Assembly: GCF_041821025.1 (NCBI RefSeq) | Contig: NZ_JBGUAY010000001.1 | Coordinates: 1-64,000, forward strand | DNA length: 64,000 nucleotides | DNA from: Egicoccus sp. AB-alg6-2 | GTDB lineage: Bacteria; Actinomycetota; Nitriliruptoria; Nitriliruptorales; Nitriliruptoraceae | Direction: 5' to 3' | Shown: positions 1 through 64,000 of the stretch, piece by piece | How the letters are laid out: every line of letters begins with the position of its first letter | Numbering within the stretch: the first letter of the stretch is position 1 | Notes under the pieces: model-generated | The model's input: the letters and a program-made list of their open reading frames with translations, nothing else | What the model was told of the DNA's origin: nothing | Database searches by the model: none | Translations under genes and position numbers: made by a program

Positions 1-7
1 GTGTCAC

Positions 8-38
8 CGGCGGCCCGCGCGAACCGCGCGGGCCGCCG
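8..38. terminator. Perfect 14-bp GC hairpin after the L,D-transpeptidase gene
   Basis: Positions 8-21 pair perfectly with 25-38 around a 3-nt loop (aac). The hairpin lies 5 nt beyond the stop codon of the minus-strand L,D-transpeptidase. There is no T-run on either side, so it is a terminator-like hairpin of the GC-rich actinobacterial kind rather than a canonical intrinsic terminator. Confidence 0.6.
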
Positions 39-43
39 TCGTG

Positions 44-1015
44 TCAGGGGGCGAAGACGTGGGTGCCGCCGTACAGCTGCACCGGGAAGCCGTCGGGCAC
101 CCGGTCGAACAGCCATATCGCGTCGGCCCGCGACACGCGCACGCACCCGTGGCTGGCCGGTCCCGCGGGCACGCTGTTGGAGCCGTGGATCGCGTAGCCG
201 AGGTGGAAGTACATCGGGTCGAACAGCGTGCCGAGGCCGAGGCTGGACTCGCGCACCCCCGCGATACGGCGCTGGATCCTGAACGTGCCGACCGGCGTCC
301 GCGCCTCGGCCGACGTCCCGTCGTTGACCTCGTACGTCGCACCGTTGCCCGACGACACCTTCATCGTCACGACGCGCACGCCGTTCTCGACCAGGTGCAG
401 CACCTGCCGGGTGAGGTCGATCTCGATGCGGTCGTCGGGTCCGCCCTGCAGGTGTGGGACGGCGGGTGGGTCGGCGAGGGCCGCCAGCGTCCGCGGACCG
501 ACGATCCCGTCGACCTGGAGCCCGTTCACGGCCTGGAACGCCATGACGGCCGCGGTGGTCTGCTGGCCCTGCGCTCCGTCGGCCGCCCCGACCAGGTAGC
601 CCAACTCCTGCAGGCGTTGCTGCGCCTGCACGGTGCGCTCCCGCCGCTCCTCCGCCTCGCGACGGGCCTCCTCCTCGGCTCGGGCGGCCTCCTCCTGCTC
701 GAGACGCTCCTGCTCGAGACGCTCCTGCACCAGGCGCTCCTGCTCCAGGCGCTCCTGCTCGGCCCGCTCCTGCTCGGCCCGCTCCTGGGCGGCCGCACGC
801 GCCCTCTCCTCCTCGCGTCGCGTCTGCTCCTGCCGGTTCGCCTCGGCCTCCGCCGCTTCGGCCGCGGCCGCGTCGGCCGCCTCCCGGGCGGCGATCGCCG
901 CCGTCTCGGCGGCCAGTTCCGTGGCACCGGGGCCGCCGGTGCACCCCATCAGCACGAGCGCGGCCAGCACGCCGCTCGTCGCCCGCTGCCGCCCCCGCCG
1001 CTCCAGCCGCTCCAC
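44..1015 (-). CDS. Lipoprotein L,D-transpeptidase (YkuD) with coiled coil and peptidoglycan-binding domain
   Basis: This 323-aa enzyme should form 3-3 cross-links in peptidoglycan outside the membrane. A signal peptide ends in the lipobox LVLMGC (Cys25). About 100 residues of Glu/Arg/Gln-rich coiled coil (EQERL repeats) follow, then a PG_binding_1 domain (about 128-185) and a YkuD domain (about 196-323) with the catalytic SHGCVRVS motif and an upstream conserved His (AIHGSN). I chose the GTG at 1015 because GAAGGG lies 6 nt upstream. An in-frame GTG at 1039 has a poorer ribosome site. The coiled coil probably acts as a spacer from the membrane anchor to the wall. Family assignment is secure; the start is moderately sure. 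Confidence 0.88.
   Translation of the reverse strand: MERLERRGRQRATSGVLAALVLMGCTGGPGATELAAETAAIAAREAADAAAAEAAEAEANRQEQTRREEERARAAAQERAEQERAEQERLEQERLVQERLEQERLEQEEAARAEEEARREAEERRERTVQAQQRLQELGYLVGAADGAQGQQTTAAVMAFQAVNGLQVDGIVGPRTLAALADPPAVPHLQGGPDDRIEIDLTRQVLHLVENGVRVVTMKVSSGNGATYEVNDGTSAEARTPVGTFRIQRRIAGVRESSLGLGTLFDPMYFHLGYAIHGSNSVPAGPASHGCVRVSRADAIWLFDRVPDGFPVQLYGGTHVFAP
691..789 (-). repeat. 15-bp imperfect tandem repeats inside the L,D-transpeptidase coiled coil
   Basis: The octamer CGCTCCTG recurs at 705, 720, 735, 750, 765 and 780, exactly every 15 bp. On the coding strand the unit encodes EQERL-type pentads. The period keeps frame, so unit gain or loss would lengthen or shorten the coiled coil without breaking the gene. 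Confidence 0.7.
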
Positions 1016-1114
1016 GCCCAGCCCTTCATGTGCCGCCACCCGTCCGCTTCCCCGCGCCGTCACGATAGGCGTTCGGACCGGGCCGCCGTGGGGAGCGGCT
1101 GCTTGACTGCCGCC

Positions 1115-2314
1115 ATGCGCTACGACCTCGACCGCATCCGGTCCAGCTTCCCCGCCCTCGACGAGGGCGCTGCCCATTTCGACGGCCCCGGAGGCTCCCA
1201 GGTTCCACGCCAGGTCGCCGAGGCCGTGGGCCGCACCCTGGCGTCCGCCGTCGCCAACCGCGGCCACCTCACCAGCGCGGAACGACGCGCCGAGCGGATC
1301 GTGGGCGAGGCACGTCAGGCCGTCGCGGACCTGCTCGGTGCCGAGCACGACGGCGTGGTGTTCGGCCGCTCCATGACCGCGCTCACCTTCGACTTCGCGC
1401 GCACCCTGTCGCGGCAGTGGCGCCCGGGCGACGAGGTGGTCGTCACACGGCTGGACCACGACGCCAACATCCGGCCCTGGGTGCTGGCCGCGCAGGCCGC
1501 CGGCGCGACGGTGCGCTGGGCCGACTTCGACCGCGACACCGGCGCCTTGCCGACGGCGTCGGTGACCCGACTGCTGGGCGGCCGTACCCGCCTGGTTGCC
1601 GTCACGGGCGCCTCCAACCTGCTCGGGACCCGTCCCGACGTCGCGGCGATCGCGGCCGCCGCACACGAGGTCGGCGCGCTGGTCCACGTCGACGGGGTCC
1701 ACCTCACGCCGCACGCCCCGGTCGACGTCGCAGCGCTCGGCGCCGACCTGTTCAGCTGCTCGCCCTACAAGTTCCTCGGTCCGCACCTGGGGGTGATGGC
1801 GGCAGCGCCCGACCTGCTGGAACACCTGCGGCCCGACAAGCTGCTGCCGTCCAGCGACGCCGTGCCCGAGCGGTTCGAACTCGGCACCCTGCCCTACGAG
1901 CTGCTTGCGGGCACCACCGCCGCCATCGACTTCCTGGCCGACATCGCCGGCGGGAGCGGGACGCGCCGTACCCGCCTGCTGGAGGCCATGGCGCTCCTCG
2001 AGGCACACGAGGCGGCGCTGGCCGTCCGGCTCGAGGACGGCCTCGACCGGCTCGACGGTGTCCGGCGGTTGGGGCTTGCTCCACGCCGCACCCCGACGGT
2101 TGCGTTCGTCGTCGCCGGTCGCCGCCCGCAGGACGTGGCGCGCCACCTCGCCGACGCGGGCGTCAACGCGCCGGCCAGCCACTTCTACGCCATCGAGGCG
2201 GCGCGGTACCTGGGACTCGGCGACGACGGGGCCGTGCGGGCCGGCATCGCGCCCTACACCGACGATGCCGACATCGACCGGCTGCTCGCCGCCGTCGCGG
2301 AAACCGTCGGCTGA
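1115..2314 (+). CDS. Cysteine-desulfurase-like aminotransferase class V (TIGR01976 / VC1184 type)
   Basis: This is a 399-aa PLP enzyme of fold type I. The PLP Lys is K219 in SCSPYKFLG and the ring-contacting Asp is D193 in HVDG. The C-terminal SHFYAIEAARYLGL segment and the following GIAPYTD match the VC1184-like subfamily (GHYYA...GIAHYNT) rather than true NifS/SufS. The active-site Cys loop of desulfurases is not visible, so sulfur transfer to an Fe-S machinery is doubtful. It is transcribed away from the L,D-transpeptidase and is convergent with the Rrf2 gene (16 nt between stops). Substrate unknown. Confidence 0.85.
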   Translation: MRYDLDRIRSSFPALDEGAAHFDGPGGSQVPRQVAEAVGRTLASAVANRGHLTSAERRAERIVGEARQAVADLLGAEHDGVVFGRSMTALTFDFARTLSRQWRPGDEVVVTRLDHDANIRPWVLAAQAAGATVRWADFDRDTGALPTASVTRLLGGRTRLVAVTGASNLLGTRPDVAAIAAAAHEVGALVHVDGVHLTPHAPVDVAALGADLFSCSPYKFLGPHLGVMAAAPDLLEHLRPDKLLPSSDAVPERFELGTLPYELLAGTTAAIDFLADIAGGSGTRRTRLLEAMALLEAHEAALAVRLEDGLDRLDGVRRLGLAPRRTPTVAFVVAGRRPQDVARHLADAGVNAPASHFYAIEAARYLGLGDDGAVRAGIAPYTDDADIDRLLAAVAETVG

Positions 2315-2330
2315 CGTCGGGCCGCGTCCC

Positions 2331-2786
2331 TCAGCGGTCGTGTGCGTGACCGGTCGCGGCGTGTTCGACGTCGAGCGCGGCGTCCCGGGCGACGAGGTCC
2401 GCGAAGCTGGTCGCGGCCAGCGAGCTGCGCAGGGCTTCGCGGGCCTCACTGAGGGGCTCGTGCACGGCGCAGGCGTCCTGCCATCGACACGGCCCACCCC
2501 GCAGGACGCACTCGCGGGTCGGCTCGTCCTCCGCGACCTCGATCACCTCGAGCAGCGAGACCTGCTCGGGGGCGCGCGCCAACACGTAGCCCCCACCCCG
2601 GCCGGCGACGGAACGCACCAGACCCGCCCGTACCAGCTCGGCCAGCAGCGCCGGCAGGTAGTTGACCGGGATGGCCATCTCGGCCGCGATCGCGCGGGTC
2701 GTGCGGCGCCCGTCGCCGTGGTGGCGGGCGAGGTCGAGGACGGCGCGGACGCTGTAGTCGGCGCGTTTGCCGAGTGTGAGCTTCAT
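2331..2786 (-). CDS. Rrf2-family regulator, NsrR/IscR-like with three cluster cysteines
   Basis: This 151-aa winged-helix regulator opens with the Rrf2 signature KRADYSVRAVLDLA and has a wing region RSVAGRGGGYVLAR. Cys93, Cys100 and Cys106 are spaced C-x6-C-x5-C, very close to NsrR and IscR, so an Fe-S sensor of nitric oxide or redox state is likely. ATG 2786 is preferred to the adjacent GTG 2789. A TAGCCT -10 box lies about 28-33 nt upstream. The next genes upstream encode NnrS-like membrane proteins and a DUF2249 operon, which favours NO sensing over Fe-S biogenesis control. That link is inference from context. Confidence 0.88.
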   Translation of the reverse strand: MKLTLGKRADYSVRAVLDLARHHGDGRRTTRAIAAEMAIPVNYLPALLAELVRAGLVRSVAGRGGGYVLARAPEQVSLLEVIEVAEDEPTRECVLRGGPCRWQDACAVHEPLSEAREALRSSLAATSFADLVARDAALDVEHAATGHAHDR

Positions 2787-2813
2787 CACCGGTTCCGTGG
2801 TCGCCGTGCCGCG

Positions 2814-2819
2814 AGGCTA
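2814..2819 (-). promoter_or_regulatory. -10 box TAGCCT for the Rrf2 gene
   Basis: TAGCCT on the minus strand predicts a transcript start near 2807 and a leader of about 20 nt. No convincing -35 was seen. Confidence 0.4.
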
Positions 2820-2932
2820 ACCGTGACCGTGACGGCGCGGCCGAACTCGCCGACGTTCGCGTCACCTCGCTGACGGAGAGGTGCGGCCGGACAGGCGGGT
2901 CTCTCGACGCCCGACGATCGCTTTCGAAGCCG

Positions 2933-4210
2933 TCAGCCTCCAGCACGCTGCGCAGGTTCGGGAACCGGCAGGAGCGCGGTGAGCAGGGTGACGACGACCA
3001 CGGCCGCGATGAGGCCCCAGCCGAGCGACAGGAGCGATGCCACGTCGGCGACCCCGGCAGCGGCGAGGACGCAGGCGACGATCCCGGTGCCGAGGAACAC
3101 CGCGCGGGCGCGGGCGCCGACCTCGAGGCGTTCCCGCACGAGGTCCCGCGCCCCGGTGGTCCGTCCCCGCAGCATGGGCGCGAGATAGACCAGGGTCGCG
3201 ACGATGGCCTGGGCGAGCACGCCGGTCAGGGCCGCCACACCGACGGCGTCGAGCCAGCGGTAGGCGCCCGCCGCCAGGACGACCACATCGGCCCAGGCGA
3301 CCAGCGGGAAGATCACGGCCACGCTCAGCACCAGGGGTTGCGGGGCGGTCCTGCGCGGCGCCGTGGCCACGGCGCGCGCAACGGCGGCGCATACGGCCGT
3401 GGCGGCGGCGGCATAGATCGCGAGGCCGGCCGCGGCGGCGATCCGGGCTCCCCCGCCCGCCCAGCCGGGGAGGCCGGTCAGCACGAGCAGGAGCACCGCG
3501 GCGCTGAGGCCGGTCGCCCCATGGCGCAGCCAGCGGGCGGAGCGGGCGTCGGCCCCCGGTTCGATGCGGGTCCTCGCCATGGTCGGGCCGAAGAAGACCA
3601 ACGTGGCCAGCAACGTCAGCCCGCCCCATCCGAGGATGTTGGCGTGCAGGTGGGCGATGCGGGCTCCGCCGTACCAGCGTCCCGACAGCACGCCGGACCC
3701 CAGCAGCGCGCCGAGGAGAGCACCGTGGATGAAGGCGCCGTGCGCGCGCTCGTAGACCCGCGCGATCCACGCGAAGCGTGCGCCGACGGCCGCGTGACGC
3801 ATCCTGCGGATGCGGCGATAGGCCACAAACACCGTGGTGGTCAGGATGGTGGCGCCTGCGACCAGCAGCCAGCGCTGCCCGCTCGGCAGGCCGACGACGA
3901 CCGCCAGGATGCCGGCGTTGGTCACGAGCGGCCACCACCACGCCCGCTCGCCCGCGGTCCGGGTCACGGTGCGTGCGAAGTGCTCGCTGAAGGTCGGCAC
4001 CAGGTTGGTGAGGACGCCCAGCGTGAACAGGTGCACCGCCAGCCAGCGGCCGCCGGGCAGGCCGTCGCCGACGCCGAGCCAGACGATCACCGTCACGAGG
4101 TAGACGAGTGCGATCGTGATGCTCGGCGCCGCGGCCCCGAAGGGCGACGCGCCACGGGCGCGCCCGTGACCCGGCGTCGAGATCGGCAACGAGGTACGGG
4201 ACGTGGTCAA
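2933..4210 (-). CDS. Polytopic membrane protein, NnrS/haem-copper-like, probable nitrogen-oxide or copper function
   Basis: This 425-aa protein has roughly 12 predicted membrane helices with conserved His in WLAVHLFTLG, VPTFSEHFART, RAHGAFIHG and ARIAHLHANILGWGG. The HLHANxLGW motif resembles the membrane domain fused to actinobacterial NirK-type multicopper oxidases and the haem-binding helices of NnrS and oxidase subunit I; this is recalled family knowledge, not a search. The start is TTG 4210: GGGAGG sits 6 nt upstream and the TTG overlaps the stop of the preceding gene (TTGA), implying translational coupling. Exact role unknown; the NsrR-like gene downstream suggests NO or nitrite. Confidence 0.7.
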   Translation of the reverse strand: MTTSRTSLPISTPGHGRARGASPFGAAAPSITIALVYLVTVIVWLGVGDGLPGGRWLAVHLFTLGVLTNLVPTFSEHFARTVTRTAGERAWWWPLVTNAGILAVVVGLPSGQRWLLVAGATILTTTVFVAYRRIRRMRHAAVGARFAWIARVYERAHGAFIHGALLGALLGSGVLSGRWYGGARIAHLHANILGWGGLTLLATLVFFGPTMARTRIEPGADARSARWLRHGATGLSAAVLLLVLTGLPGWAGGGARIAAAAGLAIYAAAATAVCAAVARAVATAPRRTAPQPLVLSVAVIFPLVAWADVVVLAAGAYRWLDAVGVAALTGVLAQAIVATLVYLAPMLRGRTTGARDLVRERLEVGARARAVFLGTGIVACVLAAAGVADVASLLSLGWGLIAAVVVVTLLTALLPVPEPAQRAGG

Positions 4211-5362
4211 CGCGGACCTCCCGGAGCGAGGCGCGGGGTCCTCCTGACCGCCCACACGGTGAGGACGACGAACAGGGCGAGTGCCGTGACGTTGCCGTGC
4301 AGGGCGGCCAGCCGCCCGGGGAACGAACCCACGAGATCGGCGCCGATGCGGACGGCGACGGAGACGTGCAGCAGGGCGAGCGGCACGTACGCCACGGGGT
4401 GGTAGGTCAGCGACGTGCGCAGCACGGCGGGAACGATGATGGGCGCGTGGCCCATCACCATGGAGAGGACGAAGCCGAGGAACAGGCTGTGCACGAGCGC
4501 ATCGTGCAGGAGCGGGCCCCGCGCTCCCAGCCCCATGGCGACCCACAGCCCGCCGCTGACCGCCAGCCAGACGTAGCCGGCCAACAGACAGGTGGCCGAG
4601 AAGCGAGGCAGACCCGGTCGTCGGATCGTCCGCCGGGCGAGGTCATGGCGCCAGAGCCAGGCGACCTGCCCGAGCATGCCGAGCCCGCCCAGCACCAGTC
4701 CCGTCCCGAGTCGGAACGGGGTGAGCGCGACGCCGAGGACGAACAGTGCGACCGCGCCGAGGAATCGCCTGCGGCTGGCCGGCGCAGGCAGGGTCAGCCG
4801 GCTGAGCTCGAGCCGCTCACCGATGATGGTCAGCACCAGGAAGGCCGCCAGCAGGGGCGTGATCCGGACGGGGCCGGCGCCGGCCAGCCACCACGCGGCC
4901 GCGGCGACCCAGGTCACGGCGCCGACGGCCATCACCACGAGGTGGGCGTGGACGCCACCGGCGCGCAGGAGGACCAGGTAGGTGGCGGTGACGACCGCTC
5001 CGGCCAGCACGAGGAGGACGCCGGCCAGCTGTCGCTGCAACGGCAGCAACAGCACCGCCGCGGTGGCCGAGTGCAGGAGCCAGGTAACCCCAGCGCCGGC
5101 CCAGCGCGACGGCCCGCTCCAGCGCGATCAGCGTCCCCAGGAAGCCGAGGACCATCACGACACCATGGATGTCGGCAGCGACGGGGCCGTGTTCGACCCC
5201 GCCGCGGGCGAGTCCGGTGGAGGTCCCGGTGAGCAGGCCGAGCCCGCCGCCGGCGAGCCACAGCCGGCGGTGACGGATTCCGGTCGACGCCCCGGCAGAT
5301 GTGTCCCCGCGCGTCACGCGGCGGTCGACGGGCGTGGCGGTGAGCGCGCTGGACGGCTTCAT
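4207..5362 (-). pseudogene. NnrS-like membrane protein, interrupted by a single frameshift
   Basis: The 5' part (ATG 5362 with GGGAAG upstream) encodes about 95 residues ending ...LIALERAVALGRRWGYLAPALG. The rest lies in another frame, resuming as HSATAAVLLLPLQRQLAG and running to the stop at 4207. The switch falls near 5070-5090 and equals one extra (or two missing) bases. After the switch point the first frame turns into Arg/Pro-rich nonsense, while the second frame shows about nine membrane helices and conserved His (DALVHSLFLGF, MGHAPIIVP, AALHGN). Joined, the product is about 385 aa, normal for an NnrS-like protein. It could be a recent mutation, a sequencing error or a programmed shift. 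The operon continues into the next gene by a TTGA overlap. Confidence 0.72.
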
Positions 5363-5410
5363 CGGCGTCTTCCCGGCACCGGGCAGCGACCGGCGCCGCC
5401 GATACGTGGA

Positions 5411-5432
5411 TACCCGATTACTTAGTCGGATA
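5411..5432. promoter_or_regulatory. 22-bp imperfect palindrome, candidate Rrf2/NsrR operator
   Basis: Two facing TAnCCGAnTA half-sites match at 16 of 22 positions. The palindrome lies in the AT-richer gap between the NnrS-like genes (minus) and the DUF2249 operon (plus). The nearby NsrR-like regulator makes it a candidate binding site; the assignment is inferred. Confidence 0.4.
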
Positions 5433-5509
5433 GTAAACGTTGCCAGGAACGCCCCTCAGGGACCTTCGGCCCTATCGAGGGCGACATCGGGCCACGACCC
5501 TCGAAATCA

Positions 5510-5520
5510 TTAGCTGCTAA
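5510..5520. promoter_or_regulatory. Perfect 11-bp palindrome TTAGCTGCTAA upstream of the DUF2249 gene
   Basis: The inverted repeat has 5-bp arms and a central T and is flanked on both sides by ATCA. It sits about 50 nt before the DUF2249 start, in promoter position. The regulator is unknown. Confidence 0.35.
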
Positions 5521-5571
5521 ATCATGGTTCGGCGACGCGTGTGTCGCTGACGCCGACGAAGGACTTCGACG

Positions 5572-5907
5572 ATGACCGCTCATCTCCCGCTCGCCGCCGA
5601 CCTGGACGTCACCGAGGCACCCGCTACCGACCCGGTGGCCGACGGCCACACGTGTGACTGTCACGAGGCGGAGAGCGCCGACCCCGAACTCGACGCACGC
5701 CTGATCCCCCGTGCGGTCCGGCACGCGGCCATCTTCGGCGCGCTGGATGCCGTCGGCCTCGGGCACGCCCTGGTGCTCGTCGCGCCGCACGACCCGCTTC
5801 CCATGCTCGCCCAGCTCGAGGAACGCCAGCCCGGGGCCTTCACGGTCGAGTACCTGCAGCGCGGCCCCGACCGATGGCGGCTGCGCCTGTCCCGACACGC
5901 GCGCTAG
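5572..5907 (+). CDS. DUF2249 domain protein
   Basis: This 111-aa protein carries the DUF2249 core ELDARLIPRAVRHAAIFGAL followed by LVLVAPHDPLPMLAQLEER and VEYLQRGPDRWRLRL. An N-terminal CDC motif precedes the domain. DUF2249 proteins commonly accompany NO-related genes (NnrS, hemerythrin, NsrR), but their biochemical role is not established. ATG 5572 follows AAGGAC. It is the first gene of a plus-strand run with the two paralogues downstream (16-nt gap) and diverges from the NnrS-like operon. Confidence 0.85.
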   Translation: MTAHLPLAADLDVTEAPATDPVADGHTCDCHEAESADPELDARLIPRAVRHAAIFGALDAVGLGHALVLVAPHDPLPMLAQLEERQPGAFTVEYLQRGPDRWRLRLSRHAR

Positions 5908-5923
5908 CCGGGAAGGGATTCGC

Positions 5924-6412
5924 ATGACCACCCCGCTGTTCGCCCATGCCGCGGTCCCGCTGTCGCTGTCGCCCTCCGAGTCGCTCACGCGCCTGCTGGC
6001 GGACCCCACCGTCGTCACGGTCGCGACGGCGGATGCGATCGGCCGCTGCGCGCCCCGGTTCGCGGACTGGGGCCTGCCGATGCACGTCCTGCCGACGGTC
6101 GAGACGACCGTCGGCGCCGACGACGAGCCGGGCCAGGTCCGCCTGCGCTGGTCCGGCCCCGAGGACGTCACGGGATGGCCGTCGATGACGGCCTGGTTGG
6201 CCGTGAGCCCGCGTGGCCGCGACGGCAGCCGCATCACGCTGGTGTCCCCGCGCACCCCGCAGACGGGACTCGGGATCACGAGCGTCCACCGGACCCATGC
6301 CCGTCGCCTGCTCGCCGTCGCGGTCCGGTCCTTCCTGCAGGAACTGGCGACCCAGTTGTCGGCCGCCTCCGCCGCGGCCGTCGTCCCCGAACGCTCCGGA
6401 GCCCTGCGATGA
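5924..6412 (+). CDS. Conserved hypothetical protein, first of a tandem paralogue pair
   Basis: This 162-aa soluble protein begins at ATG 5924 after AAGGGA. It shares with its downstream neighbour a TGWPSM motif, a following beta-rich stretch (GSRITLVSPRTP) and a C-terminal amphipathic helix (ARRLLAVAVRSFLQEL). The strand-then-long-helix layout is reminiscent of SRPBCC/START-like folds, but I cannot confirm this. Its stop overlaps the next start (ATGA). Function unknown; the operon suggests a link to the DUF2249/NnrS module. Confidence 0.75.
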   Translation: MTTPLFAHAAVPLSLSPSESLTRLLADPTVVTVATADAIGRCAPRFADWGLPMHVLPTVETTVGADDEPGQVRLRWSGPEDVTGWPSMTAWLAVSPRGRDGSRITLVSPRTPQTGLGITSVHRTHARRLLAVAVRSFLQELATQLSAASAAAVVPERSGALR

Positions 6413-6960
6413 ACCAGCCGCTGCACCTCCATGGGGTCGAGCATCTCGGCCGCCCCATCGACGAGGTGGTCGACCGTCTGCGCCGGGACGCGTCCACGCT
6501 CGTCGACGCCGCGACCCGGACCGCCCTCGCCGCGACCTCCGAGGACCGCGTCGGGTTCCGGATGGCCACGGAACCAGGTCTCGACACGCGGCTGGAGGGC
6601 GACGGCATGGGCCTCCTCCGGGTGAGCTGGAACGACGACACCGGTCGGTGGCCGCCGGCGGGACGGTTTCCGTTCGCGGTCGAGCCGACCTCGCGCTGGT
6701 GGCACCGCGAGGAGGAGGAGACCGGCTGGCCGACGATGGTCCTGCTGATCGTCGCGACGCCGACGGTGGCGGGAACCCGGCTGGCGGTGTGGTCCACGCG
6801 CGAACCGGGGGTCGACGTGACCACCAATCGGATCGACCGCCACCGACGGGACCGCCTGGCCCGGCGCGCGGTCGAGCAGTTCCTGCCCGCGCTCGCGGGC
6901 CTGCTCGCCGCCGTCGAGGACTCGCCGGACCGTGCGTCGGTGACGTCGTTGCCTGCATGA
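6409..6960 (+). CDS. Conserved hypothetical protein, second of the tandem paralogue pair
   Basis: This 183-aa protein is translationally coupled to the previous gene through ATGA. It carries the equivalent motif TGWPTM, a beta stretch (GTRLAVWSTREPG) and a C-terminal helix (LARRAVEQFLPALAGLL). Two Trp-rich segments (VSWNDDTGRWPP, SRWWHRE) are not seen in the upstream copy. The pair probably arose by duplication and may form a heteromer. No catalytic motif is evident. The stop codon falls inside the palindrome upstream of glutamate dehydrogenase. Confidence 0.75.
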   Translation: MNQPLHLHGVEHLGRPIDEVVDRLRRDASTLVDAATRTALAATSEDRVGFRMATEPGLDTRLEGDGMGLLRVSWNDDTGRWPPAGRFPFAVEPTSRWWHREEEETGWPTMVLLIVATPTVAGTRLAVWSTREPGVDVTTNRIDRHRRDRLARRAVEQFLPALAGLLAAVEDSPDRASVTSLPA

Positions 6961-6972
6961 AGCGTAGCTTTA
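6958..6972. promoter_or_regulatory. Candidate operator TGAAGC-N3-GCTTTA upstream of glutamate dehydrogenase
   Basis: This 15-bp palindrome ends 5 nt before a TAGCCT -10 box and so would block RNA polymerase. A near-identical palindrome (TGAAGC-N3-GCTTCA) lies at 9622-9636 before the GreA-domain gene. The HTH/cupin regulator encoded between the two sites is the obvious candidate protein. Confidence 0.45.
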
Positions 6973-6976
6973 CGGC

Positions 6977-6982
6977 TAGCCT
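6977..6982 (+). promoter_or_regulatory. -10 box TAGCCT for glutamate dehydrogenase
   Basis: TAGCCT predicts a start near 6989 and a leader of about 100 nt before the ATG at 7088. Confidence 0.4.
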
Positions 6983-7087
6983 TCCCCGTGACGCAACGGC
7001 GCGTCGCCACCGCTCGCTCCCGCGCGGGGATGGTCGACGCTGCCGTGCGACCGTGCCGTGCGGGCCCCGACTCCGGAGGTCCTCCGC

Positions 7088-8344
7088 ATGGGCATCGACC
7101 TGCACCGCCTGGCGCTGCACGCCATCGACCTCGCCGCCGACGAGCTGTCGCTCGATGCGTGGCTGCGGGCCGTGCTCCACCAGCCCGAGCGCGCCGTCGC
7201 CGTCCAGGTCCCCTACGTCGACGACCACGGCGAGATGCAGGTCGTCACCGGCTACCGCGTCGCCCACTCCACCGCGCGTGGGCCGGCGAAGGGTGGCACG
7301 CGTTTCCACCCGGACGTGACGGCGGAGGAGGTGGCGGGCCTGGCCACGCTCATGAGCGTGAAGACGGCGGCCATGGACCTCCCACTCGGAGGCGGCAAGG
7401 GTGGCGTCACCATCGACCCGAAGCGGCTGAGCACGACCGAACTCGAGTCGCTGACCCGCAGCTACACCCGGGCGATCGCGTCCGGCATCGGCCCCTACCT
7501 CGACGTGCCCGCACCCGACGTGAACACCGGCGAGCAGCACATGGACTGGATGGCGGACGAGTACGCGCGAGTGACCGGGGTCGCCGCGCCCGCCGTCGTG
7601 ACCGGAAAGTCGCTGGCCGCCGGTGGATCGCTGGGCCGCGACACGGCCACGGCGGCCGGGTGCCGGGCGGTCGTGCTCGCCAGCGCCGCGAAGATGGGCC
7701 TGCCCACCGACGCGCGCGTCGTCATCCAGGGGTTCGGCAACGCCGGCGCCCACCTCGCCTCGATGCTGGCCGCCGAGGGCATGCGCGTGGTGGCCGTCTC
7801 CGACAGCCGCGGCGGTGTGCATGACCCCGAAGGGCTCGACATCGAGGCGGTCATCGCCACCAAGGCCGATGCCGGTTCGGTCGTCGAGCACCCGGGTGAC
7901 GTCGTCACGCAGACGGAGTTGCTCGGACTCGACTGCGACATCCTCGTGCCCGCGGCGCTCGAGGGAGCGATCGACGCCGACATCGCCGGGAGCGTGCGCG
8001 CTCGCCTGGTCGCCGAGGCCGCCAACGGACCCTGCACCTTCGAGGCCGACGACGTCCTGACCGACCGTGGCATCGCCGTGCTGCCCGACGTGCTCGCCAG
8101 TGCCGGGGGCGTGACGGTGTCCTGCTTCGAATGGGAGCAGAACCTCGCCGGCGAACGCTGGACCGCGGCCGACGTCGCCGAGCGGCTCGAGCGCCACATG
8201 CGCCGGTCGCTGCACGACGTCTGGCAGGTGGCCGAGCGGCGCGCACTGCCGCTGCGTACGGCGGCGATGGTGCTCGGCGTCGACCGGATCGCCACCGCGC
8301 TCGAGGACCGGGCCGGCGTACGTCCCACGGAACTGGCGTCCTGA
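7088..8344 (+). CDS. Glu/Leu/Phe/Val dehydrogenase, probable glutamate dehydrogenase
   Basis: This 418-aa enzyme interconverts glutamate with 2-oxoglutarate and ammonia using NAD(P). The substrate loop is LGGGKGGVTIDP with catalytic-region Lys104, the acid is in PAPDVNT (Asp145), and the Rossmann motif is GFGNAG (216-221). The length matches the 410-430-aa GDH class. ATG 7088 is chosen because GGAGG lies 8 nt upstream, although an in-frame GTG exists at 7058. It stands as its own transcription unit behind a palindromic candidate operator, with a regulator gene directly downstream. Leucine or phenylalanine dehydrogenase activity cannot be fully excluded. Confidence 0.9.
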   Translation: MGIDLHRLALHAIDLAADELSLDAWLRAVLHQPERAVAVQVPYVDDHGEMQVVTGYRVAHSTARGPAKGGTRFHPDVTAEEVAGLATLMSVKTAAMDLPLGGGKGGVTIDPKRLSTTELESLTRSYTRAIASGIGPYLDVPAPDVNTGEQHMDWMADEYARVTGVAAPAVVTGKSLAAGGSLGRDTATAAGCRAVVLASAAKMGLPTDARVVIQGFGNAGAHLASMLAAEGMRVVAVSDSRGGVHDPEGLDIEAVIATKADAGSVVEHPGDVVTQTELLGLDCDILVPAALEGAIDADIAGSVRARLVAEAANGPCTFEADDVLTDRGIAVLPDVLASAGGVTVSCFEWEQNLAGERWTAADVAERLERHMRRSLHDVWQVAERRALPLRTAAMVLGVDRIATALEDRAGVRPTELAS

Positions 8345-8409
8345 CCCGGCGTGCCGCTGGATTCTCGTAGCATCGGGTGACCGACAGGGCGCACGAGGCG
8401 AGGCGAGCG

Positions 8410-9597
8410 ATGCAGGCCCGGACCAGCGGTACCGACCTCGTCGATGCGCTCATCGACGGGGTCCACATCGGGGACAACCTCGTCCTGCAGGGCGACGACG
8501 CGGCACCGCTCGACCTGCTCGTCGAGCGGTTCGTCGCGGCCACGCGGGGCCGGGTGCCGCTCGTGCTCGTCAACGTGTCGCGACCCTGGCAGGGGCCTGT
8601 CCCGCCGGACACCCGTGTCCTCGACTGGTCCGCGGTCGGCAGCGATTCGCCCCCGACGCTGGACGACGCGCTGCCTCCCGGCGCCGACTTCGGCGCCGCC
8701 ATGGCGATGCTGGAGGCGGCGGACGACCGCGTCGGCGAGGGGGCCGCGTTCGTCATCGACGACCTCGACGGCGTGCAGCGGACCTGGGGGCCGGGCGCGG
8801 CGCTGGAGTTGTTTCTCTCCACCTGCCCACGGCTGTACCGACGCCGCAGCCTCGCCGTGTGGCCGCTGCACACCGGCGCGCACCGCCCCGCGTTCCTGCG
8901 GCGGCTGACCGAGATCACCCAGGTGGTCGTCGACTTCACCACCGACGCCGAGTCGAGCCTCGTCACCGTGCGCAAGGCCGACGGACGCGGGGAGCAGGTC
9001 GTCGGGCGGCGCGTGCGGGCCGTCGTCGTCGACGGCGACCTCGCGGCCGTGGACAGCCCCCGCAACACCGGCGAGCTGCTCGGCACCGTCATCCGCGACC
9101 AGCGTCTGGCCCGCGGGCTGTCGCAGGCCGAGGTGGCGCGTCGGGTCGGGATCACCCCGTCGGCGCTGTCCCAGGTCGAGCGCGGCGTACGCGGGCCGGG
9201 CGGGGACACCCTGGTGCGCCTCTGGGAGGTGCTCGGGGTGCCGTTCGGGCCCGGCGAGCGGCCGGAAGCCGGCTATCGCATCGCCCGTCGCAGCGGGCGC
9301 GACCGGACACGGCTGCAGGACGGACTCACCGGCGAGTGTCTCCTCGACGACCCCGTGGCCGGCGAGGTGTGGGCGCTGGACCTCGCCGGTGGCGCGTCCG
9401 GGTCGCACGGCCCGTTCGCGGTCAAGCGACCCGAATCGGTCCTCGTGCTGCGTGGCGTGGTCGACCTGCAACTCGACGGGCGGACCGAGACCCTCCACGA
9501 GGGCGACGCGCTGGTGGCGGAGACCGCCAGTGTCCGGGGCTGGAGCAATCCCGGCGCGGAGACCGCGCGCCTGCTCTGGAGCATCCATCGCCCCTAG
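8410..9597 (+). CDS. Regulator with degenerate KaiC-like ATPase domain, HTH (XRE) and cupin
   Basis: This 395-aa protein has three parts. Residues 1-215 resemble a KaiC/GvpD RecA fold: it starts SGTDLVDALIDGVHIGDNLV, has a Walker-B-like AAFVIDDLDG and a terminal VTVRKADGR strand, but Walker A is replaced by LQGDDAAPLD, so ATP binding is probably lost. Residues about 222-280 are an XRE helix-turn-helix (LSQAEVARRVGITPSALSQVERG). Residues about 310-395 are a cupin. I favour ATG 8410 (GAGGCGAGGC upstream) because a TAGCAT -10 at 8368 would place transcription start after the GTG at 8377. It probably controls the flanking genes that carry the TGAAGC palindrome; the ligand is unknown. Confidence 0.8.
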   Translation: MQARTSGTDLVDALIDGVHIGDNLVLQGDDAAPLDLLVERFVAATRGRVPLVLVNVSRPWQGPVPPDTRVLDWSAVGSDSPPTLDDALPPGADFGAAMAMLEAADDRVGEGAAFVIDDLDGVQRTWGPGAALELFLSTCPRLYRRRSLAVWPLHTGAHRPAFLRRLTEITQVVVDFTTDAESSLVTVRKADGRGEQVVGRRVRAVVVDGDLAAVDSPRNTGELLGTVIRDQRLARGLSQAEVARRVGITPSALSQVERGVRGPGGDTLVRLWEVLGVPFGPGERPEAGYRIARRSGRDRTRLQDGLTGECLLDDPVAGEVWALDLAGGASGSHGPFAVKRPESVLVLRGVVDLQLDGRTETLHEGDALVAETASVRGWSNPGAETARLLWSIHRP

Positions 9598-9621
9598 CGC
9601 GTTCACGTTGCGGCAGTACCA

Positions 9622-9636
9622 TGAAGCACTGCTTCA
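9622..9636. promoter_or_regulatory. Candidate operator TGAAGCACTGCTTCA upstream of the GreA-domain gene
   Basis: This is a perfect palindrome of two 7-bp arms around one base. It matches the site at 6958-6972 and lies about 50 nt before the GreA-domain start, next to a possible TACCAT -10 box. Confidence 0.5.
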
Positions 9637-9683
9637 CGACGCCCACCCGCGGCGCGTTCCCGAGAGATCCGTGGAGGTGCGGC

Positions 9684-10145
9684 ATGGCCGCCGACGTCCC
9701 CGCCAAACTGCCGCTCGTCCTCACCGCCGAGGGCCGGGCCTGGCTCCAGGCGCGCATGGACCGGCTCGCCGCACGCCTCGAGAGCCTGGAGCGTGAGCTC
9801 GCCCGCGGCCGCACCGACGACCTCATCGCCGAGCAGCGCACGCTGCGCGACCAGGCCGACGAGTTGTCCCGCACGCTGCGCGACGCGGTCGCGCCGGGCG
9901 ACGTCGTCGACGACCCCACCATCGTCGAACTCGGCGACGAGGTCGAGGTGGCGTTCGACGACGGCTCGCGGGAGGCGTTCCTCGTGGTCCACCCGCTGGA
10001 AGCGGCCCTGGACGACCACCGCACCTCCGCGGAGGCACCGCTGGCGCAGGCCGTGCTCGGACGTCGACCCGGTGACGTCGTGACCGTCAGCGCGCCAGCC
10101 GGCGCGTACCGTTGCACGATCGTCCGTCGCGACCGGATCGGCTGA
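9684..10145 (+). CDS. GreA/GreB C-terminal-domain protein
   Basis: This 153-aa protein has an N-terminal helical hairpin rich in Arg/Leu/Glu (about 15-75) and a C-terminal FKBP-like GreA domain (VELGDEVEVAF ... LGRRPGDVVTV). The layout is that of a transcript-cleavage or RNA-polymerase secondary-channel factor. The acidic tip that GreA uses for cleavage is not clearly present, so it may be a Gre-like regulator rather than a true GreA. ATG 9684 follows GGAGG. It has its own palindromic operator-like site. Confidence 0.78.
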   Translation: MAADVPAKLPLVLTAEGRAWLQARMDRLAARLESLERELARGRTDDLIAEQRTLRDQADELSRTLRDAVAPGDVVDDPTIVELGDEVEVAFDDGSREAFLVVHPLEAALDDHRTSAEAPLAQAVLGRRPGDVVTVSAPAGAYRCTIVRRDRIG

Positions 10146-10149
10146 CGTC

Positions 10150-10584
10150 TTGTACCTCCAGGCGGGCGAGGAGGCGGCCGACCGCCTCGCGCGTGCCGCC
10201 GCCCTGGCCGGCGTCCCCGCCGCGATCGTCACCGATCCCGACGTCGAGACGAGCCAACTCGAGGGCATCGAGGTGGTCGTGGTGCCGCTGCCCGCCGATA
10301 CGTCACTGGAGGCCGGGATCGGCCTGATCCGGCGACTCGGCCGCACCCGCCCCGGCCTGCGTGTCGTCGCCGTCGGTGACACCGACAGCAACGCGTTCTC
10401 GTTGGCGTTCGACGCCGGTGCCGATGCCTGGGTCGACCACCGGGCCGAACCCGCCACGATCGCGACGGCCATGACGGGGTGGCCGGGCGCAACCGACACC
10501 GACCGTCGCGGTGCACGGCGGCGCCCGGCCCGGCGTTGGCGTCGCCGGGATCAGCGTTCGCCGGAGGCGCGCCGCTTGTTGTAG
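10150..10584 (+). CDS. Hypothetical protein with a receiver-like (CheY-fold) domain
   Basis: A 144-aa frame starts at TTG 10150, 4 nt after the GreA-domain stop, without a good ribosome site. Residues 1-110 look like a receiver fold: alternating strands (VAAIVTDPDV, IEVVVVPLPAD, LRVVAVGD) and helices with a terminal DAGADAWVDHRAEPATIATAM, as in response regulators. The phosphoacceptor Asp is not in its usual place, so it may be a pseudo-receiver. The last 30 residues are Arg-rich and overlap the convergent permease gene by 34 nt, so the true end or the gene itself is uncertain. Confidence 0.45.
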   Translation: MYLQAGEEAADRLARAAALAGVPAAIVTDPDVETSQLEGIEVVVVPLPADTSLEAGIGLIRRLGRTRPGLRVVAVGDTDSNAFSLAFDAGADAWVDHRAEPATIATAMTGWPGATDTDRRGARRRPARRWRRRDQRSPEARRLL

Positions 10585-11731
10585 ACGTCGAACGCCACGG
10601 CCAGCAGCAGCACGAGGCCGCGGACGACCGCCTGCAGCGACTGGTTGACGCCCATCAACTGCATGCCGTTGCTCATGGTGCCCATGATCAGACCACCCAC
10701 GATGGCGCCGATCACGGTTCCGACGCCACCGGTGACGGCGGCCCCACCGATGAAGGCCGCGGCGATGGCGTCCAGCTCGAACATGTTGCCGGCTGCCGGC
10801 TGGGCGCCGTTGGAGCGTGACGAGTACACGATGCCCGCGACCGCGGACAACAGGCCCATGTTGACGAAGATCCAGAAATTGATCTTGCGGACCTTGACCC
10901 CGGACAGGCGGGCAGCGGTGAGGTTGCCGCCGATCGCGTAGACGTGCCGGCCGAAGACGCTGCGTCGCATGATCGCGCCGTAGGTGAGCACGAGCGCGGC
11001 GAGCAGGATCAGCACGATCGGCAGGCCGCGGCTGCGGGAGAGCTGGTAGGCGAAGGCCATGACGACCGCCGCGACCGCGACCGTCTGGAGGACGAACAGC
11101 GGCAGGGCGGGGACCGGCTGGTCGTAGGCGATGCGACGCTGTCGCTGACGGAAGGCGTTGAAGGCGTAGCCGGCGACGGCGATCGCGGCGATGACGATCG
11201 TGAACAGGTCGTAGCCCTGCCCACCGAGGAGCCCGTTGAGGAAGCCACTGGCGATGCGCTGGTACTCGGCCGGGAACGGCGACAGCGAGACGTTGTTGAG
11301 CACCTGCAGCGTCAGGCCGCGGAACATCAGCATGCCCGCGAGGGTCACGATGAAGGCGGGGATGCCGACGTAGGCGACCCAGAAGCCCTGCCAGACGCCG
11401 ACGAGCAGGCCCGTCAGCAGCGCACCGAGCACGCCGACCCACCAGGGATAGCCGTTGCGGATCACGAGGACGGCCGAGACCGCGCCGGTCAGCGCGACGA
11501 CCGAGCCCACCGACAGGTCGATGTGGCCGCCGATGATGACGATGACCATCCCGATCGCGAGGATCAGGATGTAGGAGTACTGCAGCACGATGTTGGTGAG
11601 GTTGCCCGGGCTGAGCAACATGCCGCCGGTCAGGACCGCGAAGAACCCGACGATGGCGATGAACGCGACGTAGATCCCGCTCTGACGCAGGTTCCCGGTC
11701 ACGAGTTCCTTGAGGTTGAGGAGGGTCGCCA

Positions 11732-11732
<1 letters not shown>
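10551..11732 (-). CDS. mmsB: Multiple-monosaccharide ABC transporter permease (MmsB/GguB type)
   Basis: This 393-aa inner-membrane permease of the BPD_transp_2 (ribose/xylose type) family carries about ten helices, the conserved GGHIDLSVGSVVALTG loop, GIPAFIVTLAGM and the EAA-like YAIGGNLTAARLSGVKV motif. It is the last gene of the arabinose operon. Its ATG shares one base with the stop of the ATPase gene (TGATG), so the two are coupled. Together with ChvE and MmsA it should import L-arabinose and possibly other monosaccharides. Confidence 0.92.
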
Positions 11733-13267
<1,535 letters not shown>

Positions 13268-13299
13268 CCGTGTTCCTTTCCGTGCCGGTGCGGGTGGCA

Positions 13300-13329
13300 C
13301 GTGGGGCCGGCGTCGCGCCGGCCCCCACG
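13300..13329 (-). terminator. Intercistronic hairpin between chvE and mmsA
   Basis: Positions 13300-13312 pair with 13316-13329 with one bulged base and a 3-nt loop. It lies just after the binding-protein stop. Such hairpins usually give partial termination or 3'-end protection, so that binding protein exceeds ATPase and permease. Confidence 0.6.
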
Positions 13330-13344
13330 TCCCGACCGGTCAGG

Positions 13345-14514
13345 TCACTGGCCGGCCTCGACCTGCTCCTGCGTGTAGTACCCGGTCTCGACCAGGGCAC
13401 TCTCGATGTTGGTCTCGTAGACGATCGTGGACTCGAGCAGGTACGACGGGACGACCTTCACGCCGTTGTCGTAGGTCTCGGTGTCGTTGGCTTCGGGCTC
13501 CTCACCGGCAAGGTAGGCCTGCGCGGCGACGACGGCCTGCTCGGCGAGCAGACGCGTGTCCTTGAAGATCGTGGCGAACTGCACCCCGTCGTTGATCAGC
13601 TTGACCGAGGCGATCTCGGCGTCCTGACCGGTCACGACCGGCATGCCGTCGGCGATGGTCGGGCCGTATCCGGCGTTCTGCAGCGCGGTCAGGATGCCAC
13701 GGGAGATGCCGTCGAACGGCGACAGCACGCCGTGCAGTTCGGTGTCCCCGGAGTAGGCGGCCGTCAGCAGGTCCTCCATGCGGCGCTGGGCGGTCTCCTG
13801 GCTCCAGCGCAGCGTGGCGGCCTGTTCGATGTCCATCTGGCCCGACGGAACCTCGATGGTGCCGTCGTCGAAGTAGGGCTGCAGGGTGTCGATCGCGCCC
13901 TGCCAGAAGAAGTGGGCGTTGTTGTCGTCGAGCGAGCCGGCGAACAACTCGACGTTGAACGGACCCTCCTCGCCGGTCTCGGTGCCGTCCTCCTCGAGGA
14001 TGCCGAGGCCGACGAGCAGCGAGGTCGCCTGCTGGACACCGACCTGGTAGTTGTCGAAGGTGACGTAGAAGTCGACGTGCTCGCTGTCACGGATCAACCG
14101 GTCGTAGGAGATGACCGGGATGCCGGCGTCGGCGGCCGCCTGGAGCTGGCCGGCCAGCGCCGTGCCGTCGATGGCGGCGATGATCAGGGCGTCGACGCCC
14201 TGGGTGATCATCTGGTCGATCTGCTGCGACTGCGTCGGGATGTCGTCGCCGGCGAACTGAAGCGAGACCTCGTAGCCGGCCTCCTGCAGGCCGCTCTCGA
14301 CGGCGGCGCCGTCGGCGATCCAGCGCTCGGAGGTCTCGGTCGGCATCGCGACGCCGATGAGGCCGCCTTCGCCACCGGCGTCGGTCTCGCCACCGGCCGT
14401 GGTGTCACCGCCGGCGTCGGTCTCGCCTCCGGCACCCGTGCCACCGCAGGCGGCCAGCCCGAAGGCGAGGACGAGCCCCGCCGTCATCGTTCGGAGTGTC
14501 TTGTTTCGCATCAT
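13345..14514 (-). CDS. chvE: ChvE-like sugar-binding lipoprotein of the arabinose operon
   Basis: This 389-aa lipoprotein has a signal peptide ending LAAC, a Gly/Asp/Thr/Glu-rich linker with repeated GGETDAGG units, and a periplasmic-binding-protein type I fold (LIGVAMPTETSERWIADG ... ADAGIPVISYDRLI ... GYGPTIADGMPVVTGQD). This is the ChvE/multiple-monosaccharide receptor class. ATG 14514 is placed 8 nt after AAGGAG; a second ATG follows directly. A weaker hairpin at 14535-14560 lies between araA and this gene. Substrate is inferred as L-arabinose from the operon. Confidence 0.92.
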   Translation of the reverse strand: MMRNKTLRTMTAGLVLAFGLAACGGTGAGGETDAGGDTTAGGETDAGGEGGLIGVAMPTETSERWIADGAAVESGLQEAGYEVSLQFAGDDIPTQSQQIDQMITQGVDALIIAAIDGTALAGQLQAAADAGIPVISYDRLIRDSEHVDFYVTFDNYQVGVQQATSLLVGLGILEEDGTETGEEGPFNVELFAGSLDDNNAHFFWQGAIDTLQPYFDDGTIEVPSGQMDIEQAATLRWSQETAQRRMEDLLTAAYSGDTELHGVLSPFDGISRGILTALQNAGYGPTIADGMPVVTGQDAEIASVKLINDGVQFATIFKDTRLLAEQAVVAAQAYLAGEEPEANDTETYDNGVKVVPSYLLESTIVYETNIESALVETGYYTQEQVEAGQ

Positions 14515-14638
14515 CGGTGCTGCTCCTTGAAGGTGCCTGCGGGGTGAGGCCCTTGCGGGCGATCCACCTCGACCGAGCAGGCGCCGGACGAGGGCGGGTG
14601 GTGCGCCGGGACGGCGCGGGGCCATGCGGTTGGTGCGG

Positions 14639-16147
14639 TCACATCCCCTGTGCGAGCCGGTAGTAGGCCTGGTTCCAGCGCAGTTCCCGCAGGAAGTCGC
14701 GGGGGGTGACGCCGTCGTCGATGACCGCCAGCTCCATGCCGGCGATCTCGGAGAGGTCTTCGAACACCGAGACGCCGAGCGCGGTGGTGAGCACCGTGTG
14801 GTGCGCCGCACCGGCGGTCAGCCAGCATTCGGCCGAGGTCGCGAAGTCGGGTCGTGGGACCCAGACCGCGCGCGCCACGGGCAGGTTGGGGAGCTCGGCG
14901 TCCGGTGGCACGACGTCGACGACGTTGGCGGTCAACCGGAAGCGTTCGCGCAGGTCGGACATCGCCACGACCACCCCGTCACCCGGATCGGTGTCGAAGA
15001 CGAGCCGGACGGGGTCCTCGCGACCGCCGATGCCGAGCGGGTGGATCTCCAGACGTGGGGTCGAGGTGGTCAGCGACGGGCAGATCTCGAGCATGTGGGC
15101 GCCGAGGATCTTCTCCTTCCCCGGCGAGAGCTCGTAGGTGTAGTCCTCCATCAGCGACGCACCGCCGGGCAGGCCGTGACCCATCGCCTTCGCCGCCCGC
15201 ACCAGCAGGGCGGTCTTCCAGTCGCCCTCGGCGCCGAAGCCGTAGCCGTCCGCCATCAGGCGCTGCACGGCGAGGCCGGGCAGCTGGCGGAGGCCGCCGA
15301 GGTCCTCGAAGTTGGTGGTGAAGGCACCGAAGTCGCCGGCTTCGAGGAAGGCGCGCAGGCCCAGCTCGATCCGGGCGCCGTAGCGCAACGCCTCGTGGCG
15401 CTCGCCGCCCCGGCGCAGCTCCGCGGCCACCTCGTAGCGATCGTCGTACTCGGCCACCAACGCGTCGACGTCGGCGTCGCTGGCCCCGTCGACCTCGGCG
15501 ACCAGGTCGTTGACGCCCCAGGTGTTGACCGACACCCCCAGCCGTAGCTCGGCCTCGGTCTTGTCGCCCTCGGTGACGGCGACGTTGCGCATGTTGTCGC
15601 CGAAGCGGGCCAGGCGCAGGTGCTGCAGCGTGTGCCAGCCGGCGGCGGCACGGGCCCAGGTCCCGACCTTGGCCTGCACGACGGCGTGGGTCGCGTGCCC
15701 GACGACCGTCTTGCGGCCCGTCGCCAGACGCGTGGCGACGTAGCCGAACTCCCGGTCGCCGTGCGCGGCCTGGTTGAGGTTCATGAAGTCCATGTCGATG
15801 TCTGCCCATGGCAGCTCGACGTTGGCCTGGGTGTGCAGGTGCAGCAGCGGCTTGCGCAGGGCGTCCAGGCCGAGGATCCACATCTTGGCGGGCGAGAAGG
15901 TGTGCATCCACACGATGACGCCGAGGCAGTCGTCGTCGCCGTTGGCTTCGAGGGCCATCCGCCGGATCGCGTCGCGGTCCTTGAGCACCGGCTTCCACGC
16001 GACCGTGACCGGCACCTCGTCGGCGGTGTCGAGGGCGGCGGCCACCTGCTGGGACTGCTCGGCGACCTGGCGCAGGGTCTCCTCGCCGTACAGGTCCTGA
16101 CTGCCGGTCAGGAACCAGATCTGCTTGCCCGCGAAGGGGTCGTTCAT
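14639..16147 (-). CDS. araA: L-arabinose isomerase
   Basis: This 502-aa enzyme converts L-arabinose to L-ribulose in the cytoplasm. The opening [18 protein letters not shown] is diagnostic. Metal ligands equivalent to E. coli Glu306, Glu333, His350 and His450 are seen in [29 protein letters not shown] and GAAHHTVLT. Length matches the family. ATG 16147 overlaps the araD stop (ATGA). A 124-nt gap leads to chvE with no new operator, so one transcript probably covers araB to mmsB. Confidence 0.98.
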
Positions 16148-16875
16148 GCCGGCTGCTCCTCGCCCTCGTCGTCGCGCTGGCCGTAGACGTTCTGGTAGCG
16201 GTCGTAGAGCGCCGCGATGTCACCGGCGGGGATCGGCACCGGCTCGCCCAATTGGCGAGCGAGGTGCACGGTGCGGGCGACGTCCTCGCACATGACCGCC
16301 GCCTTGACGGCCGCCTTGGCGTCCTTGCCGATCGTGAACGGCCCGTGGTTCTGCATCAGCACGGCGGGCGAGTTGGATCCGCGCAAGGTGTCGACGATGC
16401 CGCGGCCGATCGAGTCGTCGCCGATGAGGGCGAACGGGCCGACCGGGATGTCGCCGCCGAACTCGTCGGCCATCGCGGTCAGCACGCACGGCACCGGCTC
16501 GGCACGGGCGGCCCAGGCGCAGGCGTAGGGTGAGTGGGTGTGCACCACCCCGCCGACCTCGGGCATGTGGCGGTAGACGTAGGCGTGCGCGGCCGTGTCC
16601 GACGACGGCTGCAGCCGGGCCGAGGTGCCGTCGTCGATCTTGCCGCCGTCGAGGTCGCACACCACCATGCTGGCCGCATCGAGCTCGTCGTAGGACACCC
16701 CGGACGGCTTGATCACGAACAGATCCGCGCCGGCCACACGCTCGGACACGTTGCCGGCAGTCCACACGACCAGCCCGTTTCGCGGCAGTTCGGCGTGGAG
16801 CGCAGCCACCCGCGCCCGCGTGTCCGCGACGCGCTGGCGCACGTCGGCGTCGAGTTCGTCGAGCCGCAACCTCAT
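16144..16875 (-). CDS. araD: L-ribulose-5-phosphate 4-epimerase
   Basis: This 243-aa class II aldolase-fold enzyme converts L-ribulose 5-phosphate to D-xylulose 5-phosphate. Zn ligands are in [13 protein letters not shown] and QNHGPFTIG; the phosphate and substrate loops are TAGNVSERV and [10 protein letters not shown]. Both ends overlap neighbours by ATGA. The araB-araD-araA order completes the route from arabinose to the pentose phosphate pathway. Confidence 0.97.
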
Positions 16876-18563
16876 GCCGTGGCCTCCACCCGTCCCGGGG
16901 CCGTGAGCGCCTGCCGACGGATCGCCTTGAGTCGCCGCATGACGTCGTTCTCGCCCCGCCCGAAGTAGTCGTGGAGGCGCCGGTACTCGGCGTAGAGGGC
17001 GTCGTAGCGAAGCGCCGCGTCCTCGTCGGGCGTGTAGGCGGCGACCACCCGCCGGCCCATCGCGCGGGCGGCCTCCCGGACGTCGGGATAGGCGCCCGCG
17101 GCAACGGCGGCGTGGATGGCGGAGCCCAGCGCGGGGCCCTGCTCGGAGGCGATCGTCGACAGCGGCAACCGGGTGACGTCGGCGTAGAGCTGCATCAGGA
17201 ACCGGTTCTTGAGCAGGCCGCCCGCCACGATCAGCTCGGTCACGGGAACGCCGGCGTCGGCGAACGCCTCGACGATGGTGCGGGTGCCGAAGGCCGTGGC
17301 CTCCAGCAGCGCCCGGTAGACGTCCTCGGGTCGGGTCGCGAGGGTCATGCCCACCACCAGCCCGGCGAGCTCGTGGTCGACCAGGACCGACCGGTTGCCC
17401 GAGTGCCAGTCGAGCGCCACCAGCCCGTGGGCACCAACGGGTTGCTCGGCGGCGCGCTCGGTGAGCAGGTCGTGCAACGAGACGCCACGCTCGGCGGCCA
17501 TGGCCGCGTAGTCGGCGGGGACCTGGTGGTCGACGTACCAGGCGAAGATGTCGCCGACCCCGGACTGGCCGGCCTCGTAGCCCCAGAAGCCCTCGAGGAT
17601 GCCGCCGTCGACGACGCCGCAGATCCCGGGTACGGACGCGAGCGTGTCGCCGTTCATCACGTGGCAGGTCGAGGTGCCCATGATGGCCACCATCTGGCCC
17701 GGCTCGACCGCGTTCGCAGCCGCGGCCGTCACATGCGCATCCACGTTGCCGACGGCGACCGCGATGCCCTCCGGCAGGCCGGTCCAGGCGGCGGCCTGGG
17801 CACTCAGGCGGCCCGCGGGCCGGCCGAGTTGGCCGATCTCGTGGGCGACCTTGGTGTCGGCGAAGTCGGCGAAGTCGGCGGCCAGTTCGGCCAGGAACTC
17901 GCGGGACGGGTAGGCGCCGTCCTGGTAGATGCCCTTGTAGCCCGCGGTGCAGGCGTTGCGGACGTAGCGGCCCGTGAGCTGCCAGACGATCCAGTCGGCC
18001 GCCTCCACCCAGTGGACCATCGCGTCGTAGACCTCGCGGTCCTCCTCGAGCAACTGCAGGCCCTTGGCGAACTCCCACTCGGAGGAGATCGCACCGCCGT
18101 AGCGGTCGATCCACGGCTCGCCCCGGCGGTGGGCCAGCTCGTTGATCCGGTCCGCCTGTCCCTGGGCCGCGTGATGCTTCCAGAGCTTGACGTAGGCGTG
18201 GGGGCGGTCGCGGAACCGGTCGAGTTCGTTGAGCGGCGTGCCGTCGGCGGTGGTCGGCACCATCGTGCACGCGGTGAAGTCCGTGCCGATACCGATCACG
18301 TCGTCGGGGGCGACGCCGGCTTCGCGCATGGCGGCGGGAACCGCCTGCTGCAGCACCGCCACGTAGTCGGCCGGGACCTGCAGGGCCCAGTCCGGCGGCA
18401 ACGCGCGACCGTCACCTGCGGTCAGCCGCTCGTCCATCACCCCATGGGGATAGTCGTGAACGGCGCTGCCGAGCTCCTCGCCGTCGCGGACGCGCACGAC
18501 GACGGCCCGGCCCGACAGGGTCCCGTAGTCGATCCCGATGACGACGGCGCGGTCAAGCTCCAC
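16872..18563 (-). CDS. araB: Ribulokinase
   Basis: This 563-aa FGGY-family kinase phosphorylates L-ribulose. The N-terminal phosphate loop is GIDYGTLSGRAVVV and the nucleotide region contains GTSTCHVMN and VAGGLLKNRFLMQL. Start GTG 18563 has AAGGGAG 5 nt upstream and is preferred to an in-frame GTG at 18599. It is the first gene of the operon; two LacI-type operators overlap its promoter 58-96 nt upstream. Confidence 0.96.
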   Translation of the reverse strand: MELDRAVVIGIDYGTLSGRAVVVRVRDGEELGSAVHDYPHGVMDERLTAGDGRALPPDWALQVPADYVAVLQQAVPAAMREAGVAPDDVIGIGTDFTACTMVPTTADGTPLNELDRFRDRPHAYVKLWKHHAAQGQADRINELAHRRGEPWIDRYGGAISSEWEFAKGLQLLEEDREVYDAMVHWVEAADWIVWQLTGRYVRNACTAGYKGIYQDGAYPSREFLAELAADFADFADTKVAHEIGQLGRPAGRLSAQAAAWTGLPEGIAVAVGNVDAHVTAAAANAVEPGQMVAIMGTSTCHVMNGDTLASVPGICGVVDGGILEGFWGYEAGQSGVGDIFAWYVDHQVPADYAAMAAERGVSLHDLLTERAAEQPVGAHGLVALDWHSGNRSVLVDHELAGLVVGMTLATRPEDVYRALLEATAFGTRTIVEAFADAGVPVTELIVAGGLLKNRFLMQLYADVTRLPLSTIASEQGPALGSAIHAAVAAGAYPDVREAARAMGRRVVAAYTPDEDAALRYDALYAEYRRLHDYFGRGENDVMRRLKAIRRQALTAPGRVEATA

Positions 18564-18620
18564 GTCGGCTCCCTTGCCCGGTCCACCGACGGTCACCACA
18601 CCGCCGGAAGTGGTCCCCCG

Positions 18621-18636
18621 ATGTTAGCGCTCACAT
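18621..18636 (-). promoter_or_regulatory. Arabinose operator 1, covering the -10 box of araB
   Basis: The 16-mer ATGTTAGCGCTCACAT is a LacI-type palindrome (TGTnAGCGCTnACA). On the minus strand its first six bases form TAACAT, an excellent -10 box 18 nt from TTAACA. Confidence 0.8.
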
Positions 18637-18643
18637 TGCCAAA

Positions 18644-18659
18644 ATGTTAACGCTCACAT
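18644..18659 (-). promoter_or_regulatory. Arabinose operator 2, covering the -35 box of araB
   Basis: The 16-mer ATGTTAACGCTCACAT differs from operator 1 by one base. It contains the TTAACA -35 box (18645-18650). Centre-to-centre distance is 23 bp, about two helical turns. Bound repressor would cover both promoter elements. Confidence 0.8.
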
Positions 18660-18719
18660 CATGGGACCAATGCCCCTGGTCGGCGCCGTGCGGTGTCACG
18701 GCGCGTCCGGGCCAGACGG

Positions 18720-19760
18720 TCAACCCGCCTGGAATCGGCGTGTGGAAGCCCGTGCTATCAACTCTGGCGCGATCAGCGTGCGCGACGCGGGGGCGCCGTC
18801 GAGGGCCGCGAGCAGGACCTGGATCGCGCGCGTCCCGGCCGCGGCGAACGGCTGCCGCACGGTCGTCAGCGGCGGCTCGAAGTAGCCCGCGCCCTCGACG
18901 TCGTCGAAGCCGACCACCGAGACGTCGTCGGGCACCCGCACCCCCGCCTCGTGGAACGCCCGGATCATGCCCAGTGCCATGGGATCGTTCGCGGCGAAGA
19001 TGGCCGAGGGCAGCCGCCGCTCGGCGACCAGCCGCCGGCCGATCTCGTAGCCGTGGACCGGATCCCACCCGCCGGCGACCATCGGGGGCACGGGCAGGTC
19101 GGCCTCGAGCAGCTCGTCGCGCCAGCCGACGATGCGCGACCGGGCGTCGAACCAGTCGTTGGGGCCGGCGACGTGGACGATGTCGCGGTGGCCGAGGTCG
19201 ATCAGATGGCGCGTCGCCATGCGGGCGCCGACCTCCTGGTCCACCGCGACGACGTGGAGCGAGGTGCTCTCGCGCAGGCCGGCGGCGATCATCACCACGG
19301 GCAGGGTGGTCGACAGTTGCATCGCCGCGGGAGCCACCTGGCTCATCGGTGCGACGAACACGATGCCCTCGACGCCGAGTTCGAGGAAGAACTCCAGGGC
19401 CCGCTCGACGGTCTCGGCCCGCGCATCGCGCATGACGGCCAGCGTGGTGGCGTAGCCGGCCTCGCTGGCGGCCTCCTCGATGGCCATGGTCATGTTGGCT
19501 GGGCCGAACCTGGCCTCACCAGGGTTGACCACCCCGATCAACCGGGTACGCCGCGTCACCAGGGCGCGCGCCGAGGTGTTGGGCCGGTAGCCGAGTTCGC
19601 GGATCGCGGCCTTGACCTTCTCGAGCGTGGCCGGCCGCACCGTCTGCGGATGGTTGAGCACCCGCGACACGGTCTGGTGCGACACGCCGGCGAGCTTGGC
19701 GACGTCCGTCATCGACGGGCGGCGACCGGGCGGCGGCGTCAACGCTGGGGTACGGGCCAT
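18720..19760 (-). CDS. LacI-family repressor, probable arabinose regulator
   Basis: This 346-aa protein starts with a canonical LacI HTH (MTDVAKLAGVSHQTVSRVLN) and the hinge-helix TSARALVTRRTRLIGVV, followed by a periplasmic-binding-like effector domain. It is encoded directly upstream of the araBDA-chvE-mmsAB operon in the same direction, with the two operators in the gap between. By context it acts as an AraR analogue responding to arabinose or a derivative. A TAGGCT -10 lies 28-34 nt upstream of the ATG. No operator copy was seen at its own promoter, so autoregulation is not supported. Confidence 0.9.
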   Translation of the reverse strand: MARTPALTPPPGRRPSMTDVAKLAGVSHQTVSRVLNHPQTVRPATLEKVKAAIRELGYRPNTSARALVTRRTRLIGVVNPGEARFGPANMTMAIEEAASEAGYATTLAVMRDARAETVERALEFFLELGVEGIVFVAPMSQVAPAAMQLSTTLPVVMIAAGLRESTSLHVVAVDQEVGARMATRHLIDLGHRDIVHVAGPNDWFDARSRIVGWRDELLEADLPVPPMVAGGWDPVHGYEIGRRLVAERRLPSAIFAANDPMALGMIRAFHEAGVRVPDDVSVVGFDDVEGAGYFEPPLTTVRQPFAAAGTRAIQVLLAALDGAPASRTLIAPELIARASTRRFQAG

Positions 19761-19788
19761 CTCACACTCGCGTCGCCGGCGTCGCCGG

Positions 19789-19794
19789 AGCCTA
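19789..19794 (-). promoter_or_regulatory. -10 box TAGGCT for the LacI-family repressor
   Basis: The minus-strand TAGGCT would give a leader of about 20 nt before ATG 19760. Confidence 0.4.
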
Positions 19795-19875
19795 GCGCCG
19801 GGGCCGGCGCCGGAACGCCGTGTCCGGGGCGCACCGCAGCGGTTTGCGCACTCCCCGGCGCCATGGTTAAGGTCG

Positions 19876-19891
19876 CCTTACTTAGGTAAGG
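19876..19891 (+). promoter_or_regulatory. DtxR/IdeR-like iron box upstream of the siderophore operon
   Basis: The 16-mer CCTTACTTAGGTAAGG is a near-perfect palindrome resembling the DtxR/IdeR consensus half TTAGGTNAGG. It is flanked by two copies of AAGGTCGCC. It sits 34 nt upstream of the binding-protein start, so iron-loaded repressor would shut the operon. Confidence 0.75.
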
Positions 19892-19924
19892 TCGCCCTCA
19901 CCGTCCCGCTTCCAAGGAAGATCC

Positions 19925-20974
19925 GTGCTCCTGTTCCGACTCGGCGCCTGCGCGTGCGCCATCCTCGTGGTCGGCTGCGCCTCGGGCTCTGGCCCCGACG
20001 CCGGCGACCGCGCCGCCTCCACCGCGGCGACCAGCCAGGAGACTGCCGCTGCCGATGCGTTCCCCGTGACGATCGAGCACGCCTTCGGCGAGACGGTGAT
20101 CGCGTCCGAACCGCAGCGGGTCGCGACCGTGAGTTGGGCCAACCACGAGGTACCGCTCGCGCTGGGCATCGTCCCGGTCGGCATGGCCGAGGTCACCTGG
20201 GGCGACGACGACGGCGACGGTGTGATGCCCTGGGTCGAGGAGCGGCTGAGCGCTCTCGGCGCGGAGGTCCCGGTGCTGTACGACGAGACGGACGGCATCG
20301 ACTTCGAGGCGGTCGCCGACACGAACCCCGACGTGATCCTCGCCGCCTACTCCGGCCTCACCGAGGAGGACTACACGACGCTGAGCCAGATCGCACCGGT
20401 CGTCGCCTACCCGCAGCTGCCGTGGGCGACCTCGGTCCAGGACATGATCCTGATGTCGAGCCGGGCGATGGGGATGTCCGCCGAGGGTGAGCGCCTCGTC
20501 GCCGACTACGAGGCGGACGTGGCGGCGGCCTTCGCCGAGCACCCCGAACTGGAGGGCAAGCGGGTGATGTTCTCCTACCTCGACCCCAACGACCTGAGCA
20601 CCGTGGGCTTCTACACCACTCACGACACCCGCGCCGCCTTCCTCGCCGAGGTCGGGATGCAGGTGCCGTCGGTGGTCGAGGAGCGTTCGGCGGCCTCCGA
20701 GACCTTCTACGAGACCATCAGTGCCGAGGCCGGCGACCAGCTCGACGACGTCGACATCCTGGTGACCTACGGCGCCGCGGACGGCTCCACCCTGCAGCGG
20801 TACCAGTCCGATCCGCTGCTGTCACAGATCCCCGCCATCGCCCGGGGTTCGGTGGTCGTGCTCGAGGAGTCCACGCCACTGGCCGCGGCGGCCAATCCCT
20901 CGCCCCTGTCGATCGCCTGGGCACTGGAGGACTACGTCGACCTTCTCGCCGCGGCTGCCGCCACGGTCGAATGA
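19925..20974 (+). CDS. Iron-siderophore-binding lipoprotein
   Basis: This 349-aa protein has a signal peptide with lipobox VVGC and a type III (FecB/FhuD) binding fold: FGETVIASEPQRVATVSW, then NPDVILAAYSGLT, IAPVVAYPQLPW and a long backbone helix. It captures ferric siderophore outside the membrane. GTG 19925 follows AAGGAAG. It begins a five-gene run with 4-nt overlaps (ATGA, GTGA, GTGA, GTGA) under the iron box. Confidence 0.93.
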   Translation: MLLFRLGACACAILVVGCASGSGPDAGDRAASTAATSQETAAADAFPVTIEHAFGETVIASEPQRVATVSWANHEVPLALGIVPVGMAEVTWGDDDGDGVMPWVEERLSALGAEVPVLYDETDGIDFEAVADTNPDVILAAYSGLTEEDYTTLSQIAPVVAYPQLPWATSVQDMILMSSRAMGMSAEGERLVADYEADVAAAFAEHPELEGKRVMFSYLDPNDLSTVGFYTTHDTRAAFLAEVGMQVPSVVEERSAASETFYETISAEAGDQLDDVDILVTYGAADGSTLQRYQSDPLLSQIPAIARGSVVVLEESTPLAAAANPSPLSIAWALEDYVDLLAAAAATVE

Positions 20975-22047
20975 CGCCGGCGATGCCGCACGGGGTCGTC
21001 CCGGGCGAGGTGACGCCGCCCGGGGTCGCGGCGCGCGACGCCGAGGTCCGGTTGGTCGTCGGACCGCGGCTGGCCTGGTTGACGCTGGCGCTCGTCGCCA
21101 CGGCCGCCATCGTGGTGGCGTCGGTGGCCTTCGGGACCCGCGTGGTGGGCCTGGCGGAGATCGGCAGCGCGTTCACGGGGACCGAGGACGGCATCGCGCA
21201 GGCGGCCGTGCTCAAACGCATCCCCCGGACGATCCTCGCGCTCCTGGTCGGTGCCGCGCTCGGTCTGGCCGGCACCGTGCTGCAGGGCGTGACGCGCAAC
21301 CCGCTGGCGGATCCCGCCATCCTGGGAATCAGTCCCGGGGCCGCGCTCGCCGTGGTCGTCGGCCTGGCCTTCTTCGGCGTCTCCTCCCCGTTCGCCACCA
21401 TCTGGCTGGCGATCGCCGGCGCCACGGCGTCGGCGGTCTTCGTCTATGCCGTCGGCTCGCTGGGTCGCGGCGGCGCGACACCGCTGAAGCTGGCGCTGGC
21501 CGGCGCCGCCACGTCAGCCGCGTTCACGTCGATGGTCAGCGCGATCCTGCTGCCCCGTATCGACGTCATGCAGGCGTTCCGGTTCTGGCAGATCGGCGGG
21601 GTCGGTGGTGCGAGCTTCGCGAAGATCGGGCTGCTCGTGCCGTTTGTGCTCGTCGGGGGGCTCGTCTGCCTCGCTGCGGCAGGAGGGCTCAACTCCCTGG
21701 CCCTGGGCGACGACCTCGCGGCCGGCCTCGGTGAGCGGGTCGCGACGACCCGACTGTTCGCCGCCGCGGGGGCCGTGATCCTGTGTGGTGCGGCGACTGC
21801 GGTGGCCGGCCCCATCGGCTTCGTCGGCCTCGTGGTCCCGCACCTGTGCCGGCTGTTGGTGGGGCTCGACCACCGCTGGTCGTTGCCGTCCGCGGCACTG
21901 GTCGGGGCGGGCCTGTTGACCGCGGCCGACGTCCTCGGTCGGGTGGTCGCTCGACCGGAGGAGGTCGACGTCGGCATCGTCACGGCGCTGCTCGGGGCTC
22001 CCGTGTTCATCGCCATCGTGCGCCGACAGAAGCCGAGGGCGCTGTGA
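20971..22047 (+). CDS. FecCD-family siderophore permease 1
   Basis: This 358-aa membrane protein carries FecCD hallmarks: RIPRTILALLVGAALGLAG, QGVTRNPLADPAILGISPGA and the cytoplasmic coupling region GPIGFVGLVVPHLCRLL. About nine to ten helices are visible. It pairs with the next gene to make the heterodimeric channel. Its start overlaps the previous stop. Confidence 0.95.
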   Translation: MTPAMPHGVVPGEVTPPGVAARDAEVRLVVGPRLAWLTLALVATAAIVVASVAFGTRVVGLAEIGSAFTGTEDGIAQAAVLKRIPRTILALLVGAALGLAGTVLQGVTRNPLADPAILGISPGAALAVVVGLAFFGVSSPFATIWLAIAGATASAVFVYAVGSLGRGGATPLKLALAGAATSAAFTSMVSAILLPRIDVMQAFRFWQIGGVGGASFAKIGLLVPFVLVGGLVCLAAAGGLNSLALGDDLAAGLGERVATTRLFAAAGAVILCGAATAVAGPIGFVGLVVPHLCRLLVGLDHRWSLPSAALVGAGLLTAADVLGRVVARPEEVDVGIVTALLGAPVFIAIVRRQKPRAL

Positions 22048-23078
22048 CCGGCGTCGCGGCCGGCCCGATCGCGCGCGAGCGGATCCGCCGGGCCCGCCAC
22101 CGTGCCGGCCGGAGTGTCGCGCTGGCGGCCCTCGCCGCGGTCGTGTTCGTCATCAGCCTGATGGTCGGCAACACCTTCTATCCCCTGGCCGACGTGGTTC
22201 GCGTCGTCACGGGGGAGACGGTCCCGGGGGCGAGCTTCGCCGTCGGCGTCCTGCGGCTGCCCCGGGCCACCCTCGCGCTGCTGGCAGGGGCGGCGTTCGG
22301 CGCGGCCGGGGTCACCTTCCAGACCCTGCTCCGCAACCCGCTGGCGGCCCCCGACATCATCGGCATCAGTTCGGGTGCCAGTGCCGCGGCCGTGTTCGGG
22401 CTGCTCGTCCTGCGGCTCGATCGGGGCATGGTGTCGCTCGTCGCGGTTGTGGCCGCCCTGCTCACGGCCGCGGTGATCTACGTGCTGTCGTTCAAGGACG
22501 GCGTCGTCGGAACCCGGTTGATCCTGATCGGGATCGGCATCTCGGCGATGCTGGACAGCGTCGTCGCCTACGTGCTCCTGCGCGCGGCGAGTTGGGACCT
22601 GCAGGTCGCGATGCGATGGCTGACCGGCAGCCTCAACGGCGCGACCTGGAGCGACGTGCTCCCGCTGCTGCTGGCTGTCGCCGTCGCGATGCCGATGCTG
22701 CTGGCACGGACGACCGACCTGCAGGCCATGCGGCTCGGGGACGACACCGCCGCCGCACTGGGCGTACGCACCGAACGCACGCGGCTGCTGACCATCCTCG
22801 CCGCCGTGGCACTGATCGCGTTCGCCACCGCAGCCGCCGGCCCCGTGGCCTTCGTGGCCTTCCTCTCCGGACCGATCGCGGCGCGCCTGGTCGGTGCGGG
22901 AGGGTCGCTCACCGTGCCGTCGGCACTGGTCGGCGCGCTCCTGGTGCTGCTTGCCGACCTCGCCGGTCAGTACGCCTTCGGCGCCCGCTACCCGGTCGGG
23001 GTCGTCACCGGGGCCCTCGGCGCCCCCTACCTCGTCTACCTGCTCGTGCGCATCAATCGATCCGGAGCGTCCCTGTGA
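22044..23078 (+). CDS. FecCD-family siderophore permease 2
   Basis: This 344-aa partner permease shows RLPRATLALLAGAAFGAAG, TLLRNPLAAPDIIGISSGAS and GPVAFVAFLSGPIAARLVG. GTG 22044 overlaps the previous stop. An Arg-rich N-terminus gives a cytosolic start. It is the second half of the import channel. Confidence 0.95.
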   Translation: MTGVAAGPIARERIRRARHRAGRSVALAALAAVVFVISLMVGNTFYPLADVVRVVTGETVPGASFAVGVLRLPRATLALLAGAAFGAAGVTFQTLLRNPLAAPDIIGISSGASAAAVFGLLVLRLDRGMVSLVAVVAALLTAAVIYVLSFKDGVVGTRLILIGIGISAMLDSVVAYVLLRAASWDLQVAMRWLTGSLNGATWSDVLPLLLAVAVAMPMLLARTTDLQAMRLGDDTAAALGVRTERTRLLTILAAVALIAFATAAAGPVAFVAFLSGPIAARLVGAGGSLTVPSALVGALLVLLADLAGQYAFGARYPVGVVTGALGAPYLVYLLVRINRSGASL

Positions 23079-23908
23079 CCGACGAACACGCCCTCGCCAC
23101 CCGGGCGGCCACGCTCGCCTACGGCGACCGGACGGTCGTGGAAGCACTCGACTTCGACGTGCCCTGCGGCCGGATCAACGTCATCGTCGGCGCCAACGCG
23201 TGCGGCAAGTCCACCATCCTGCGCGCGTTGTCACGACTGCTGGCGCCCGCGGCGGGCAGCGTCGTCCTGGACGGTCACGACCTCCATCGCCTGTCGACGC
23301 GCCAGGTCGCGCGCACCCTCGGCCTGCTGCCACAGACCCCGATCGCCCCAGAGGGCATCGTGGTCGGCGATCTGGTGGCGCGGGGCCGCCACCCGCATCG
23401 GCGACTGATGTCGAGGTGGAGCGCGGCCGACGAAGCCGCGGTCGGTGCCGCTCTCACCGCCACCGGCACCATGGACCTGGCGCACCGTCCGGTCGACGAA
23501 CTGTCGGGCGGGCAACGGCAGCGGGTGTGGATCGCCATGGCGCTCGCGCAGGAGACCGACATCCTGCTGCTCGACGAGCCGACCACGTTCCTCGACGTCA
23601 ACCATCAGATCGAGGTGCTCGACCTGCTCACCGACCTCAACCGCGATCGCGGCACCACGATCGTGATGGTCCTCCATGACCTCAACCTCGCCGCCCGGTA
23701 CGCCGACCACCTCATCGCGGTCGCCGACGGTGGCATCTACGCGGCGGGTGACCCCCACGAGGTGCTGACCGAGTCGAACGTGCGAGCGGTGTTCGGGATG
23801 CGGGGCTCGGTCATCGCGGACCCGGTCACCGGCAAGCCGTTGGTGCTCCCCATCGGCCGCCATCACGTCAAGCCGCAGGGCTCGACCAGGCTGGAGCGGA
23901 TCTCGTGA
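23075..23908 (+). CDS. Siderophore ABC transporter ATPase (FepC/FecE type)
   Basis: This 277-aa ATPase has Walker A GANACGKST (with an unusual Ala-Cys where Gly-Ala or Gly-Cys is common), signature LSGGQRQRVWIAMALAQ, Walker B ILLLDEPTTFLD and the H-loop MVLHDLNLAARYAD. It energises uptake by the two permeases. GTG 23075 overlaps the previous stop. Confidence 0.95.
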   Translation: MTDEHALATRAATLAYGDRTVVEALDFDVPCGRINVIVGANACGKSTILRALSRLLAPAAGSVVLDGHDLHRLSTRQVARTLGLLPQTPIAPEGIVVGDLVARGRHPHRRLMSRWSAADEAAVGAALTATGTMDLAHRPVDELSGGQRQRVWIAMALAQETDILLLDEPTTFLDVNHQIEVLDLLTDLNRDRGTTIVMVLHDLNLAARYADHLIAVADGGIYAAGDPHEVLTESNVRAVFGMRGSVIADPVTGKPLVLPIGRHHVKPQGSTRLERIS

Positions 23909-24834
23909 CCGTGGCACCCTTCGTCCTGGCCGCCGTTCGCGTCACGGCCGTCTCGTCGCCGTCCCCCAGCTACGTGCGCGTCGAGTTCGGCGGGCCGGAG
24001 CTCGCCGACATCGGCGTCGACGGTCCGTGGTACGACCAGCGCATCAAGATCGTCTTCCCGCCCGCCTCCGGGGTGCTGCCCGACCTCGCCCCTGCCGGCG
24101 CCGACTGGTACGCGGTATGGCTCGCCCTGCCCGAGTCGGAGCGCGGTGCGCTGCGCACCTATTCGGTTCGGGACGTGCACGGCACCGGCACGAAGACCCG
24201 TCTGGTCGTCGACTTCGTGCTCCACCTCGCTCCCGGGTCCACCGGGCCGGCGTCCACCTGGGCGAGTACCGCCGCCGTCGGCGACCAGGTGTTGCTGTTG
24301 GCGCCACGCCGGGGCCATCCCTTCGGGGGCATCGAGTTCGCCCCTGGGGACGCCACCCGGCTGCTGTTCGCCGCGGACGAGACCGGGGTGCCCGCGCTCT
24401 CCCGCATTCTGGAGGACCTCCCCGGCGAGACGACCGGCGCCGCGTTCTGCGAGGTGCCACGGGACGACGACGTGCTCGAGGTCCGGAGGCCGTCGGGCAT
24501 CGATCTCCATTGGCTCCCACGCAACGGCACCGACGTTGGCCACGAACTCATTCCGGCCGTGCTCGCCCACCTCGGTCACCGGGCGACGGCGAAACCGGGC
24601 CAGATCGTCGACGAAGACGCGCACGAGACGGTGTGGGAGACGCCGACGTACTCAGCCGCCGGCGACGACCTCACCCCCACGACGGGAGGAATCCCCGGCC
24701 TGTACGCCTGGATCGCGGGTGAGTGCCACCTGGTCGCGCAGCTGCGCCGGCAGCTGGTCCGCGATCTCGGTATGGGACGCAACCAGGTGGCCTTCATGGG
24801 CTACTGGCGGAAGAGCCTCGCCGTGGGCGAGTGA
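23905..24834 (+). CDS. Siderophore-interacting protein (ViuB-type flavoprotein reductase)
   Basis: This 309-aa enzyme probably reduces and releases iron from imported siderophore in the cytosol. It has the FAD motif RTYSVR, the substrate segment LAPRRGHPFGG, the ADETGVPALSRILEDLP nucleotide region and a C-terminal SIP domain (YAWIAGECHLVAQLRRQL ... NQVAFMGYWRKSLAVGE). It is the last gene of the iron operon, coupled by GTGA. Confidence 0.92.
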   Translation: MTVAPFVLAAVRVTAVSSPSPSYVRVEFGGPELADIGVDGPWYDQRIKIVFPPASGVLPDLAPAGADWYAVWLALPESERGALRTYSVRDVHGTGTKTRLVVDFVLHLAPGSTGPASTWASTAAVGDQVLLLAPRRGHPFGGIEFAPGDATRLLFAADETGVPALSRILEDLPGETTGAAFCEVPRDDDVLEVRRPSGIDLHWLPRNGTDVGHELIPAVLAHLGHRATAKPGQIVDEDAHETVWETPTYSAAGDDLTPTTGGIPGLYAWIAGECHLVAQLRRQLVRDLGMGRNQVAFMGYWRKSLAVGE

Positions 24835-24863
24835 GTAGCCGCAGCGGTCGTCGTGCTCGACGA

Positions 24864-25541
24864 TCACGACGGCCGACCCGATCGGTCGGGTCGGTCGGCG
24901 CCGGGCGCGACGATGCCGTGCTCGTAGGCGGTGATGACGAGCTGGATGCGGTCGCGAACCCGCAACTTGAGCAACAGGCTGCTCAGGTGGGTCTTGACCG
25001 TGGTCGTCGCGAGGTGCAGATGGGCGGCGATCTCGGCGTTGGAGAGGCCACGCGCCACGAGCTCGAGGACCTCGGCTTCCCGGACCGTGAGTGTTGCCGG
25101 CAGCGTCGGGCGCACCTCGGTGGCGCCGAAGCGCTCGACCAGCCGGCGGGTGACCGCCGGGGCCAACGCCAGGTCGCCCTCGGCGGCCATCCGGATCGCG
25201 GCGACGAGCTGGTGCCGGGGCGCCGACTTGAGTGCGAAACCGCTGGCACCGGCCCGCAGCGCCTCGAACACGTACTCGTCGAGGTCGAAGGTCGTGAGCA
25301 CGAGCACGCGGGGTCGCCAGCCGTTGGCTTCCAGCAGCGTCCGGGTCGCCTGGAGCCCGTCGGTGCCCGGCATGCGGACGTCGATGACCACCAGGTCCGG
25401 ACGCAGCAGGCGTGCCTGTCGCACGGCTTCGTCGCCGTCGGCGGCCTCCCCGACCACCTCGAGGTCGGGCTCGGACCCGAGGATGGTGCGCAGTCCCTCG
25501 CGGACCAGCTCCTGGTCGTCGGCCAACACCAGCCGGATCAC
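24864..25541 (-). CDS. NarL/LuxR-type response regulator
   Basis: This 225-aa regulator has a receiver domain (ADDQELVREG, phospho-Asp in VVIDVRMPGTDG, LTTFDLDEYV, Lys in FALKSAP) and a C-terminal LuxR HTH (LTVREAEVLELVARGLSNAEIAAHLHLATTTVKTH begins near 150). GTG 25541 overlaps the kinase stop (GTGA), so the pair is co-translated. Target genes unknown; the adjacent membrane protein gene at 26883 is one possibility. Confidence 0.93.
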   Translation of the reverse strand: MIRLVLADDQELVREGLRTILGSEPDLEVVGEAADGDEAVRQARLLRPDLVVIDVRMPGTDGLQATRTLLEANGWRPRVLVLTTFDLDEYVFEALRAGASGFALKSAPRHQLVAAIRMAAEGDLALAPAVTRRLVERFGATEVRPTLPATLTVREAEVLELVARGLSNAEIAAHLHLATTTVKTHLSSLLLKLRVRDRIQLVITAYEHGIVAPGADRPDRSGRPS

Positions 25542-26704
25542 ACGACCGCCTCCGAGACCAACGGCAGCCGCGCGGTCACCTCGAACCCGCCATCGGCGGT
25601 CGGACCGCAGAGAAGCTCGCCGTCGAAGGACTCGACGCGCTCGCGCATCCCCACGAGTCCACGCCCACTGCCCGTGACCGCCGGGCCGTCGGAGCGTCGT
25701 GGCCCGGTGTCGGCGACGACCACCTCGACCAGCGCAGGGCCGACCGTCACGGCGACGGTGCATCCGGCGGCGTCGGTGTGCTTGAGCACGTTGGTCAGCG
25801 ACTCCTGCACCAACCGGTACACAGTCAGTCCCAGGCCAGGCGGCGCCGCGTCGAGATCGCCGTTCACCTCCAGCGCCACCGGGAGTCCGACCCGCACGAA
25901 CCCGGCGACCAGATCGGGCACGTCGACCAGGCCGGGCAGCGGGCTCGTGCCGTCGTCGGCGCCCAGCAGGTCGAGCATGCGCCGTAGCTCGTCCAGGGCC
26001 TGGCGACCGGTGTCCTGGATGATGGTCAGCGGACGGCGGACCGCGGCGGCATCACGCTCGAGGAGCGCGTCCGCGGCTTCGGCCTGCAGCACGATGATTC
26101 CCAGCGAGTGCGCCACGATGTCGTGGACCTCACGGGACATGCGGCCACGCGCGGCGGCGACGGCCAACCTCGCCGTCTCCTCACGCTCCCGAGCCAGCGA
26201 GTCGGCCAGTGCGGCAAGTCGCACCGCGGCGAGGCGACGACTGCGGACCAGACGGCCGGCAGCCCACGCTCCACCGAAGTAGACGATCGGAAACACCGCG
26301 TCGACGAGCGGAGCTTCCGGCTCGGTCAAGGCGGCGATGATGCCGACCACGGCGAGCACCCCCGCCAGGGTGCCCGCCGCCACCGCCCGTCGTGCGCCGT
26401 TGGCGACGGCGAACACGGCCACCATGAGTGCCACCCAGGAGCCGAACGCCAGGGTCGGCCCGGTCGACAGCGCCTGGAGCAGCGACGTCGAGACCACCGC
26501 GGCAGCGACCAGGACCGGCCGGGTCCCCCGCCAGCGCAGCGGCACGGCGTGACCGAGGGAGAACAGCGCGGCCGGTAGTGGCGCCAACGTGCCCACGCCC
26601 GCCATCCCCGGCGTGATCTGGTCCAGCACGAGCACCAGCGGTACCGGCCACCATGCGCGCAGCACGGGGTCCACCCTGCGTGAAGGACCCACCAGTGCAC
26701 CCAT
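25538..26704 (-). CDS. Sensor histidine kinase (HisKA_3 type)
   Basis: This 388-aa kinase has six or so N-terminal helices, a linker, the phospho-His in SREVHDIVAHSLGI, an N box at NVLKHTDAAG and a G box at GSGRGLVGMRERV. No large external sensor domain is present, so it probably senses a membrane or envelope signal. ATG 26704 has no ribosome site, but TATTCT ends 6 nt upstream of it, so a leaderless transcript is likely. Confidence 0.92.
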   Translation of the reverse strand: MGALVGPSRRVDPVLRAWWPVPLVLVLDQITPGMAGVGTLAPLPAALFSLGHAVPLRWRGTRPVLVAAAVVSTSLLQALSTGPTLAFGSWVALMVAVFAVANGARRAVAAGTLAGVLAVVGIIAALTEPEAPLVDAVFPIVYFGGAWAAGRLVRSRRLAAVRLAALADSLAREREETARLAVAAARGRMSREVHDIVAHSLGIIVLQAEAADALLERDAAAVRRPLTIIQDTGRQALDELRRMLDLLGADDGTSPLPGLVDVPDLVAGFVRVGLPVALEVNGDLDAAPPGLGLTVYRLVQESLTNVLKHTDAAGCTVAVTVGPALVEVVVADTGPRRSDGPAVTGSGRGLVGMRERVESFDGELLCGPTADGGFEVTARLPLVSEAVV

Positions 26705-26710
26705 CGGTCG

Positions 26711-26716
26711 AGAATA
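26711..26716 (-). promoter_or_regulatory. -10 box TATTCT, leaderless promoter of the histidine kinase
   Basis: The minus-strand TATTCT leaves 6 nt before the ATG at 26704, placing the transcript start at or beside the A of the ATG. Confidence 0.5.
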
Positions 26717-26882
26717 CGACCGCGCCGTGCTCCCGGGGTCCTTCTCGAGGAGGAGTTGGTTCGGCCGCGAGGACGGCGTGTTCCGCACCGGGGACCGAGG
26801 GAGCCGGACCCGAGCGTCCGTAGCGTCCTCGTCGGATGGCCGTCGCCCGGCGGCCGGACACCGATGAACTCGAGGAGCCGCC

Positions 26883-27482
26883 ATGAACGCCACGTCACTG
26901 CCCGCCCGCTGTCGTTCCGTCGCGATGTGGGCCGGTCCGCTCGCCATCGCGTCGGTGGTGCTGGTGATCGGCGCGGAAGTCACCAGCCCGGGCATGCTCA
27001 ACCCGGTCGGAACGGCGGGCGCCGTCGCGGGCCTGCTCGCTGGCGTGGCGTTGGTCATCGGCACGGTCGGCCTGCACGTCGGCCGGGGCGCCGGTGACAC
27101 CGTCCGCCGCGGCGACATCCCGTTCCTGGTGATGCTGGCCGGCGGCGTCCTCGCCGCGGGCGGCATGTGGGACATGGTCTTCACCCTGCCGGTTCTGGCC
27201 GCGCATGCGCCCGCGTTGCTCGAGCAGGCGCACCCGTCGGTGCTGGCCGGGTTCCTGCTGTCCTACGGCACCCTGGGTGCCGGAGCCCTGGCCTGGACCA
27301 TCTCGATGCGACGGCAGCAGCGACTCACCGCGGCCGACGCCCGCTGGCTCGTCGCCGGGTCGGTCGTGTGCTTCACGCCGCTGCCCACCCGGTTCTTCCT
27401 CCTCGCCGTCGCCGTCAGCATCGTCGCCGCGCGCGCCGACCGGCAGATCACGATGCACCACCCCGTCCGCGTCGAGGTCTGA
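26883..27482 (+). CDS. Six-helix membrane protein of unknown function
   Basis: This 199-aa protein has about six predicted helices (for instance IASVVLVIGAEVTSPG, AVAGLLAGVALVIGTVGL, LVMLAGGVLAAGGMW) and a short basic C-terminus. ATG 26883 follows AGGAG. It is divergent from the two-component pair at 24864-26704, a common place for a regulated target. I do not recognise the family. Confidence 0.75.
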   Translation: MNATSLPARCRSVAMWAGPLAIASVVLVIGAEVTSPGMLNPVGTAGAVAGLLAGVALVIGTVGLHVGRGAGDTVRRGDIPFLVMLAGGVLAAGGMWDMVFTLPVLAAHAPALLEQAHPSVLAGFLLSYGTLGAGALAWTISMRRQQRLTAADARWLVAGSVVCFTPLPTRFFLLAVAVSIVAARADRQITMHHPVRVEV

Positions 27483-27535
27483 GCCGTCACGTCGGCTGGT
27501 CGTTGCGGTCGGTTTCGATCTCGACGTGGCCGGCT

Positions 27536-27541
27536 TAGACT
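27536..27541 (+). promoter_or_regulatory. -10 box TAGACT upstream of the LuxR-type ATPase regulator
   Basis: The box sits in GGCCGGCTTAGACTC, close to the context GGCCACTTAGACTC found before livH at 53345. It predicts a start near 27548 and a leader of about 20 nt. Confidence 0.4.
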
Positions 27542-27568
27542 CGAAAGAGCCGGCCATGTCGCCGTCGG

Positions 27569-30169
27569 GTGGTGACGCCGATCACGGCGAGAAGCACGCA
27601 CGAGCTGTTGGAGCGCGAGGCGCCGCTTCGTGCGCTGGATGCTGCGCTCGAGGAGGCACGGCGTGGGCGGGGCTCGCTGGTACTGATCAGCGGTGAACCG
27701 GGTATCGGGAAGTCGGCGCTGCTCTCGCATTTCGCGCGCGAGCGCGACCGCTCGGCTCGGGTGTTGGTCGGCCTCTGTGACGACCTGGCCATCCCGCGCC
27801 CGCTGGGTCCGTTCCGCGACCTCGCGGACGCGCTCTCGCCGGATCTCGCCGAAACCCTCGGTGGAGGGAGCATCCCCGGTGAGTTCGCCACGCGGCTGCT
27901 TCGCGAGCTCCGTGCCGGGCCGACGCCGACGGTCCTGGCCCTCGAGGACGTCCACTGGGCGGATCAGGCCACGGTCGATGCGCTCACCGTCGTCGCCAGG
28001 CGCCTGCGGGAGCTACCGGTGCTGCTGGTCCTCACGCTCCGGCCGGGCGAACTGGAGCCGGACGACCCGCTGCGCCCGGCCATCGACGCCATGCAGCGCA
28101 CGACCACGTTCCACGTCGAGCTCGCGCCGCTTTCGCGTGCCGCCGTCGAACAGCTCGCCGGGGACGACACCGAGCGGATCTACGAGTTGACCCGTGGCAA
28201 TCCCTTCTTCGTGATGGAACTGCTGGCGCACGGCACGGAACCACCGCCGCCGTCACTTGCCAACGCGGTGCTTGGCCGGGTGGCTCGTCTGGACGCCCCG
28301 GCCCGCGCCCTGCTGGAGCTGATCTCGGTGGTGCCTGGACGCGTGCCCATCCGCCTGCTCGATCTCGCCGAACCCGAGTGGGTCGCCGCCGCCGCGCCGG
28401 CCGAGCGACGCCGCCTGCTGACGAGCGATGCGGAGTACGTGCGGTTCCGACATGAACTCACCCGGGCGGCGATCCGCTCCAGCCTTCCGTACGGCCGCCG
28501 TCGCCTCCTGCACCGGCGCATCCTCGATGCCCTGCTGCAGGTCGACGCCGATCCGGCGGAGGTCGTGCACCACGCGGAGGGCGCGGGCGACACGGAGGTG
28601 GTCGCGGGGCACGCGCTGCTCGCCGCCCGTCACGCGGCCGCGACCGGGGCGAACCGCGAGGCGTTCGCGCACTACCAGCGGACGGCGGATCTCGCCGTCG
28701 AACGACGATCGGCAGTGGAGCAGGCGGCGCTGTTCGAGGAGCTCGCGCACAGCGCCTGGCTGACCGGCCACCTCGACGAGGCGATCGCAGCCGTGTCGCG
28801 CGCCATCGATCTGGCGGAGCAGCTCGGGGACACGGCGGCGCACGGTCGTTGCTCGAGCTTCCGTGCCCATCTCCACTGGTTCGGGGGCGACGGTCAGGCG
28901 GCGTGGCGCGATGCGTGTGCGGGGGTGCGGAGCCTCGAGGCGTCGGGGGCACCCCTCGAGCTCGCCCGCGCGTACGCCCAGTCGGCTGAACTGAGCATGC
29001 TCGCCAGCCGCGCCGACGAAGCGCTGCGTTGGGGGCAGCGGGCGATGCAGCTCGCCGGATCGGATCCGGAGATCCGGGCCCGTGCCATTGGCGCGATCGG
29101 CGGCGCGCAGCTGCAGCTCGACATCGACAACGTCGATCCCGTGCTGGAGGGCCTGGAGGTCGCCTGCCGAGCGCGTCTCCATGAGCAGGCGGTCTTCTCG
29201 CTCGTCGCGCTGGCGTACATCAACCTGCTGTGGGTGAAGCCGGATCTGGCGCGGACACACGCCGAGCAGAGCAGCGCGTACGCCAGAGAGCACGAGTTGG
29301 ACGGCATGGCGACCTTCGTCGACGGGTTGCTGTCCTGGCTCGACCTGCGTGCCGGTCGTTCCGGGCGGGCGCTGAGCCGCCTACCGACCGACGACATCCG
29401 CACGGTCTCGCCAGGAACCATCGCCGAACAGCAAGCCAGGATGGTGCGCACCGAGTTCGCCGTGCGCCGTGGCGAGGGCGACATCGACGAGTGGCTCCGT
29501 CGCGTCGCCGTCGCGGCAGACCGAACGGGCAAGTTGAGCCGGATCGGACCGGTGCTCGAGTTGCAGATCGAACGGGCGCTGACGTGCGACGCGCCGCTTC
29601 CCATCGAGCGGTTCGCTGAGGTGGCCGACATCGTCGGGAGCCAGGCACTCGCGGCGGGCTGTGGCGCTGGCAGGATCGCTGGCTGGGCGTCCGTGTGCGG
29701 GATATCGACGCTGTTCTCGGGCAAGGCCCCGGCACCGCACGCGGCGATGATCGCCGGTGACTGGCAGGGCGCGGCGGATGCATTCGGGGCGGTGGGGTGG
29801 CACCACGACCGCGCCCTGATGCTGTCGTTGCTCGACACCGCGGAAGCTTTGACCGAAGCCCTGGCCATCGCACGCTCGCTCGATGCCGTCCCGCTGGAAG
29901 AGCGGGTCTGTCGCCGTCTGCACGAGGTCGGCTTGCCCGTTCCCCGCGGCCCGCTCGCGGCCACGCAGGCCAACCCCGCGCAGCTGACCGGACGACAGCT
30001 CGAGGTGCTGCGTGAGGTACGGCGCGGACACGGCAACGCGCGGATCGCGGAACTGCTGCACATCTCGCCCCGAACCGTCGAGCATCACGTGGCGGGAATC
30101 TTCACCAAGCTCGGCGTGTCGTCGCGCGCGGAGGCCGTCGCGCGTTGCGCCGACCTCGGCATCACCTAG
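27569..30169 (+). CDS. Large LuxR-family ATPase regulator (LAL/MalT-like)
   Basis: This 866-aa regulator has an N-terminal AAA/NACHT-like ATPase (Walker A GEPGIGKSA at 42-50, Walker B VLALEDVHWAD near 115), a long helical TPR-like middle and a C-terminal LuxR HTH (LTGRQLEVLREVRRGHG, ISPRTVEHHVAGIFTKLGV). These proteins are ligand-triggered activators. Tandem GTG codons lie at 27569 and 27572; the first is used here. It may control the OsmC/methyltransferase pair downstream, but nothing in the sequence proves that. Confidence 0.88.
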   Translation: MVTPITARSTHELLEREAPLRALDAALEEARRGRGSLVLISGEPGIGKSALLSHFARERDRSARVLVGLCDDLAIPRPLGPFRDLADALSPDLAETLGGGSIPGEFATRLLRELRAGPTPTVLALEDVHWADQATVDALTVVARRLRELPVLLVLTLRPGELEPDDPLRPAIDAMQRTTTFHVELAPLSRAAVEQLAGDDTERIYELTRGNPFFVMELLAHGTEPPPPSLANAVLGRVARLDAPARALLELISVVPGRVPIRLLDLAEPEWVAAAAPAERRRLLTSDAEYVRFRHELTRAAIRSSLPYGRRRLLHRRILDALLQVDADPAEVVHHAEGAGDTEVVAGHALLAARHAAATGANREAFAHYQRTADLAVERRSAVEQAALFEELAHSAWLTGHLDEAIAAVSRAIDLAEQLGDTAAHGRCSSFRAHLHWFGGDGQAAWRDACAGVRSLEASGAPLELARAYAQSAELSMLASRADEALRWGQRAMQLAGSDPEIRARAIGAIGGAQLQLDIDNVDPVLEGLEVACRARLHEQAVFSLVALAYINLLWVKPDLARTHAEQSSAYAREHELDGMATFVDGLLSWLDLRAGRSGRALSRLPTDDIRTVSPGTIAEQQARMVRTEFAVRRGEGDIDEWLRRVAVAADRTGKLSRIGPVLELQIERALTCDAPLPIERFAEVADIVGSQALAAGCGAGRIAGWASVCGISTLFSGKAPAPHAAMIAGDWQGAADAFGAVGWHHDRALMLSLLDTAEALTEALAIARSLDAVPLEERVCRRLHEVGLPVPRGPLAATQANPAQLTGRQLEVLREVRRGHGNARIAELLHISPRTVEHHVAGIFTKLGVSSRAEAVARCADLGIT

Positions 30170-30375
30170 GGCTGCGATCGCCGAAAAACCCGTGCGGTGC
30201 AAAGCCGATCTGGGTACGGGCACCGATGGCACCGCAGACCGCCCTTCGTAGGGTCGTCGTACACGTCGCGACCGCCGGAGCGAGCCACACGAGGCGTGGG
30301 GCGTTGCGCGTTGCGGTCGGCGGTGTGGCCATCGATGCGTGCGAGCGCAGACCAGACCATGAAGGAGAACCGACC

Positions 30376-30951
30376 GTGACCACCACGACGAACACCCGAA
30401 GCACGGACAACGGGATCGACCTGAGCCGGCTGGTCGAGACCATCGAAGCGATCGGCGACGACCCGAGCCTGGCGACGTTCACGTTCCGTGCCCGTAGCAC
30501 CTGGCAGGACGGCACCTACAACGTCGGCCACATCGGCACGTTCACACACGCCGGCGCCGAGGACGAGAGCCGAGCGGCCTCCTTCGTCCTCCACGGAGAC
30601 GAGCCACCCGTTCTGCTGGGTGCCAACAAGGGCCCCAACGCCGTCGAACTGCTCCTGCAGGGACTCGCCTTCTGCTACGCGGTCGGCTACGTGGCGAATG
30701 CGGCCGCCAAGGGCATCGAGATCACCCGCATGGAGTACGAGATCGAAGGCGACTTCGACGTGCGCGCGTTCCTCGGTCTCGAGGGCGCCCGGCCCGGGCT
30801 CTCCCGTGTCCGCGCGACGGGCCGGGTCTCCAGCCCCAACGCCACCCCGGAACAGCTCGAGGAGCTGTGCCGCTACGTGCAGGACACCTCGCCGGTGCGC
30901 GACTCGCTCGCCAACCCGGTGGAGATCGAGACGACGCTCGAGGTCGTCTGA
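30376..30951 (+). CDS. OsmC-family protein
   Basis: This 191-aa protein has an OsmC fold: VGHIGTFTHAG near the N-terminus, then PNAVELLLQGLAFCYAVGYVANAAAKGIEI with the conserved Cys at the start of the central helix. The second peroxidatic Cys of Ohr/OsmC (about 60 residues away) may correspond to LEELCRYVQ; the match is loose, so thiol-peroxidase activity is uncertain. GTG 30376 follows GAAGGAGA. A methyltransferase gene lies 44 nt downstream and is probably co-transcribed. Confidence 0.85.
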   Translation: MTTTTNTRSTDNGIDLSRLVETIEAIGDDPSLATFTFRARSTWQDGTYNVGHIGTFTHAGAEDESRAASFVLHGDEPPVLLGANKGPNAVELLLQGLAFCYAVGYVANAAAKGIEITRMEYEIEGDFDVRAFLGLEGARPGLSRVRATGRVSSPNATPEQLEELCRYVQDTSPVRDSLANPVEIETTLEVV

Positions 30952-30995
30952 TCGCTGAGCGGCGCACGGAGCGCCAACGAGACGAGGAGGAGCGC

Positions 30996-31784
30996 ATGAC
31001 TGCCGCCACCCCCACACCGATCGACCCCGAGGAACTGCTCGTCAAGGTCAAGGCCATGTATCGGGCGGTTGCGGAGGCCCCGCACGACGAGTTCCACTTC
31101 GAGACCGGGCGGCCACTCGCCGAACGCCTCGGGTATCCGCCAGAGACCCTCGACCTGCTCCCCCATGGTGCGATCGAGTCCTTCGCCGGGGTCGGCTACT
31201 TCTTCGACCTCGCCCGGCTCGAACCGGGCCTCGAGGTGCTCGATCTGGGCTCGGGCGCCGGCATGGACGCCTTCTTCGCGGCGCAGCAGGTCGGGAGCGA
31301 CGGACGCGTCGTCGGCATCGACATGACCGACGAGCAGTTGGCGAAGGCCGAGCGTCTGCGCGCGGAACACGACATCGGCAACGTCACGTTCCAGCAGGGC
31401 CGCATCGAGCACCTGCCGTTCGAGGAAGCGAGCTTCGACGTCGTCATCTCCAACGGCGTCATCAACCTCGCGCCCGAGAAGGACACGGTGTTCGCCGAGG
31501 CCGCCCGCGTGCTGCGCCCCGGCGGCGCACTGGCGATCGCCGACATCGTCACGGACGTACCGCTGACCGAGGCCATCGTCTCCAACGTGGATCTGTGGGC
31601 ATCCTGCATCGGCGGTGCGCCGCAGCAGCGTGCCTACCAACAGGCGATGGAAGGCGCGGGCCTGCACGTCGCACTGACCAAGAGCAACCCGTACCAGTTC
31701 CTCTCCGACCAGGCGCGAGGCGCCAGTGACACCTTCGGCGTCAAGAGTGTCTCCGTCCTGGCCCGGAAGGAAGAAGGCCGCTGA
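30996..31784 (+). CDS. SAM-dependent methyltransferase (Methyltransf_11/UbiE-ArsM-like)
   Basis: This 262-aa class I methyltransferase has motif I VLDLGSGAGMDAFFAAQQVG, acidic motif II GIDMTDEQL and motif IV FDVVISNGVINLAPEKD. The NGVINLAPEKDTVFAEAARVLRPGG segment resembles arsenite methyltransferases, but only one Cys is present (ASCIGGA), while ArsM needs three. The substrate is therefore unknown. ATG 30996 follows GAGGAGGAG. It forms a pair with the OsmC gene. Confidence 0.85.
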   Translation: MTAATPTPIDPEELLVKVKAMYRAVAEAPHDEFHFETGRPLAERLGYPPETLDLLPHGAIESFAGVGYFFDLARLEPGLEVLDLGSGAGMDAFFAAQQVGSDGRVVGIDMTDEQLAKAERLRAEHDIGNVTFQQGRIEHLPFEEASFDVVISNGVINLAPEKDTVFAEAARVLRPGGALAIADIVTDVPLTEAIVSNVDLWASCIGGAPQQRAYQQAMEGAGLHVALTKSNPYQFLSDQARGASDTFGVKSVSVLARKEEGR

Positions 31785-31803
31785 GGTCCCGCCTCCACCT
31801 CAG
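31781..31803. terminator. Small hairpin between convergent methyltransferase and response regulator
   Basis: CTGAGGT (31781-31787) pairs with ACCTCAG (31797-31803) around a 9-nt loop. It overlaps both stop codons. It is a weak, possibly bidirectional terminator. Confidence 0.35.
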
Positions 31804-32456
31804 ACGCGGAGCCGGCCGGTCTCGTGGGCCCACATCGCGATCTCGACGCGGTTGCGTGCCGAGAGCTTGCGCATCAGGGCCGCGAGATGGGTCTTGACCG
31901 TGCTGATGCTGATGTGGAGTTCGTCGGCGATCTCGCGGTTGGTTCGCCCACGCGCGACACGGACCAACAGCTCCTCCTCCCGGGGGGTGAGCGGCTCGAC
32001 GGGCGGTGCCGGCGGCGGACCGGTGTGGGCGTCGGCGAAGGTCGCGAGCAACCGCACCGTGATGTTCGGGGCGATCAGGGCGTCACCTCGCGCGGCAGCG
32101 TGGATGGCCTGGGTCAGCAGTGCGGGGCCGGCGTCCTTGAGCAGGAATCCGCGGGCGCCGGCCTTCAACGCGCCGTGGACGTACTCGTCGAGGTCGAAGG
32201 TGGTGATGACGACGATCGCGAGCGGTTCACCGACACCGGGACCCGCGAGCTGCCGGGTGGCCTCGATGCCGTCGAGGTACGGCATGCGGATGTCGAACAG
32301 GCACACGTCGGGCCGCAGCTCACGGGCGAGGGTGACGGCGTGCAGACCGTCGGCGGCCTCGCCGACGACCTCGATGTCGGGCTGGGCGCCGAGGAGCATG
32401 GCCAGCCCGGCCCGCACGATGTCCTGGTCGTCGGCGATGAGCACGCGGATGGCCAC
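31800..32456 (-). CDS. NarL/LuxR-type response regulator (second system)
   Basis: This 218-aa regulator has receiver motifs IADDQDIVRAG, phospho-Asp in CLFDIRMPYLDG, VITTFDLDEYV and FLLKDAG, plus a LuxR HTH (LTPREEELLVRVARGRTNREIADEL). GTG 32456 starts 2 nt after the kinase stop. It resembles the 24864-25541 regulator and probably shares an ancestor. Confidence 0.93.
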   Translation of the reverse strand: MAIRVLIADDQDIVRAGLAMLLGAQPDIEVVGEAADGLHAVTLARELRPDVCLFDIRMPYLDGIEATRQLAGPGVGEPLAIVVITTFDLDEYVHGALKAGARGFLLKDAGPALLTQAIHAAARGDALIAPNITVRLLATFADAHTGPPPAPPVEPLTPREEELLVRVARGRTNREIADELHISISTVKTHLAALMRKLSARNRVEIAMWAHETGRLRV

Positions 32457-32458
32457 GT

Positions 32459-33646
32459 CTACACCGACCGCTCGGCGGCATCCGCGGCATCCGCGGGGTC
32501 CACGGCCCGAGTCCGCCGCGGCAGCGTCGCGTCCACGATCCAGCCACGGTCGGGAGCGGGGCCGGCATGGACCGTGCCGCCGAGCAGCGCGGCGCGCTCG
32601 CGCATGCCGACGAGGCCGAACCCCGGCCCGGTCGTCGGGTGGCGCACCGCCACCGGATCGCCGTCGTCGCGGACGGTCAGGCGCACCTCGCCGAGCCTGT
32701 CGGTGACCTCGATGGTCACGCGCGTGGCGTTGTGCGCATGGCGGGTCGCGTTGGTGACCGCCTCCTGGGCGATGCGGTACAGGGCGACACCGACGGGCTG
32801 CGGCAGGTCGGCGAAGTCGCCGCAGCGGGCCACCTCGATGCGTGGCGAGCCGTCGTGACGGGCGAGCTGTTCGAGGTGGTGCACGTCCGGCTGGGGGGCG
32901 AGATCCGGTCCGTTGCCGTCACGCAGGACGCCGACGACGGCGCGCATCTCCTCCAACGCCCGGGAGGCGGCTTCCTCGATGGTGGCGAGCACCGTCAGTG
33001 CGCGCTCGGGGTCGTTGTCCGCCAGCGCGCGTCCGGCCTGGGCCTGGAGGACGATGCCCGACACGTGGTGGCCGACGGCGTCGTGCAGGTCGCGGGCCAG
33101 GTCGTGTCGTTGCCGGAGCCTCGCCTGCTCGACGTCGCGCTGGCGGGTGGTGTCGTGGAACCGGATGGAGGCGCCCACCGCCGCCGAGCACAGGAAGAAC
33201 CCGTACCCGGCCACCACCTCGGCCACACTCGTCGGGTCCGCGACATGGGTGATCCCGAGCCAGGCGATGATGACCACGAGCCCGATACCCGCTTCGCGGC
33301 CTGACGCCCAACGGCACAGCGCATAGGGCAGCACGAGCACCGCCGCGATGCTGGCCAGCCCACTCGCCTCCATCACGAAGATCCGTGCCACGTCGAACAC
33401 GATGAGCGTGCCGAACGCGACCGCGACGGCGGCAAGGGGGCGAGTGCGCCGCCACAGCAGGGTGAGGCCGACCACGGCGCTGACCGCCAGGGCGACCGGC
33501 AGTCCGGTCCGATCCTCGCGGACCCCCACCTCGACGACCGACGCGACCGCGACCGCGCCGACGAGGGCCCAGTCGCGCCACACGCGGGCGGGCGCATACG
33601 TGGGACGCGGTTCGTCCCAGAACGCCGAGATGCCGTGACCGACCAT
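32459..33646 (-). CDS. Sensor histidine kinase (HisKA_3 type, second system)
   Basis: This 395-aa kinase has about five N-terminal helices, phospho-His in ARDLHDAVGHHVSGI, N box NATRHAHNAT and G box GPGFGLVGMRERAALLGG. It lacks an extracellular domain. ATG 33646 has TACGCT ending 6 nt upstream and no ribosome site, again suggesting a leaderless message. It is co-translated with the regulator downstream. Confidence 0.92.
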   Translation of the reverse strand: MVGHGISAFWDEPRPTYAPARVWRDWALVGAVAVASVVEVGVREDRTGLPVALAVSAVVGLTLLWRRTRPLAAVAVAFGTLIVFDVARIFVMEASGLASIAAVLVLPYALCRWASGREAGIGLVVIIAWLGITHVADPTSVAEVVAGYGFFLCSAAVGASIRFHDTTRQRDVEQARLRQRHDLARDLHDAVGHHVSGIVLQAQAGRALADNDPERALTVLATIEEAASRALEEMRAVVGVLRDGNGPDLAPQPDVHHLEQLARHDGSPRIEVARCGDFADLPQPVGVALYRIAQEAVTNATRHAHNATRVTIEVTDRLGEVRLTVRDDGDPVAVRHPTTGPGFGLVGMRERAALLGGTVHAGPAPDRGWIVDATLPRRTRAVDPADAADAAERSV

Positions 33647-33652
33647 GGACGC

Positions 33653-33658
33653 AGCGTA
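33653..33658 (-). promoter_or_regulatory. -10 box TACGCT, leaderless promoter of the second histidine kinase
   Basis: The minus-strand TACGCT leaves 6 nt (gcgtcc) before ATG 33646. This is the same spacing as upstream of the first kinase and of serS. Confidence 0.5.
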
Positions 33659-33881
33659 GGGACGGCAGGGCGGTCACGGCTCAGCCGGAAGCATGAGATC
33701 CGCGCTCGCGGCCTGACGCCCTCCTGCGCCCTCCGCGTTGCGGACGGATCATTGACGCGGGTGACAAGTCGGCGGATGGTGACCGGTGGAAGCGTTCGCG
33801 CCAGCGCCGGTTCGCCGCGTCCGCACGGCGGACCGGTTTTCGACGTGACGCGAGGGGCACCACCGGACGGCGGGGACTGCC

Positions 33882-34703
33882 ATGTCTGCTCGTTCTGGAC
33901 GGGGCGCGTCGATGCTCCTGCTGGTCCTCGCCGTCTCCTGCCGCGCCGCACCGGTCCTGGATGCCGGCGAGCAGGAGGCGCGGGTGACGGCCTCCCCGCG
34001 CGAGGCGGACGAGTCCGCATCCGACGAGGAACGCCGGACCGAGGGCGGTGACCGCGGCGACGCCACCGACTCCACCGGATCCACCGACGCCGCCGACGCC
34101 GCTGACCCCGCCGCGCGCGGTGACGAGGGCGATCCCTTCGACGAGATCGACTGGGCACTCCCGCCTGCCGGCCCCGGCTCGCCCTCGGTCAACGAGGATC
34201 CGATCTACAAGATCCTGGACGACCTCGATCCGCGGAGCTGTGCCGCGCTGCTCGACCCGGCCCAGGGTTGGTTCGATCCCTCGTCGTTCGGCACCGGCGA
34301 ACGCAGCGTCCATCTGTTCGAAGCGGGTGCACGGTTGTGTGCCGGCGACCGGGCCGGCGGACGCGCCAGCTACGAACGCGCGCGGCAACACGAGTGGAGT
34401 TTCGCCGTCGAGCAGCCGCTGCACTCACGCGTCTGCAACGTCTGGGATGCCGTCATCCGCATGGTGGACCCGGGTGCAGGCCCCTGTGCACTCGAGGAGC
34501 TTCGCTTCGACGCGCCGACGGACGACGAAGTCGTCGACCCGTCCGAGCCGTCCGAGGACGGAACCACGACCGAGCCCGGAACCGCGGGCGTCGACGAGGC
34601 GGGAGCGTCGGCGGAGGTCGGTCCGACCGAGAGCGTCGAGGACGGCGAGAGCGTCGAGGACGGCGAGGGCACCGGGGCCGACGTCACCGGTGATGCACCG
34701 TGA
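33882..34703 (+). CDS. Acidic lipoprotein of unknown function
   Basis: This 273-aa protein starts with a short signal peptide and lipobox LAVSC, followed by a Asp/Glu/Ala-rich low-complexity linker to about residue 95. A central globular part with four Cys (PRSCAALL, ARLCAGD, SRVCNVW, AGPCALEEL) follows, then a second acidic tail containing two SVEDGE units. The Cys may form two disulfides. I do not recognise the domain. The next gene overlaps its end by 11 nt, so the two products probably work together at the membrane. Confidence 0.7.
   Translation: MSARSGRGASMLLLVLAVSCRAAPVLDAGEQEARVTASPREADESASDEERRTEGGDRGDATDSTGSTDAADAADPAARGDEGDPFDEIDWALPPAGPGSPSVNEDPIYKILDDLDPRSCAALLDPAQGWFDPSSFGTGERSVHLFEAGARLCAGDRAGGRASYERARQHEWSFAVEQPLHSRVCNVWDAVIRMVDPGAGPCALEELRFDAPTDDEVVDPSEPSEDGTTTEPGTAGVDEAGASAEVGPTESVEDGESVEDGEGTGADVTGDAP
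34629..34664 (+). repeat. Tandem 18-bp duplication in the lipoprotein tail
   Basis: Two identical 18-bp copies (34629-34646 and 34647-34664) encode ESVEDG twice. The duplication preserves frame and looks recent. Confidence 0.8.
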
Positions 34704-35637
34704 CGTCGCCACGTTGAGCGCGAACGGAGCGGGCAACGCGGAGCTCCGCAAGCACCTGGTGTCGCTCGGAGCGAACGTCACGGTGCTGACGGGCCTGCTG
34801 GTGTACTTCGGGTGGAAGCGGGCGGAGACCCAGTCGCGCGTCCTCGGCGTGGACGTGAGCATCTTCGGGATGTCGACGGTCGACTACGTGCTCCGCAGCG
34901 TCGACGCGCTGTTCGTGCCGATCGGGGTCGGCGCCTTCGCCGGGCTCGGTTGGATCTGGATCGACGGACGGATCCGCCACCGGCTCGCGGTCGATGCCGC
35001 GTGGCCGGCCCTGCGGCGCACCACCAGGGTCCTCGCCCTCGCCTGGCTGCTGCTGCCCGTGACGGTGTACGGCCTGGGTCGGCTGTGGCCACGTTTCGGG
35101 CTGTTCGGCTTTCCGCTCAGCTTCGGGGGCGGCGTTCTCCTGTCCGCCTACGCGATCGACCTGCGCGCGTCGCTCGCGGACGTGCCCCATCGCGTCGAGC
35201 GCTCGACCGGCCAGAGCGAGCTTGCGAAGACGCTCGTCGGCATCATCGTCGTGCTGAGCCTGTTCTGGGCGGTCACCAACTATGCCACCTTCCGCGGCGT
35301 CCGCCTCGCCGTGGAGTTGATGGAGGGCGTCGACGAGCTGCCGAGCGTGGTCGTCTACAGCCCGGCGCGCCTCGCCATCGACGCCCCCGGCGTCAGCGAG
35401 CAACGGGTCGCACCGGAGGACGGGGACGCCGAGATTGCGGCGCCCGACACCGACGGTGATGCCCCCACGCAACCGGCGCCCGCGGGCCTGTACCGCTACG
35501 ACGGCCTGCGACTGCTCGACCGGATCGGCGAGCGCGTGTTCCTGCTCTCGGACGGCTTCGAGCGCCGCCACGGCGTCGTCGTCGCGCTGCCCGACGACGG
35601 CAGCGTCCGGTTCGAGTTCGTGCGCGATCGACGCTGA
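34693..35637 (+). CDS. Membrane protein of unknown function coupled to the lipoprotein
   Basis: This 314-aa protein has an N-terminal helix (VSLGANVTVLTGLLVYFGW), a cluster of helices around 70-145 and a further helix near 180-200, then a likely extracytoplasmic C-terminal domain (about 210-314) ending in a beta-rich YDGLRLLDRIGERVFLLSDGFERR segment. ATG 34693 overlaps the preceding gene by 11 nt. I cannot name the family. The pair has no recognisable neighbours in its own pathway. Confidence 0.72.
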   Translation: MHRDVATLSANGAGNAELRKHLVSLGANVTVLTGLLVYFGWKRAETQSRVLGVDVSIFGMSTVDYVLRSVDALFVPIGVGAFAGLGWIWIDGRIRHRLAVDAAWPALRRTTRVLALAWLLLPVTVYGLGRLWPRFGLFGFPLSFGGGVLLSAYAIDLRASLADVPHRVERSTGQSELAKTLVGIIVVLSLFWAVTNYATFRGVRLAVELMEGVDELPSVVVYSPARLAIDAPGVSEQRVAPEDGDAEIAAPDTDGDAPTQPAPAGLYRYDGLRLLDRIGERVFLLSDGFERRHGVVVALPDDGSVRFEFVRDRR

Positions 35638-35660
35638 TCCCGCCGCGCGTGGGCGGCGCC

Positions 35661-37184
35661 TCAGCCGCTCGCGCTCCGGCGGTAGACGTCCCACAGCCCA
35701 CCCAGGGCGACCCTGCCGAAGGCGCTGACTGCCGCCCCCCGATCCTGGAGCCCATGGCAGCCGGTCGGCTCGACCGACGTCACCAGCTGCCGCGCCTGGC
35801 GTGCGCCCATGCGGAGCTCGCCGTCACCGACCACGGGCCCACGACCGTCGTCACCCTCGGTCAGCTGCAGTCGCAAGGTCCCGAGATCCTCCCACAGGTC
35901 GAAGCCACGGTCGTCGCGCAGGAGCTTCACGCCGCGGACGTGCAGCGGTCGTCGGTCGAGCCGCACGACCGCCTCGTACATCAGCTCGCGTCCCGTGCCT
36001 CCATCGCGAGGCAGCCGCACCGAGAAGGTGCCGGCGTCGAGGTAGCGGGGTCGCCCGAGCGCCGGATGGTCGAGGCGACCGACGAGCTGGACCGGCTGAC
36101 CCGGATCCGCGGCGAAACCGGCGATGTCGCGAATCTCCACGGTCAGGTCGAGCGTCGCGTCGCCTCGCTCGGCTGCCTGATCGCCAAGGTCGAGCGCGAG
36201 GGATCCCTGCATGCGTTCACGGAAGCGCACGCCGACCGGTGGGTCCTGCATGGCGGTCGCGCGTTCGTCGAGCGCGACCCCGGCCGGTGTCGACGACGCG
36301 AGGTAGTTGCGCGCGTCCCGGTAGCCCATCGCCACCAGCGTTCCGGCGTCGATGCGGCCGAGGTAGAAGTCGGGATCGAGCGGCAGGGGGAACGCCGGCT
36401 TGACGACGTGCAGCCTGATGGGCCGTGTGCTGCCGTGCACGGGCTCGCCCGCGAGCCGGCGGTCGTTGATCTCGCGGATCTGTTCGAGCTCGGCGAACAG
36501 CGCCCCGTTGGCGCTCATCTCGATCATGTGGACGTACTGCTCCAGTGGCCCTTCGCCGTACCTCGGGGTGTTGCCGATGCACCACAGCAGCCACAGTTCG
36601 TCGGCCCCGCGCCGGACCGCTTCGAGCAGGTTCGCGTCCTTGACCCACACCGCGTCCGTCCACAGCGATCCGTGCGCCTCCACCGGCGGCATGAACAGCG
36701 GGAGCGAGATGCCGGCAACGAGCAGGTCCTGATCGACACGATCATGGGGGATCGCCGCGCAGGTCTTCGTGGTGAAGTTGCAGACGTTGAAGGTGCCCTC
36801 GAGCTCCGTGCAGGCGTTGATGCGGGCGACATCGATGCCCAGGTCAGGGAGGACGTGGTCGACGATGCCGTCGGCGTCGCCCATGGCCAGCAGGTTGGTC
36901 GGGCCGCCGAGATAGTCGGCCAGGGGCATCATGGAGACGAAGCGGCACACGTCGAGCCGCTCCCAACGCGCACACAGCTCCGCGGGGCTGACCCCGGACA
37001 GCAGTGCGCCGAGCGTCAGAATGCCGCCGGAGGTCCCGTCCCCGTGGGCGAAACGCAGACCGGCTTCGTCGAGCGCGAGCACGACGCCCGCCTGCCAGGC
37101 GACCCGCATGCCGCCGCCGGCCAGGATCAGCGCACGCCGTTGGCTCGTGTCGGTCCCAGACGTTGCGCCCGTGTCGTCCGCCAT
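35661..37184 (-). CDS. Patatin-like phospholipase with extra C-terminal domain
   Basis: This 507-aa protein has a patatin domain from about 16 to 330: oxyanion loop LAGGGMRVAWQAG, nucleophile Ser52 in GTSGG, and the dyad Asp183 in VKDANLLEA (the usual DGG or DGA is DAN). About residue 350 onward is a separate domain whose end (GFDLWEDLGTLRLQL ... AVSAFGRVALGGLWDVYRRS) matches the C-terminus of the GMC oxidoreductase encoded at the other end of the operon. ATG 37184 follows AGGAGG inside the preceding gene. The likely reaction is acyl-ester hydrolysis of a lipid. Confidence 0.88.
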   Translation of the reverse strand: MADDTGATSGTDTSQRRALILAGGGMRVAWQAGVVLALDEAGLRFAHGDGTSGGILTLGALLSGVSPAELCARWERLDVCRFVSMMPLADYLGGPTNLLAMGDADGIVDHVLPDLGIDVARINACTELEGTFNVCNFTTKTCAAIPHDRVDQDLLVAGISLPLFMPPVEAHGSLWTDAVWVKDANLLEAVRRGADELWLLWCIGNTPRYGEGPLEQYVHMIEMSANGALFAELEQIREINDRRLAGEPVHGSTRPIRLHVVKPAFPLPLDPDFYLGRIDAGTLVAMGYRDARNYLASSTPAGVALDERATAMQDPPVGVRFRERMQGSLALDLGDQAAERGDATLDLTVEIRDIAGFAADPGQPVQLVGRLDHPALGRPRYLDAGTFSVRLPRDGGTGRELMYEAVVRLDRRPLHVRGVKLLRDDRGFDLWEDLGTLRLQLTEGDDGRGPVVGDGELRMGARQARQLVTSVEPTGCHGLQDRGAAVSAFGRVALGGLWDVYRRSASG

Positions 37185-37618
37185 CGTCCGTCCTCCTGTC
37201 GCGCCATACGGGTGGTCACCGCGATCACGCACACCCCGACCAGCTCCCAGCCGAGGAACAGCAGCATCAGGATGCTCGGCCGCCCGTCCGCGGCGAGGCT
37301 CCACAACCGCGCCACCACGCCGGCGCCCATACCGAACAGGAACAGCCCGTTGTGCACGCCGGCGGTGAAGATCTCGCGGCGGAAACGCAGGGCGAACAGG
37401 CCGAACGCGAGTTCCATCGCCCGAAGGAAGCGGTACTGGCTCAGCAGGTCGGCCCGAGCCCGGTCGGGCAACGCTTCGAGGTGGACGCCGAGGAGCCACG
37501 GCAGGTCGACCCGGGCACCGACGATGCCCCATGCCCCGGCGGCGATCAGCAGCAGGACGTAGCCGTAGAACAGCACCAGGGCCAGCGACCTCAGTGGCGG
37601 GTTCGGCGCCAGTGCCAT
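37127..37618 (-). CDS. Small four-helix membrane protein (operon gene 7)
   Basis: This 163-aa protein has helices near 12-32, 65-80, 85-110 and 115-135 and a charged tail. The segment YRFLRAMELAFGLFALRF followed by FTAGVHNGLFLFGMGAG is reminiscent of DUF4345-like proteins, without certainty. It overlaps the previous gene by 28 nt and the patatin gene by 58 nt, so the order is tightly conserved. Role unknown; perhaps a lipid-handling or scaffold subunit. Confidence 0.72.
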   Translation of the reverse strand: MALAPNPPLRSLALVLFYGYVLLLIAAGAWGIVGARVDLPWLLGVHLEALPDRARADLLSQYRFLRAMELAFGLFALRFRREIFTAGVHNGLFLFGMGAGVVARLWSLAADGRPSILMLLFLGWELVGVCVIAVTTRMARQEDGRWRTTRAQRLGPTRANGVR

Positions 37619-37989
37619 GTCATCAGTCCTCCCGAGACGAGGTCGAAGCCGGCGACCAGCAGTGCGAGCGCCCCGAACAGGCCCCTCCCCACGCCGAGGG
37701 CGACCGCGATCGCGGCCCCGTACTTCTGCAGCGCACCCCAGAGCAACGCGACCTCGCGGGAGTCGCTGGCCAGTTCGGCGTGCAGGACCAGTCCGCCGAC
37801 GATGGCCATGAACATGCCGATGATGGCGAAGAAGTGCTCGGTCGTCGGCGTCGTCGAACCGCCGACCAACGTGAGCACGAAGGCGGGGGCGAGCAGTTGC
37901 AACAGTCCCGAGACCACGGTGATGGCCGCGATCGTCAGGACGGCGCTGCGGAGCAGGTCCTGGCGGACGCGGACGGCGAGCGTGCTCAT
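37591..37989 (-). CDS. Small four-helix membrane protein (operon gene 6)
   Basis: This 132-aa protein shows four helices (ILTIAAITVVSG-like start, FFAIIGMFMAIVGGLVLHAEL, GAAIAVALGVGRGLFGALALLVAG and the C-terminus). The EHFFAIIGMFMAIVGGL segment carries an acidic-His pair in the membrane. Its ATG overlaps the previous stop (ATGA). It resembles its downstream neighbour in size and topology. Function not recognised. Confidence 0.72.
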   Translation of the reverse strand: MSTLAVRVRQDLLRSAVLTIAAITVVSGLLQLLAPAFVLTLVGGSTTPTTEHFFAIIGMFMAIVGGLVLHAELASDSREVALLWGALQKYGAAIAVALGVGRGLFGALALLVAGFDLVSGGLMTWHWRRTRH

Positions 37990-38453
37990 CGGACCGCGAA
38001 CCAGGTGAACCAGGCGGCCATCGCCACCCACTGCACGGTCCACAGCGCCACCCGCACGCGGTTGAGCCGCATCCACCGCGACAACGTGTGCCGCAGGCGT
38101 GCCTCGTCGGTGATACCGGCCTTCATCTCCCGGTTGAACGGCAGGATGTAGCGGGTGGTGAGCAGGGTCGCGGCGACCACACCGGCGAGCACCACGACCG
38201 GCACCCAGCGACGGGGGCTGTCCCATTCGGTGACCAGCAGCACGCCGCCCGCCACCAGCATCAACCCGGTCATGACGGTGAAGAACCGGGTCGCCGCCTC
38301 GACCTGCGGCACGAAGTGGGAGTAGTAGTTGTCGGTCCGCAGCGCGTCGGCGGTCGGGAACGAGAACAGCACCAGCGACCAGCCCGTGCCCAGGTACATC
38401 GACGTGCACAGCAGCAGGAACAGGGCGGCGCCGACCGTCAGCCCGTCGTTCAC
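37986..38453 (-). CDS. DUF1772-like four-helix membrane protein (operon gene 5)
   Basis: This 155-aa protein has four helices with a FVPQVEAATRFF loop and an ILPFNREMKAGI ... WMRLNRVRVAL loop, the pattern of DUF1772 (anthrone-oxygenase-like) proteins. GTG 38453 overlaps the previous stop (GTGA) with GGGAG directly before it. A cofactor-less oxygenase or a helper role is possible; I cannot decide. Confidence 0.7.
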   Translation of the reverse strand: MNDGLTVGAALFLLLCTSMYLGTGWSLVLFSFPTADALRTDNYYSHFVPQVEAATRFFTVMTGLMLVAGGVLLVTEWDSPRRWVPVVVLAGVVAATLLTTRYILPFNREMKAGITDEARLRHTLSRWMRLNRVRVALWTVQWVAMAAWFTWFAVR

Positions 38454-39316
38454 CTCCCGACCTTCGGCGGCTCCAGCCAGTCCTCGCTCCGACCCAGCTC
38501 GGCGACGGTCTCGAGCCCCTCGGGCACCTGAGTCACCGGCTCGGGGGACGTCAGGAACCACCCCTCGAAGTGGTCGTCGAGCACCCCGCTGGTCGTGGGC
38601 AGCCAGGCAGCGAACACGGGATCGCTGGCGATGTCGAGCTCCCGCAGCGGATCCATCCTGGGGTGGCTGCCGAGGTAGAGCCGGGCGCTCGCCCGCCGTC
38701 CGAGGGCGACGTGCATGCCACCCCTGAAGTAGATCGTGGACTTCATCAACAGGCCGCGGAACTGGCAGTAGTTGACCGCGCTGGCGCGAACCGGCAGCCG
38801 GACGCCCGCTGGCCGGTCCACCTCGATCCGCATCGCCAGCTGGCCGTCGAGGTCGTACTGGCTCGCGACCTCGTCTTCGGCGATCGTGAAGTCGAGGTTC
38901 GCCTGGTGCTTCGGCATGCCCCAGATCCCCTTGCCGCCCTTGACCGAGACCTCGGTGCTGACGGGCAGATCCACCACGTACTGCCCGGTTCCGAACGCGC
39001 GGCGAAACAGGCCCGGGAGCACCATCGGCGCCCGGCGGAGCCCGCGGGTGCAGGCGATCGCGATGCTGAACTCGATGTACGTGCCGATGTCGGTGACCCG
39101 GTAGTCGATGACCGTGATGAGCAGCAGGCCACGACCGCCGGGAAGGCGGAGCGGATGCAGCTCTTCTCCGGGCATCAGCGCACGGGCGCGGTCGGCGTCG
39201 ATGCTGAAGCCGGCCATCAGCACGGGCGAGTCACTGGAGTCGACGGGCAACAGGAAGGGGATGCCGTCCACGCGGGCGTGACGGCCGGCGAGGCGGCGCT
39301 GCCGTGCTGGGATCAT
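38450..39316 (-). CDS. Acetoacetate-decarboxylase-family protein (operon gene 4)
   Basis: This 288-aa protein has an ADC-like beta-barrel. The Schiff-base Lys motif is WGMPKHQA with Lys136; the Lys that follows it in acetoacetate decarboxylase is His137 here. YIEFSIAIACTRG and STEVSVKGGKGIWG also fit the family. Such divergent members act on larger beta-keto, aldol or unsaturated substrates rather than acetoacetate, so the true reaction is open. Coupled to its neighbours by ATGA and GTGA. Confidence 0.85.
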   Translation of the reverse strand: MIPARQRRLAGRHARVDGIPFLLPVDSSDSPVLMAGFSIDADRARALMPGEELHPLRLPGGRGLLLITVIDYRVTDIGTYIEFSIAIACTRGLRRAPMVLPGLFRRAFGTGQYVVDLPVSTEVSVKGGKGIWGMPKHQANLDFTIAEDEVASQYDLDGQLAMRIEVDRPAGVRLPVRASAVNYCQFRGLLMKSTIYFRGGMHVALGRRASARLYLGSHPRMDPLRELDIASDPVFAAWLPTTSGVLDDHFEGWFLTSPEPVTQVPEGLETVAELGRSEDWLEPPKVGR

Positions 39317-40356
39317 GCGACCAGCTCCTTGAGGATGAGGGGAAAGACGTCGCGGGCGGCATGCCGTCCGAGGAAGACGTCGAGGTGGCCGTAACCAGGC
39401 AGCACGTGCAGGGCGTGGCGGCCCGGCGCATGGGTGTCGAGGAACCGGTAGGTGCGACGCTGGCTCTCGGGGAGAAAGCAGAGGTTGTCGCCGCCGGCGA
39501 GCAACACGAATCGCGCCTCGGTACGGGGGGGTCCGGCCACCACGCTGACCGGCAGTGGGCCGCCGGTGTCACCGCTGACGAGGTGGCCGCGGACGACCGA
39601 CCGCACCATCTGCCGGAAGAACGACACCGGCACCTCGGCGAACTCGTGCGCGATCCAGTCATGGGTGGCGGCGTCGAGGTTGGCGTGCGACCACAGGCAG
39701 GGGAACCCCGTGCCGTAGGTGAAGCTGACCATGCGACAGACGATGTTGTCGCACTCGCGGTGGGTCAGCCGTACCAGCCCGACGATGGCACGGGCGGTCG
39801 CGTCGGGCGCCTCGAGACCCCAGGCGGGATTGAGATAGGGGGTGAGTCGTCCGATGACCGGTGTCGCCGCCCGGATCTTGACCTGCGAGACCTTCGGCAG
39901 GACCGGGTGCAACGACACGGCATTGCTCACGATGGTGGTGACCTCGGGCAACAACCCGGCCACGGCCGCCATCGCGAAACTCGTGGAGCCCTGGCAGTGC
40001 ACGATGGCTTTCAGCTCGGACGCGCCGGTGTGCGCGAGAACGGTTCTCACCGCCGAGGGGTGGTCATGGACCGCGGCGTCATCGAGCGTCCACTCGCACG
40101 GCTCCACGTCGATGCTCGCGCGCCAGTTCTCCAGCCACACGTCGTAGCCGTCGTCGACCAGGGCGTCGACCAGGGTCACGGGCACGGGCGGCTCGAAGAT
40201 GGCGCTGCGCACCCCGGCGCCGTGGACGAGCAGCACCGGGCCGCGCGTGGGCTCGCGCCCGCCTCGTACCCGCACCAGGTGCAGCGGCTTGCCGTCACCG
40301 GCGAGGAAGGGCACCGTCTCCCGACGTTGGCGTGTTCCGGTCGCGACGGCACTCAT
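39313..40356 (-). CDS. Alpha/beta hydrolase with Cys at the nucleophile elbow (operon gene 3)
   Basis: This 347-aa hydrolase has the oxyanion segment LLVHGAGVRS (42-51), a nucleophile elbow IVHCQGSTSF in which Cys121 takes the place of Ser, an acid in LAGGDNLCFLPESQ and a terminal His in LPGYGHLDVFLG. A Cys nucleophile is known from dienelactone hydrolases. The protein lacks a signal peptide. It overlaps both neighbours by ATGA. I infer a hydrolytic or lyase step on the oxidised product of the GMC enzyme. Confidence 0.85.
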   Translation of the reverse strand: MSAVATGTRQRRETVPFLAGDGKPLHLVRVRGGREPTRGPVLLVHGAGVRSAIFEPPVPVTLVDALVDDGYDVWLENWRASIDVEPCEWTLDDAAVHDHPSAVRTVLAHTGASELKAIVHCQGSTSFAMAAVAGLLPEVTTIVSNAVSLHPVLPKVSQVKIRAATPVIGRLTPYLNPAWGLEAPDATARAIVGLVRLTHRECDNIVCRMVSFTYGTGFPCLWSHANLDAATHDWIAHEFAEVPVSFFRQMVRSVVRGHLVSGDTGGPLPVSVVAGPPRTEARFVLLAGGDNLCFLPESQRRTYRFLDTHAPGRHALHVLPGYGHLDVFLGRHAARDVFPLILKELVA

Positions 40357-42095
40357 CCGACCACCCCCCGTTCGAGTCTGATCGGCGCCTCGATCAGCTG
40401 GGGCTCGAGCTCGTCACCGTCGGGTTCGAGCCAGGAGTCCTCGGGCGAGGCGCCCGCCCGGACGCGCCAACGGTGTGCGACCTTTGGGACGCCGATGGCG
40501 TACACCGTCAGCGCCTCCTCGGCGACGTGCAGCCGGACGAAGCACTTGTGGTCCTCGATGCGCGCCGCGGCGAAGAGCTCGTTGGTGTTGTGACCGGTCG
40601 TGTCCGCCAGGAGCAGGTAGCCGGCGAAGACGTAGCAACTGGCCAGACCGCCCACGATGCCGGAGGCGACCACGAACGCCGGCAGGTAGAGGGCGTCCGG
40701 GAGGCGCGAGAGCGCGTTCGCCGCCAGGGTGATGGTCCCGGCGGCGACGAGGACGTGGGCGATGCCGTGCGGCAGACCCAGGCCCAGCCGCCACCGCCAG
40801 CGGTGATCCTTGGTGAACAGCAGCATCCCGAACAGGATCAAGGCGGTCACGACGCTGGCCGCCGGTGTGGTCGCGATGCGAGCGACGGCCGCACCGAAGG
40901 TCAGGTCGCGAAGTTCGGCCGTCAGGCCCGCCCCCGTGCTCCGCGCCCACCACAACACCGCCAGAGAGAACCAGGCGTGCAGGGCGGTGACCAACCGCCA
41001 GAAGCCGCGGTTGTCGAACGGCAGGCCGCCGACCCGCCAACGCAGGCGCTGGGACGTTTCGCGGTCGGGGTAGGTGGCCGCCATCCGGTAGGCGGCCGAC
41101 GGCGTGGTCTTGCCCCGCGCCCGGGATGCGGCCGGTGGAAGTTCGAGGTTCGGGGGCAGGCGGTGCGTGGCCGACAGATAGGCGCCCCCGCCGCCGGCCG
41201 TGATCTTCTGCCGGTCCCCGTCGATCTCGGTGTAGCGGACGTAGTGGTGCGCGTCGCCGCTCAGCGCCACGCGGACGCGAGCTCCGACCGGTGTCAGGAC
41301 GTGGCGTTCGAAGAAGTCGAGGTGGGCGTAGCTCTCGGGCTCCTTGGTGTTGGCCCCGACCCAGGTCGGCTTGGCGGAGCAGAGCACGACCTCGTCGCCC
41401 GCCTGCATGCGTTCCTCGGCGATGCGGCGGAAGTAGTCCAGCTGCGGCGCGTCGATGTAGGTCTCGAACTGGATGTCGAGACCCCACAACCACCAGCGGT
41501 GCGGCAACTGCACCGCGAAGTAGCTGCGGCGCTGACGCGTCTGCCAACCGCCGATGAAGCGGCCCTGACCGAACACCCGCAGGAAGGCGGTCAGCCCGTC
41601 GTACCAGTCGTGGTTGCCCGGAATCGCGTACAGGGTCGGGTGATCGGTGACCGTGTAGGGCAGAGCGGCGCCGTACGGGCCGACCAGGCGCTGCTCGTAG
41701 AGCTCGACGCTGGCACTGGGATAGACCTGGTCACCTCCCATGACCAGCACGTCCCCCCGCGTGGTGGTGGTCGGCTGGCCGTCCACGCCCGCGACATCGA
41801 GCTTGCCGGCCGCGAGCAGCGACGCGACGCTGTAGGTGGCGTCGAAACCGTCGCCGAGGTCGGCGACGTAGTCGATCCACACCGCGGCGCGGTCGCTGAC
41901 GTCCTGGGGCGGATCGACGCCGAGTGCCCCGAGCAGTTCCCGCTTGTCGGCGTAGGCGCCGAACAGCCCCGACAGCACGGCACGCTGACCCGTGTCGATG
42001 AGCTCGCGGGGCGACAACCACTCGACCATCGACGCCATCTCGAACCCGAGGGCCTCGGGGTCGGTCGAGGTCGGCCTCGGGGGCGGCGGGGTCAT
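40353..42095 (-). CDS. Membrane-anchored metallophosphoesterase (operon gene 2)
   Basis: This 580-aa protein has a calcineurin-like domain (about 70-300) with LGDGFD (80-85), GGDQVYP (120-126), GNHDWYDG (160-167) and GDAHHY (280-285). Four or five helices follow at about 365-510, then a soluble tail of about 75 residues. The domain would sit on the cytoplasmic face if the first helix inserts outward; topology is not certain. ATG 42095 overlaps the GMC stop (ATGA). A lipid-phosphate or nucleotide-diphosphate substrate is plausible. Confidence 0.85.
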   Translation of the reverse strand: MTPPPPRPTSTDPEALGFEMASMVEWLSPRELIDTGQRAVLSGLFGAYADKRELLGALGVDPPQDVSDRAAVWIDYVADLGDGFDATYSVASLLAAGKLDVAGVDGQPTTTTRGDVLVMGGDQVYPSASVELYEQRLVGPYGAALPYTVTDHPTLYAIPGNHDWYDGLTAFLRVFGQGRFIGGWQTRQRRSYFAVQLPHRWWLWGLDIQFETYIDAPQLDYFRRIAEERMQAGDEVVLCSAKPTWVGANTKEPESYAHLDFFERHVLTPVGARVRVALSGDAHHYVRYTEIDGDRQKITAGGGGAYLSATHRLPPNLELPPAASRARGKTTPSAAYRMAATYPDRETSQRLRWRVGGLPFDNRGFWRLVTALHAWFSLAVLWWARSTGAGLTAELRDLTFGAAVARIATTPAASVVTALILFGMLLFTKDHRWRWRLGLGLPHGIAHVLVAAGTITLAANALSRLPDALYLPAFVVASGIVGGLASCYVFAGYLLLADTTGHNTNELFAAARIEDHKCFVRLHVAEEALTVYAIGVPKVAHRWRVRAGASPEDSWLEPDGDELEPQLIEAPIRLERGVVG

Positions 42096-44464
42096 CGTCG
42101 TGCCCCCGCCCCACCGAGCTTCGGGCCGTAGAGCCGCCACAGTTCACCGAGGAACAGGCGGCCGAAGTCGGACAGCGCCCGGGCCCGCGCCTGGGCCGTC
42201 GGACCTTCCGTCCGGAACGTGGTCATCTGACGGGCGAAGTCGCGCTTGAGGATGTGCAGCACCCCCGAGGCGAGGACGTCGGCGCCGTCCTCCTCGAGTG
42301 GGCCGACGTGGCCCCGCAGCAGCTGGGTGTAGAGGGTGGAGGTGTCGCGCCAGACGTCGAACCCGGGGTCGTCGTGGATGTCCTTGTAGCCGTTGAGGGT
42401 GAAGGCGTCGCCGTCCGGCCCGACGAGGAAGAGCCGGTAGAGCATGCGGCGCCGGGCCGGATCGTCCTCCTCGACGAACAGGTGGAAGATGCCCCGGACG
42501 ACCGGCAGTCGCCCTCCGAGCGGGCCGTACTCGACCCAGCCCTCGGCGATCGCCTCGTGGGTCGGATCCTGCAAGAACGCGTCCACGTCCGCGATGCGGA
42601 TCGTGAGATGGAACATGCACGCGTGGCCTTGCTGCCTGCCCTCGTCGAAGCCGACCGCGTGGTCGGTCGCTCCCGGGGCCGCGAAACCCTTCATGTCCTC
42701 GGTGAACTCGAGGCTGGTCGGCGTGGTCGCGGGCACGGGCATCTCCTGCGTGCGGTGGCGCGGCTCGAGCGAGGACGTGCCCGCGACCTCGGCCCGTTCG
42801 AGGATGCGTTCGGCCATCCGGTCGGCGAAGGCGGCGATGGTCAGGGCAGGGTTCGGACCCACCGGGCCGGGCATCGCGGCACCGTCGGCGACGAACAACC
42901 CCGGGTAGGCGAAGGACTCGCCGTAGCCGTCGACGACGCCCTCGCCCACGTGCCGACCCATCGGTGCCCCGCCGAGTGGATGGACCGTCACCACGCGCTT
43001 GAGCCGGTAGGTGGGGTTGTCACGCAGTTGCCCGCCGAGGACCCTGGCGATGTCCTGCATGCTGGAGCGCACCGCGTCGAAGTAGGACTGCGAGGTCGCC
43101 GTCGTCCACTCGATGTTCAGATAGTTCCTGCGCAGCCGCATGACGCCGTCGGGTACGTCGCGCCCCATCCCCAGCAACGGCATCGAACTCGACGACAGCG
43201 AGGCATCGCCCAGCAGGTCGCTCAGCGCGGCCCCGATGTCGCTGCGGGGGGTACGGCTGACGGTCGCCCACAGCCGGTGCAGGACGAACCGGGCGGCACG
43301 CCGCACGCTGCCCGGTGCCTGGGACGCCTCGAGCAGCCAGTTCACGAACTGGGGGTACCCGGCGTCCTGAAGGTAGTAGCCGCGCCCGCTGCCCCCGTCG
43401 ACCTCGTCGGGGACGCGAATGGTGCTGGTGATGACCGGACCCCGGCTGGCGTCGAGGTGACGCACCGCGCCATCGGGCGTCCGGGTGCCGATCATGAACC
43501 CGAGCAGGTCGCCGTTGCCGCAGAAGCGGGTGCCGAGGGCCGGGCCGAGCCCTGGGAACGAACGGCGGTTGCGCAGCAGCAGGTAGGGAGTTCCGAGGGC
43601 GCCGGCGGCGAGGACGAGACGGTCCGCGGTCAGCGTGCGCAAAGGCAGCTTGCCGGTGGCCTTGGGCTCGCCCTCGCGGGCCGGGTCGTGCTCGACGTAG
43701 TCGACGCGGAAGCCGCCCCCGGGGAGCGGGGCGAAGTGTCGGACCTCACATCCCGTGCGGACCTGCGCCCCGCGGGCCGCGGCGGCGGACAGGTAGGTGT
43801 GGTCGAGCGTGTTCTTGGCACCGACGTTGCAGCCGATGTCGCACTCGCCGACGAGTCGGCACGTACTGCGACGCCGGCCGTGGATGTTCGGATACGGGGC
43901 CTCCGGTAGCGGATCGCCCGGATGCGCGCCGGCACCGGCGAACGAGACCGCCAGCTTGGGGAGCTGCCAGCCGAGACCCAGCTGCCCGGCCGCTTCACGC
44001 AGTGCGCGGGTCTTGGGCGTGTCGGCGTAGGGCGGCCGGTCGAACGGATAGCGCTGGGCGTCGAGCATGGCCTCGACGCGGTCGTAGTGGGGATCGAGAT
44101 CGGCTCGGGAGATCGGCCAGTGCTCGTACCCGGTGCCGAGCGGCTGCTCGTGGACGAACCAGTGCTCGTCCTTGCGCAGGAGCACATTGGCATAGATCAG
44201 CGAACCGCCTCCCAGGCCGCTGCTCACCACCGCGTCGATCCCGCGGAAGGACCACACGTCGAACATGCCGTGCAGGCCCTTGCTGGGGTCCCAGAAGTTG
44301 GCGGCCATGTCGCGGGGCGAGCGGGGAAAGTCACCCGGTGCGTAGGCCTTGCCGCGCTCCAGGACGCAGACCGACAGCCCCGCGTCGGCGAACCGGAACG
44401 CGCTGGCGGAGCCGCCGAAGCCGGAGCCGACAACCGCCACCCCGAAGTGCTCCACGCCGACCAT
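42092..44464 (-). CDS. GMC oxidoreductase, cholesterol-oxidase-like, with extra C-terminal domain (operon gene 1)
   Basis: This 790-aa FAD enzyme starts with the Rossmann motif VVGSGFGGSASAFRFADAG and ends its catalytic part (about 545) with VHPLGGAPMGRHVGEG and FVADGAAMPGPVGPNPALTIAA, as in cholesterol oxidase-type GMC enzymes. No signal peptide is seen. Residues about 575-790 are an additional domain (LTIRIADVDAFLQDP ... GFDVWRDTSTLYTQL ... DFGRLFLGELWRLYG) that is also found on the patatin. It probably oxidises a hydroxyl on a hydrophobic substrate. It leads the operon. Confidence 0.9.
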   Translation of the reverse strand: MVGVEHFGVAVVGSGFGGSASAFRFADAGLSVCVLERGKAYAPGDFPRSPRDMAANFWDPSKGLHGMFDVWSFRGIDAVVSSGLGGGSLIYANVLLRKDEHWFVHEQPLGTGYEHWPISRADLDPHYDRVEAMLDAQRYPFDRPPYADTPKTRALREAAGQLGLGWQLPKLAVSFAGAGAHPGDPLPEAPYPNIHGRRRSTCRLVGECDIGCNVGAKNTLDHTYLSAAAARGAQVRTGCEVRHFAPLPGGGFRVDYVEHDPAREGEPKATGKLPLRTLTADRLVLAAGALGTPYLLLRNRRSFPGLGPALGTRFCGNGDLLGFMIGTRTPDGAVRHLDASRGPVITSTIRVPDEVDGGSGRGYYLQDAGYPQFVNWLLEASQAPGSVRRAARFVLHRLWATVSRTPRSDIGAALSDLLGDASLSSSSMPLLGMGRDVPDGVMRLRRNYLNIEWTTATSQSYFDAVRSSMQDIARVLGGQLRDNPTYRLKRVVTVHPLGGAPMGRHVGEGVVDGYGESFAYPGLFVADGAAMPGPVGPNPALTIAAFADRMAERILERAEVAGTSSLEPRHRTQEMPVPATTPTSLEFTEDMKGFAAPGATDHAVGFDEGRQQGHACMFHLTIRIADVDAFLQDPTHEAIAEGWVEYGPLGGRLPVVRGIFHLFVEEDDPARRRMLYRLFLVGPDGDAFTLNGYKDIHDDPGFDVWRDTSTLYTQLLRGHVGPLEEDGADVLASGVLHILKRDFARQMTTFRTEGPTAQARARALSDFGRLFLGELWRLYGPKLGGAGARR

Positions 44465-44543
44465 ACGGGCCCCCAGGCCACGGCTCGTCGCCGCCTGAAC
44501 TTCCGGTCGTTCCCCCTGCCCGGCCCACCGACCGAACCTGCCG

Positions 44544-44549
44544 AGCGTA
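44544..44549 (-). promoter_or_regulatory. -10 box TACGCT, probable promoter of the eight-gene operon
   Basis: The minus-strand TACGCT lies 80 nt upstream of the GMC start, in the gap after the HELAH gene. It matches the TACGCT used before the kinase gene at 33653. No clear -35. Confidence 0.3.
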
Positions 44550-44580
44550 GCTCGAAATGGCTAGAAAGACCAGAGGCAGA

Positions 44581-44871
44581 TCACGCCGCCTCGGCGGCCC
44601 GTGCTTCGATCTCCCACGGATGTCTGGCATAGGAGAACCCCGACCGAGCCCATGCCGCCAGGTAGCCGACGTAGTAGCCGACCACACCGCGCAGCCGGTA
44701 CTGCTCCCAGTGGGCGAGCTCGTGCCGGCGCAGCCGCTCGGAGTCGCGGGTCACCCGTACGAGGATGCCCACCGGCGGCAGACACATCGCCGCGATCCAC
44801 GGCAGCGGCAGCCACCGCACCATGCGGAACTGCGCAGGTCGGCTCGCGCGCGTCGCCTGGCCGGTTCGCAC
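44581..44871 (-). CDS. Small protein with HELAH motif
   Basis: This 96-aa protein has a hydrophobic segment (LPLPWIAAMCLPPVGILV) and a following RRHELAHWEQYRLRGVVGYYVGYLAAW, where HELAH could be a zinc-binding HExxH. A third ligand is not obvious. GTG 44871 has AGGGGG 6 nt upstream; an internal ATG (MVRWLPLPW) is an alternative. It lies upstream of the eight-gene operon on the same strand with a 116-nt gap. Function unknown. Confidence 0.6.
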   Translation of the reverse strand: MRTGQATRASRPAQFRMVRWLPLPWIAAMCLPPVGILVRVTRDSERLRRHELAHWEQYRLRGVVGYYVGYLAAWARSGFSYARHPWEIEARAAEAA

Positions 44872-45103
44872 CCGTTTCCCCCTTGCCACGACCGAGTATG
44901 AACCGGCTGCCGACCGTCGACAAGGGTCAGGCGTGACGTCACGGGTGCCGACCGGCGTGGGGTGATCGGGCCGCCCTCGTTGACCGGTACGCATCGCAGG
45001 AGGATGCTGGGGACCAGCTCGTAGCCGGGGCCATCGGTGCGCTGCGGCGGCCGCCGCACGACCGGTCGCACAGGGAGCGGCGGACGCGGGCGGAGGTGGG
45101 GCG

Positions 45104-46603
45104 ATGGACGACGCCCAGCGCGACGGGCGCGAACCGCCCGGGCGGCCCAACATTGCCGCGGGTTCGACCGCGGTAGCGGGGCGGGTGGGGCTGACCCTGG
45201 TCCTGGTCGCCGGCATCGCCGCGGTGTTGGCCGCGGGCGCACTCCTCGATGCCTACTGGCGGATGGCGGGGCTCGAGCTGCTCCTGGTGGCCGTGCTGGC
45301 GCTGGTACCGGGGTGGCTCTACCTCGAGTTCGTGGTGCATCGCGGTCAGGGGCTCTACGACGAGTACGTCCTGAACCTGTTTCGCATCCACGCCGACGAG
45401 TACCGCAACCTGCCGGCGCCCCCACAGCACACCAGCTACTACCAGCCATGGCGTAGTGAGCACGACGCCCTGCAGACGACCACGACCGACAATCTGTACC
45501 GGCGGAAGTTCGAGGCGGTCTTCGGCCCCGCCTCGGTCAGTACACGGGCCCTCATCGGCGCCTCCGACGGATGGCGGGAGCTCGGTCGCACGTTCGGGCC
45601 CGTGGCGTTGGCCACGATCGTGTTGTGTGTCGGCTGGGCCCTGACCCTCCAACCGGAGCTCCTGCGCGACGTCGCCGATGGCGGACCGATGTTCGCCGGC
45701 CGGTCACAGATCGCGACCTCGGCGCTGCAGTTCGGCTTCGTCGGCGCCTACGTCTTCATCCTCCAGGACCTCGTCCGCCGGTACTTCCGTGACGACCTCA
45801 AGCCGGCGGCCTACGTGTCGGCGGTGGTACGTGTGATCGTGGTGGCCATGACGGTCACCGCCGTCCACCAGGTGTGGCAGTTCTCGGACGAGACGGAGGC
45901 GGTGTTCGCCTTCTTCATCGGCTTCTTCCCGCAGACCGGCTTACGGTTGCTGCTGACCTCGCTCACCCGCCCCGTCGCCCGGCTGATCCCGTCGTTCGCG
46001 GAGGAGCATCCCCTCCACGAGATCGACGGGCTCAGCATCTGGTACGAGGCGCGGTTGCTCGAGGAGGGCATCGAGGACATCCAGAACCTGACCACCGGCA
46101 ACCTCATCGACGTGATGCTGCGGACCCGTGTGCCGTTGAACCGGTTGATCGACTGGCTCGACCAGGGCTTCCTCTACCTGCGCCTGGCCGACGACGAGGG
46201 GAAGGCCCGGCGCCAGAAGCTGCGTCGGCTGGGGATCCGCACCGCGTCCGACCTCGAGGCCGTCTGGAGCCGTGGTGCCGAGCGCCCCGCGTTGCGCGCC
46301 GCCGTCGGCGAGGCCCTCGGCGAACCCGGCCGGCGTGGCGAGTCGGCCGTCGAGGGGATCCTGGCGACGCTGCAGGGTGAGTCGAACTACTGGCACGTCC
46401 AGCAGTACCGGCAGCACGAGTGGCTGTTGCGCGACCAGGTGCGACACGCGCTGGCTGCGACCGCGGCCGCCTCCGTGGCGGCCGGCTCATCCGCTGGTCC
46501 GCCCTCCGGAGGCGCTCGCCAGGTCGCGCGACGACGCGGGAGCGCGGCACCGGCCCTGACCATCGACGTCGGCACCGGGACCGCACCCGAGGCGCGACGC
46601 TGA
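45104..46603 (+). CDS. Polytopic membrane protein of unknown function with cytoplasmic helical domain
   Basis: This 499-aa protein has two N-terminal helices (about 28-75), a loop rich in aromatic and charged residues, four more helices (about 165-290), and then a soluble region containing EIDGLSIWYEARLLEEGIED, IQNLTTGNLIDVMLRTRVPL and NRLIDWLDQGFLYL. The latter looks like a helix-hairpin-helix style domain (LRRLGIRTASDLEAVW follows). ATG 45104 is preceded by GGAGG. I recall similar proteins only as conserved hypotheticals. It stands alone between the HELAH gene and the tRNA genes. Confidence 0.75.
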   Translation: MDDAQRDGREPPGRPNIAAGSTAVAGRVGLTLVLVAGIAAVLAAGALLDAYWRMAGLELLLVAVLALVPGWLYLEFVVHRGQGLYDEYVLNLFRIHADEYRNLPAPPQHTSYYQPWRSEHDALQTTTTDNLYRRKFEAVFGPASVSTRALIGASDGWRELGRTFGPVALATIVLCVGWALTLQPELLRDVADGGPMFAGRSQIATSALQFGFVGAYVFILQDLVRRYFRDDLKPAAYVSAVVRVIVVAMTVTAVHQVWQFSDETEAVFAFFIGFFPQTGLRLLLTSLTRPVARLIPSFAEEHPLHEIDGLSIWYEARLLEEGIEDIQNLTTGNLIDVMLRTRVPLNRLIDWLDQGFLYLRLADDEGKARRQKLRRLGIRTASDLEAVWSRGAERPALRAAVGEALGEPGRRGESAVEGILATLQGESNYWHVQQYRQHEWLLRDQVRHALAATAAASVAAGSSAGPPSGGARQVARRRGSAAPALTIDVGTGTAPEARR

Positions 46604-46645
46604 CCCGCACCCTGCCGAGCCGTTCCCGCGCGCCGGAAACGTCGA

Positions 46646-46676
46646 ATCCGGCCGCCAGACGCATCTGGGGCCGGAT
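46646..46676. terminator. Hairpin between the 45104-46603 gene and tRNA-Arg
   Basis: Positions 46646-46659 pair with 46664-46676 with one bulged G and a 4-nt loop. The two flanking units converge here, so it may serve both strands. Confidence 0.6.
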
Positions 46677-46684
46677 CCGTGTTG

Positions 46685-46759
46685 CGCGCTGGGAGGGATT
46701 TGAACCCCCGGCCGCCTGATCCGTAGTCAGGTGCTCTATCCGGACTGAGCTACCAGCGC
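46685..46759 (-). tRNA. tRNA-Arg (ACG)
   Basis: The acceptor stem is GCGCTGG/CCAGCGC, the D region TAGCTCAG follows, the anticodon arm is CCTGA-CTACGGA-TCAGG (anticodon ACG) and the T arm carries GGTTCAAATC. The 3' CCA is not encoded. Confidence 0.95.
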
Positions 46760-46779
46760 AAGGTATTGCGGTGTTTCCG

Positions 46780-46869
46780 CGGAGGCTGAGGGATTTGAAC
46801 CCTCGAGGGCCTGAAAGACCCAACGGGATTAGCAATCCCGCGCCATAGACCAGACTAGGCGAAGCCTCC
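46780..46869 (-). tRNA. tRNA-Ser (GCT)
   Basis: The acceptor stem is GGAGGCT/AGCCTCC, the anticodon loop TTGCTAA gives GCT, and a long variable arm (GGGTCTTTCAGGCCC) marks a class II tRNA. The T arm carries GGTTCAAATC. It lies 20 nt upstream of tRNA-Arg on the same strand. Confidence 0.95.
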
Positions 46870-46959
46870 AGGCGCCCGCGAACCGGGTGTCCCGGCGCGC
46901 GGCTCGCGCAGGGTAGCAACGGTTCGGCGACACTGCGATCCGGGACCGGGTGCGCCCTT

Positions 46960-46965
46960 TAGGCT
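46960..46965 (+). promoter_or_regulatory. -10 box TAGGCT for the BrkB-like gene
   Basis: The box lies after the in-frame GTG at 46950, so translation must begin later, at 46992. The leader would be about 20 nt. Confidence 0.4.
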
Positions 46966-46991
46966 GCCGTTCCCGCGAACGTCGGCCCACC

Positions 46992-47891
46992 GTGCACCCC
47001 CTCTCCCGTCGCCTCATCGACCGCACGCCGCACCGCGTACGGCCCGCGGCCGAGCTCGCCGTGTCGACGATCGACCGCGTCGGGAGCGAGCGTCTGCCGG
47101 GTCTGGCGGCCGAGATCGCGTTCTGGACCCTGTTGTCGCTGCCGGCCCTGATGCTGACCATCCTCGCGGCCGGCACGCTGGTCGGAGGTGCGGTCGGCTC
47201 GGACTGGCAGGCCACGCTCATCGACCGCATCGTCGAGGTGGCCAGCGTCGCGCTCACCGGTCGGACGCTCGAGCGGGTGGTCCGACCGGTGCTGACGCAA
47301 CTGGTCGCGGACAGCACCGCCGGCCTGGTCTCGTTCGCGTTCCTGACCACCCTGTGGGTCGCCTCGCGTGCGGTCAGGGTCGTGCTCACCACCCTGGAGC
47401 TGGTGTACGGCCGGACCGACCTGCGGGCGGCCTGGAAGACGCGGCTGCTGAGTTTCGTGCTGACACTCGGCGCACTGGTGGTCGGGACGATCCTGCTGCC
47501 CCTGCTGCTTGCCGGACCGGGATTCGGCGAACGGATCGCCGAATGGGCCGGCACCGACGCACTCGGGATCGCGACCGTGTGGCGGACCGCGTACTGGCCG
47601 GCCACGCTGGTCCTGGCGACCCTGGCGATCGCGGTGCTCTACCACCTCGGCGTCCCGGGCCAGACCCCGTGGCAGCGCGACCTGCCGGGAGCGGCGCTGG
47701 CCACGATCGTGTGGCTGCTCGGTAGTGCGGGCTTGCGGCTGTACGGCACCTGGGTGCTGAACAACGACTCGGCCTACGGACCGCTCGCGGGTCCGATCGT
47801 CGCGATGCTGTGGCTGTGGGTGACCGGGCTGGCGGTGTTGCTGGGAGCGGCGCTCAACGCCCAGATCGAGCGGCGCTGGCCGACGACCTGA
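46992..47891 (+). CDS. YihY/BrkB-family membrane protein
   Basis: This 299-aa protein has about six helices and BrkB signatures: GLAAEIAFWTLLSLPALML near the start, then SRAVRVVLTTLELVYG, YLLGVPGQTPWQRDLPGAAL-like loop (YHLGVPGQTPWQRD) and YGPLAGPIVAMLWLWVTGLAVLLGAALNAQ at the end. GTG 46992 is inferred from the position of the -10 box. The family is linked to envelope integrity but its activity is unsettled. It converges on the antiporter gene with 7 nt between stops. Confidence 0.88.
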   Translation: MHPLSRRLIDRTPHRVRPAAELAVSTIDRVGSERLPGLAAEIAFWTLLSLPALMLTILAAGTLVGGAVGSDWQATLIDRIVEVASVALTGRTLERVVRPVLTQLVADSTAGLVSFAFLTTLWVASRAVRVVLTTLELVYGRTDLRAAWKTRLLSFVLTLGALVVGTILLPLLLAGPGFGERIAEWAGTDALGIATVWRTAYWPATLVLATLAIAVLYHLGVPGQTPWQRDLPGAALATIVWLLGSAGLRLYGTWVLNNDSAYGPLAGPIVAMLWLWVTGLAVLLGAALNAQIERRWPTT

Positions 47892-47898
47892 GGCGGTA

Positions 47899-50076
47899 TC
47901 AACCCGAGTTGTTCTCGCCCTCCGGCGGGAAGATGACCGCGACGACGGTCTGGGGCGCGTGCTCGAGCAGGTACTCGGCGCCGTGGCCCAGGAACGGGCG
48001 CCCCTCGACCGCGCGGGAGCGGGTGCTGATCACGATGAGGTCGGAGCCGAGGTCCGTCCCAGCCGCCAGCAGCGCTTCGGGGGTCACGGCGCCGGTGCGG
48101 ACGGAGCTCCTCGCCTCGACGCCGAACCTCCTGGCCCGCTCGACCGCCTGGTCGAGCAGGCTCTGCGCCGCGACCTCGGAGCCCTCCCCCGGATGACCGA
48201 CGGCCACGGGCTGCCGCTGCCCCGTGTCGGCGCCGCGGTCGCTGCGCGCCACGACGTGGACGAGGTCGAGGGCGGCATCCAGACGCGTGGCGAGCACCGC
48301 GCCGATCTCCTCGGCAGCGCGCCCGTGCCGGACACCGGTGGCGGGCACGAGGATCCGGCGCGTGTGGGCGATCTCGAAACCGCGCTGCGCTCCGCGGACC
48401 AGCAGCAGCGGGACCCGCGTGCGCGAGATCAACTCGCGCAGTACCCCCGACAACTCGTGCGTGTCGCGGAACTCCTCGGTCATCCCGAGCGCGACGAGGC
48501 CGTAGCCGAGCTCGGCCTCCTGCAGGATCGCCTCGGCCGGATCGTCGGACGTGACGCGCCGACGCTCGAGGGTGCGGTCGGTCAGCTGCTCGCTCATCTC
48601 ACGCTGCGCCTCGTCGCAGCGGCACGCGTCGTCGGCCAGTCCCGGCGTGTGCACGGTCAGGACCGACACCGCCGCCTCGGGCAGGAGCAACAGGTCCATC
48701 GCCTCCGCCGCGAGCCGGGAGTTCATCCCCCCGCGCGTCGGGAGGAGGGCGCGGCTGGTCGAGGCGACCACGCTGCCGGCCAGGATCTCCTCGCGCGCGA
48801 GACGTTGCGCCTCCTCGCCCTTCGGCTGCTCGCCCCGCAGTGCACGCCGCAGCAGTGGCGGCGCCATGAGCGACGTGACGATCGCCATCAGCACGACGAT
48901 CGTGTAGGCGTCCTGGCTGAACACCCCCAGCCCGAAGGCGATGGTGGCGAGCACGATCTCCATCGCCCCGCGGGCGTTGAGCCCGACCCCGATCGCGAGG
49001 CCGTAGCGATTGGGCATGCCACCGAGCCGGGCGCCGGCGTAGCTGCCGACGAGCTTGGTGAGGGTGGCGACCGCGATGACGACCACCGCCCAGAACAGCC
49101 CCTCGCCCGAGGCGACCGCGCCCAGATCGACGTAGATGCCGGCCGAGGCGAAGAAGATGGGCGCGAACACGGCCGCGGCCAGCAGCTCGATGATGCGCCG
49201 GACCTCGGGGTGCTGGTACGGGGAACGGCCGATCACGATGCCGGCGACGAACGCGCCGAGCACCGCCTCGACGCCGATGGCCTGCGTGATGGTCGCGGCG
49301 ACGAGCACCACGACCATCGTCACCGTCAGCGGACCCGTCAGCCCGTCACTGACCTGACGTGACACGCGCAGGACCGTGTTGGTCATGCGTTGGCCGACGG
49401 TGAGGGCGAAGCCGAAGAAACCGGCGATGGCGGCGATCGTGAACGCGGTGGCCTGCAGATCGACGCCGCCGGAGGTGACGATGCCGGCCAGGATGCCGAG
49501 CAGGATCCAGCCGACGAGGTCGTTGACCATGGCCGCGGCGACCGTGACCTGGCCGATGTTGCGCCGCATCAGGTCCATCTCACCGAGGATGCGCGCGACG
49601 ACCGGAAGCGCGGAGATGGACATCGCGACGGCGATGAAGGCGGCGAAGGTGAACCGACTGCCGGCATGCCCCACGAACAGCGCGCTCGGCATCAGCCACC
49701 CGACGACGAAGCCCAGGACGAGTGGCACGACCAGGCTGCCGATGGAGACGGCCGCGGCCTGCTTGCCGAGCCGCCGCAGCAGCGCCAGGTCGGTCTCGAA
49801 GCCGGTCTCCACCAGCAGCAACGCCACGCCGAGCCAGGCGACGGTCAGGATCGGGGCGCTCTCCGCCAGCGACCCGGGGAACAACCATTCGGCGGTTCCG
49901 GGCAGCACCCGTGCGAAGACCGAAGGCCCGATCAGCAGCCCGGCGGCGAGCTCGCCGACGACCGCCGGCTGCCCCACCCGCCGGAACAGGTGGCCGAGAC
50001 TGCGGGCGACCACCAGGAGCAAGGTGAACTGCGTCCAGAACAGCAGCAGTTCGTGCTCACCGATCGGATCGAGCAC
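47899..50076 (-). CDS. Cation/proton antiporter with C-terminal universal-stress domains
   Basis: This 725-aa protein has about 13 helices of the CPA2 family (VGELAAGLLIGPSVFARVLPG, AVAMSISALPVVARIL, GVEAVLGAFVAGIVIGR, GLNARGAMEIVLATIAFGLG). After residue 420 come two UspA-like modules, the second with ILVPATGVRHGRAAEEIGAVLA and SDLIVISTRSRAVEGRPFLGHGAEYLLEHAPQTVV. The stress domains may gate transport by nucleotide binding. GTG 50076 follows GGGAGA. Role: pH or salt homeostasis, inferred. Confidence 0.92.
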   Translation of the reverse strand: MLDPIGEHELLLFWTQFTLLLVVARSLGHLFRRVGQPAVVGELAAGLLIGPSVFARVLPGTAEWLFPGSLAESAPILTVAWLGVALLLVETGFETDLALLRRLGKQAAAVSIGSLVVPLVLGFVVGWLMPSALFVGHAGSRFTFAAFIAVAMSISALPVVARILGEMDLMRRNIGQVTVAAAMVNDLVGWILLGILAGIVTSGGVDLQATAFTIAAIAGFFGFALTVGQRMTNTVLRVSRQVSDGLTGPLTVTMVVVLVAATITQAIGVEAVLGAFVAGIVIGRSPYQHPEVRRIIELLAAAVFAPIFFASAGIYVDLGAVASGEGLFWAVVVIAVATLTKLVGSYAGARLGGMPNRYGLAIGVGLNARGAMEIVLATIAFGLGVFSQDAYTIVVLMAIVTSLMAPPLLRRALRGEQPKGEEAQRLAREEILAGSVVASTSRALLPTRGGMNSRLAAEAMDLLLLPEAAVSVLTVHTPGLADDACRCDEAQREMSEQLTDRTLERRRVTSDDPAEAILQEAELGYGLVALGMTEEFRDTHELSGVLRELISRTRVPLLLVRGAQRGFEIAHTRRILVPATGVRHGRAAEEIGAVLATRLDAALDLVHVVARSDRGADTGQRQPVAVGHPGEGSEVAAQSLLDQAVERARRFGVEARSSVRTGAVTPEALLAAGTDLGSDLIVISTRSRAVEGRPFLGHGAEYLLEHAPQTVVAVIFPPEGENNSG

Positions 50077-50159
50077 GGTGTCTCCCAGGTCGGTCCACGA
50101 CCGAGTCTAGGAGCGTTGCTGGCCGACGACAGGACCGACCGATGGCGCCTCGAACCGGG

Positions 50160-50247
50160 CGGAGGGTGAGGGATTCGAACCCTCGGGACGCGCGAGGCGC
50201 CCGCCGGTTTTCAAGACCGGTGCATTCGTCCGCTCTGCCAACCCTCC
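50160..50247 (-). tRNA. tRNA-Ser (TGA)
   Basis: The acceptor stem is GGAGGGT/ACCCTCC, the anticodon loop CTTGAAA gives TGA, the long variable arm marks class II and the T arm carries GGTTCGAATC. It lies 69 nt downstream of serS on the same strand. Confidence 0.95.
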
Positions 50248-50316
50248 AGGGGGTCGCACGCTACCGCAGGCCCGCCCCGGACCCGGGCCGTCGCGCGTGG
50301 CGACGCGGCTGTCCGG

Positions 50317-51579
50317 TCAGCGGGCGAACAGGACCTCGCGGCCCAGGTAGGGCTGCAGTGCCGCGGGCACGGCGACGCTGCCGTCCTCGCGCTGATGGGT
50401 CTCGACCAGGGCGATGATGGCCCGCTGCACCGCGAGTGCCGTGCCGTTGAGCGTGTGGACGAGCAGGTTGTCGCCTTCCTGGCGACGGATCCGGGCCTTG
50501 AGCCGACGGGCCTGGTAGTCGGTGGTGTTCGAACAGGAGGTGACCTCGCGGTAGGCGTCCTGTCCCGGCAGCCACGCCTCGATGTCGAACTTGCGCGCCG
50601 CCGGCGCGCCGAGGTCGCCGACGGGGATGTCCACCACCTGGGCGTGGACCCCGAGCCCGGTGAAGACCTCCTCCTCGATCGACAGCAGGCGCTCGTGTTC
50701 GTCGTCGGCGAGGTCGGGGTGGACGAACGAGAACAGCTCGACCTTCTCGAACTGGTGCACCCGCAGGATCCCGCGCGTGTCCTTGCCGTGGGTGCCCGCC
50801 TCGCGCCGGAAACACGGCGAGTAGCCCACGTAGCGAATCGGCAGCTCGGCCTCGTCGAGCACCTCGTCCATGTGCAGTGCGGCCAACGGCACCTCCGAGG
50901 TGCCGACGAGATAGAAGTCGTCGTCGCGCGTGAGGAAGATCTGCTGCTCGTCGGTGGGCAGGAACCCGGTGCCGTACATGGCCTCCTCGCGGACGAGGAC
51001 CGGCGGGATCACCGGGACGTGGCCGTGCCGCATCGCGATGTCGATCGCATACCGGACCAGGGCGAACTCCAACAGCGCACCCTCACCCTTCAGGTAGGCG
51101 AAGCGGGCACCGGAGACCTTGGCCGCGCGGGCGAGATCGAGTGCGTCGGCGGACTCGAGCAGTTCGACGTGGTCGCGGACGGGGAAGTCGAACGTCGGCT
51201 TGTCGCCGAACGTGCGCAGCACCCTGCCGTCGCCCTCGACCCCGTCCGGGGCGGCGGCCTGCGGCAGGTTGGGCACGGCGGCGAAGCGACGGAAGTGTTC
51301 CGCCTCGACCGCGGCCAACTGCTTCTCGAGATCGACGACGGTCGCCTTGCGTTCGGCGGCGGCGGCGATCAACCCCGGCCGCTCCTCCGCCGACGCCTGC
51401 CCGATCGACTTCGACGCCGAGCGTTGCTCGGCACGGGCACGGTCCACCTCGGCGACCAGCGCGCGACGACGTTCGTCGAGGTCGCGGAGGGCGGCGAGGT
51501 CGTCGTGGTCGTAGCCGCGACGGGCGAGGGCGGTGGCGACCGACGAGAAGTCGTCGCGGAGCAGGCGGGGATCGATCAT
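50317..51579 (-). CDS. serS: Seryl-tRNA synthetase
   Basis: This 420-aa enzyme has an N-terminal tRNA-binding coiled coil (about 25-110) and a class II catalytic core: YLVGTSEVPLAALH, motif 2 FRREAGTHGKDTRGILRVHQFEKVELF (first residues near 262) and motif 3 VHTLNGTALAVQRAIIALVE. Length is normal. The -10 box TAGCCT ends 6 nt before ATG 51579, so the message is probably leaderless. The tRNA-Ser (TGA) gene follows it. Confidence 0.97.
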   Translation of the reverse strand: MIDPRLLRDDFSSVATALARRGYDHDDLAALRDLDERRRALVAEVDRARAEQRSASKSIGQASAEERPGLIAAAAERKATVVDLEKQLAAVEAEHFRRFAAVPNLPQAAAPDGVEGDGRVLRTFGDKPTFDFPVRDHVELLESADALDLARAAKVSGARFAYLKGEGALLEFALVRYAIDIAMRHGHVPVIPPVLVREEAMYGTGFLPTDEQQIFLTRDDDFYLVGTSEVPLAALHMDEVLDEAELPIRYVGYSPCFRREAGTHGKDTRGILRVHQFEKVELFSFVHPDLADDEHERLLSIEEEVFTGLGVHAQVVDIPVGDLGAPAARKFDIEAWLPGQDAYREVTSCSNTTDYQARRLKARIRRQEGDNLLVHTLNGTALAVQRAIIALVETHQREDGSVAVPAALQPYLGREVLFAR

Positions 51580-51585
51580 GGCGCG

Positions 51586-51591
51586 AGGCTA
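51586..51591 (-). promoter_or_regulatory. -10 box TAGCCT, leaderless promoter of serS
   Basis: The minus-strand TAGCCT is followed by six bases (cgcgcc) and then the ATG. There is no room for a ribosome-binding site. Confidence 0.55.
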
Positions 51592-51626
51592 ACCCCTGCG
51601 TCGCGTCGCCCCGAAGCGGGGCGCGT

Positions 51627-52577
51627 TCAGACCCCGGTCGGTGCGTCGCGGTCGATGCGGTCCCGCCACGTCGACAGCCACGCAGCGGCATCGCGGTAGG
51701 CGGCGTCGTCGGCGGCGATCCGGTCGGCCTCGGCGGTCCGCCTCGCACCCGAACGCCGGTAGGACCCGAGCACCTTGACGTCGCGGTGGGTGCGTTTGAC
51801 GGCCGCGAGCGCGTCACCGACGCGTTCGTCCGCGAGATGACCCTCGACGTCGAGGAAGAAGCAGTACTCGCCCAGTTCGTGCTTGGTCGGGCGCGACTCG
51901 ATCTTGGTCAGGTTGAGGTCGCGTTCGGCGAAGATCTCGAGCAGTTGCAGCAGGGCGCCGGGCCGGTTCTCCTCGATGAACACGACCACCGAGGTCTTGT
52001 CCCAGCCGGTCGGCGCCGGCAGATGGGTGCCGACGACCACGAACCGGGTCGAGTTGCCGGTGCGGTCGGCGATCTCGCGGGCGACGACCTGCAGGCCGTA
52101 ACGCTCCGCGGCGATGGGGTTGACGATCGCCAGGCGCGAACCGCCGCGTTCGGCGACGTCGGCCGCCGCCCGTGCCGTGGAGGCCGACGCGACCCGTTCG
52201 GCCTGGGGGACGTTGTGCGAGAGCCACCGTCGGCACGCCGAGAGGGCGACCGGGTGCGAATGCACCTCGGTGACCTCGTCGAGCGCCACCTCGTCCGAGG
52301 CGGCGGCCACCAGCGCGACCGGCAGTTCGAGCTCGCCGTGCACCAGCAGGTCGGTGTCGAACGCCAACGCGTCGAGCGTCGCGGTCACGGACCCCTCGAG
52401 GGTGTTCTCGATCGGGACGACGCCGCGGACCGCCTCGCCGGACTCGACCGAACGCAGCACCTCGATGACATCCCCGCAGGTGAGCAGCGCGTCGTCGTCC
52501 ACGTCGCCACCGACCAGGCGGGCGGCGGTCTCGGTGAAGGTCCCCTCGGGGCCGAGGTAGGCGATGCGATCGGTCAC
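51627..52577 (-). CDS. pheA: Prephenate dehydratase
   Basis: This 316-aa enzyme makes phenylpyruvate from prephenate in phenylalanine synthesis. The PDT domain (4-190) starts IAYLGPEGTFTETAA, has VVPIENTLEGSV and the catalytic TRF in GNSTRFVVVG. An ACT domain (about 200-275) carries RPGALLQLLEIFAERDLNL and ESRP, the phenylalanine-binding site, so feedback inhibition is expected. A 35-residue C-terminal extension follows. GTG 52577 lies after AAGGAG. It is 13 nt downstream of the DUF4446 gene and probably co-transcribed. Confidence 0.96.
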   Translation of the reverse strand: MTDRIAYLGPEGTFTETAARLVGGDVDDDALLTCGDVIEVLRSVESGEAVRGVVPIENTLEGSVTATLDALAFDTDLLVHGELELPVALVAAASDEVALDEVTEVHSHPVALSACRRWLSHNVPQAERVASASTARAAADVAERGGSRLAIVNPIAAERYGLQVVAREIADRTGNSTRFVVVGTHLPAPTGWDKTSVVVFIEENRPGALLQLLEIFAERDLNLTKIESRPTKHELGEYCFFLDVEGHLADERVGDALAAVKRTHRDVKVLGSYRRSGARRTAEADRIAADDAAYRDAAAWLSTWRDRIDRDAPTGV

Positions 52578-52590
52578 GCGTACTCCTTCG

Positions 52591-53133
52591 TCACGAGGCG
52601 CTGCGACGGCGGCGACTGCGTCCCGACGAGACGACCGAGGCCCCGCGGCCCTCGACTGCGGCGTCGACCGCGGCCTGCTCCTCGGCCGAGAGGTGATGTT
52701 CGCTGAGGCCGCCGACGACGGGCTTGGCATAGCAACGGGTCTCGGTGCGGCCGTTGATCGCGGACACGATCACCCCACAGCCGCGTTCGTCGAGGAGGGC
52801 GGCGGAGAACGACAGGGCGCCGCCCATGTCGTCGAACGCGTCGTAGCGGACCACCCCTACCTTCGACACCGTGCTCCGCAGCAGCTCGCGCAGGTGCTCG
52901 GTGTTGGCGTGCACCGACCCGACGTCCCGGCGGACGGCGGCCACCTCGGTGTCGAGGCGGCCGAGCGCACCGACGACGTCCTCGCCGGAGGCGAGGTCGA
53001 AGGCCCGCCGCTGCTCGCGCCGCAGGTTGCGCAGTCGCAGCCCCAACGCCAGCACGGCCAGCGCCAGCGCCACGCTGAGCGCGGCACTGGCGAGGACGAG
53101 CCACGTGAGCAGCTGCGGATCCAACTCGATCAT
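52591..53133 (-). CDS. DUF4446 family membrane protein
   Basis: This 180-aa protein has one N-terminal helix (LLTWLVLASAALSVALALAV), a coiled-coil-like stretch and the DUF4446 core KVGVVRYDAFDDMGGALSFS followed by SAINGRTETRCYAKPVVGG and LSAEEQAAV. The family is widespread in Gram-positive bacteria and uncharacterised. ATG 53133 follows GAGGGG. A basic, Ser-rich tail ends it. Confidence 0.92.
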   Translation of the reverse strand: MIELDPQLLTWLVLASAALSVALALAVLALGLRLRNLRREQRRAFDLASGEDVVGALGRLDTEVAAVRRDVGSVHANTEHLRELLRSTVSKVGVVRYDAFDDMGGALSFSAALLDERGCGVIVSAINGRTETRCYAKPVVGGLSEHHLSAEEQAAVDAAVEGRGASVVSSGRSRRRRSAS

Positions 53134-53344
53134 CGACCCCTCGAAAGGTGTCAGGACGGCGACGCGGGCGGCCGGCCGACGACCGACCGGGCCAGCGTAG
53201 CGGCGTCACCGCAACGGATTCGGTGGGGCGAAGCAATGCAGTTCGATGGCCGTTTCGCAGGTTTCGTCCGTGATTGGCGGCAACTCGCGCACGGTCCGCG
53301 CGCACCCGCTGCACCGTCCGTCGGACACCGGCCCGGCGGCCACT

Positions 53345-53350
53345 TAGACT
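53345..53350 (+). promoter_or_regulatory. -10 box TAGACT upstream of livH
   Basis: TAGACT lies 38 nt upstream of the livH GTG, in a context almost identical to that at 27536. Confidence 0.45.
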
Positions 53351-53387
53351 CCGCCGACCTCAATTGGGACGGCAGGGGAGCAAGCAC

Positions 53388-54719
53388 GTGTCTGCCCGCA
53401 TGCGAACCATCGTGTTCGCGTTGTGTGCGTTGACGATCCTCACCACGTTGGCAGGGCCGGCGCTGGCCGAGGACGTCGCACCACCACCGACCGGGGACGG
53501 CGCGTCCCTGGTCCTCGCGCAGGGTGGCGAGACCATCCGCGGCGCGCTGCGTGACGGCGAGGGCGAACCCGTGCCCGACGTCACCATCAGCGTGGCGACC
53601 AGCGACGCCGCCGAGGTGGGCGAGGCGGTCACCGACGCCGACGGCGCCTGGGAAGTGGAGCTGCCCGGACCCGGCGACTACGTCGTGACCCTGGACGAGG
53701 GCACCCTCCCCGACGGCGTCGACCTGCGTGACGCGGACCGCAATCCCCTGGAGGTCAACGTCCGCTCCGGCCAGAACCGCACCCTGATCTTCGCCCTCGG
53801 CGAGGGCGCGGCGGGCGGCGGTTTCCTCGGCAGCTTCCTGACCCAGGCCGTCTCGGGACTGCGGTTCGGCCTGATCATCGCCATCACCGCGATCGGCCTG
53901 TCGCTGATCTTCGGCACCACCGGCCTGGTGAACTTCGCGCACGGCGAACTGGTCGCGCTCGGCGCCATCATCGCGTTCTTCTTCAATGCGCCCTCGGCCG
54001 CCGGGGGGCTGGGCATCACGCTGATCCTGGCGGGTCTCGCTGCGACGGCCCTGTCAGCGCTCGCGGGGGGTGCGATCGAACTCGGCCTGTGGCGGCCGCT
54101 GCGGCGCCGGCGCACGGGGCTGATCCAGATGCTGGTCATCTCGATCGGCCTCGCACTGCTGCTGCGGAACGCGCTGCAGGTCTGGTTCGGTGGCTCCAGC
54201 CGCCCCTACTACGACTACACCATCCAGCAGGCGTTGACCTTCGGTCCGATCCGCATCACCCCCCGCGACCTGATCGTCATGCTGCTGGCGACGATCGCAC
54301 TCGTCGGCGTCGCCACGATGCTGCAGCGCACCCGCATCGGCAAGGCCATGCGGGCGGTCGCCGACAACCGCGACCTGGCGGAGTCGTCCGGCATCGACGT
54401 CCAGCGCGTGATCCTGATCATCTGGGTCATCGGCGGCGGCCTGGCCGGCTTCGGTGGCGTCCTCGCCGGGGTGGTGGAGAACGTCAGCTACCTGATGGGC
54501 TTCCGTCTGTTGCTCCTGATGTTCGCCGGGGTCATCCTGGGTGGTCTCGGGACCGCGTACGGCGCGATGTTCGGCTCCATCGTCGTGGGTCTGATCACCG
54601 AGTTGTCGACGCTGTGGTTCTCGACCGAGCTCAAGTACGTGTGGGCGCTCGCCGTGCTGATCCTGATCCTGCTCGTCAGACCGCAGGGCCTGCTGGGCCG
54701 GGCAGAGAGGATCGGCTGA
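53388..54719 (+). CDS. livH: Branched-chain amino acid ABC permease (LivH type) with secreted N-terminal domain
   Basis: This 443-aa protein begins with a cleavable signal peptide (ending GPALAED), followed by a beta-rich carboxypeptidase-regulatory/Ig-like domain (about 50-145: GALRDGEGEPVPDVTISV, VTDADGAWEVELPGPGDYVV) and only then by a LivH permease (about 150-443: GLSLIFGTTGLVNFAHGELVALGA, GVILGGLGTAYGAMFGSIVVGL). Normal LivH proteins are about 290 residues, so the first 150 are an addition. GTG 53388 has GGGGAG 7 nt upstream. Three more transporter genes follow with overlaps. Confidence 0.9.
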   Translation: MSARMRTIVFALCALTILTTLAGPALAEDVAPPPTGDGASLVLAQGGETIRGALRDGEGEPVPDVTISVATSDAAEVGEAVTDADGAWEVELPGPGDYVVTLDEGTLPDGVDLRDADRNPLEVNVRSGQNRTLIFALGEGAAGGGFLGSFLTQAVSGLRFGLIIAITAIGLSLIFGTTGLVNFAHGELVALGAIIAFFFNAPSAAGGLGITLILAGLAATALSALAGGAIELGLWRPLRRRRTGLIQMLVISIGLALLLRNALQVWFGGSSRPYYDYTIQQALTFGPIRITPRDLIVMLLATIALVGVATMLQRTRIGKAMRAVADNRDLAESSGIDVQRVILIIWVIGGGLAGFGGVLAGVVENVSYLMGFRLLLLMFAGVILGGLGTAYGAMFGSIVVGLITELSTLWFSTELKYVWALAVLILILLVRPQGLLGRAERIG

Positions 54720-55705
54720 TGGACGTCGACTTCACGCGTGTCCTCGTGGACGGCCTGCGCACCGGGATCGGTCCCGTCGCCGCCGTCTACGCGCTGGCCG
54801 CCATCGGCCTCAACATCCACTACGGCTTCACCGGACTGCTCAACTTCGGGCAGGTCGGCTTCATGCTCGTCGGTGCCTACGGCATGGGCATCGCCGTGTC
54901 GATCCACGGCTTGCCGCTGTGGCTGGGGGTGATCCTGGGCATGCTCGCGGCGGTGGCGCTGGCGCTGCTGCTCGGCTTCCCGACCCTGCGGCTGCGGGCC
55001 GACTACCTCGCCATCTGCACCATCGCCGCAGCAGAGATCCTGCGCTTTGTGTTCAGATCCACGCCGATGGCGACCACGACCGGTGGCGCGTTCGGCATCC
55101 CGAGCCAGGTCGGCGGGTCGGGGTTCTCCGGCGGTTTCGTCCGGGCGAACCCGATTCCCGAGGGCGCCTACGGGATCGGCCCGGTGACGTTCTCGCACAC
55201 CCGCCTGTGGGTGATGCTCGTGGCCTGGGCCGTCGTCGCCATCGCGGCCCTCATGGTCTGGGCCCTCATGCGCTCACCGTGGGGGCGGGTGATCAAGTCC
55301 ATCCGCGAGGACGAGGACGCCGCCCGCTCGCTGGGCAAGAACGTCTTTGCGTACAAGATGCAGAGCCTCGTCCTCGGAGGCGTGCTCGGTGGTGTCGCCG
55401 GCATCCTGCTCGTGCTCAACCAGGGTGCGATGACGCCGGACCAGTTCCTGCCGCAGCTGACCTTCTTCGCCTACGCGATCCTGTTGCTCGGCGGCGCGGC
55501 GACCGTGCTCGGTCCGGTGTTCGGCAGCATCCTGTTCTGGTTCGTGCTTCAGGCGATGGACAGCCTGCTTCGCCAGACGGGATTCGGCAGCGCCGCGCTC
55601 GGTGCGGTTCGTCTCGCCTTCGTCGGCCTGATCCTGATCCTGCTGATGGCCTTCCGGCCGCAGGGGATCATGGGGAACAAGCGGGAGATGATGCTCGATG
55701 CGTGA
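54719..55705 (+). CDS. livM: Branched-chain amino acid ABC permease (LivM type)
   Basis: This 328-aa permease has the LivM core YALAAIGLNIHYGFTGLLNFGQVGF, PTLRLRADYLAICTIAAAEI and IREDEDAARSLGKNVFAYK, and about nine helices. Its ATG shares one base with the livH stop (TGATG). Confidence 0.94.
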   Translation: MDVDFTRVLVDGLRTGIGPVAAVYALAAIGLNIHYGFTGLLNFGQVGFMLVGAYGMGIAVSIHGLPLWLGVILGMLAAVALALLLGFPTLRLRADYLAICTIAAAEILRFVFRSTPMATTTGGAFGIPSQVGGSGFSGGFVRANPIPEGAYGIGPVTFSHTRLWVMLVAWAVVAIAALMVWALMRSPWGRVIKSIREDEDAARSLGKNVFAYKMQSLVLGGVLGGVAGILLVLNQGAMTPDQFLPQLTFFAYAILLLGGAATVLGPVFGSILFWFVLQAMDSLLRQTGFGSAALGAVRLAFVGLILILLMAFRPQGIMGNKREMMLDA

Positions 55706-56687
55706 CACCCCCGCGACCCGCGCACTCGCCGACGTCGAGCCGCGTCCCGGCGTGCCCAAGCCCGACCCGATCCTGGTCGTCGACAACGTGGTCCGATCCT
55801 TCGGCGGCCTGCGCGCCGTCGACGTCGAGCACCTCGAGCTCCAGCGTGGCGCGATCACGTCGCTGATCGGTCCGAACGGCGCCGGAAAGACGACCTTCTT
55901 CAACCTCATGACCGGGTTCGACCGGCCCAACGAGGGCTCGTGGAACTTCGACGGGCACGACCTGTCGAAGGTCCCCGCGCACCGGGTCGCCAACTACGGC
56001 ATGGTCCGCACGTTCCAGCTCACGAAGGCGCTCACACGCCTGACGGTGCTGGAGAACATGAAGCTCGGCGCGACCGACCAGCGCGGCGAGAAGTTCCTCG
56101 CCTCCCTGTGGCCGGGGACGTGGAAGAGCCAGGAGCGCGAGATCGAGCAGCGCGCCGACGAACTGCTCACCCGCTTCCGCATGGATCACATGCGCAACGA
56201 GCTCGCCGGCACCCTCTCGGGTGGTCAGCGCAAGCTGCTCGAGATGGCCCGGTCGCTGATGGTGAACCCGGCGATGGTCATGCTCGACGAGCCGATGGCC
56301 GGCGTGAACCCGGCGCTGACGCAGTCGCTGCTCGAGCACGTCAAGGACCTGCCCTCGTTCGGCATGACCGTGCTGTTCGTCGAGCACGACATGGACGTCG
56401 TCATGGACATCAGCGACTGGGTCGTCGTCATGGCGCAGGGTCGCATCATCTCCGAGGGGCCGCCCGAAGCCGTGTCGAAGGACCCGGCCGTCATCGACGC
56501 CTACCTGGGCGCCGACCACGGCGACGAGAGCCGCTTCACACCCGTCCCGTTCGCCGGTGCGGCCGCCCCGACACCGGTCGTGGCCGAGGCGCCACCGAGC
56601 GAGGACGAGGGCGCCGACGAGTTGACGCCCGGGCACCCCGACCATGCGAGCGGTGCCGGCAGCCACGACGTGGAGGAACAGGCGTGA
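55698..56687 (+). CDS. livG: Branched-chain amino acid ABC ATPase (LivG type)
   Basis: This 329-aa ATPase has Walker A GPNGAGKTT, signature LSGGQRKLLEMARSL, Walker B MVMLDEPMAGV and the EHDMDVVM switch. A 70-residue acidic, Pro-rich tail (after about 262) is longer than usual for LivG. Its start overlaps livM by 8 nt. Confidence 0.94.
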   Translation: MRDTPATRALADVEPRPGVPKPDPILVVDNVVRSFGGLRAVDVEHLELQRGAITSLIGPNGAGKTTFFNLMTGFDRPNEGSWNFDGHDLSKVPAHRVANYGMVRTFQLTKALTRLTVLENMKLGATDQRGEKFLASLWPGTWKSQEREIEQRADELLTRFRMDHMRNELAGTLSGGQRKLLEMARSLMVNPAMVMLDEPMAGVNPALTQSLLEHVKDLPSFGMTVLFVEHDMDVVMDISDWVVVMAQGRIISEGPPEAVSKDPAVIDAYLGADHGDESRFTPVPFAGAAAPTPVVAEAPPSEDEGADELTPGHPDHASGAGSHDVEEQA

Positions 56688-57415
56688 GCGAGCCGCTGCT
56701 GATCGCCGAGAACGTCACGGCCGGCTACCTGCCCGGCATCGACATCCTGTCGGGCTGCAACCTGACCCTCGCCGAAGGCGAGTTCGTCGGCATCATCGGA
56801 CCCAACGGCGCCGGCAAGTCGACGTTGCTCAAGTCGCTGTTCGGGTTGGTGGACATCCGCTCCGGCGCCGTCCGGCTGCGTGGTCAGGACATCACCAACG
56901 CGCCCGCGAACCGGCTGGTGGCCCAGGGCGTCGGGTACGTGCCCCAGACCCAGAACGTCTTTCCCAGCCTCACCATCGAGGAGAACCTCGAGATGGGGCT
57001 CTACCTCAAGCCCAAGCAGTTCCGCGACCGGTTCGCCTACGTGGCCGACCTGTTCCCGCTGCTCGCCGACCGACGGCGGCAGCGGGCCGGCGGCCTCTCG
57101 GGCGGTGAACGGCAGATGGTCGCCATGGGACGGGCACTGATGATGCAGCCCTCGGTCCTGTTGCTCGACGAGCCGTCCGCCGGCCTGTCCCCCGCCCTGC
57201 AGGACGAGGCGTTCCTGCGCGCGCGCGAGATCAACGCCACCGGCGTCTCCATCGTCATGGTCGAGCAGAACGCCCGCCGATGCCTGCAGATCTGCCACCG
57301 CGGGTACGTGCTCGACCAGGGCCGCAACGCCTACACCGGAAGCGGCCACGAACTGCTGCACGACCCCAAGGTCATCGAGCTCTACCTCGGCACCCTGGCC
57401 CAACAGGCGGACTGA
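56684..57415 (+). CDS. livF: Branched-chain amino acid ABC ATPase (LivF type)
   Basis: This 243-aa ATPase has Walker A GPNGAGKST, the LivF-specific GVGYVPQTQNVFPSLTIEENL, signature LSGGERQMVAMGRAL and Walker B VLLLDEPSAGLSP. GTG 56684 overlaps the livG stop. Confidence 0.95.
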   Translation: MSEPLLIAENVTAGYLPGIDILSGCNLTLAEGEFVGIIGPNGAGKSTLLKSLFGLVDIRSGAVRLRGQDITNAPANRLVAQGVGYVPQTQNVFPSLTIEENLEMGLYLKPKQFRDRFAYVADLFPLLADRRRQRAGGLSGGERQMVAMGRALMMQPSVLLLDEPSAGLSPALQDEAFLRAREINATGVSIVMVEQNARRCLQICHRGYVLDQGRNAYTGSGHELLHDPKVIELYLGTLAQQAD

Positions 57416-57783
57416 GCCCGGGTACGCCCCCGCACGCCCCCGCGGGCCCCCGCCCGGCGCAGGCCGCTGGCCTCGGCCGTCCCGGCGGCCCCGTGAGGTG
57501 TCCGCCGGCACTTGTGCGGGTCAGGCGGTGGTTACGCCCGGGGTAACCCGCACGAATGGGATCGGCGGGCGGGTCACGTCCGCTCCGCAGCCCCCACTGG
57601 TCCTCGCAAGCCCCCCGGCCACCACGGTCGCCAGGGGCTTGTGGCGTACACGGACCGGCCCGCCTTCGGTGCGGACGACCGACCAGTTTGCCGGTGCCCG
57701 CCCAGCGACCACCCGCACGTCCGGTCGTTGCTCTGCGAACGAATCCGGGGCACGCCACACCCCCGACGCCAAGGATGTTCGAG
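57416..57783 (+). other. 368-nt intergenic region with nested hairpins upstream of the DUF4397 gene
   Basis: No credible gene is seen. GTGCGGGT (57514-57521) can pair with ACCCGCAC (57546-57553), and inside it GGTTAC (57530-57535) pairs with GTAACC (57543-57548); the two stems share bases and compete. Further on CAAGCCCC (57607-57614) pairs with GGGGCTTG (57634-57641). This could be a livF terminator plus a structured leader of the next gene. No known riboswitch consensus was recognised. Confidence 0.4.
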
Positions 57784-58668
57784 ATGAAGCAACGAGCGCT
57801 CGCCGCCGCCGCGGCAGCCGTACTGGTCCTCGCCCCCACCGCCGCGTTCGCCGACAGCCACGACACCGCCGAGGTCGTCGCCGTGCACGGCATCCCCCAG
57901 AGCGTCTTCGACACGCTCGGCGCCGACTCGACCGCCGTGGACGTCTACGTCGCCGGCAGCTACGACGCTCCCCTCGTGACCTTCGAGTTCGGTGACGTCG
58001 GCAGCCTCGACGTGCCGCCCGGCGCCTACGACCTCGAGGTGTTCACCGCCGGTGCCGACACCTCCGGTGACCCGGTGCTGACCCTCAGCACTCCCGAGCT
58101 GGCCGCCGGCATGAGCGCATCCGTCGTCGCGCAACTCGACGAGGCCGGTGACGCCCCGTCGCTCGCCGCCTACGTCAACCAGACCGACGCCACCGGCATC
58201 CAGGTCTTCCACGCCGCCGCCTTCGGTCCGGTCGACGTCGTCGCCGGTGGCGAGGTCGCACTCGCGGGCGCCGCCAACGGCGACACCGCCCGTATCGACG
58301 TCCCCGGCGGCACGACCGTTCCCGGTGTCGGCGTCGCACCCGCTGGTGGGGACGTCGCGCTCGAGATCGGTGACGTCACCGTTCCCGACGGCACCCTCGT
58401 GCTGGCCTATGCGATCGGTTCCGCCGATGACGACTCCCTCCAGGTCGTGACGGCCACCACGGCCGCGGCCGCTGGCGACAGCGGCTCCGACGGCGGCAGC
58501 GACGACGGCACGGAAGACGACACCGAGGACATGCCCACCCGCGTCGATGCCGGCTCCGCCGGTCTCGCCGCCACCGGCACGAACCTCGGCCTGGTCAGCC
58601 TGCTGCTCGCCGGCCTCGCCCTGCTGATGGCGCCGGTGGCCGCGACTGCGGTACGTCGCCGTCGCTGA
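57784..58668 (+). CDS. DUF4397 cell-surface protein with LAATG sorting signal
   Basis: This 294-aa protein has a signal peptide (ending AFADS), a DUF4397 beta-sandwich region (VVAVHGIPQSVFDTLG, VDVYVAGSYDAPL, YVNQTDATGIQVFHAAAFGPVDVV), an acidic Ser/Gly linker and a C-terminal LAATG-helix-RRRR tail. The tail is a sortase signal; LAXTG is the motif reported for actinobacterial class E sortases. ATG 57784 has AAGGA 8 nt upstream and is preferred to ATG 57775. A sortase gene follows within 130 nt, so this is its likely substrate. Confidence 0.85.
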   Translation: MKQRALAAAAAAVLVLAPTAAFADSHDTAEVVAVHGIPQSVFDTLGADSTAVDVYVAGSYDAPLVTFEFGDVGSLDVPPGAYDLEVFTAGADTSGDPVLTLSTPELAAGMSASVVAQLDEAGDAPSLAAYVNQTDATGIQVFHAAAFGPVDVVAGGEVALAGAANGDTARIDVPGGTTVPGVGVAPAGGDVALEIGDVTVPDGTLVLAYAIGSADDDSLQVVTATTAAAAGDSGSDGGSDDGTEDDTEDMPTRVDAGSAGLAATGTNLGLVSLLLAGLALLMAPVAATAVRRRR

Positions 58669-58685
58669 GACCACCGCTCCCGCCA

Positions 58686-58715
58686 GGGGAGGAGGAGTTC
58701 CGGCTCCTCCTCCCC
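58686..58715 (+). terminator. Perfect 12-bp hairpin between the DUF4397 and sortase genes
   Basis: GGGGAGGAGGAG (58686-58697) pairs with CTCCTCCTCCCC (58704-58715) around a 6-nt loop. It may end the DUF4397 transcript. The left arm is also a superb Shine-Dalgarno sequence, so the stem could mask sortase translation. Confidence 0.55.
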
Positions 58716-58792
58716 GCCGGCGTGTCCGCCGACGCTGGGAGTCCGTCAGCCTCGCGCTCGGTGGGGTCGCGCTGATCGCCGCCGCACTCGGG

Positions 58793-59440
58793 TTGGCCGA
58801 CGACACGTCCACCACCATCGGCGAGGTGCCCGAGCAACGGACGGGCGCTGCGCCCGCCTCGTTCGGCTTCCGGCCGGCCATCCCGGCCCCGGACGGGGCC
58901 CCGACGACGGACGCGACCCCGCCACCATCGTCGGCGACGCCCCTGGCCGACGCCGAGCGCACGGCGTCACCGCCGACGGGCGTCCCCGCCACGCCCGGGA
59001 CCCCCGTCCGGGTGCGCGTCGGGAGCATCGACGTCGACGCGCCGGTCGTGCCGGTGGCGTTGGAACCGAGCGGCGCCATGGAACTGCCGCCGGACGTGCG
59101 CGAGGTCGGCTGGTTCGCGCCCGGCGTCGCGCCGGGCACGGCACAGGGCTCCGCGGTGCTCGCCGGGCACGTCGACTCGCGTGCGCAGGGGCGCGGGGCG
59201 TTGTTCGACCTGGGCGAGGTCGAACTCGGCGACGTGATCGAGGTGGACGACGACACCGGGACCACGCGCCGCTGGCTGGTCACCGGGCGCACCACCTACC
59301 CGAAGGACACCCTGCCGGTCGAGGCGCTCTTCACCCGGGCCGGTGACCCGCAACTGGTCCTGATCACCTGCGGTGGCGACTTCGACCGCGACACCGGTCA
59401 CTACGAACGCAACGTCGTGGTCGTCGCCAGCCCGGCCTGA
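58793..59440 (+). CDS. Class F-type sortase
   Basis: The catalytic residues are His in VLAGHVDSRAQG, Cys in LVLITCGGDFDRDTGHY and Arg in YERNVVVVAS, the class F pattern. A Pro/Thr/Ala-rich linker precedes the domain. The only canonical in-frame start is TTG 58793, yet an in-frame hydrophobic segment (SVSLALGGVALIAAALGLA) from 58742 must be the membrane anchor and has no ATG, GTG or TTG before it back to the stop at 58625. The real start may be a rare codon, or the 5' end carries a frameshift. It sits next to its probable substrate. Confidence 0.82.
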   Translation: MADDTSTTIGEVPEQRTGAAPASFGFRPAIPAPDGAPTTDATPPPSSATPLADAERTASPPTGVPATPGTPVRVRVGSIDVDAPVVPVALEPSGAMELPPDVREVGWFAPGVAPGTAQGSAVLAGHVDSRAQGRGALFDLGEVELGDVIEVDDDTGTTRRWLVTGRTTYPKDTLPVEALFTRAGDPQLVLITCGGDFDRDTGHYERNVVVVASPA

Positions 59441-59607
59441 CCCCGCGAGCGTCGCCGCCCCGGCGGCAAGGTCCACGACCCGCAGGCGATGTCGCCGCTC
59501 CTCGTCTATGCCGCGCCAGAGCCGCACCGGTGCGGGGCGGGCGCGACATGGACGACCCCGCGCGACATGGCGGCCGGCCGGTGCCGCCTGCGGGGTCGGG
59601 AGCGACC

Positions 59608-59650
59608 ACGACCGAAGGGCCCCGCCGGATCGGCGGGGCCCTTCGGTCGT
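59608..59650. terminator. Perfect 20-bp bidirectional terminator hairpin
   Basis: Positions 59608-59627 pair without mismatch with 59631-59650 around the loop gat. It lies between the convergent sortase and binding-protein genes and is the longest perfect hairpin noticed in the window. Confidence 0.8.
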
Positions 59651-59668
59651 GCTACCCGGGACGTCGGA

Positions 59669-61027
59669 TCAGAAGTTCGACTCGACGGTCTCGAGGACGG
59701 TCAGACCACCGTCGGCACCGAGTTCCCAGATGTCGTACGAGCCCGACTCGGGCTCACCGTTGCCGGTGTCGGTGCTGGTCAGCACGACCCCCGATGCGGT
59801 CTGGTACGCGATGCTCTCGCCGTTCTCGAGGGCCTGCTTGCACTCCTCGAAGCTCGAGCACTCGGTGTCACCCGAGCTCACGTTCACCATCTCGGCGGCG
59901 ATCGCGGCACCGTCGTCCGAACCGGCAGCCTCGGCGGCGAGACCGATGAGGATCGCGCAGTCGTAGGCAGCGGCGGCGTAGGTGGTGTCGGTCAGGCCGG
60001 TCTCCTCCTGGAAGCGGCTGATGAAGCCCTCGTCGGCGTCAGCGGCCGGACGGGTGCCCTTCATGCCCTCGAGGATCGACTCGTCGTTGGGGTCGACCTC
60101 CTCCCACAGCGAGTCGGAGGCGACACCGTCGGCGCCGTAGATCGCGATGTTCTGCGGACCCATGCCGGCCTCGATCAGGCTGGCCAGGATCTGCGCACCT
60201 TCGTCGAAGGCGATCAGCGCGACCGAGTCGGCGTTGGCCGACGCGACCTGGTTGACCTCGGCCTCGAAGTTCGCGGCCTCGGGGTCGTAGGTGATGGCGG
60301 CGGCGACCGTCGCACCCTGGGCCTCGAGCTCGGCAACGGTGGCCTCCATCAGGCCCTGTCCGTAGTCGTCGGCGCGGGCCAGGATGGCCGGGTTGGTGTT
60401 GCCGTCGGCGACGATCGTCTCCGCGAGGACCGGGCCCTGCAGGGCGTCGGTCGGCGCGGTACGGAAGTACATGCCGTTGTAGTCGCCGCCCGTGAAGGTC
60501 GGCGAGGTGTTGGACGCCGAGCACTGCACGACGCCGGCGCCGGTCAGGGCGTCGACGAACGACAGCGACATGCCGGAGGAGGCAGCACCGACGACGGCGT
60601 TGACGCCGGCACCGATCAGACGCTGCGCGGATTCCGAGGCGATGGTGGCGTCACCAGCTTCGTCACCAGACTCCAGGGTCACGTCCTCGCCCAGCACACC
60701 ACCGGCGGCGTTCATGTCCGCGACGGCGAGCTCGACGGCCTGGATCTGCGGGGGGCCGAGGAAGGCGAGCGGACCGGACTCGGGCAGGATGTAGCCGAGG
60801 TTGAGGACGCCGTCACCTTCGACGGACTGCTCCTCGTCGCCCTCGCCGCCATCCTCGGGCTCTTCGGCGGGCTCTTCCTCGGGCTCGTCGGTGGGCTCTT
60901 CGACTTCCTCGGTGTCGGCGGGCTCGGGCTCTGCAGTGGTGTCATCACCATTGCCGCCACAGGCGGCGGCTGCGAGCGCGAGCGCGGTGACGGCCGCCAT
61001 GCGGCGCAGCCACAACGATCGCTTCAT
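59669..61027 (-). CDS. Branched-chain amino acid ABC substrate-binding lipoprotein
   Basis: This 452-aa lipoprotein has a signal peptide with lipobox AAAC, an unusually long Glu/Pro/Asp linker of about 45 residues, and a LivJ-type type I binding fold (LNLGYILPESGPLAFLGPPQ, VNAVVGAASSGMSLSF, CSASNTSPTFTGGDYNGMYFRT). Three extra Cys near the C-terminus (YDCAILIG, TECSSFEEC) may form disulfides. ATG 61027 follows GGGAGGAA. It is encoded on the opposite strand from livHMGF but is the natural partner. Confidence 0.92.
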   Translation of the reverse strand: MKRSLWLRRMAAVTALALAAAACGGNGDDTTAEPEPADTEEVEEPTDEPEEEPAEEPEDGGEGDEEQSVEGDGVLNLGYILPESGPLAFLGPPQIQAVELAVADMNAAGGVLGEDVTLESGDEAGDATIASESAQRLIGAGVNAVVGAASSGMSLSFVDALTGAGVVQCSASNTSPTFTGGDYNGMYFRTAPTDALQGPVLAETIVADGNTNPAILARADDYGQGLMEATVAELEAQGATVAAAITYDPEAANFEAEVNQVASANADSVALIAFDEGAQILASLIEAGMGPQNIAIYGADGVASDSLWEEVDPNDESILEGMKGTRPAADADEGFISRFQEETGLTDTTYAAAAYDCAILIGLAAEAAGSDDGAAIAAEMVNVSSGDTECSSFEECKQALENGESIAYQTASGVVLTSTDTGNGEPESGSYDIWELGADGGLTVLETVESNF

Positions 61028-61240
61028 GAATTTCCTCCCAAGAGGTGGTCGTGGTCGCCGCACCGGCCTGATTCCCCACCGGGGCGCGGCGATCGCGAGG
61101 CGCCGTACGGTCGCACGGCTGCCGGCCGGACGCTACTACGCGGGTAGGAGGATGTGAAGCGTTTCCGCGCGCACGGCGTCCGACTCCTGAAATCCCGGCC
61201 GCCTACGGTGTGGTGGCCATCCCCGGACGAAGGACCTTCC

Positions 61241-61606
61241 ATGGCGGACACCCTGCTGTTCTGCAACTCCCACGGCGCCGACCAGCCCGAACGCGCCACG
61301 GTGCCGTTCATCGCGGCGGCGACCGCGGCCGTCAGCGGCAAGCGCGCCGTGGTGGTGTGCACGGTCGAAGCCGTCAACCTCGGGGTACCGGGCGTCGCCG
61401 ACGGCATCGAGGAGGAGGGGATGCCGCCGCTCGGTGACCTGGTGCGGCAGTTCACGGACGCGGGCGGCGAGATCTGGCTCTGCAGCGCCTGCGCGCTCAA
61501 GCGCGGCATCACCGGGGAGCAGGAACTGGTCCCCGGCGCGTCGATCGTGGGCGCTGCCACCATCGTGGAGGCACTGGCCGAGGGTCGCGCGATCACCCTG
61601 TCCTAG
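61241..61606 (+). CDS. DsrE-like protein
   Basis: This 121-aa protein has a DsrE fold: LLFCNSHGADQPERATVPFIAA, VVVCTVEAVNLG, and the conserved Cys pair in IWLCSACALKRGI, followed by GASIVGAATIVEALAEG. DsrE/TusD relatives shuttle sulfur or act as redox partners; no sulfur genes are nearby, so the partner is unknown. ATG 61241 follows AAGGA. It converges on wrbA. Confidence 0.88.
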   Translation: MADTLLFCNSHGADQPERATVPFIAAATAAVSGKRAVVVCTVEAVNLGVPGVADGIEEEGMPPLGDLVRQFTDAGGEIWLCSACALKRGITGEQELVPGASIVGAATIVEALAEGRAITLS

Positions 61607-61626
61607 GCGGCCGACGGACGACGAGT

Positions 61627-61717
61627 GCCGCCCCCGGCGGGAGAGACCGGGGGCGGCGGAAGCGCTCGGCTGGGAGAGGCCGGCGCGGGAGCGCGCACGG
61701 TGCTGGGAGAGGCACCG
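61627..61717. other. Three tandem hairpins each exposing a GGGAGAG loop
   Basis: Stem 1 is 61627-61637/61647-61657 (11 bp, loop CGGGAGAGA). Stem 2 is 61667-61670/61679-61682 (4 bp, loop TGGGAGAG). Stem 3 is 61698-61703/61712-61717 (6 bp, loop TGGGAGAG). They lie in the shared 3' region of the DsrE and WrbA genes. Stem 1 could terminate transcription; the repeated loop sequence suggests something more specific. Confidence 0.55.
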
Positions 61718-61733
61718 GCGCGGGTCTGAAAGA

Positions 61734-62348
61734 TCAGGCGGCGAGCTTGTCGGCGACCTCGTTGAAGTGCGCGGCGTACTTCAACGCGATCTCGCGCTCG
61801 TCCTCGTCGATGCCCTGCTTGTCGCCGCCCATCGGGCTCCAATGGGTGGGCCCGTACGGGCTGCCGCCGGTACGGGTCGAGCCGACCTCTTCGGCCAGCC
61901 CGTAGCCCACCGGCACGATGACCATGCCGTGGTGGTAGGCGAAGGTCGACATCGACAGGATCGTCGACTCGTGACCGCCGTGCAGGGTGGCGGCGCCGGT
62001 GAAGAACCCGGCCGGCTTGCCGACGAGCTTGCCGTCCTGCCACAACGGGCCGGTCTGGTCCATGAAGTTCTGCAGCTGCGCCGTCTTCGAGCCGTACCGC
62101 GTCGGTGAGCCGAACATGATCGCGTCGAACTCCGGCAGTTCCTCGACCGTGGCCTCGGTGACGTGCGACTGGCGTTCGATGGCGGCCGCGACGCCCTCCA
62201 TCTGCTTGACCTCGTCGGGCAGCAGCGGGTCCGCCACGCGACGCAGCTCACCTTCACCGCCGGCCTTCGAGACGCCCTCGGCGAGGATGTTGGCCATCTC
62301 GTAGGTCGCGCCGTACATCGAGTGGTAGACGATCCCGATCCGGGCCAT
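61734..62348 (-). CDS. wrbA: NAD(P)H:quinone oxidoreductase, WrbA family
   Basis: This 204-aa flavodoxin-like enzyme reduces quinones by two electrons. It has the FMN phosphate loop YHSMYGATYEMA, GSPTRYGSKTAQLQNFMDQTG and PVGYGLAEEVGSTRTGGSPYGPTH, all WrbA hallmarks. ATG 62348 follows AAGGAA. Confidence 0.95.
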   Translation of the reverse strand: MARIGIVYHSMYGATYEMANILAEGVSKAGGEGELRRVADPLLPDEVKQMEGVAAAIERQSHVTEATVEELPEFDAIMFGSPTRYGSKTAQLQNFMDQTGPLWQDGKLVGKPAGFFTGAATLHGGHESTILSMSTFAYHHGMVIVPVGYGLAEEVGSTRTGGSPYGPTHWSPMGGDKQGIDEDEREIALKYAAHFNEVADKLAA

Positions 62349-62512
62349 GTGCGCATTCCTTCGTCGCGTGTGCTGGTTGTCCATACAACCTGGGGTTCGG
62401 AACCAGCCGCGGGATGTCTCCTGACCGGACGGACACACGAGTCCGAACCCCGCCGCCCGACCGCATCCCGGGGAACCTGCCAGGCCGGCCGCGACGGCGG
62501 TCCCGCGTTGGG

Positions 62513-63406
62513 CTACGGCTGCTCGAGCCAGGCGGTGAAGGGCTGGCCGGTGAGGCGCTCGTAGGCCTCGACGTAGCGCGCCCGGGTCGCTTCGACGACG
62601 TCGTCGGGGAGCGCGGGCGCAGGTGGGGTGCGGTTCCACCCCGTCGCGGTCGCGTAGTCACGTACGTACTGCTTGTCGAAGCTCGGCGGCGTGGCGCCCG
62701 GGGTCCAGCGGTCGGCGGGCCAGTACCGCGAGGAGTCGGGCGTGAGGATCTCGTCGGCCAGGACCAGTTCGCCGTCGAGGAGGCCGAACTCGAACTTCGT
62801 GTCGGCGAGCAGGATGCCCTGCTCGGCGGCATGGACAGCCGCCGCCAGGTACAGGGCGAGCGACCGGCTGCGCAGCCGGTCGGCCAACTCGGCGCCGACG
62901 GCCGCCTCGACGACCTCGAAGGGCACGTTCTCGTCGTGCGCGCCCAGCTCCGCCTTGGTCGCCGGCGTGAAGATCGGCTCGGGGAGGCGGTCCGCCTCGA
63001 CCAGCCCCTCGGGCAGAACGAGGCCGCACACCGTGCCTCGCTCGCGGTACTCCTGCCAGCCGGAACCGGCCAGATAGCCGCGGACGACGCACTCGAAGGG
63101 CACGATCTCGACCTTGCGGACCAGCATGAACCGGCCCCGCAGGTGGTCGGCCTCGTCGGCGACGGCGTCGGGCAGGTCCCTGGTCGACGTCGAGACGAGG
63201 TGGTGCGGACCGAACTCGCGCAGGTGGTCGAACCAGAAGGCGGCCAGGCCGGTGAGCACGCGGCCCTTGTCCGGCACGGGCGTGGGATGGATGACGTCGT
63301 AGGTCGACACCCGGTCGGAGACGACCAGCAGGAGGTGGTGGTCGTCGACGTCGTAGAGGTCGCGGACCTTTCCCGAACGCAGGTGCGGCAGCGCATCCAG
63401 GGGCAT
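62513..63406 (-). CDS. purC: Phosphoribosylaminoimidazole-succinocarboxamide synthase
   Basis: This 297-aa enzyme of purine synthesis joins CAIR and aspartate using ATP. Motifs include SGKVRDLYDV, LVVSDRVSTYDVIHPTPVPDKG, VVRGYLAGSGWQEY and LADTKFEFGLLDGELVLADEI. Length is normal. The gene stands alone in this window; purC neighbours such as purS are not seen. Its probable -10 box overlaps the stop of the next gene. Confidence 0.97.
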   Translation of the reverse strand: MPLDALPHLRSGKVRDLYDVDDHHLLLVVSDRVSTYDVIHPTPVPDKGRVLTGLAAFWFDHLREFGPHHLVSTSTRDLPDAVADEADHLRGRFMLVRKVEIVPFECVVRGYLAGSGWQEYRERGTVCGLVLPEGLVEADRLPEPIFTPATKAELGAHDENVPFEVVEAAVGAELADRLRSRSLALYLAAAVHAAEQGILLADTKFEFGLLDGELVLADEILTPDSSRYWPADRWTPGATPPSFDKQYVRDYATATGWNRTPPAPALPDDVVEATRARYVEAYERLTGQPFTAWLEQP

Positions 63407-63433
63407 CGCGGGCTCGCCGGTCGGAGGAGCGCG

Positions 63434-63439
63434 AGCCTA
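63434..63439 (-). promoter_or_regulatory. -10 box TAGGCT for purC
   Basis: The minus-strand TAGGCT overlaps the stop codon of the MobA-like gene and predicts a leader of about 20 nt. Confidence 0.4.
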
Positions 63440-64000
63440 CTGCGCCGACGGGCGGCGCCCGCCGGGCTGGTGGGAGCGCGCGCGAGCCAGGTCGCCAGGC
63501 GTGTCGACGTCGCGCGGGGTGTCCTCCGCAACGGAAACGGTCGCCACGTCGTACCCCTCGAACAGCTGCCGCGCGCCTTCGTCGCCCGAGAGGTCCAGCA
63601 GTCGCGGCCACACCTGGTGGCCGAGCCCGACGGGATGGCCGTCGCCGTCGCGGTAGCGGGCCCGGGCGATGCCGTCGGGAGCGGCGGCGGCGGCGTCGGC
63701 GACGGCCGAGACGACCGCCGGACGCAGACCGGGCTGGTCGGCGAGCAGGACGACGACGACGTCGACGTCGGGGCCGGCCGCGACCGCTTCGATACCCCGC
63801 CGCAGCGAGCCGGCCTGGCCTGCCGCGTGGTCGGGATTGTCCACCACCTCCACCTCGCCGGCCTGACGTGCGGCGGCCGCGACCACGCCGCGGTCGTGAC
63901 CCACGACGACGTAGACCGGTCGCAGGCCGGCCGCGTGGGCCACCGCCACCGCATGGGCGACCATGGGCCGCCCGTCGACCTCGGCCACCTGCTTGGTCGC
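63437..64000 (-). CDS. MobA/MocA-like nucleotidyltransferase, N-terminus beyond the window
   Basis: The visible 187 residues form an NTP_transf_3 domain: KQVAEVDGRPMVAHAVAVA, VYVVVGHDRGVV, VEVVDNPDHAAGQAGSLRRG, VVVLLADQPGL and the C-terminal VDTPGDLARAR. This is the molybdenum-cofactor cytidylyl/guanylyltransferase class. The N-terminal GxGxRMG loop lies past base 64000, so an ATG at 63988-ish codons cannot be the true start. A typical member is about 195-205 aa, so only a short piece is missing. Confidence 0.88.
   Translation of the reverse strand, partial: ATKQVAEVDGRPMVAHAVAVAHAAGLRPVYVVVGHDRGVVAAAARQAGEVEVVDNPDHAAGQAGSLRRGIEAVAAGPDVDVVVVLLADQPGLRPAVVSAVADAAAAAPDGIARARYRDGDGHPVGLGHQVWPRLLDLSGDEGARQLFEGYDVATVSVAEDTPRDVDTPGDLARARSHQPGGRRPSAQ

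What the first reader, a model, noticed from the sequence alone, without database searches (positions are those of the whole stretch)
35661..44464. Eight-gene, end-overlapping operon of unknown pathway: GMC oxidoreductase, phosphoesterase, Cys-hydrolase, ADC-fold protein, three small membrane proteins, patatin
All eight genes are on one strand and joined by ATGA/GTGA or longer overlaps, so they must act together. The enzyme set (FAD alcohol oxidation, a beta-keto type decarboxylase fold, two hydrolases, a membrane phosphoesterase and three small four-helix membrane proteins) matches no pathway I know. A plausible reading is stepwise oxidation and cleavage of a membrane lipid or sterol-like molecule, or production of a modified lipid. 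This is the strongest candidate for an undescribed system in the window.
Basis: partly seen in the sequence, partly recalled or inferred. Interest (0 to 1): 0.75.

Follow-up and report, generated by a model that had tools for sequence, protein, structure and literature searches.

The report
Unstudied bacterial lipid-processing gene set
Eight overlapping genes form a real operon that recurs in distant actinobacteria; its core (an alcohol-oxidising flavoenzyme, an unnamed barrel-shaped domain and a lipase-like enzyme with an unusual cysteine active site) is also found in other phyla and in antibiotic-type gene clusters, and I found no description of it.

Summary
In detail: eight coding genes on the minus strand (44464-35661), overlapping by 4,4,4,4,4,28,58 bases. 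The set is not a one-off. The same order, sometimes lacking TM3 or with MPE moved, occurs in Solirubrobacterales, Arthrobacter, Paenarthrobacter and Cellulomonas. In 396 sampled Actinomycetota genomes the ADC subfamily occurs in five; four lie in intact clusters, one in a truncated remnant. A smaller core recurs more widely: (1) a carbonyl-forming redox enzyme, (2) a roughly 210-residue beta-barrel domain absent from Pfam, (3) an acid-lipase-like hydrolase with invariant Cys and Asn instead of Ser and Asp. The three are fused into one protein in Rhizobium, Azospirillum, Leptospira, Bernardetia and Variovorax. In Streptomyces-like genomes and Rhodococcus the barrel and hydrolase follow an ACP-thioester reductase in polyketide clusters. 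The GMC protein is not a cholesterol oxidase by NCBI's cut-off and carries three invariant cysteines with the spacing of the 3Fe-4S ligands of FAD glucose dehydrogenase. The host genome lacks hopanoid/sterol cyclase, KstD and PHA synthase, so endogenous sterol or PHA is unlikely. Best reading: a cytosolic, membrane-facing pathway that turns a lipophilic alcohol into an aldehyde or ketone and passes it, via the barrel, to a Cys-dependent acyl-handling enzyme. Substrate unknown.

The parts
42092..44464 (-). GMC flavoprotein, residues 1-565, with FAD motif, His495 and Asn538, and the Cys202-X5-Cys208-X3-Cys212 motif; C-terminal barrel domain from about residue 575
   Evidence: Pfam GMC_oxred_N/C over cut-off; invariant columns in 22 relatives
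42095..42757 (-). unnamed beta-barrel domain of the GMC protein (8 strands plus C-terminal helix)
   Evidence: no Pfam match; AlphaFold2 mean pLDDT 94.6; no PDB match at E<=0.001; homologous domains in patatin, ABH and thioester-reductase fusions
40353..42095 (-). MPE: metallophosphoesterase domain, hydrophobic (membrane) segments around residues 404-497, small C-terminal beta domain
   Evidence: Pfam Metallophos just under cut-off; Foldseek purple acid phosphatase E 4e-5; conserved GGD, GNHD, GDxHxY motifs
39313..40356 (-). ABH: alpha/beta hydrolase with Cys121 nucleophile, Asn291, His324
   Evidence: profile matches gastric and lysosomal acid lipase at E 3e-18 to 3e-14; Cys and Asn invariant in all 21 aligned relatives across phyla
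38450..39316 (-). ADC-superfamily protein with invariant VSVKGGKGIWGMPKHQA-type motif (Lys136)
   Evidence: Pfam ADC 54.9 bits, cut-off 29.8; alignment of 11 relatives
37986..38453 (-). TM1: small membrane protein, Anthrone_oxy/DUF1772-like below cut-off
   Evidence: 22.8 bits against 27.3; conserved in 7 loci
37591..37989 (-). TM2: small membrane protein of no named family
   Evidence: no Pfam match (longer ORF); conserved in 7 loci
37127..37618 (-). TM3: DUF4345 membrane protein, optional member of the set
   Evidence: Pfam 32.6 bits, cut-off 26.5; seen only in window, L066 and L144
35661..37184 (-). patatin-like hydrolase (GGG-R motif, GTSGG Ser, TDA Asp) with a C-terminal barrel domain at 35664-36263
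   Evidence: Pfam Patatin 55.7 bits, cut-off 27.7; catalytic Ser52 and Asp177 of the aligned fragment invariant in 9 relatives; barrel domain aligned with the GMC one

Best explanation
The operon encodes a cytosolic, membrane-facing lipid-modification pathway built on a portable core: a redox enzyme that makes a lipophilic carbonyl, a beta-barrel domain that binds or hands over that product, and a lipase-fold enzyme with a nucleophilic cysteine. Proposed steps. (1) Patatin and/or the membrane phosphoesterase release a lipophilic alcohol from a membrane lipid (inferred). (2) The GMC flavoprotein oxidises it to an aldehyde or ketone, with electrons leaving through an Fe-S cluster to a membrane acceptor (motif shown, cluster and reaction inferred). 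(3) The barrel domain, fused to whichever partner enzyme, holds the product (fold predicted, role inferred). (4) The Cys-ABH binds the carbonyl or acyl group covalently on Cys121 and transfers or hydrolyses it (residues shown, reaction inferred). (5) The ADC-like protein, through its conserved lysine, acts on a keto intermediate by decarboxylation or aldol-type chemistry (inferred). In Streptomyces-like genomes and Rhodococcus the carbonyl maker is an ACP-thioester reductase instead of the GMC, which is why I think the shared intermediate is an aldehyde or acyl group rather than a sterol.
For: Recurrence and order; all five ADC-subfamily loci found in 396 genomes hold the GMC; correlated distances. 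Fusions: GMC-barrel-ABH triple fusion in Rhizobium, Azospirillum, Leptospira, Bernardetia and Variovorax; barrel-ABH fusion in L127; patatin-barrel fusion in L126 and L183. ACP-thioester reductase-barrel followed by Cys-ABH in Rhodococcus and Streptomyces-like PKS clusters (hhalign E 3e-11). Barrel protein beside another Cys-rich GMC type. Cys/His/Asn conserved across all ABH contexts. CX5CX3C matches the 3Fe-4S ligands Cys212/218/222 of Burkholderia glucose dehydrogenase (PMC6719666). ABH profile matches acid lipases.
Against: No substrate or product is known. The aldehyde/acyl hand-over is drawn from shared partners, not from a reaction. The barrel's lipid binding is unproven: Foldseek found no significant relative. 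The gamma and cytochrome subunits of Fe-S GMC dehydrogenases are absent from the operon, so the electron acceptor is unknown. Ketone-forming sterol-like chemistry by the GMC cannot be excluded by sequence.
Confidence: 0.42

Rival explanations
1. Catabolism of long-chain alcohols or wax esters: ABH and patatin are ordinary esterases, and GMC is a fatty-alcohol oxidase that feeds fatty aldehyde to beta-oxidation.
For: Acid-lipase-like ABH, patatin, Cys-rich GMC motif that from memory resembles eukaryotic long-chain alcohol oxidases; a FAO-like Cys-rich GMC also pairs with the barrel in Streptomyces-like genomes.
Against: Gives no role to the ADC-like protein, MPE and small membrane proteins; no acyl-CoA ligase or aldehyde dehydrogenase in the set; the nucleophile and acid of ABH are invariantly changed to Cys and Asn; the same ABH sits in PKS biosynthetic clusters.
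Confidence: 0.2
2. Sterol or steroid ester catabolism: ABH/patatin cleave steryl esters, GMC oxidises the 3-hydroxyl.
For: The nearest solved GMC structures are cholesterol oxidases; the ABH profile matches lysosomal acid lipase/cholesteryl ester hydrolase.
Against: GMC scores 193 bits against an 850 cut-off; cholesterol oxidases lack the Cys motif; own genome has no KstD hit and no sterol/hopanoid cyclase; no hydrophobic N-terminal segments on the soluble enzymes.
Confidence: 0.1
3. 3-hydroxy acid route: GMC oxidises a 3-hydroxyacyl compound to a 3-keto acid, which the ADC-like protein decarboxylates to a methyl ketone.
For: ADC superfamily protein with a conserved Lys; ABH resembles PHA synthase in its Cys nucleophile; in Rhizobium the fusion gene lies near phaC/phaE and a CoA-transferase.
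Against: No PHA synthase in the own genome or in most full-set genomes; the core works without ADC in most loci; the second lysine of classical ADC is probably His here.
Confidence: 0.12
4. Chance adjacency of unrelated genes.
For: All single families are common in actinobacteria.
Against: Same order in at least three distant lineages, gene fusions in several arrangements, 5 of 5 ADC loci linked.
Confidence: 0.02

Closest known systems
Class I (GMC) cholesterol oxidase, Streptomyces/Brevibacterium type
   Same: GMC fold, FAD motif, active-site His and Asn
   Different: Scores 193 bits against the NCBIfam cut-off of 850; has invariant Cys202/208/212; carries a barrel domain; no hydrophobic leader
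Direct-electron-transfer FAD glucose/fructose dehydrogenase catalytic subunit (3Fe-4S GMC)
   Same: CX5CX3C cysteine spacing equal to Cys212/218/222 (PMC6719666); significant profile match, E 2e-26 to glucose dehydrogenase
   Different: No small gamma subunit or cytochrome subunit in the operon; extra barrel domain; other partner enzymes
Gastric lipase / lysosomal acid lipase family
   Same: Full-length profile match, E 3e-18; His of the triad conserved
   Different: Ser replaced by Cys, Asp replaced by Asn in all aligned relatives
PKS off-loading by ACP-thioester reductase in Rhodococcus and Streptomyces-like clusters
   Same: Same barrel domain and same Cys-ABH directly after it
   Different: The redox enzyme is a thioester reductase, not a GMC; no ADC, patatin or MPE seen there

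Membership tests
Cholesterol oxidase (GMC class I) | GMC fold with catalytic His and Asn | tested here: met
   VHPLGG and NPALTI align with the cholesterol oxidase motifs
Cholesterol oxidase (GMC class I) | score above the NCBIfam equivalog cut-off | tested here: not met
   192.9 bits against 850
Cholesterol oxidase (GMC class I) | isomerisation glutamate (Glu361 from memory) | tested here: inconclusive
   the HMM alignment skips that region
Fe-S GMC dehydrogenase (3Fe-4S) | three Cys ligands with CX5CX3C spacing | tested here: met
   invariant in the 22 aligned GMC domains; ligands in PMC6719666
Fe-S GMC dehydrogenase (3Fe-4S) | accompanying gamma and cytochrome subunits | tested here: not met
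   no such gene among the operon's Pfam matches
Fe-S GMC dehydrogenase (3Fe-4S) | bound Fe-S cluster | not testable with these tools
   needs spectroscopy
Acid lipase family | Ser-Asp-His triad | tested here: not met
   Cys121, Asn291, His324
PHA synthase (PhaC) | above family cut-off, Cys-Asp-His triad | tested here: not met
   21.6 bits against 622.65; Asn in place of Asp
Acetoacetate decarboxylase superfamily | Pfam PF06314 over cut-off | tested here: met
   54.9 bits against 29.8
Acetoacetate decarboxylase | catalytic Lys-Lys pair | tested here: inconclusive
   Lys136 invariant and followed by mostly His; its place against Lys115/116 (numbers from memory) rests on a weak model match
Patatin-like phospholipase | Pfam match, GXSXG Ser and Asp dyad | tested here: met
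   55.7 bits; invariant Ser and Asp
Metallophosphoesterase | calcineurin-like fold and metal-site motifs | tested here: met
   20.3 bits, just below 21.5; purple acid phosphatase fold E 4e-5; GGD, GNHD, GDxHxY conserved, first DxH changed to DLG
Anthrone oxygenase (TM1) | Pfam PF08592 over cut-off | tested here: not met
   22.8 bits against 27.3

The most novel reading that the evidence does not exclude
A previously undescribed, portable enzyme module: a carbonyl-forming redox enzyme (Fe-S GMC dehydrogenase or ACP-thioester reductase), a new beta-barrel lipid-carrier domain family, and a lipase-fold enzyme with a Cys-His-Asn site that captures the aldehyde or acyl group covalently. It is used both in stand-alone lipid operons of several phyla and to finish polyketide lipids, and the eight-gene operon is its most elaborate form.
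Probability: 0.35. Interest if true: 0.75.

Novelty: new variant of a known kind. Interest (0 to 1): 0.55.

Why it matters
It would name a domain family that Pfam lacks, link it to a set of lipid-handling enzymes in at least four phyla (including Leptospira and root-nodule bacteria), and predict a lipid product or pathway that can be tested by a single operon deletion. A lipase fold in which both nucleophile and acid are invariantly changed (Cys, Asn) points to a reaction other than plain ester hydrolysis.

Tried and rejected
Sterol and PHA readings were tested by looking for squalene/oxidosqualene cyclase, PHA synthase and KstD in full-set genomes: absent from the own genome and from most others. 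The upstream small HExxH-like gene (about 44584-44823) was tested as a ninth member: not conserved in other loci. Defence function: no PADLOC match. PDB profile searches with the ADC and barrel alignments gave nothing. A profile of the Cys motif alone found only insignificant ferredoxin-like motifs of Fe-only hydrogenase and a zinc finger (E 1.7-5). Foldseek with the barrel gave no match at E<=0.001. The pSOL1 record, wanted for a bona fide ADC sequence, is not held. Paper searches found no description of the set; only open-access papers were searched, so subscription literature could hold one.
Full report
Observation. Eight genes lie on the minus strand between 44464 and 35661. The junctions read ATGA, ATGA, ATGA, GTGA, ATGA, then overlaps of 28 and 58 bases. 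Codon-position G+C is that of coding DNA in all eight (GC3 0.88-0.96). The corrected starts are given in the parts list. Upstream there is a terminator-like hairpin at 44592-44573; downstream a convergent gene ends at 35637.

Families. GMC oxidoreductase, ADC superfamily, patatin and DUF4345 (TM3) pass Pfam cut-offs; Abhydrolase_1 passes for the ABH. Metallophos and Anthrone_oxy (TM1) fall just short, and TM2 has no family. The MPE model folds like a purple acid phosphatase (E 4e-5), although the model is only of medium confidence (mean pLDDT 70.8). The GMC C-terminus (from about residue 575) and the patatin C-terminus are homologous to each other and match no Pfam family; a stand-alone copy from Pseudonocardia also matches none. 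AlphaFold2 gives a confident eight-stranded barrel with a C-terminal helix (pLDDT 94.6) that has no significant PDB match.

Recurrence. A scan of 84,980 species genomes gave 80 actinobacterial loci. The same set in the same order occurs in Candidatus Siliceabacter (Solirubrobacterales; MPE apart), Arthrobacter, Paenarthrobacter and two Cellulomonas species, on an Arthrobacter plasmid (L138), and in G352 with MPE upstream. TM3 is optional. In a sample of 396 Actinomycetota genomes the ADC subfamily occurs in five. In four it lies in an intact GMC-barrel-ABH-ADC neighbourhood; in the fifth (G238) GMC and ADC fragments abut, as if the middle were deleted or misassembled. Distances of GMC, barrel, ABH, ADC and patatin correlate at 0.81-0.95. 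On the GMC tree the full set needs at least three changes. It is patchy: three other members of the genus lack it.

Core and fusions. Most loci hold only ABH plus GMC-barrel. In Rhizobium, Azospirillum, Leptospira, Bernardetia and Variovorax, GMC, barrel and ABH are one protein of about 1100 or more residues. The barrel is fused to ABH in L127 and to patatin in the window, L126 and L183, and stands alone in Pseudonocardia and Trebonia. MPE lies next to the triple fusion in Azospirillum and next to a GMC in Cupriavidus. A search of 72,556 plasmids with ABH found 15 records: ten also carry the GMC hit, and five are Rhodococcus plasmids.

The Rhodococcus lead. In the two Rhodococcus plasmids I opened, ABH follows an ACP-thioester reductase and precedes a crotonyl-CoA carboxylase/reductase; the one whose upstream gene I scanned has a PKS there. 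The reductase ends in the barrel domain. Profile comparison of these barrels with the GMC barrels gives E 3e-11 over 174 columns. A further barrel protein lies beside another Cys-rich GMC type in the same kind of genome (E 1.6e-10). So the barrel and usually the Cys-ABH accompany enzymes whose expected products are aldehydes or ketones.

Active sites. ABH: Cys121 and Asn291 are invariant in all 21 aligned relatives, and the triad His is kept, including the PKS-linked ones, while the profile is closest to Ser-Asp-His acid lipases. GMC: Cys202, Cys208 and Cys212 are invariant in 22 diverse members, and the fourth Cys of a ferredoxin-like pattern varies (Val in the window). The CX5CX3C spacing equals that of the 3Fe-4S ligands Cys212, Cys218 and Cys222 in Burkholderia glucose dehydrogenase (PMC6719666). 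I could not superpose the two. Cholesterol oxidases have no Cys at these places. Patatin keeps its Ser and Asp. The ADC-like protein keeps Lys136.

Substrate. The own genome has no squalene/oxidosqualene cyclase, PHA synthase or KstD hit, and most full-set genomes also lack them. With no hydrophobic leader on the soluble enzymes, an endogenous, non-sterol, lipophilic alcohol is the most economical substrate class. This is inference.

Conclusion. The operon is real, conserved and not described in the open-access papers I could search. Its logic (carbonyl maker, barrel, Cys enzyme, with lipid-releasing and keto-acid-type helpers) is supported by fusions and shared partners; its chemistry is not shown.

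Noticed in passing
window 44584-44823, minus strand: Small gene upstream of the operon with an HELAHWEQYR (HExxH) motif, separated from the GMC gene by a terminator-like hairpin; not found in related loci.
   Followed up: partly
window 27569-30166, plus strand: AAA/LuxR-type (LAL) regulator; a similar-looking AAA/LuxR regulator also lies just upstream of the ABH-GMC pair in Spirillospora (L049).
   Followed up: no
L045, L053, L126, L134, L183: FAD_binding_4 (VAO-type) oxidases recur beside the GMC-barrel loci; a VAO-family long-chain alcohol oxidase is known (PMC9299179).
   Followed up: partly
L045:12355-14847: MMPL-like large transporter directly after the GMC-barrel gene in Blastococcus, suggesting lipid export; identified by reading only.
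   Followed up: no
L178, L179, L181, L145: PKS with condensation domain, ACP-thioester reductase-barrel and Cys-ABH cluster in Streptomyces-like genomes and Rhodococcus plasmids, product unknown to me.
   Followed up: partly
L130/L142 (G238:C37): GMC N-terminal part abuts an ADC C-terminal part, as if the middle of the cluster were deleted or misassembled.
   Followed up: no
L043: Leptospira borgpetersenii plasmid carries the triple fusion followed by further GMC fragments (9027-10517) and, farther on, an annotated sphingomyelin phosphodiesterase.
   Followed up: no
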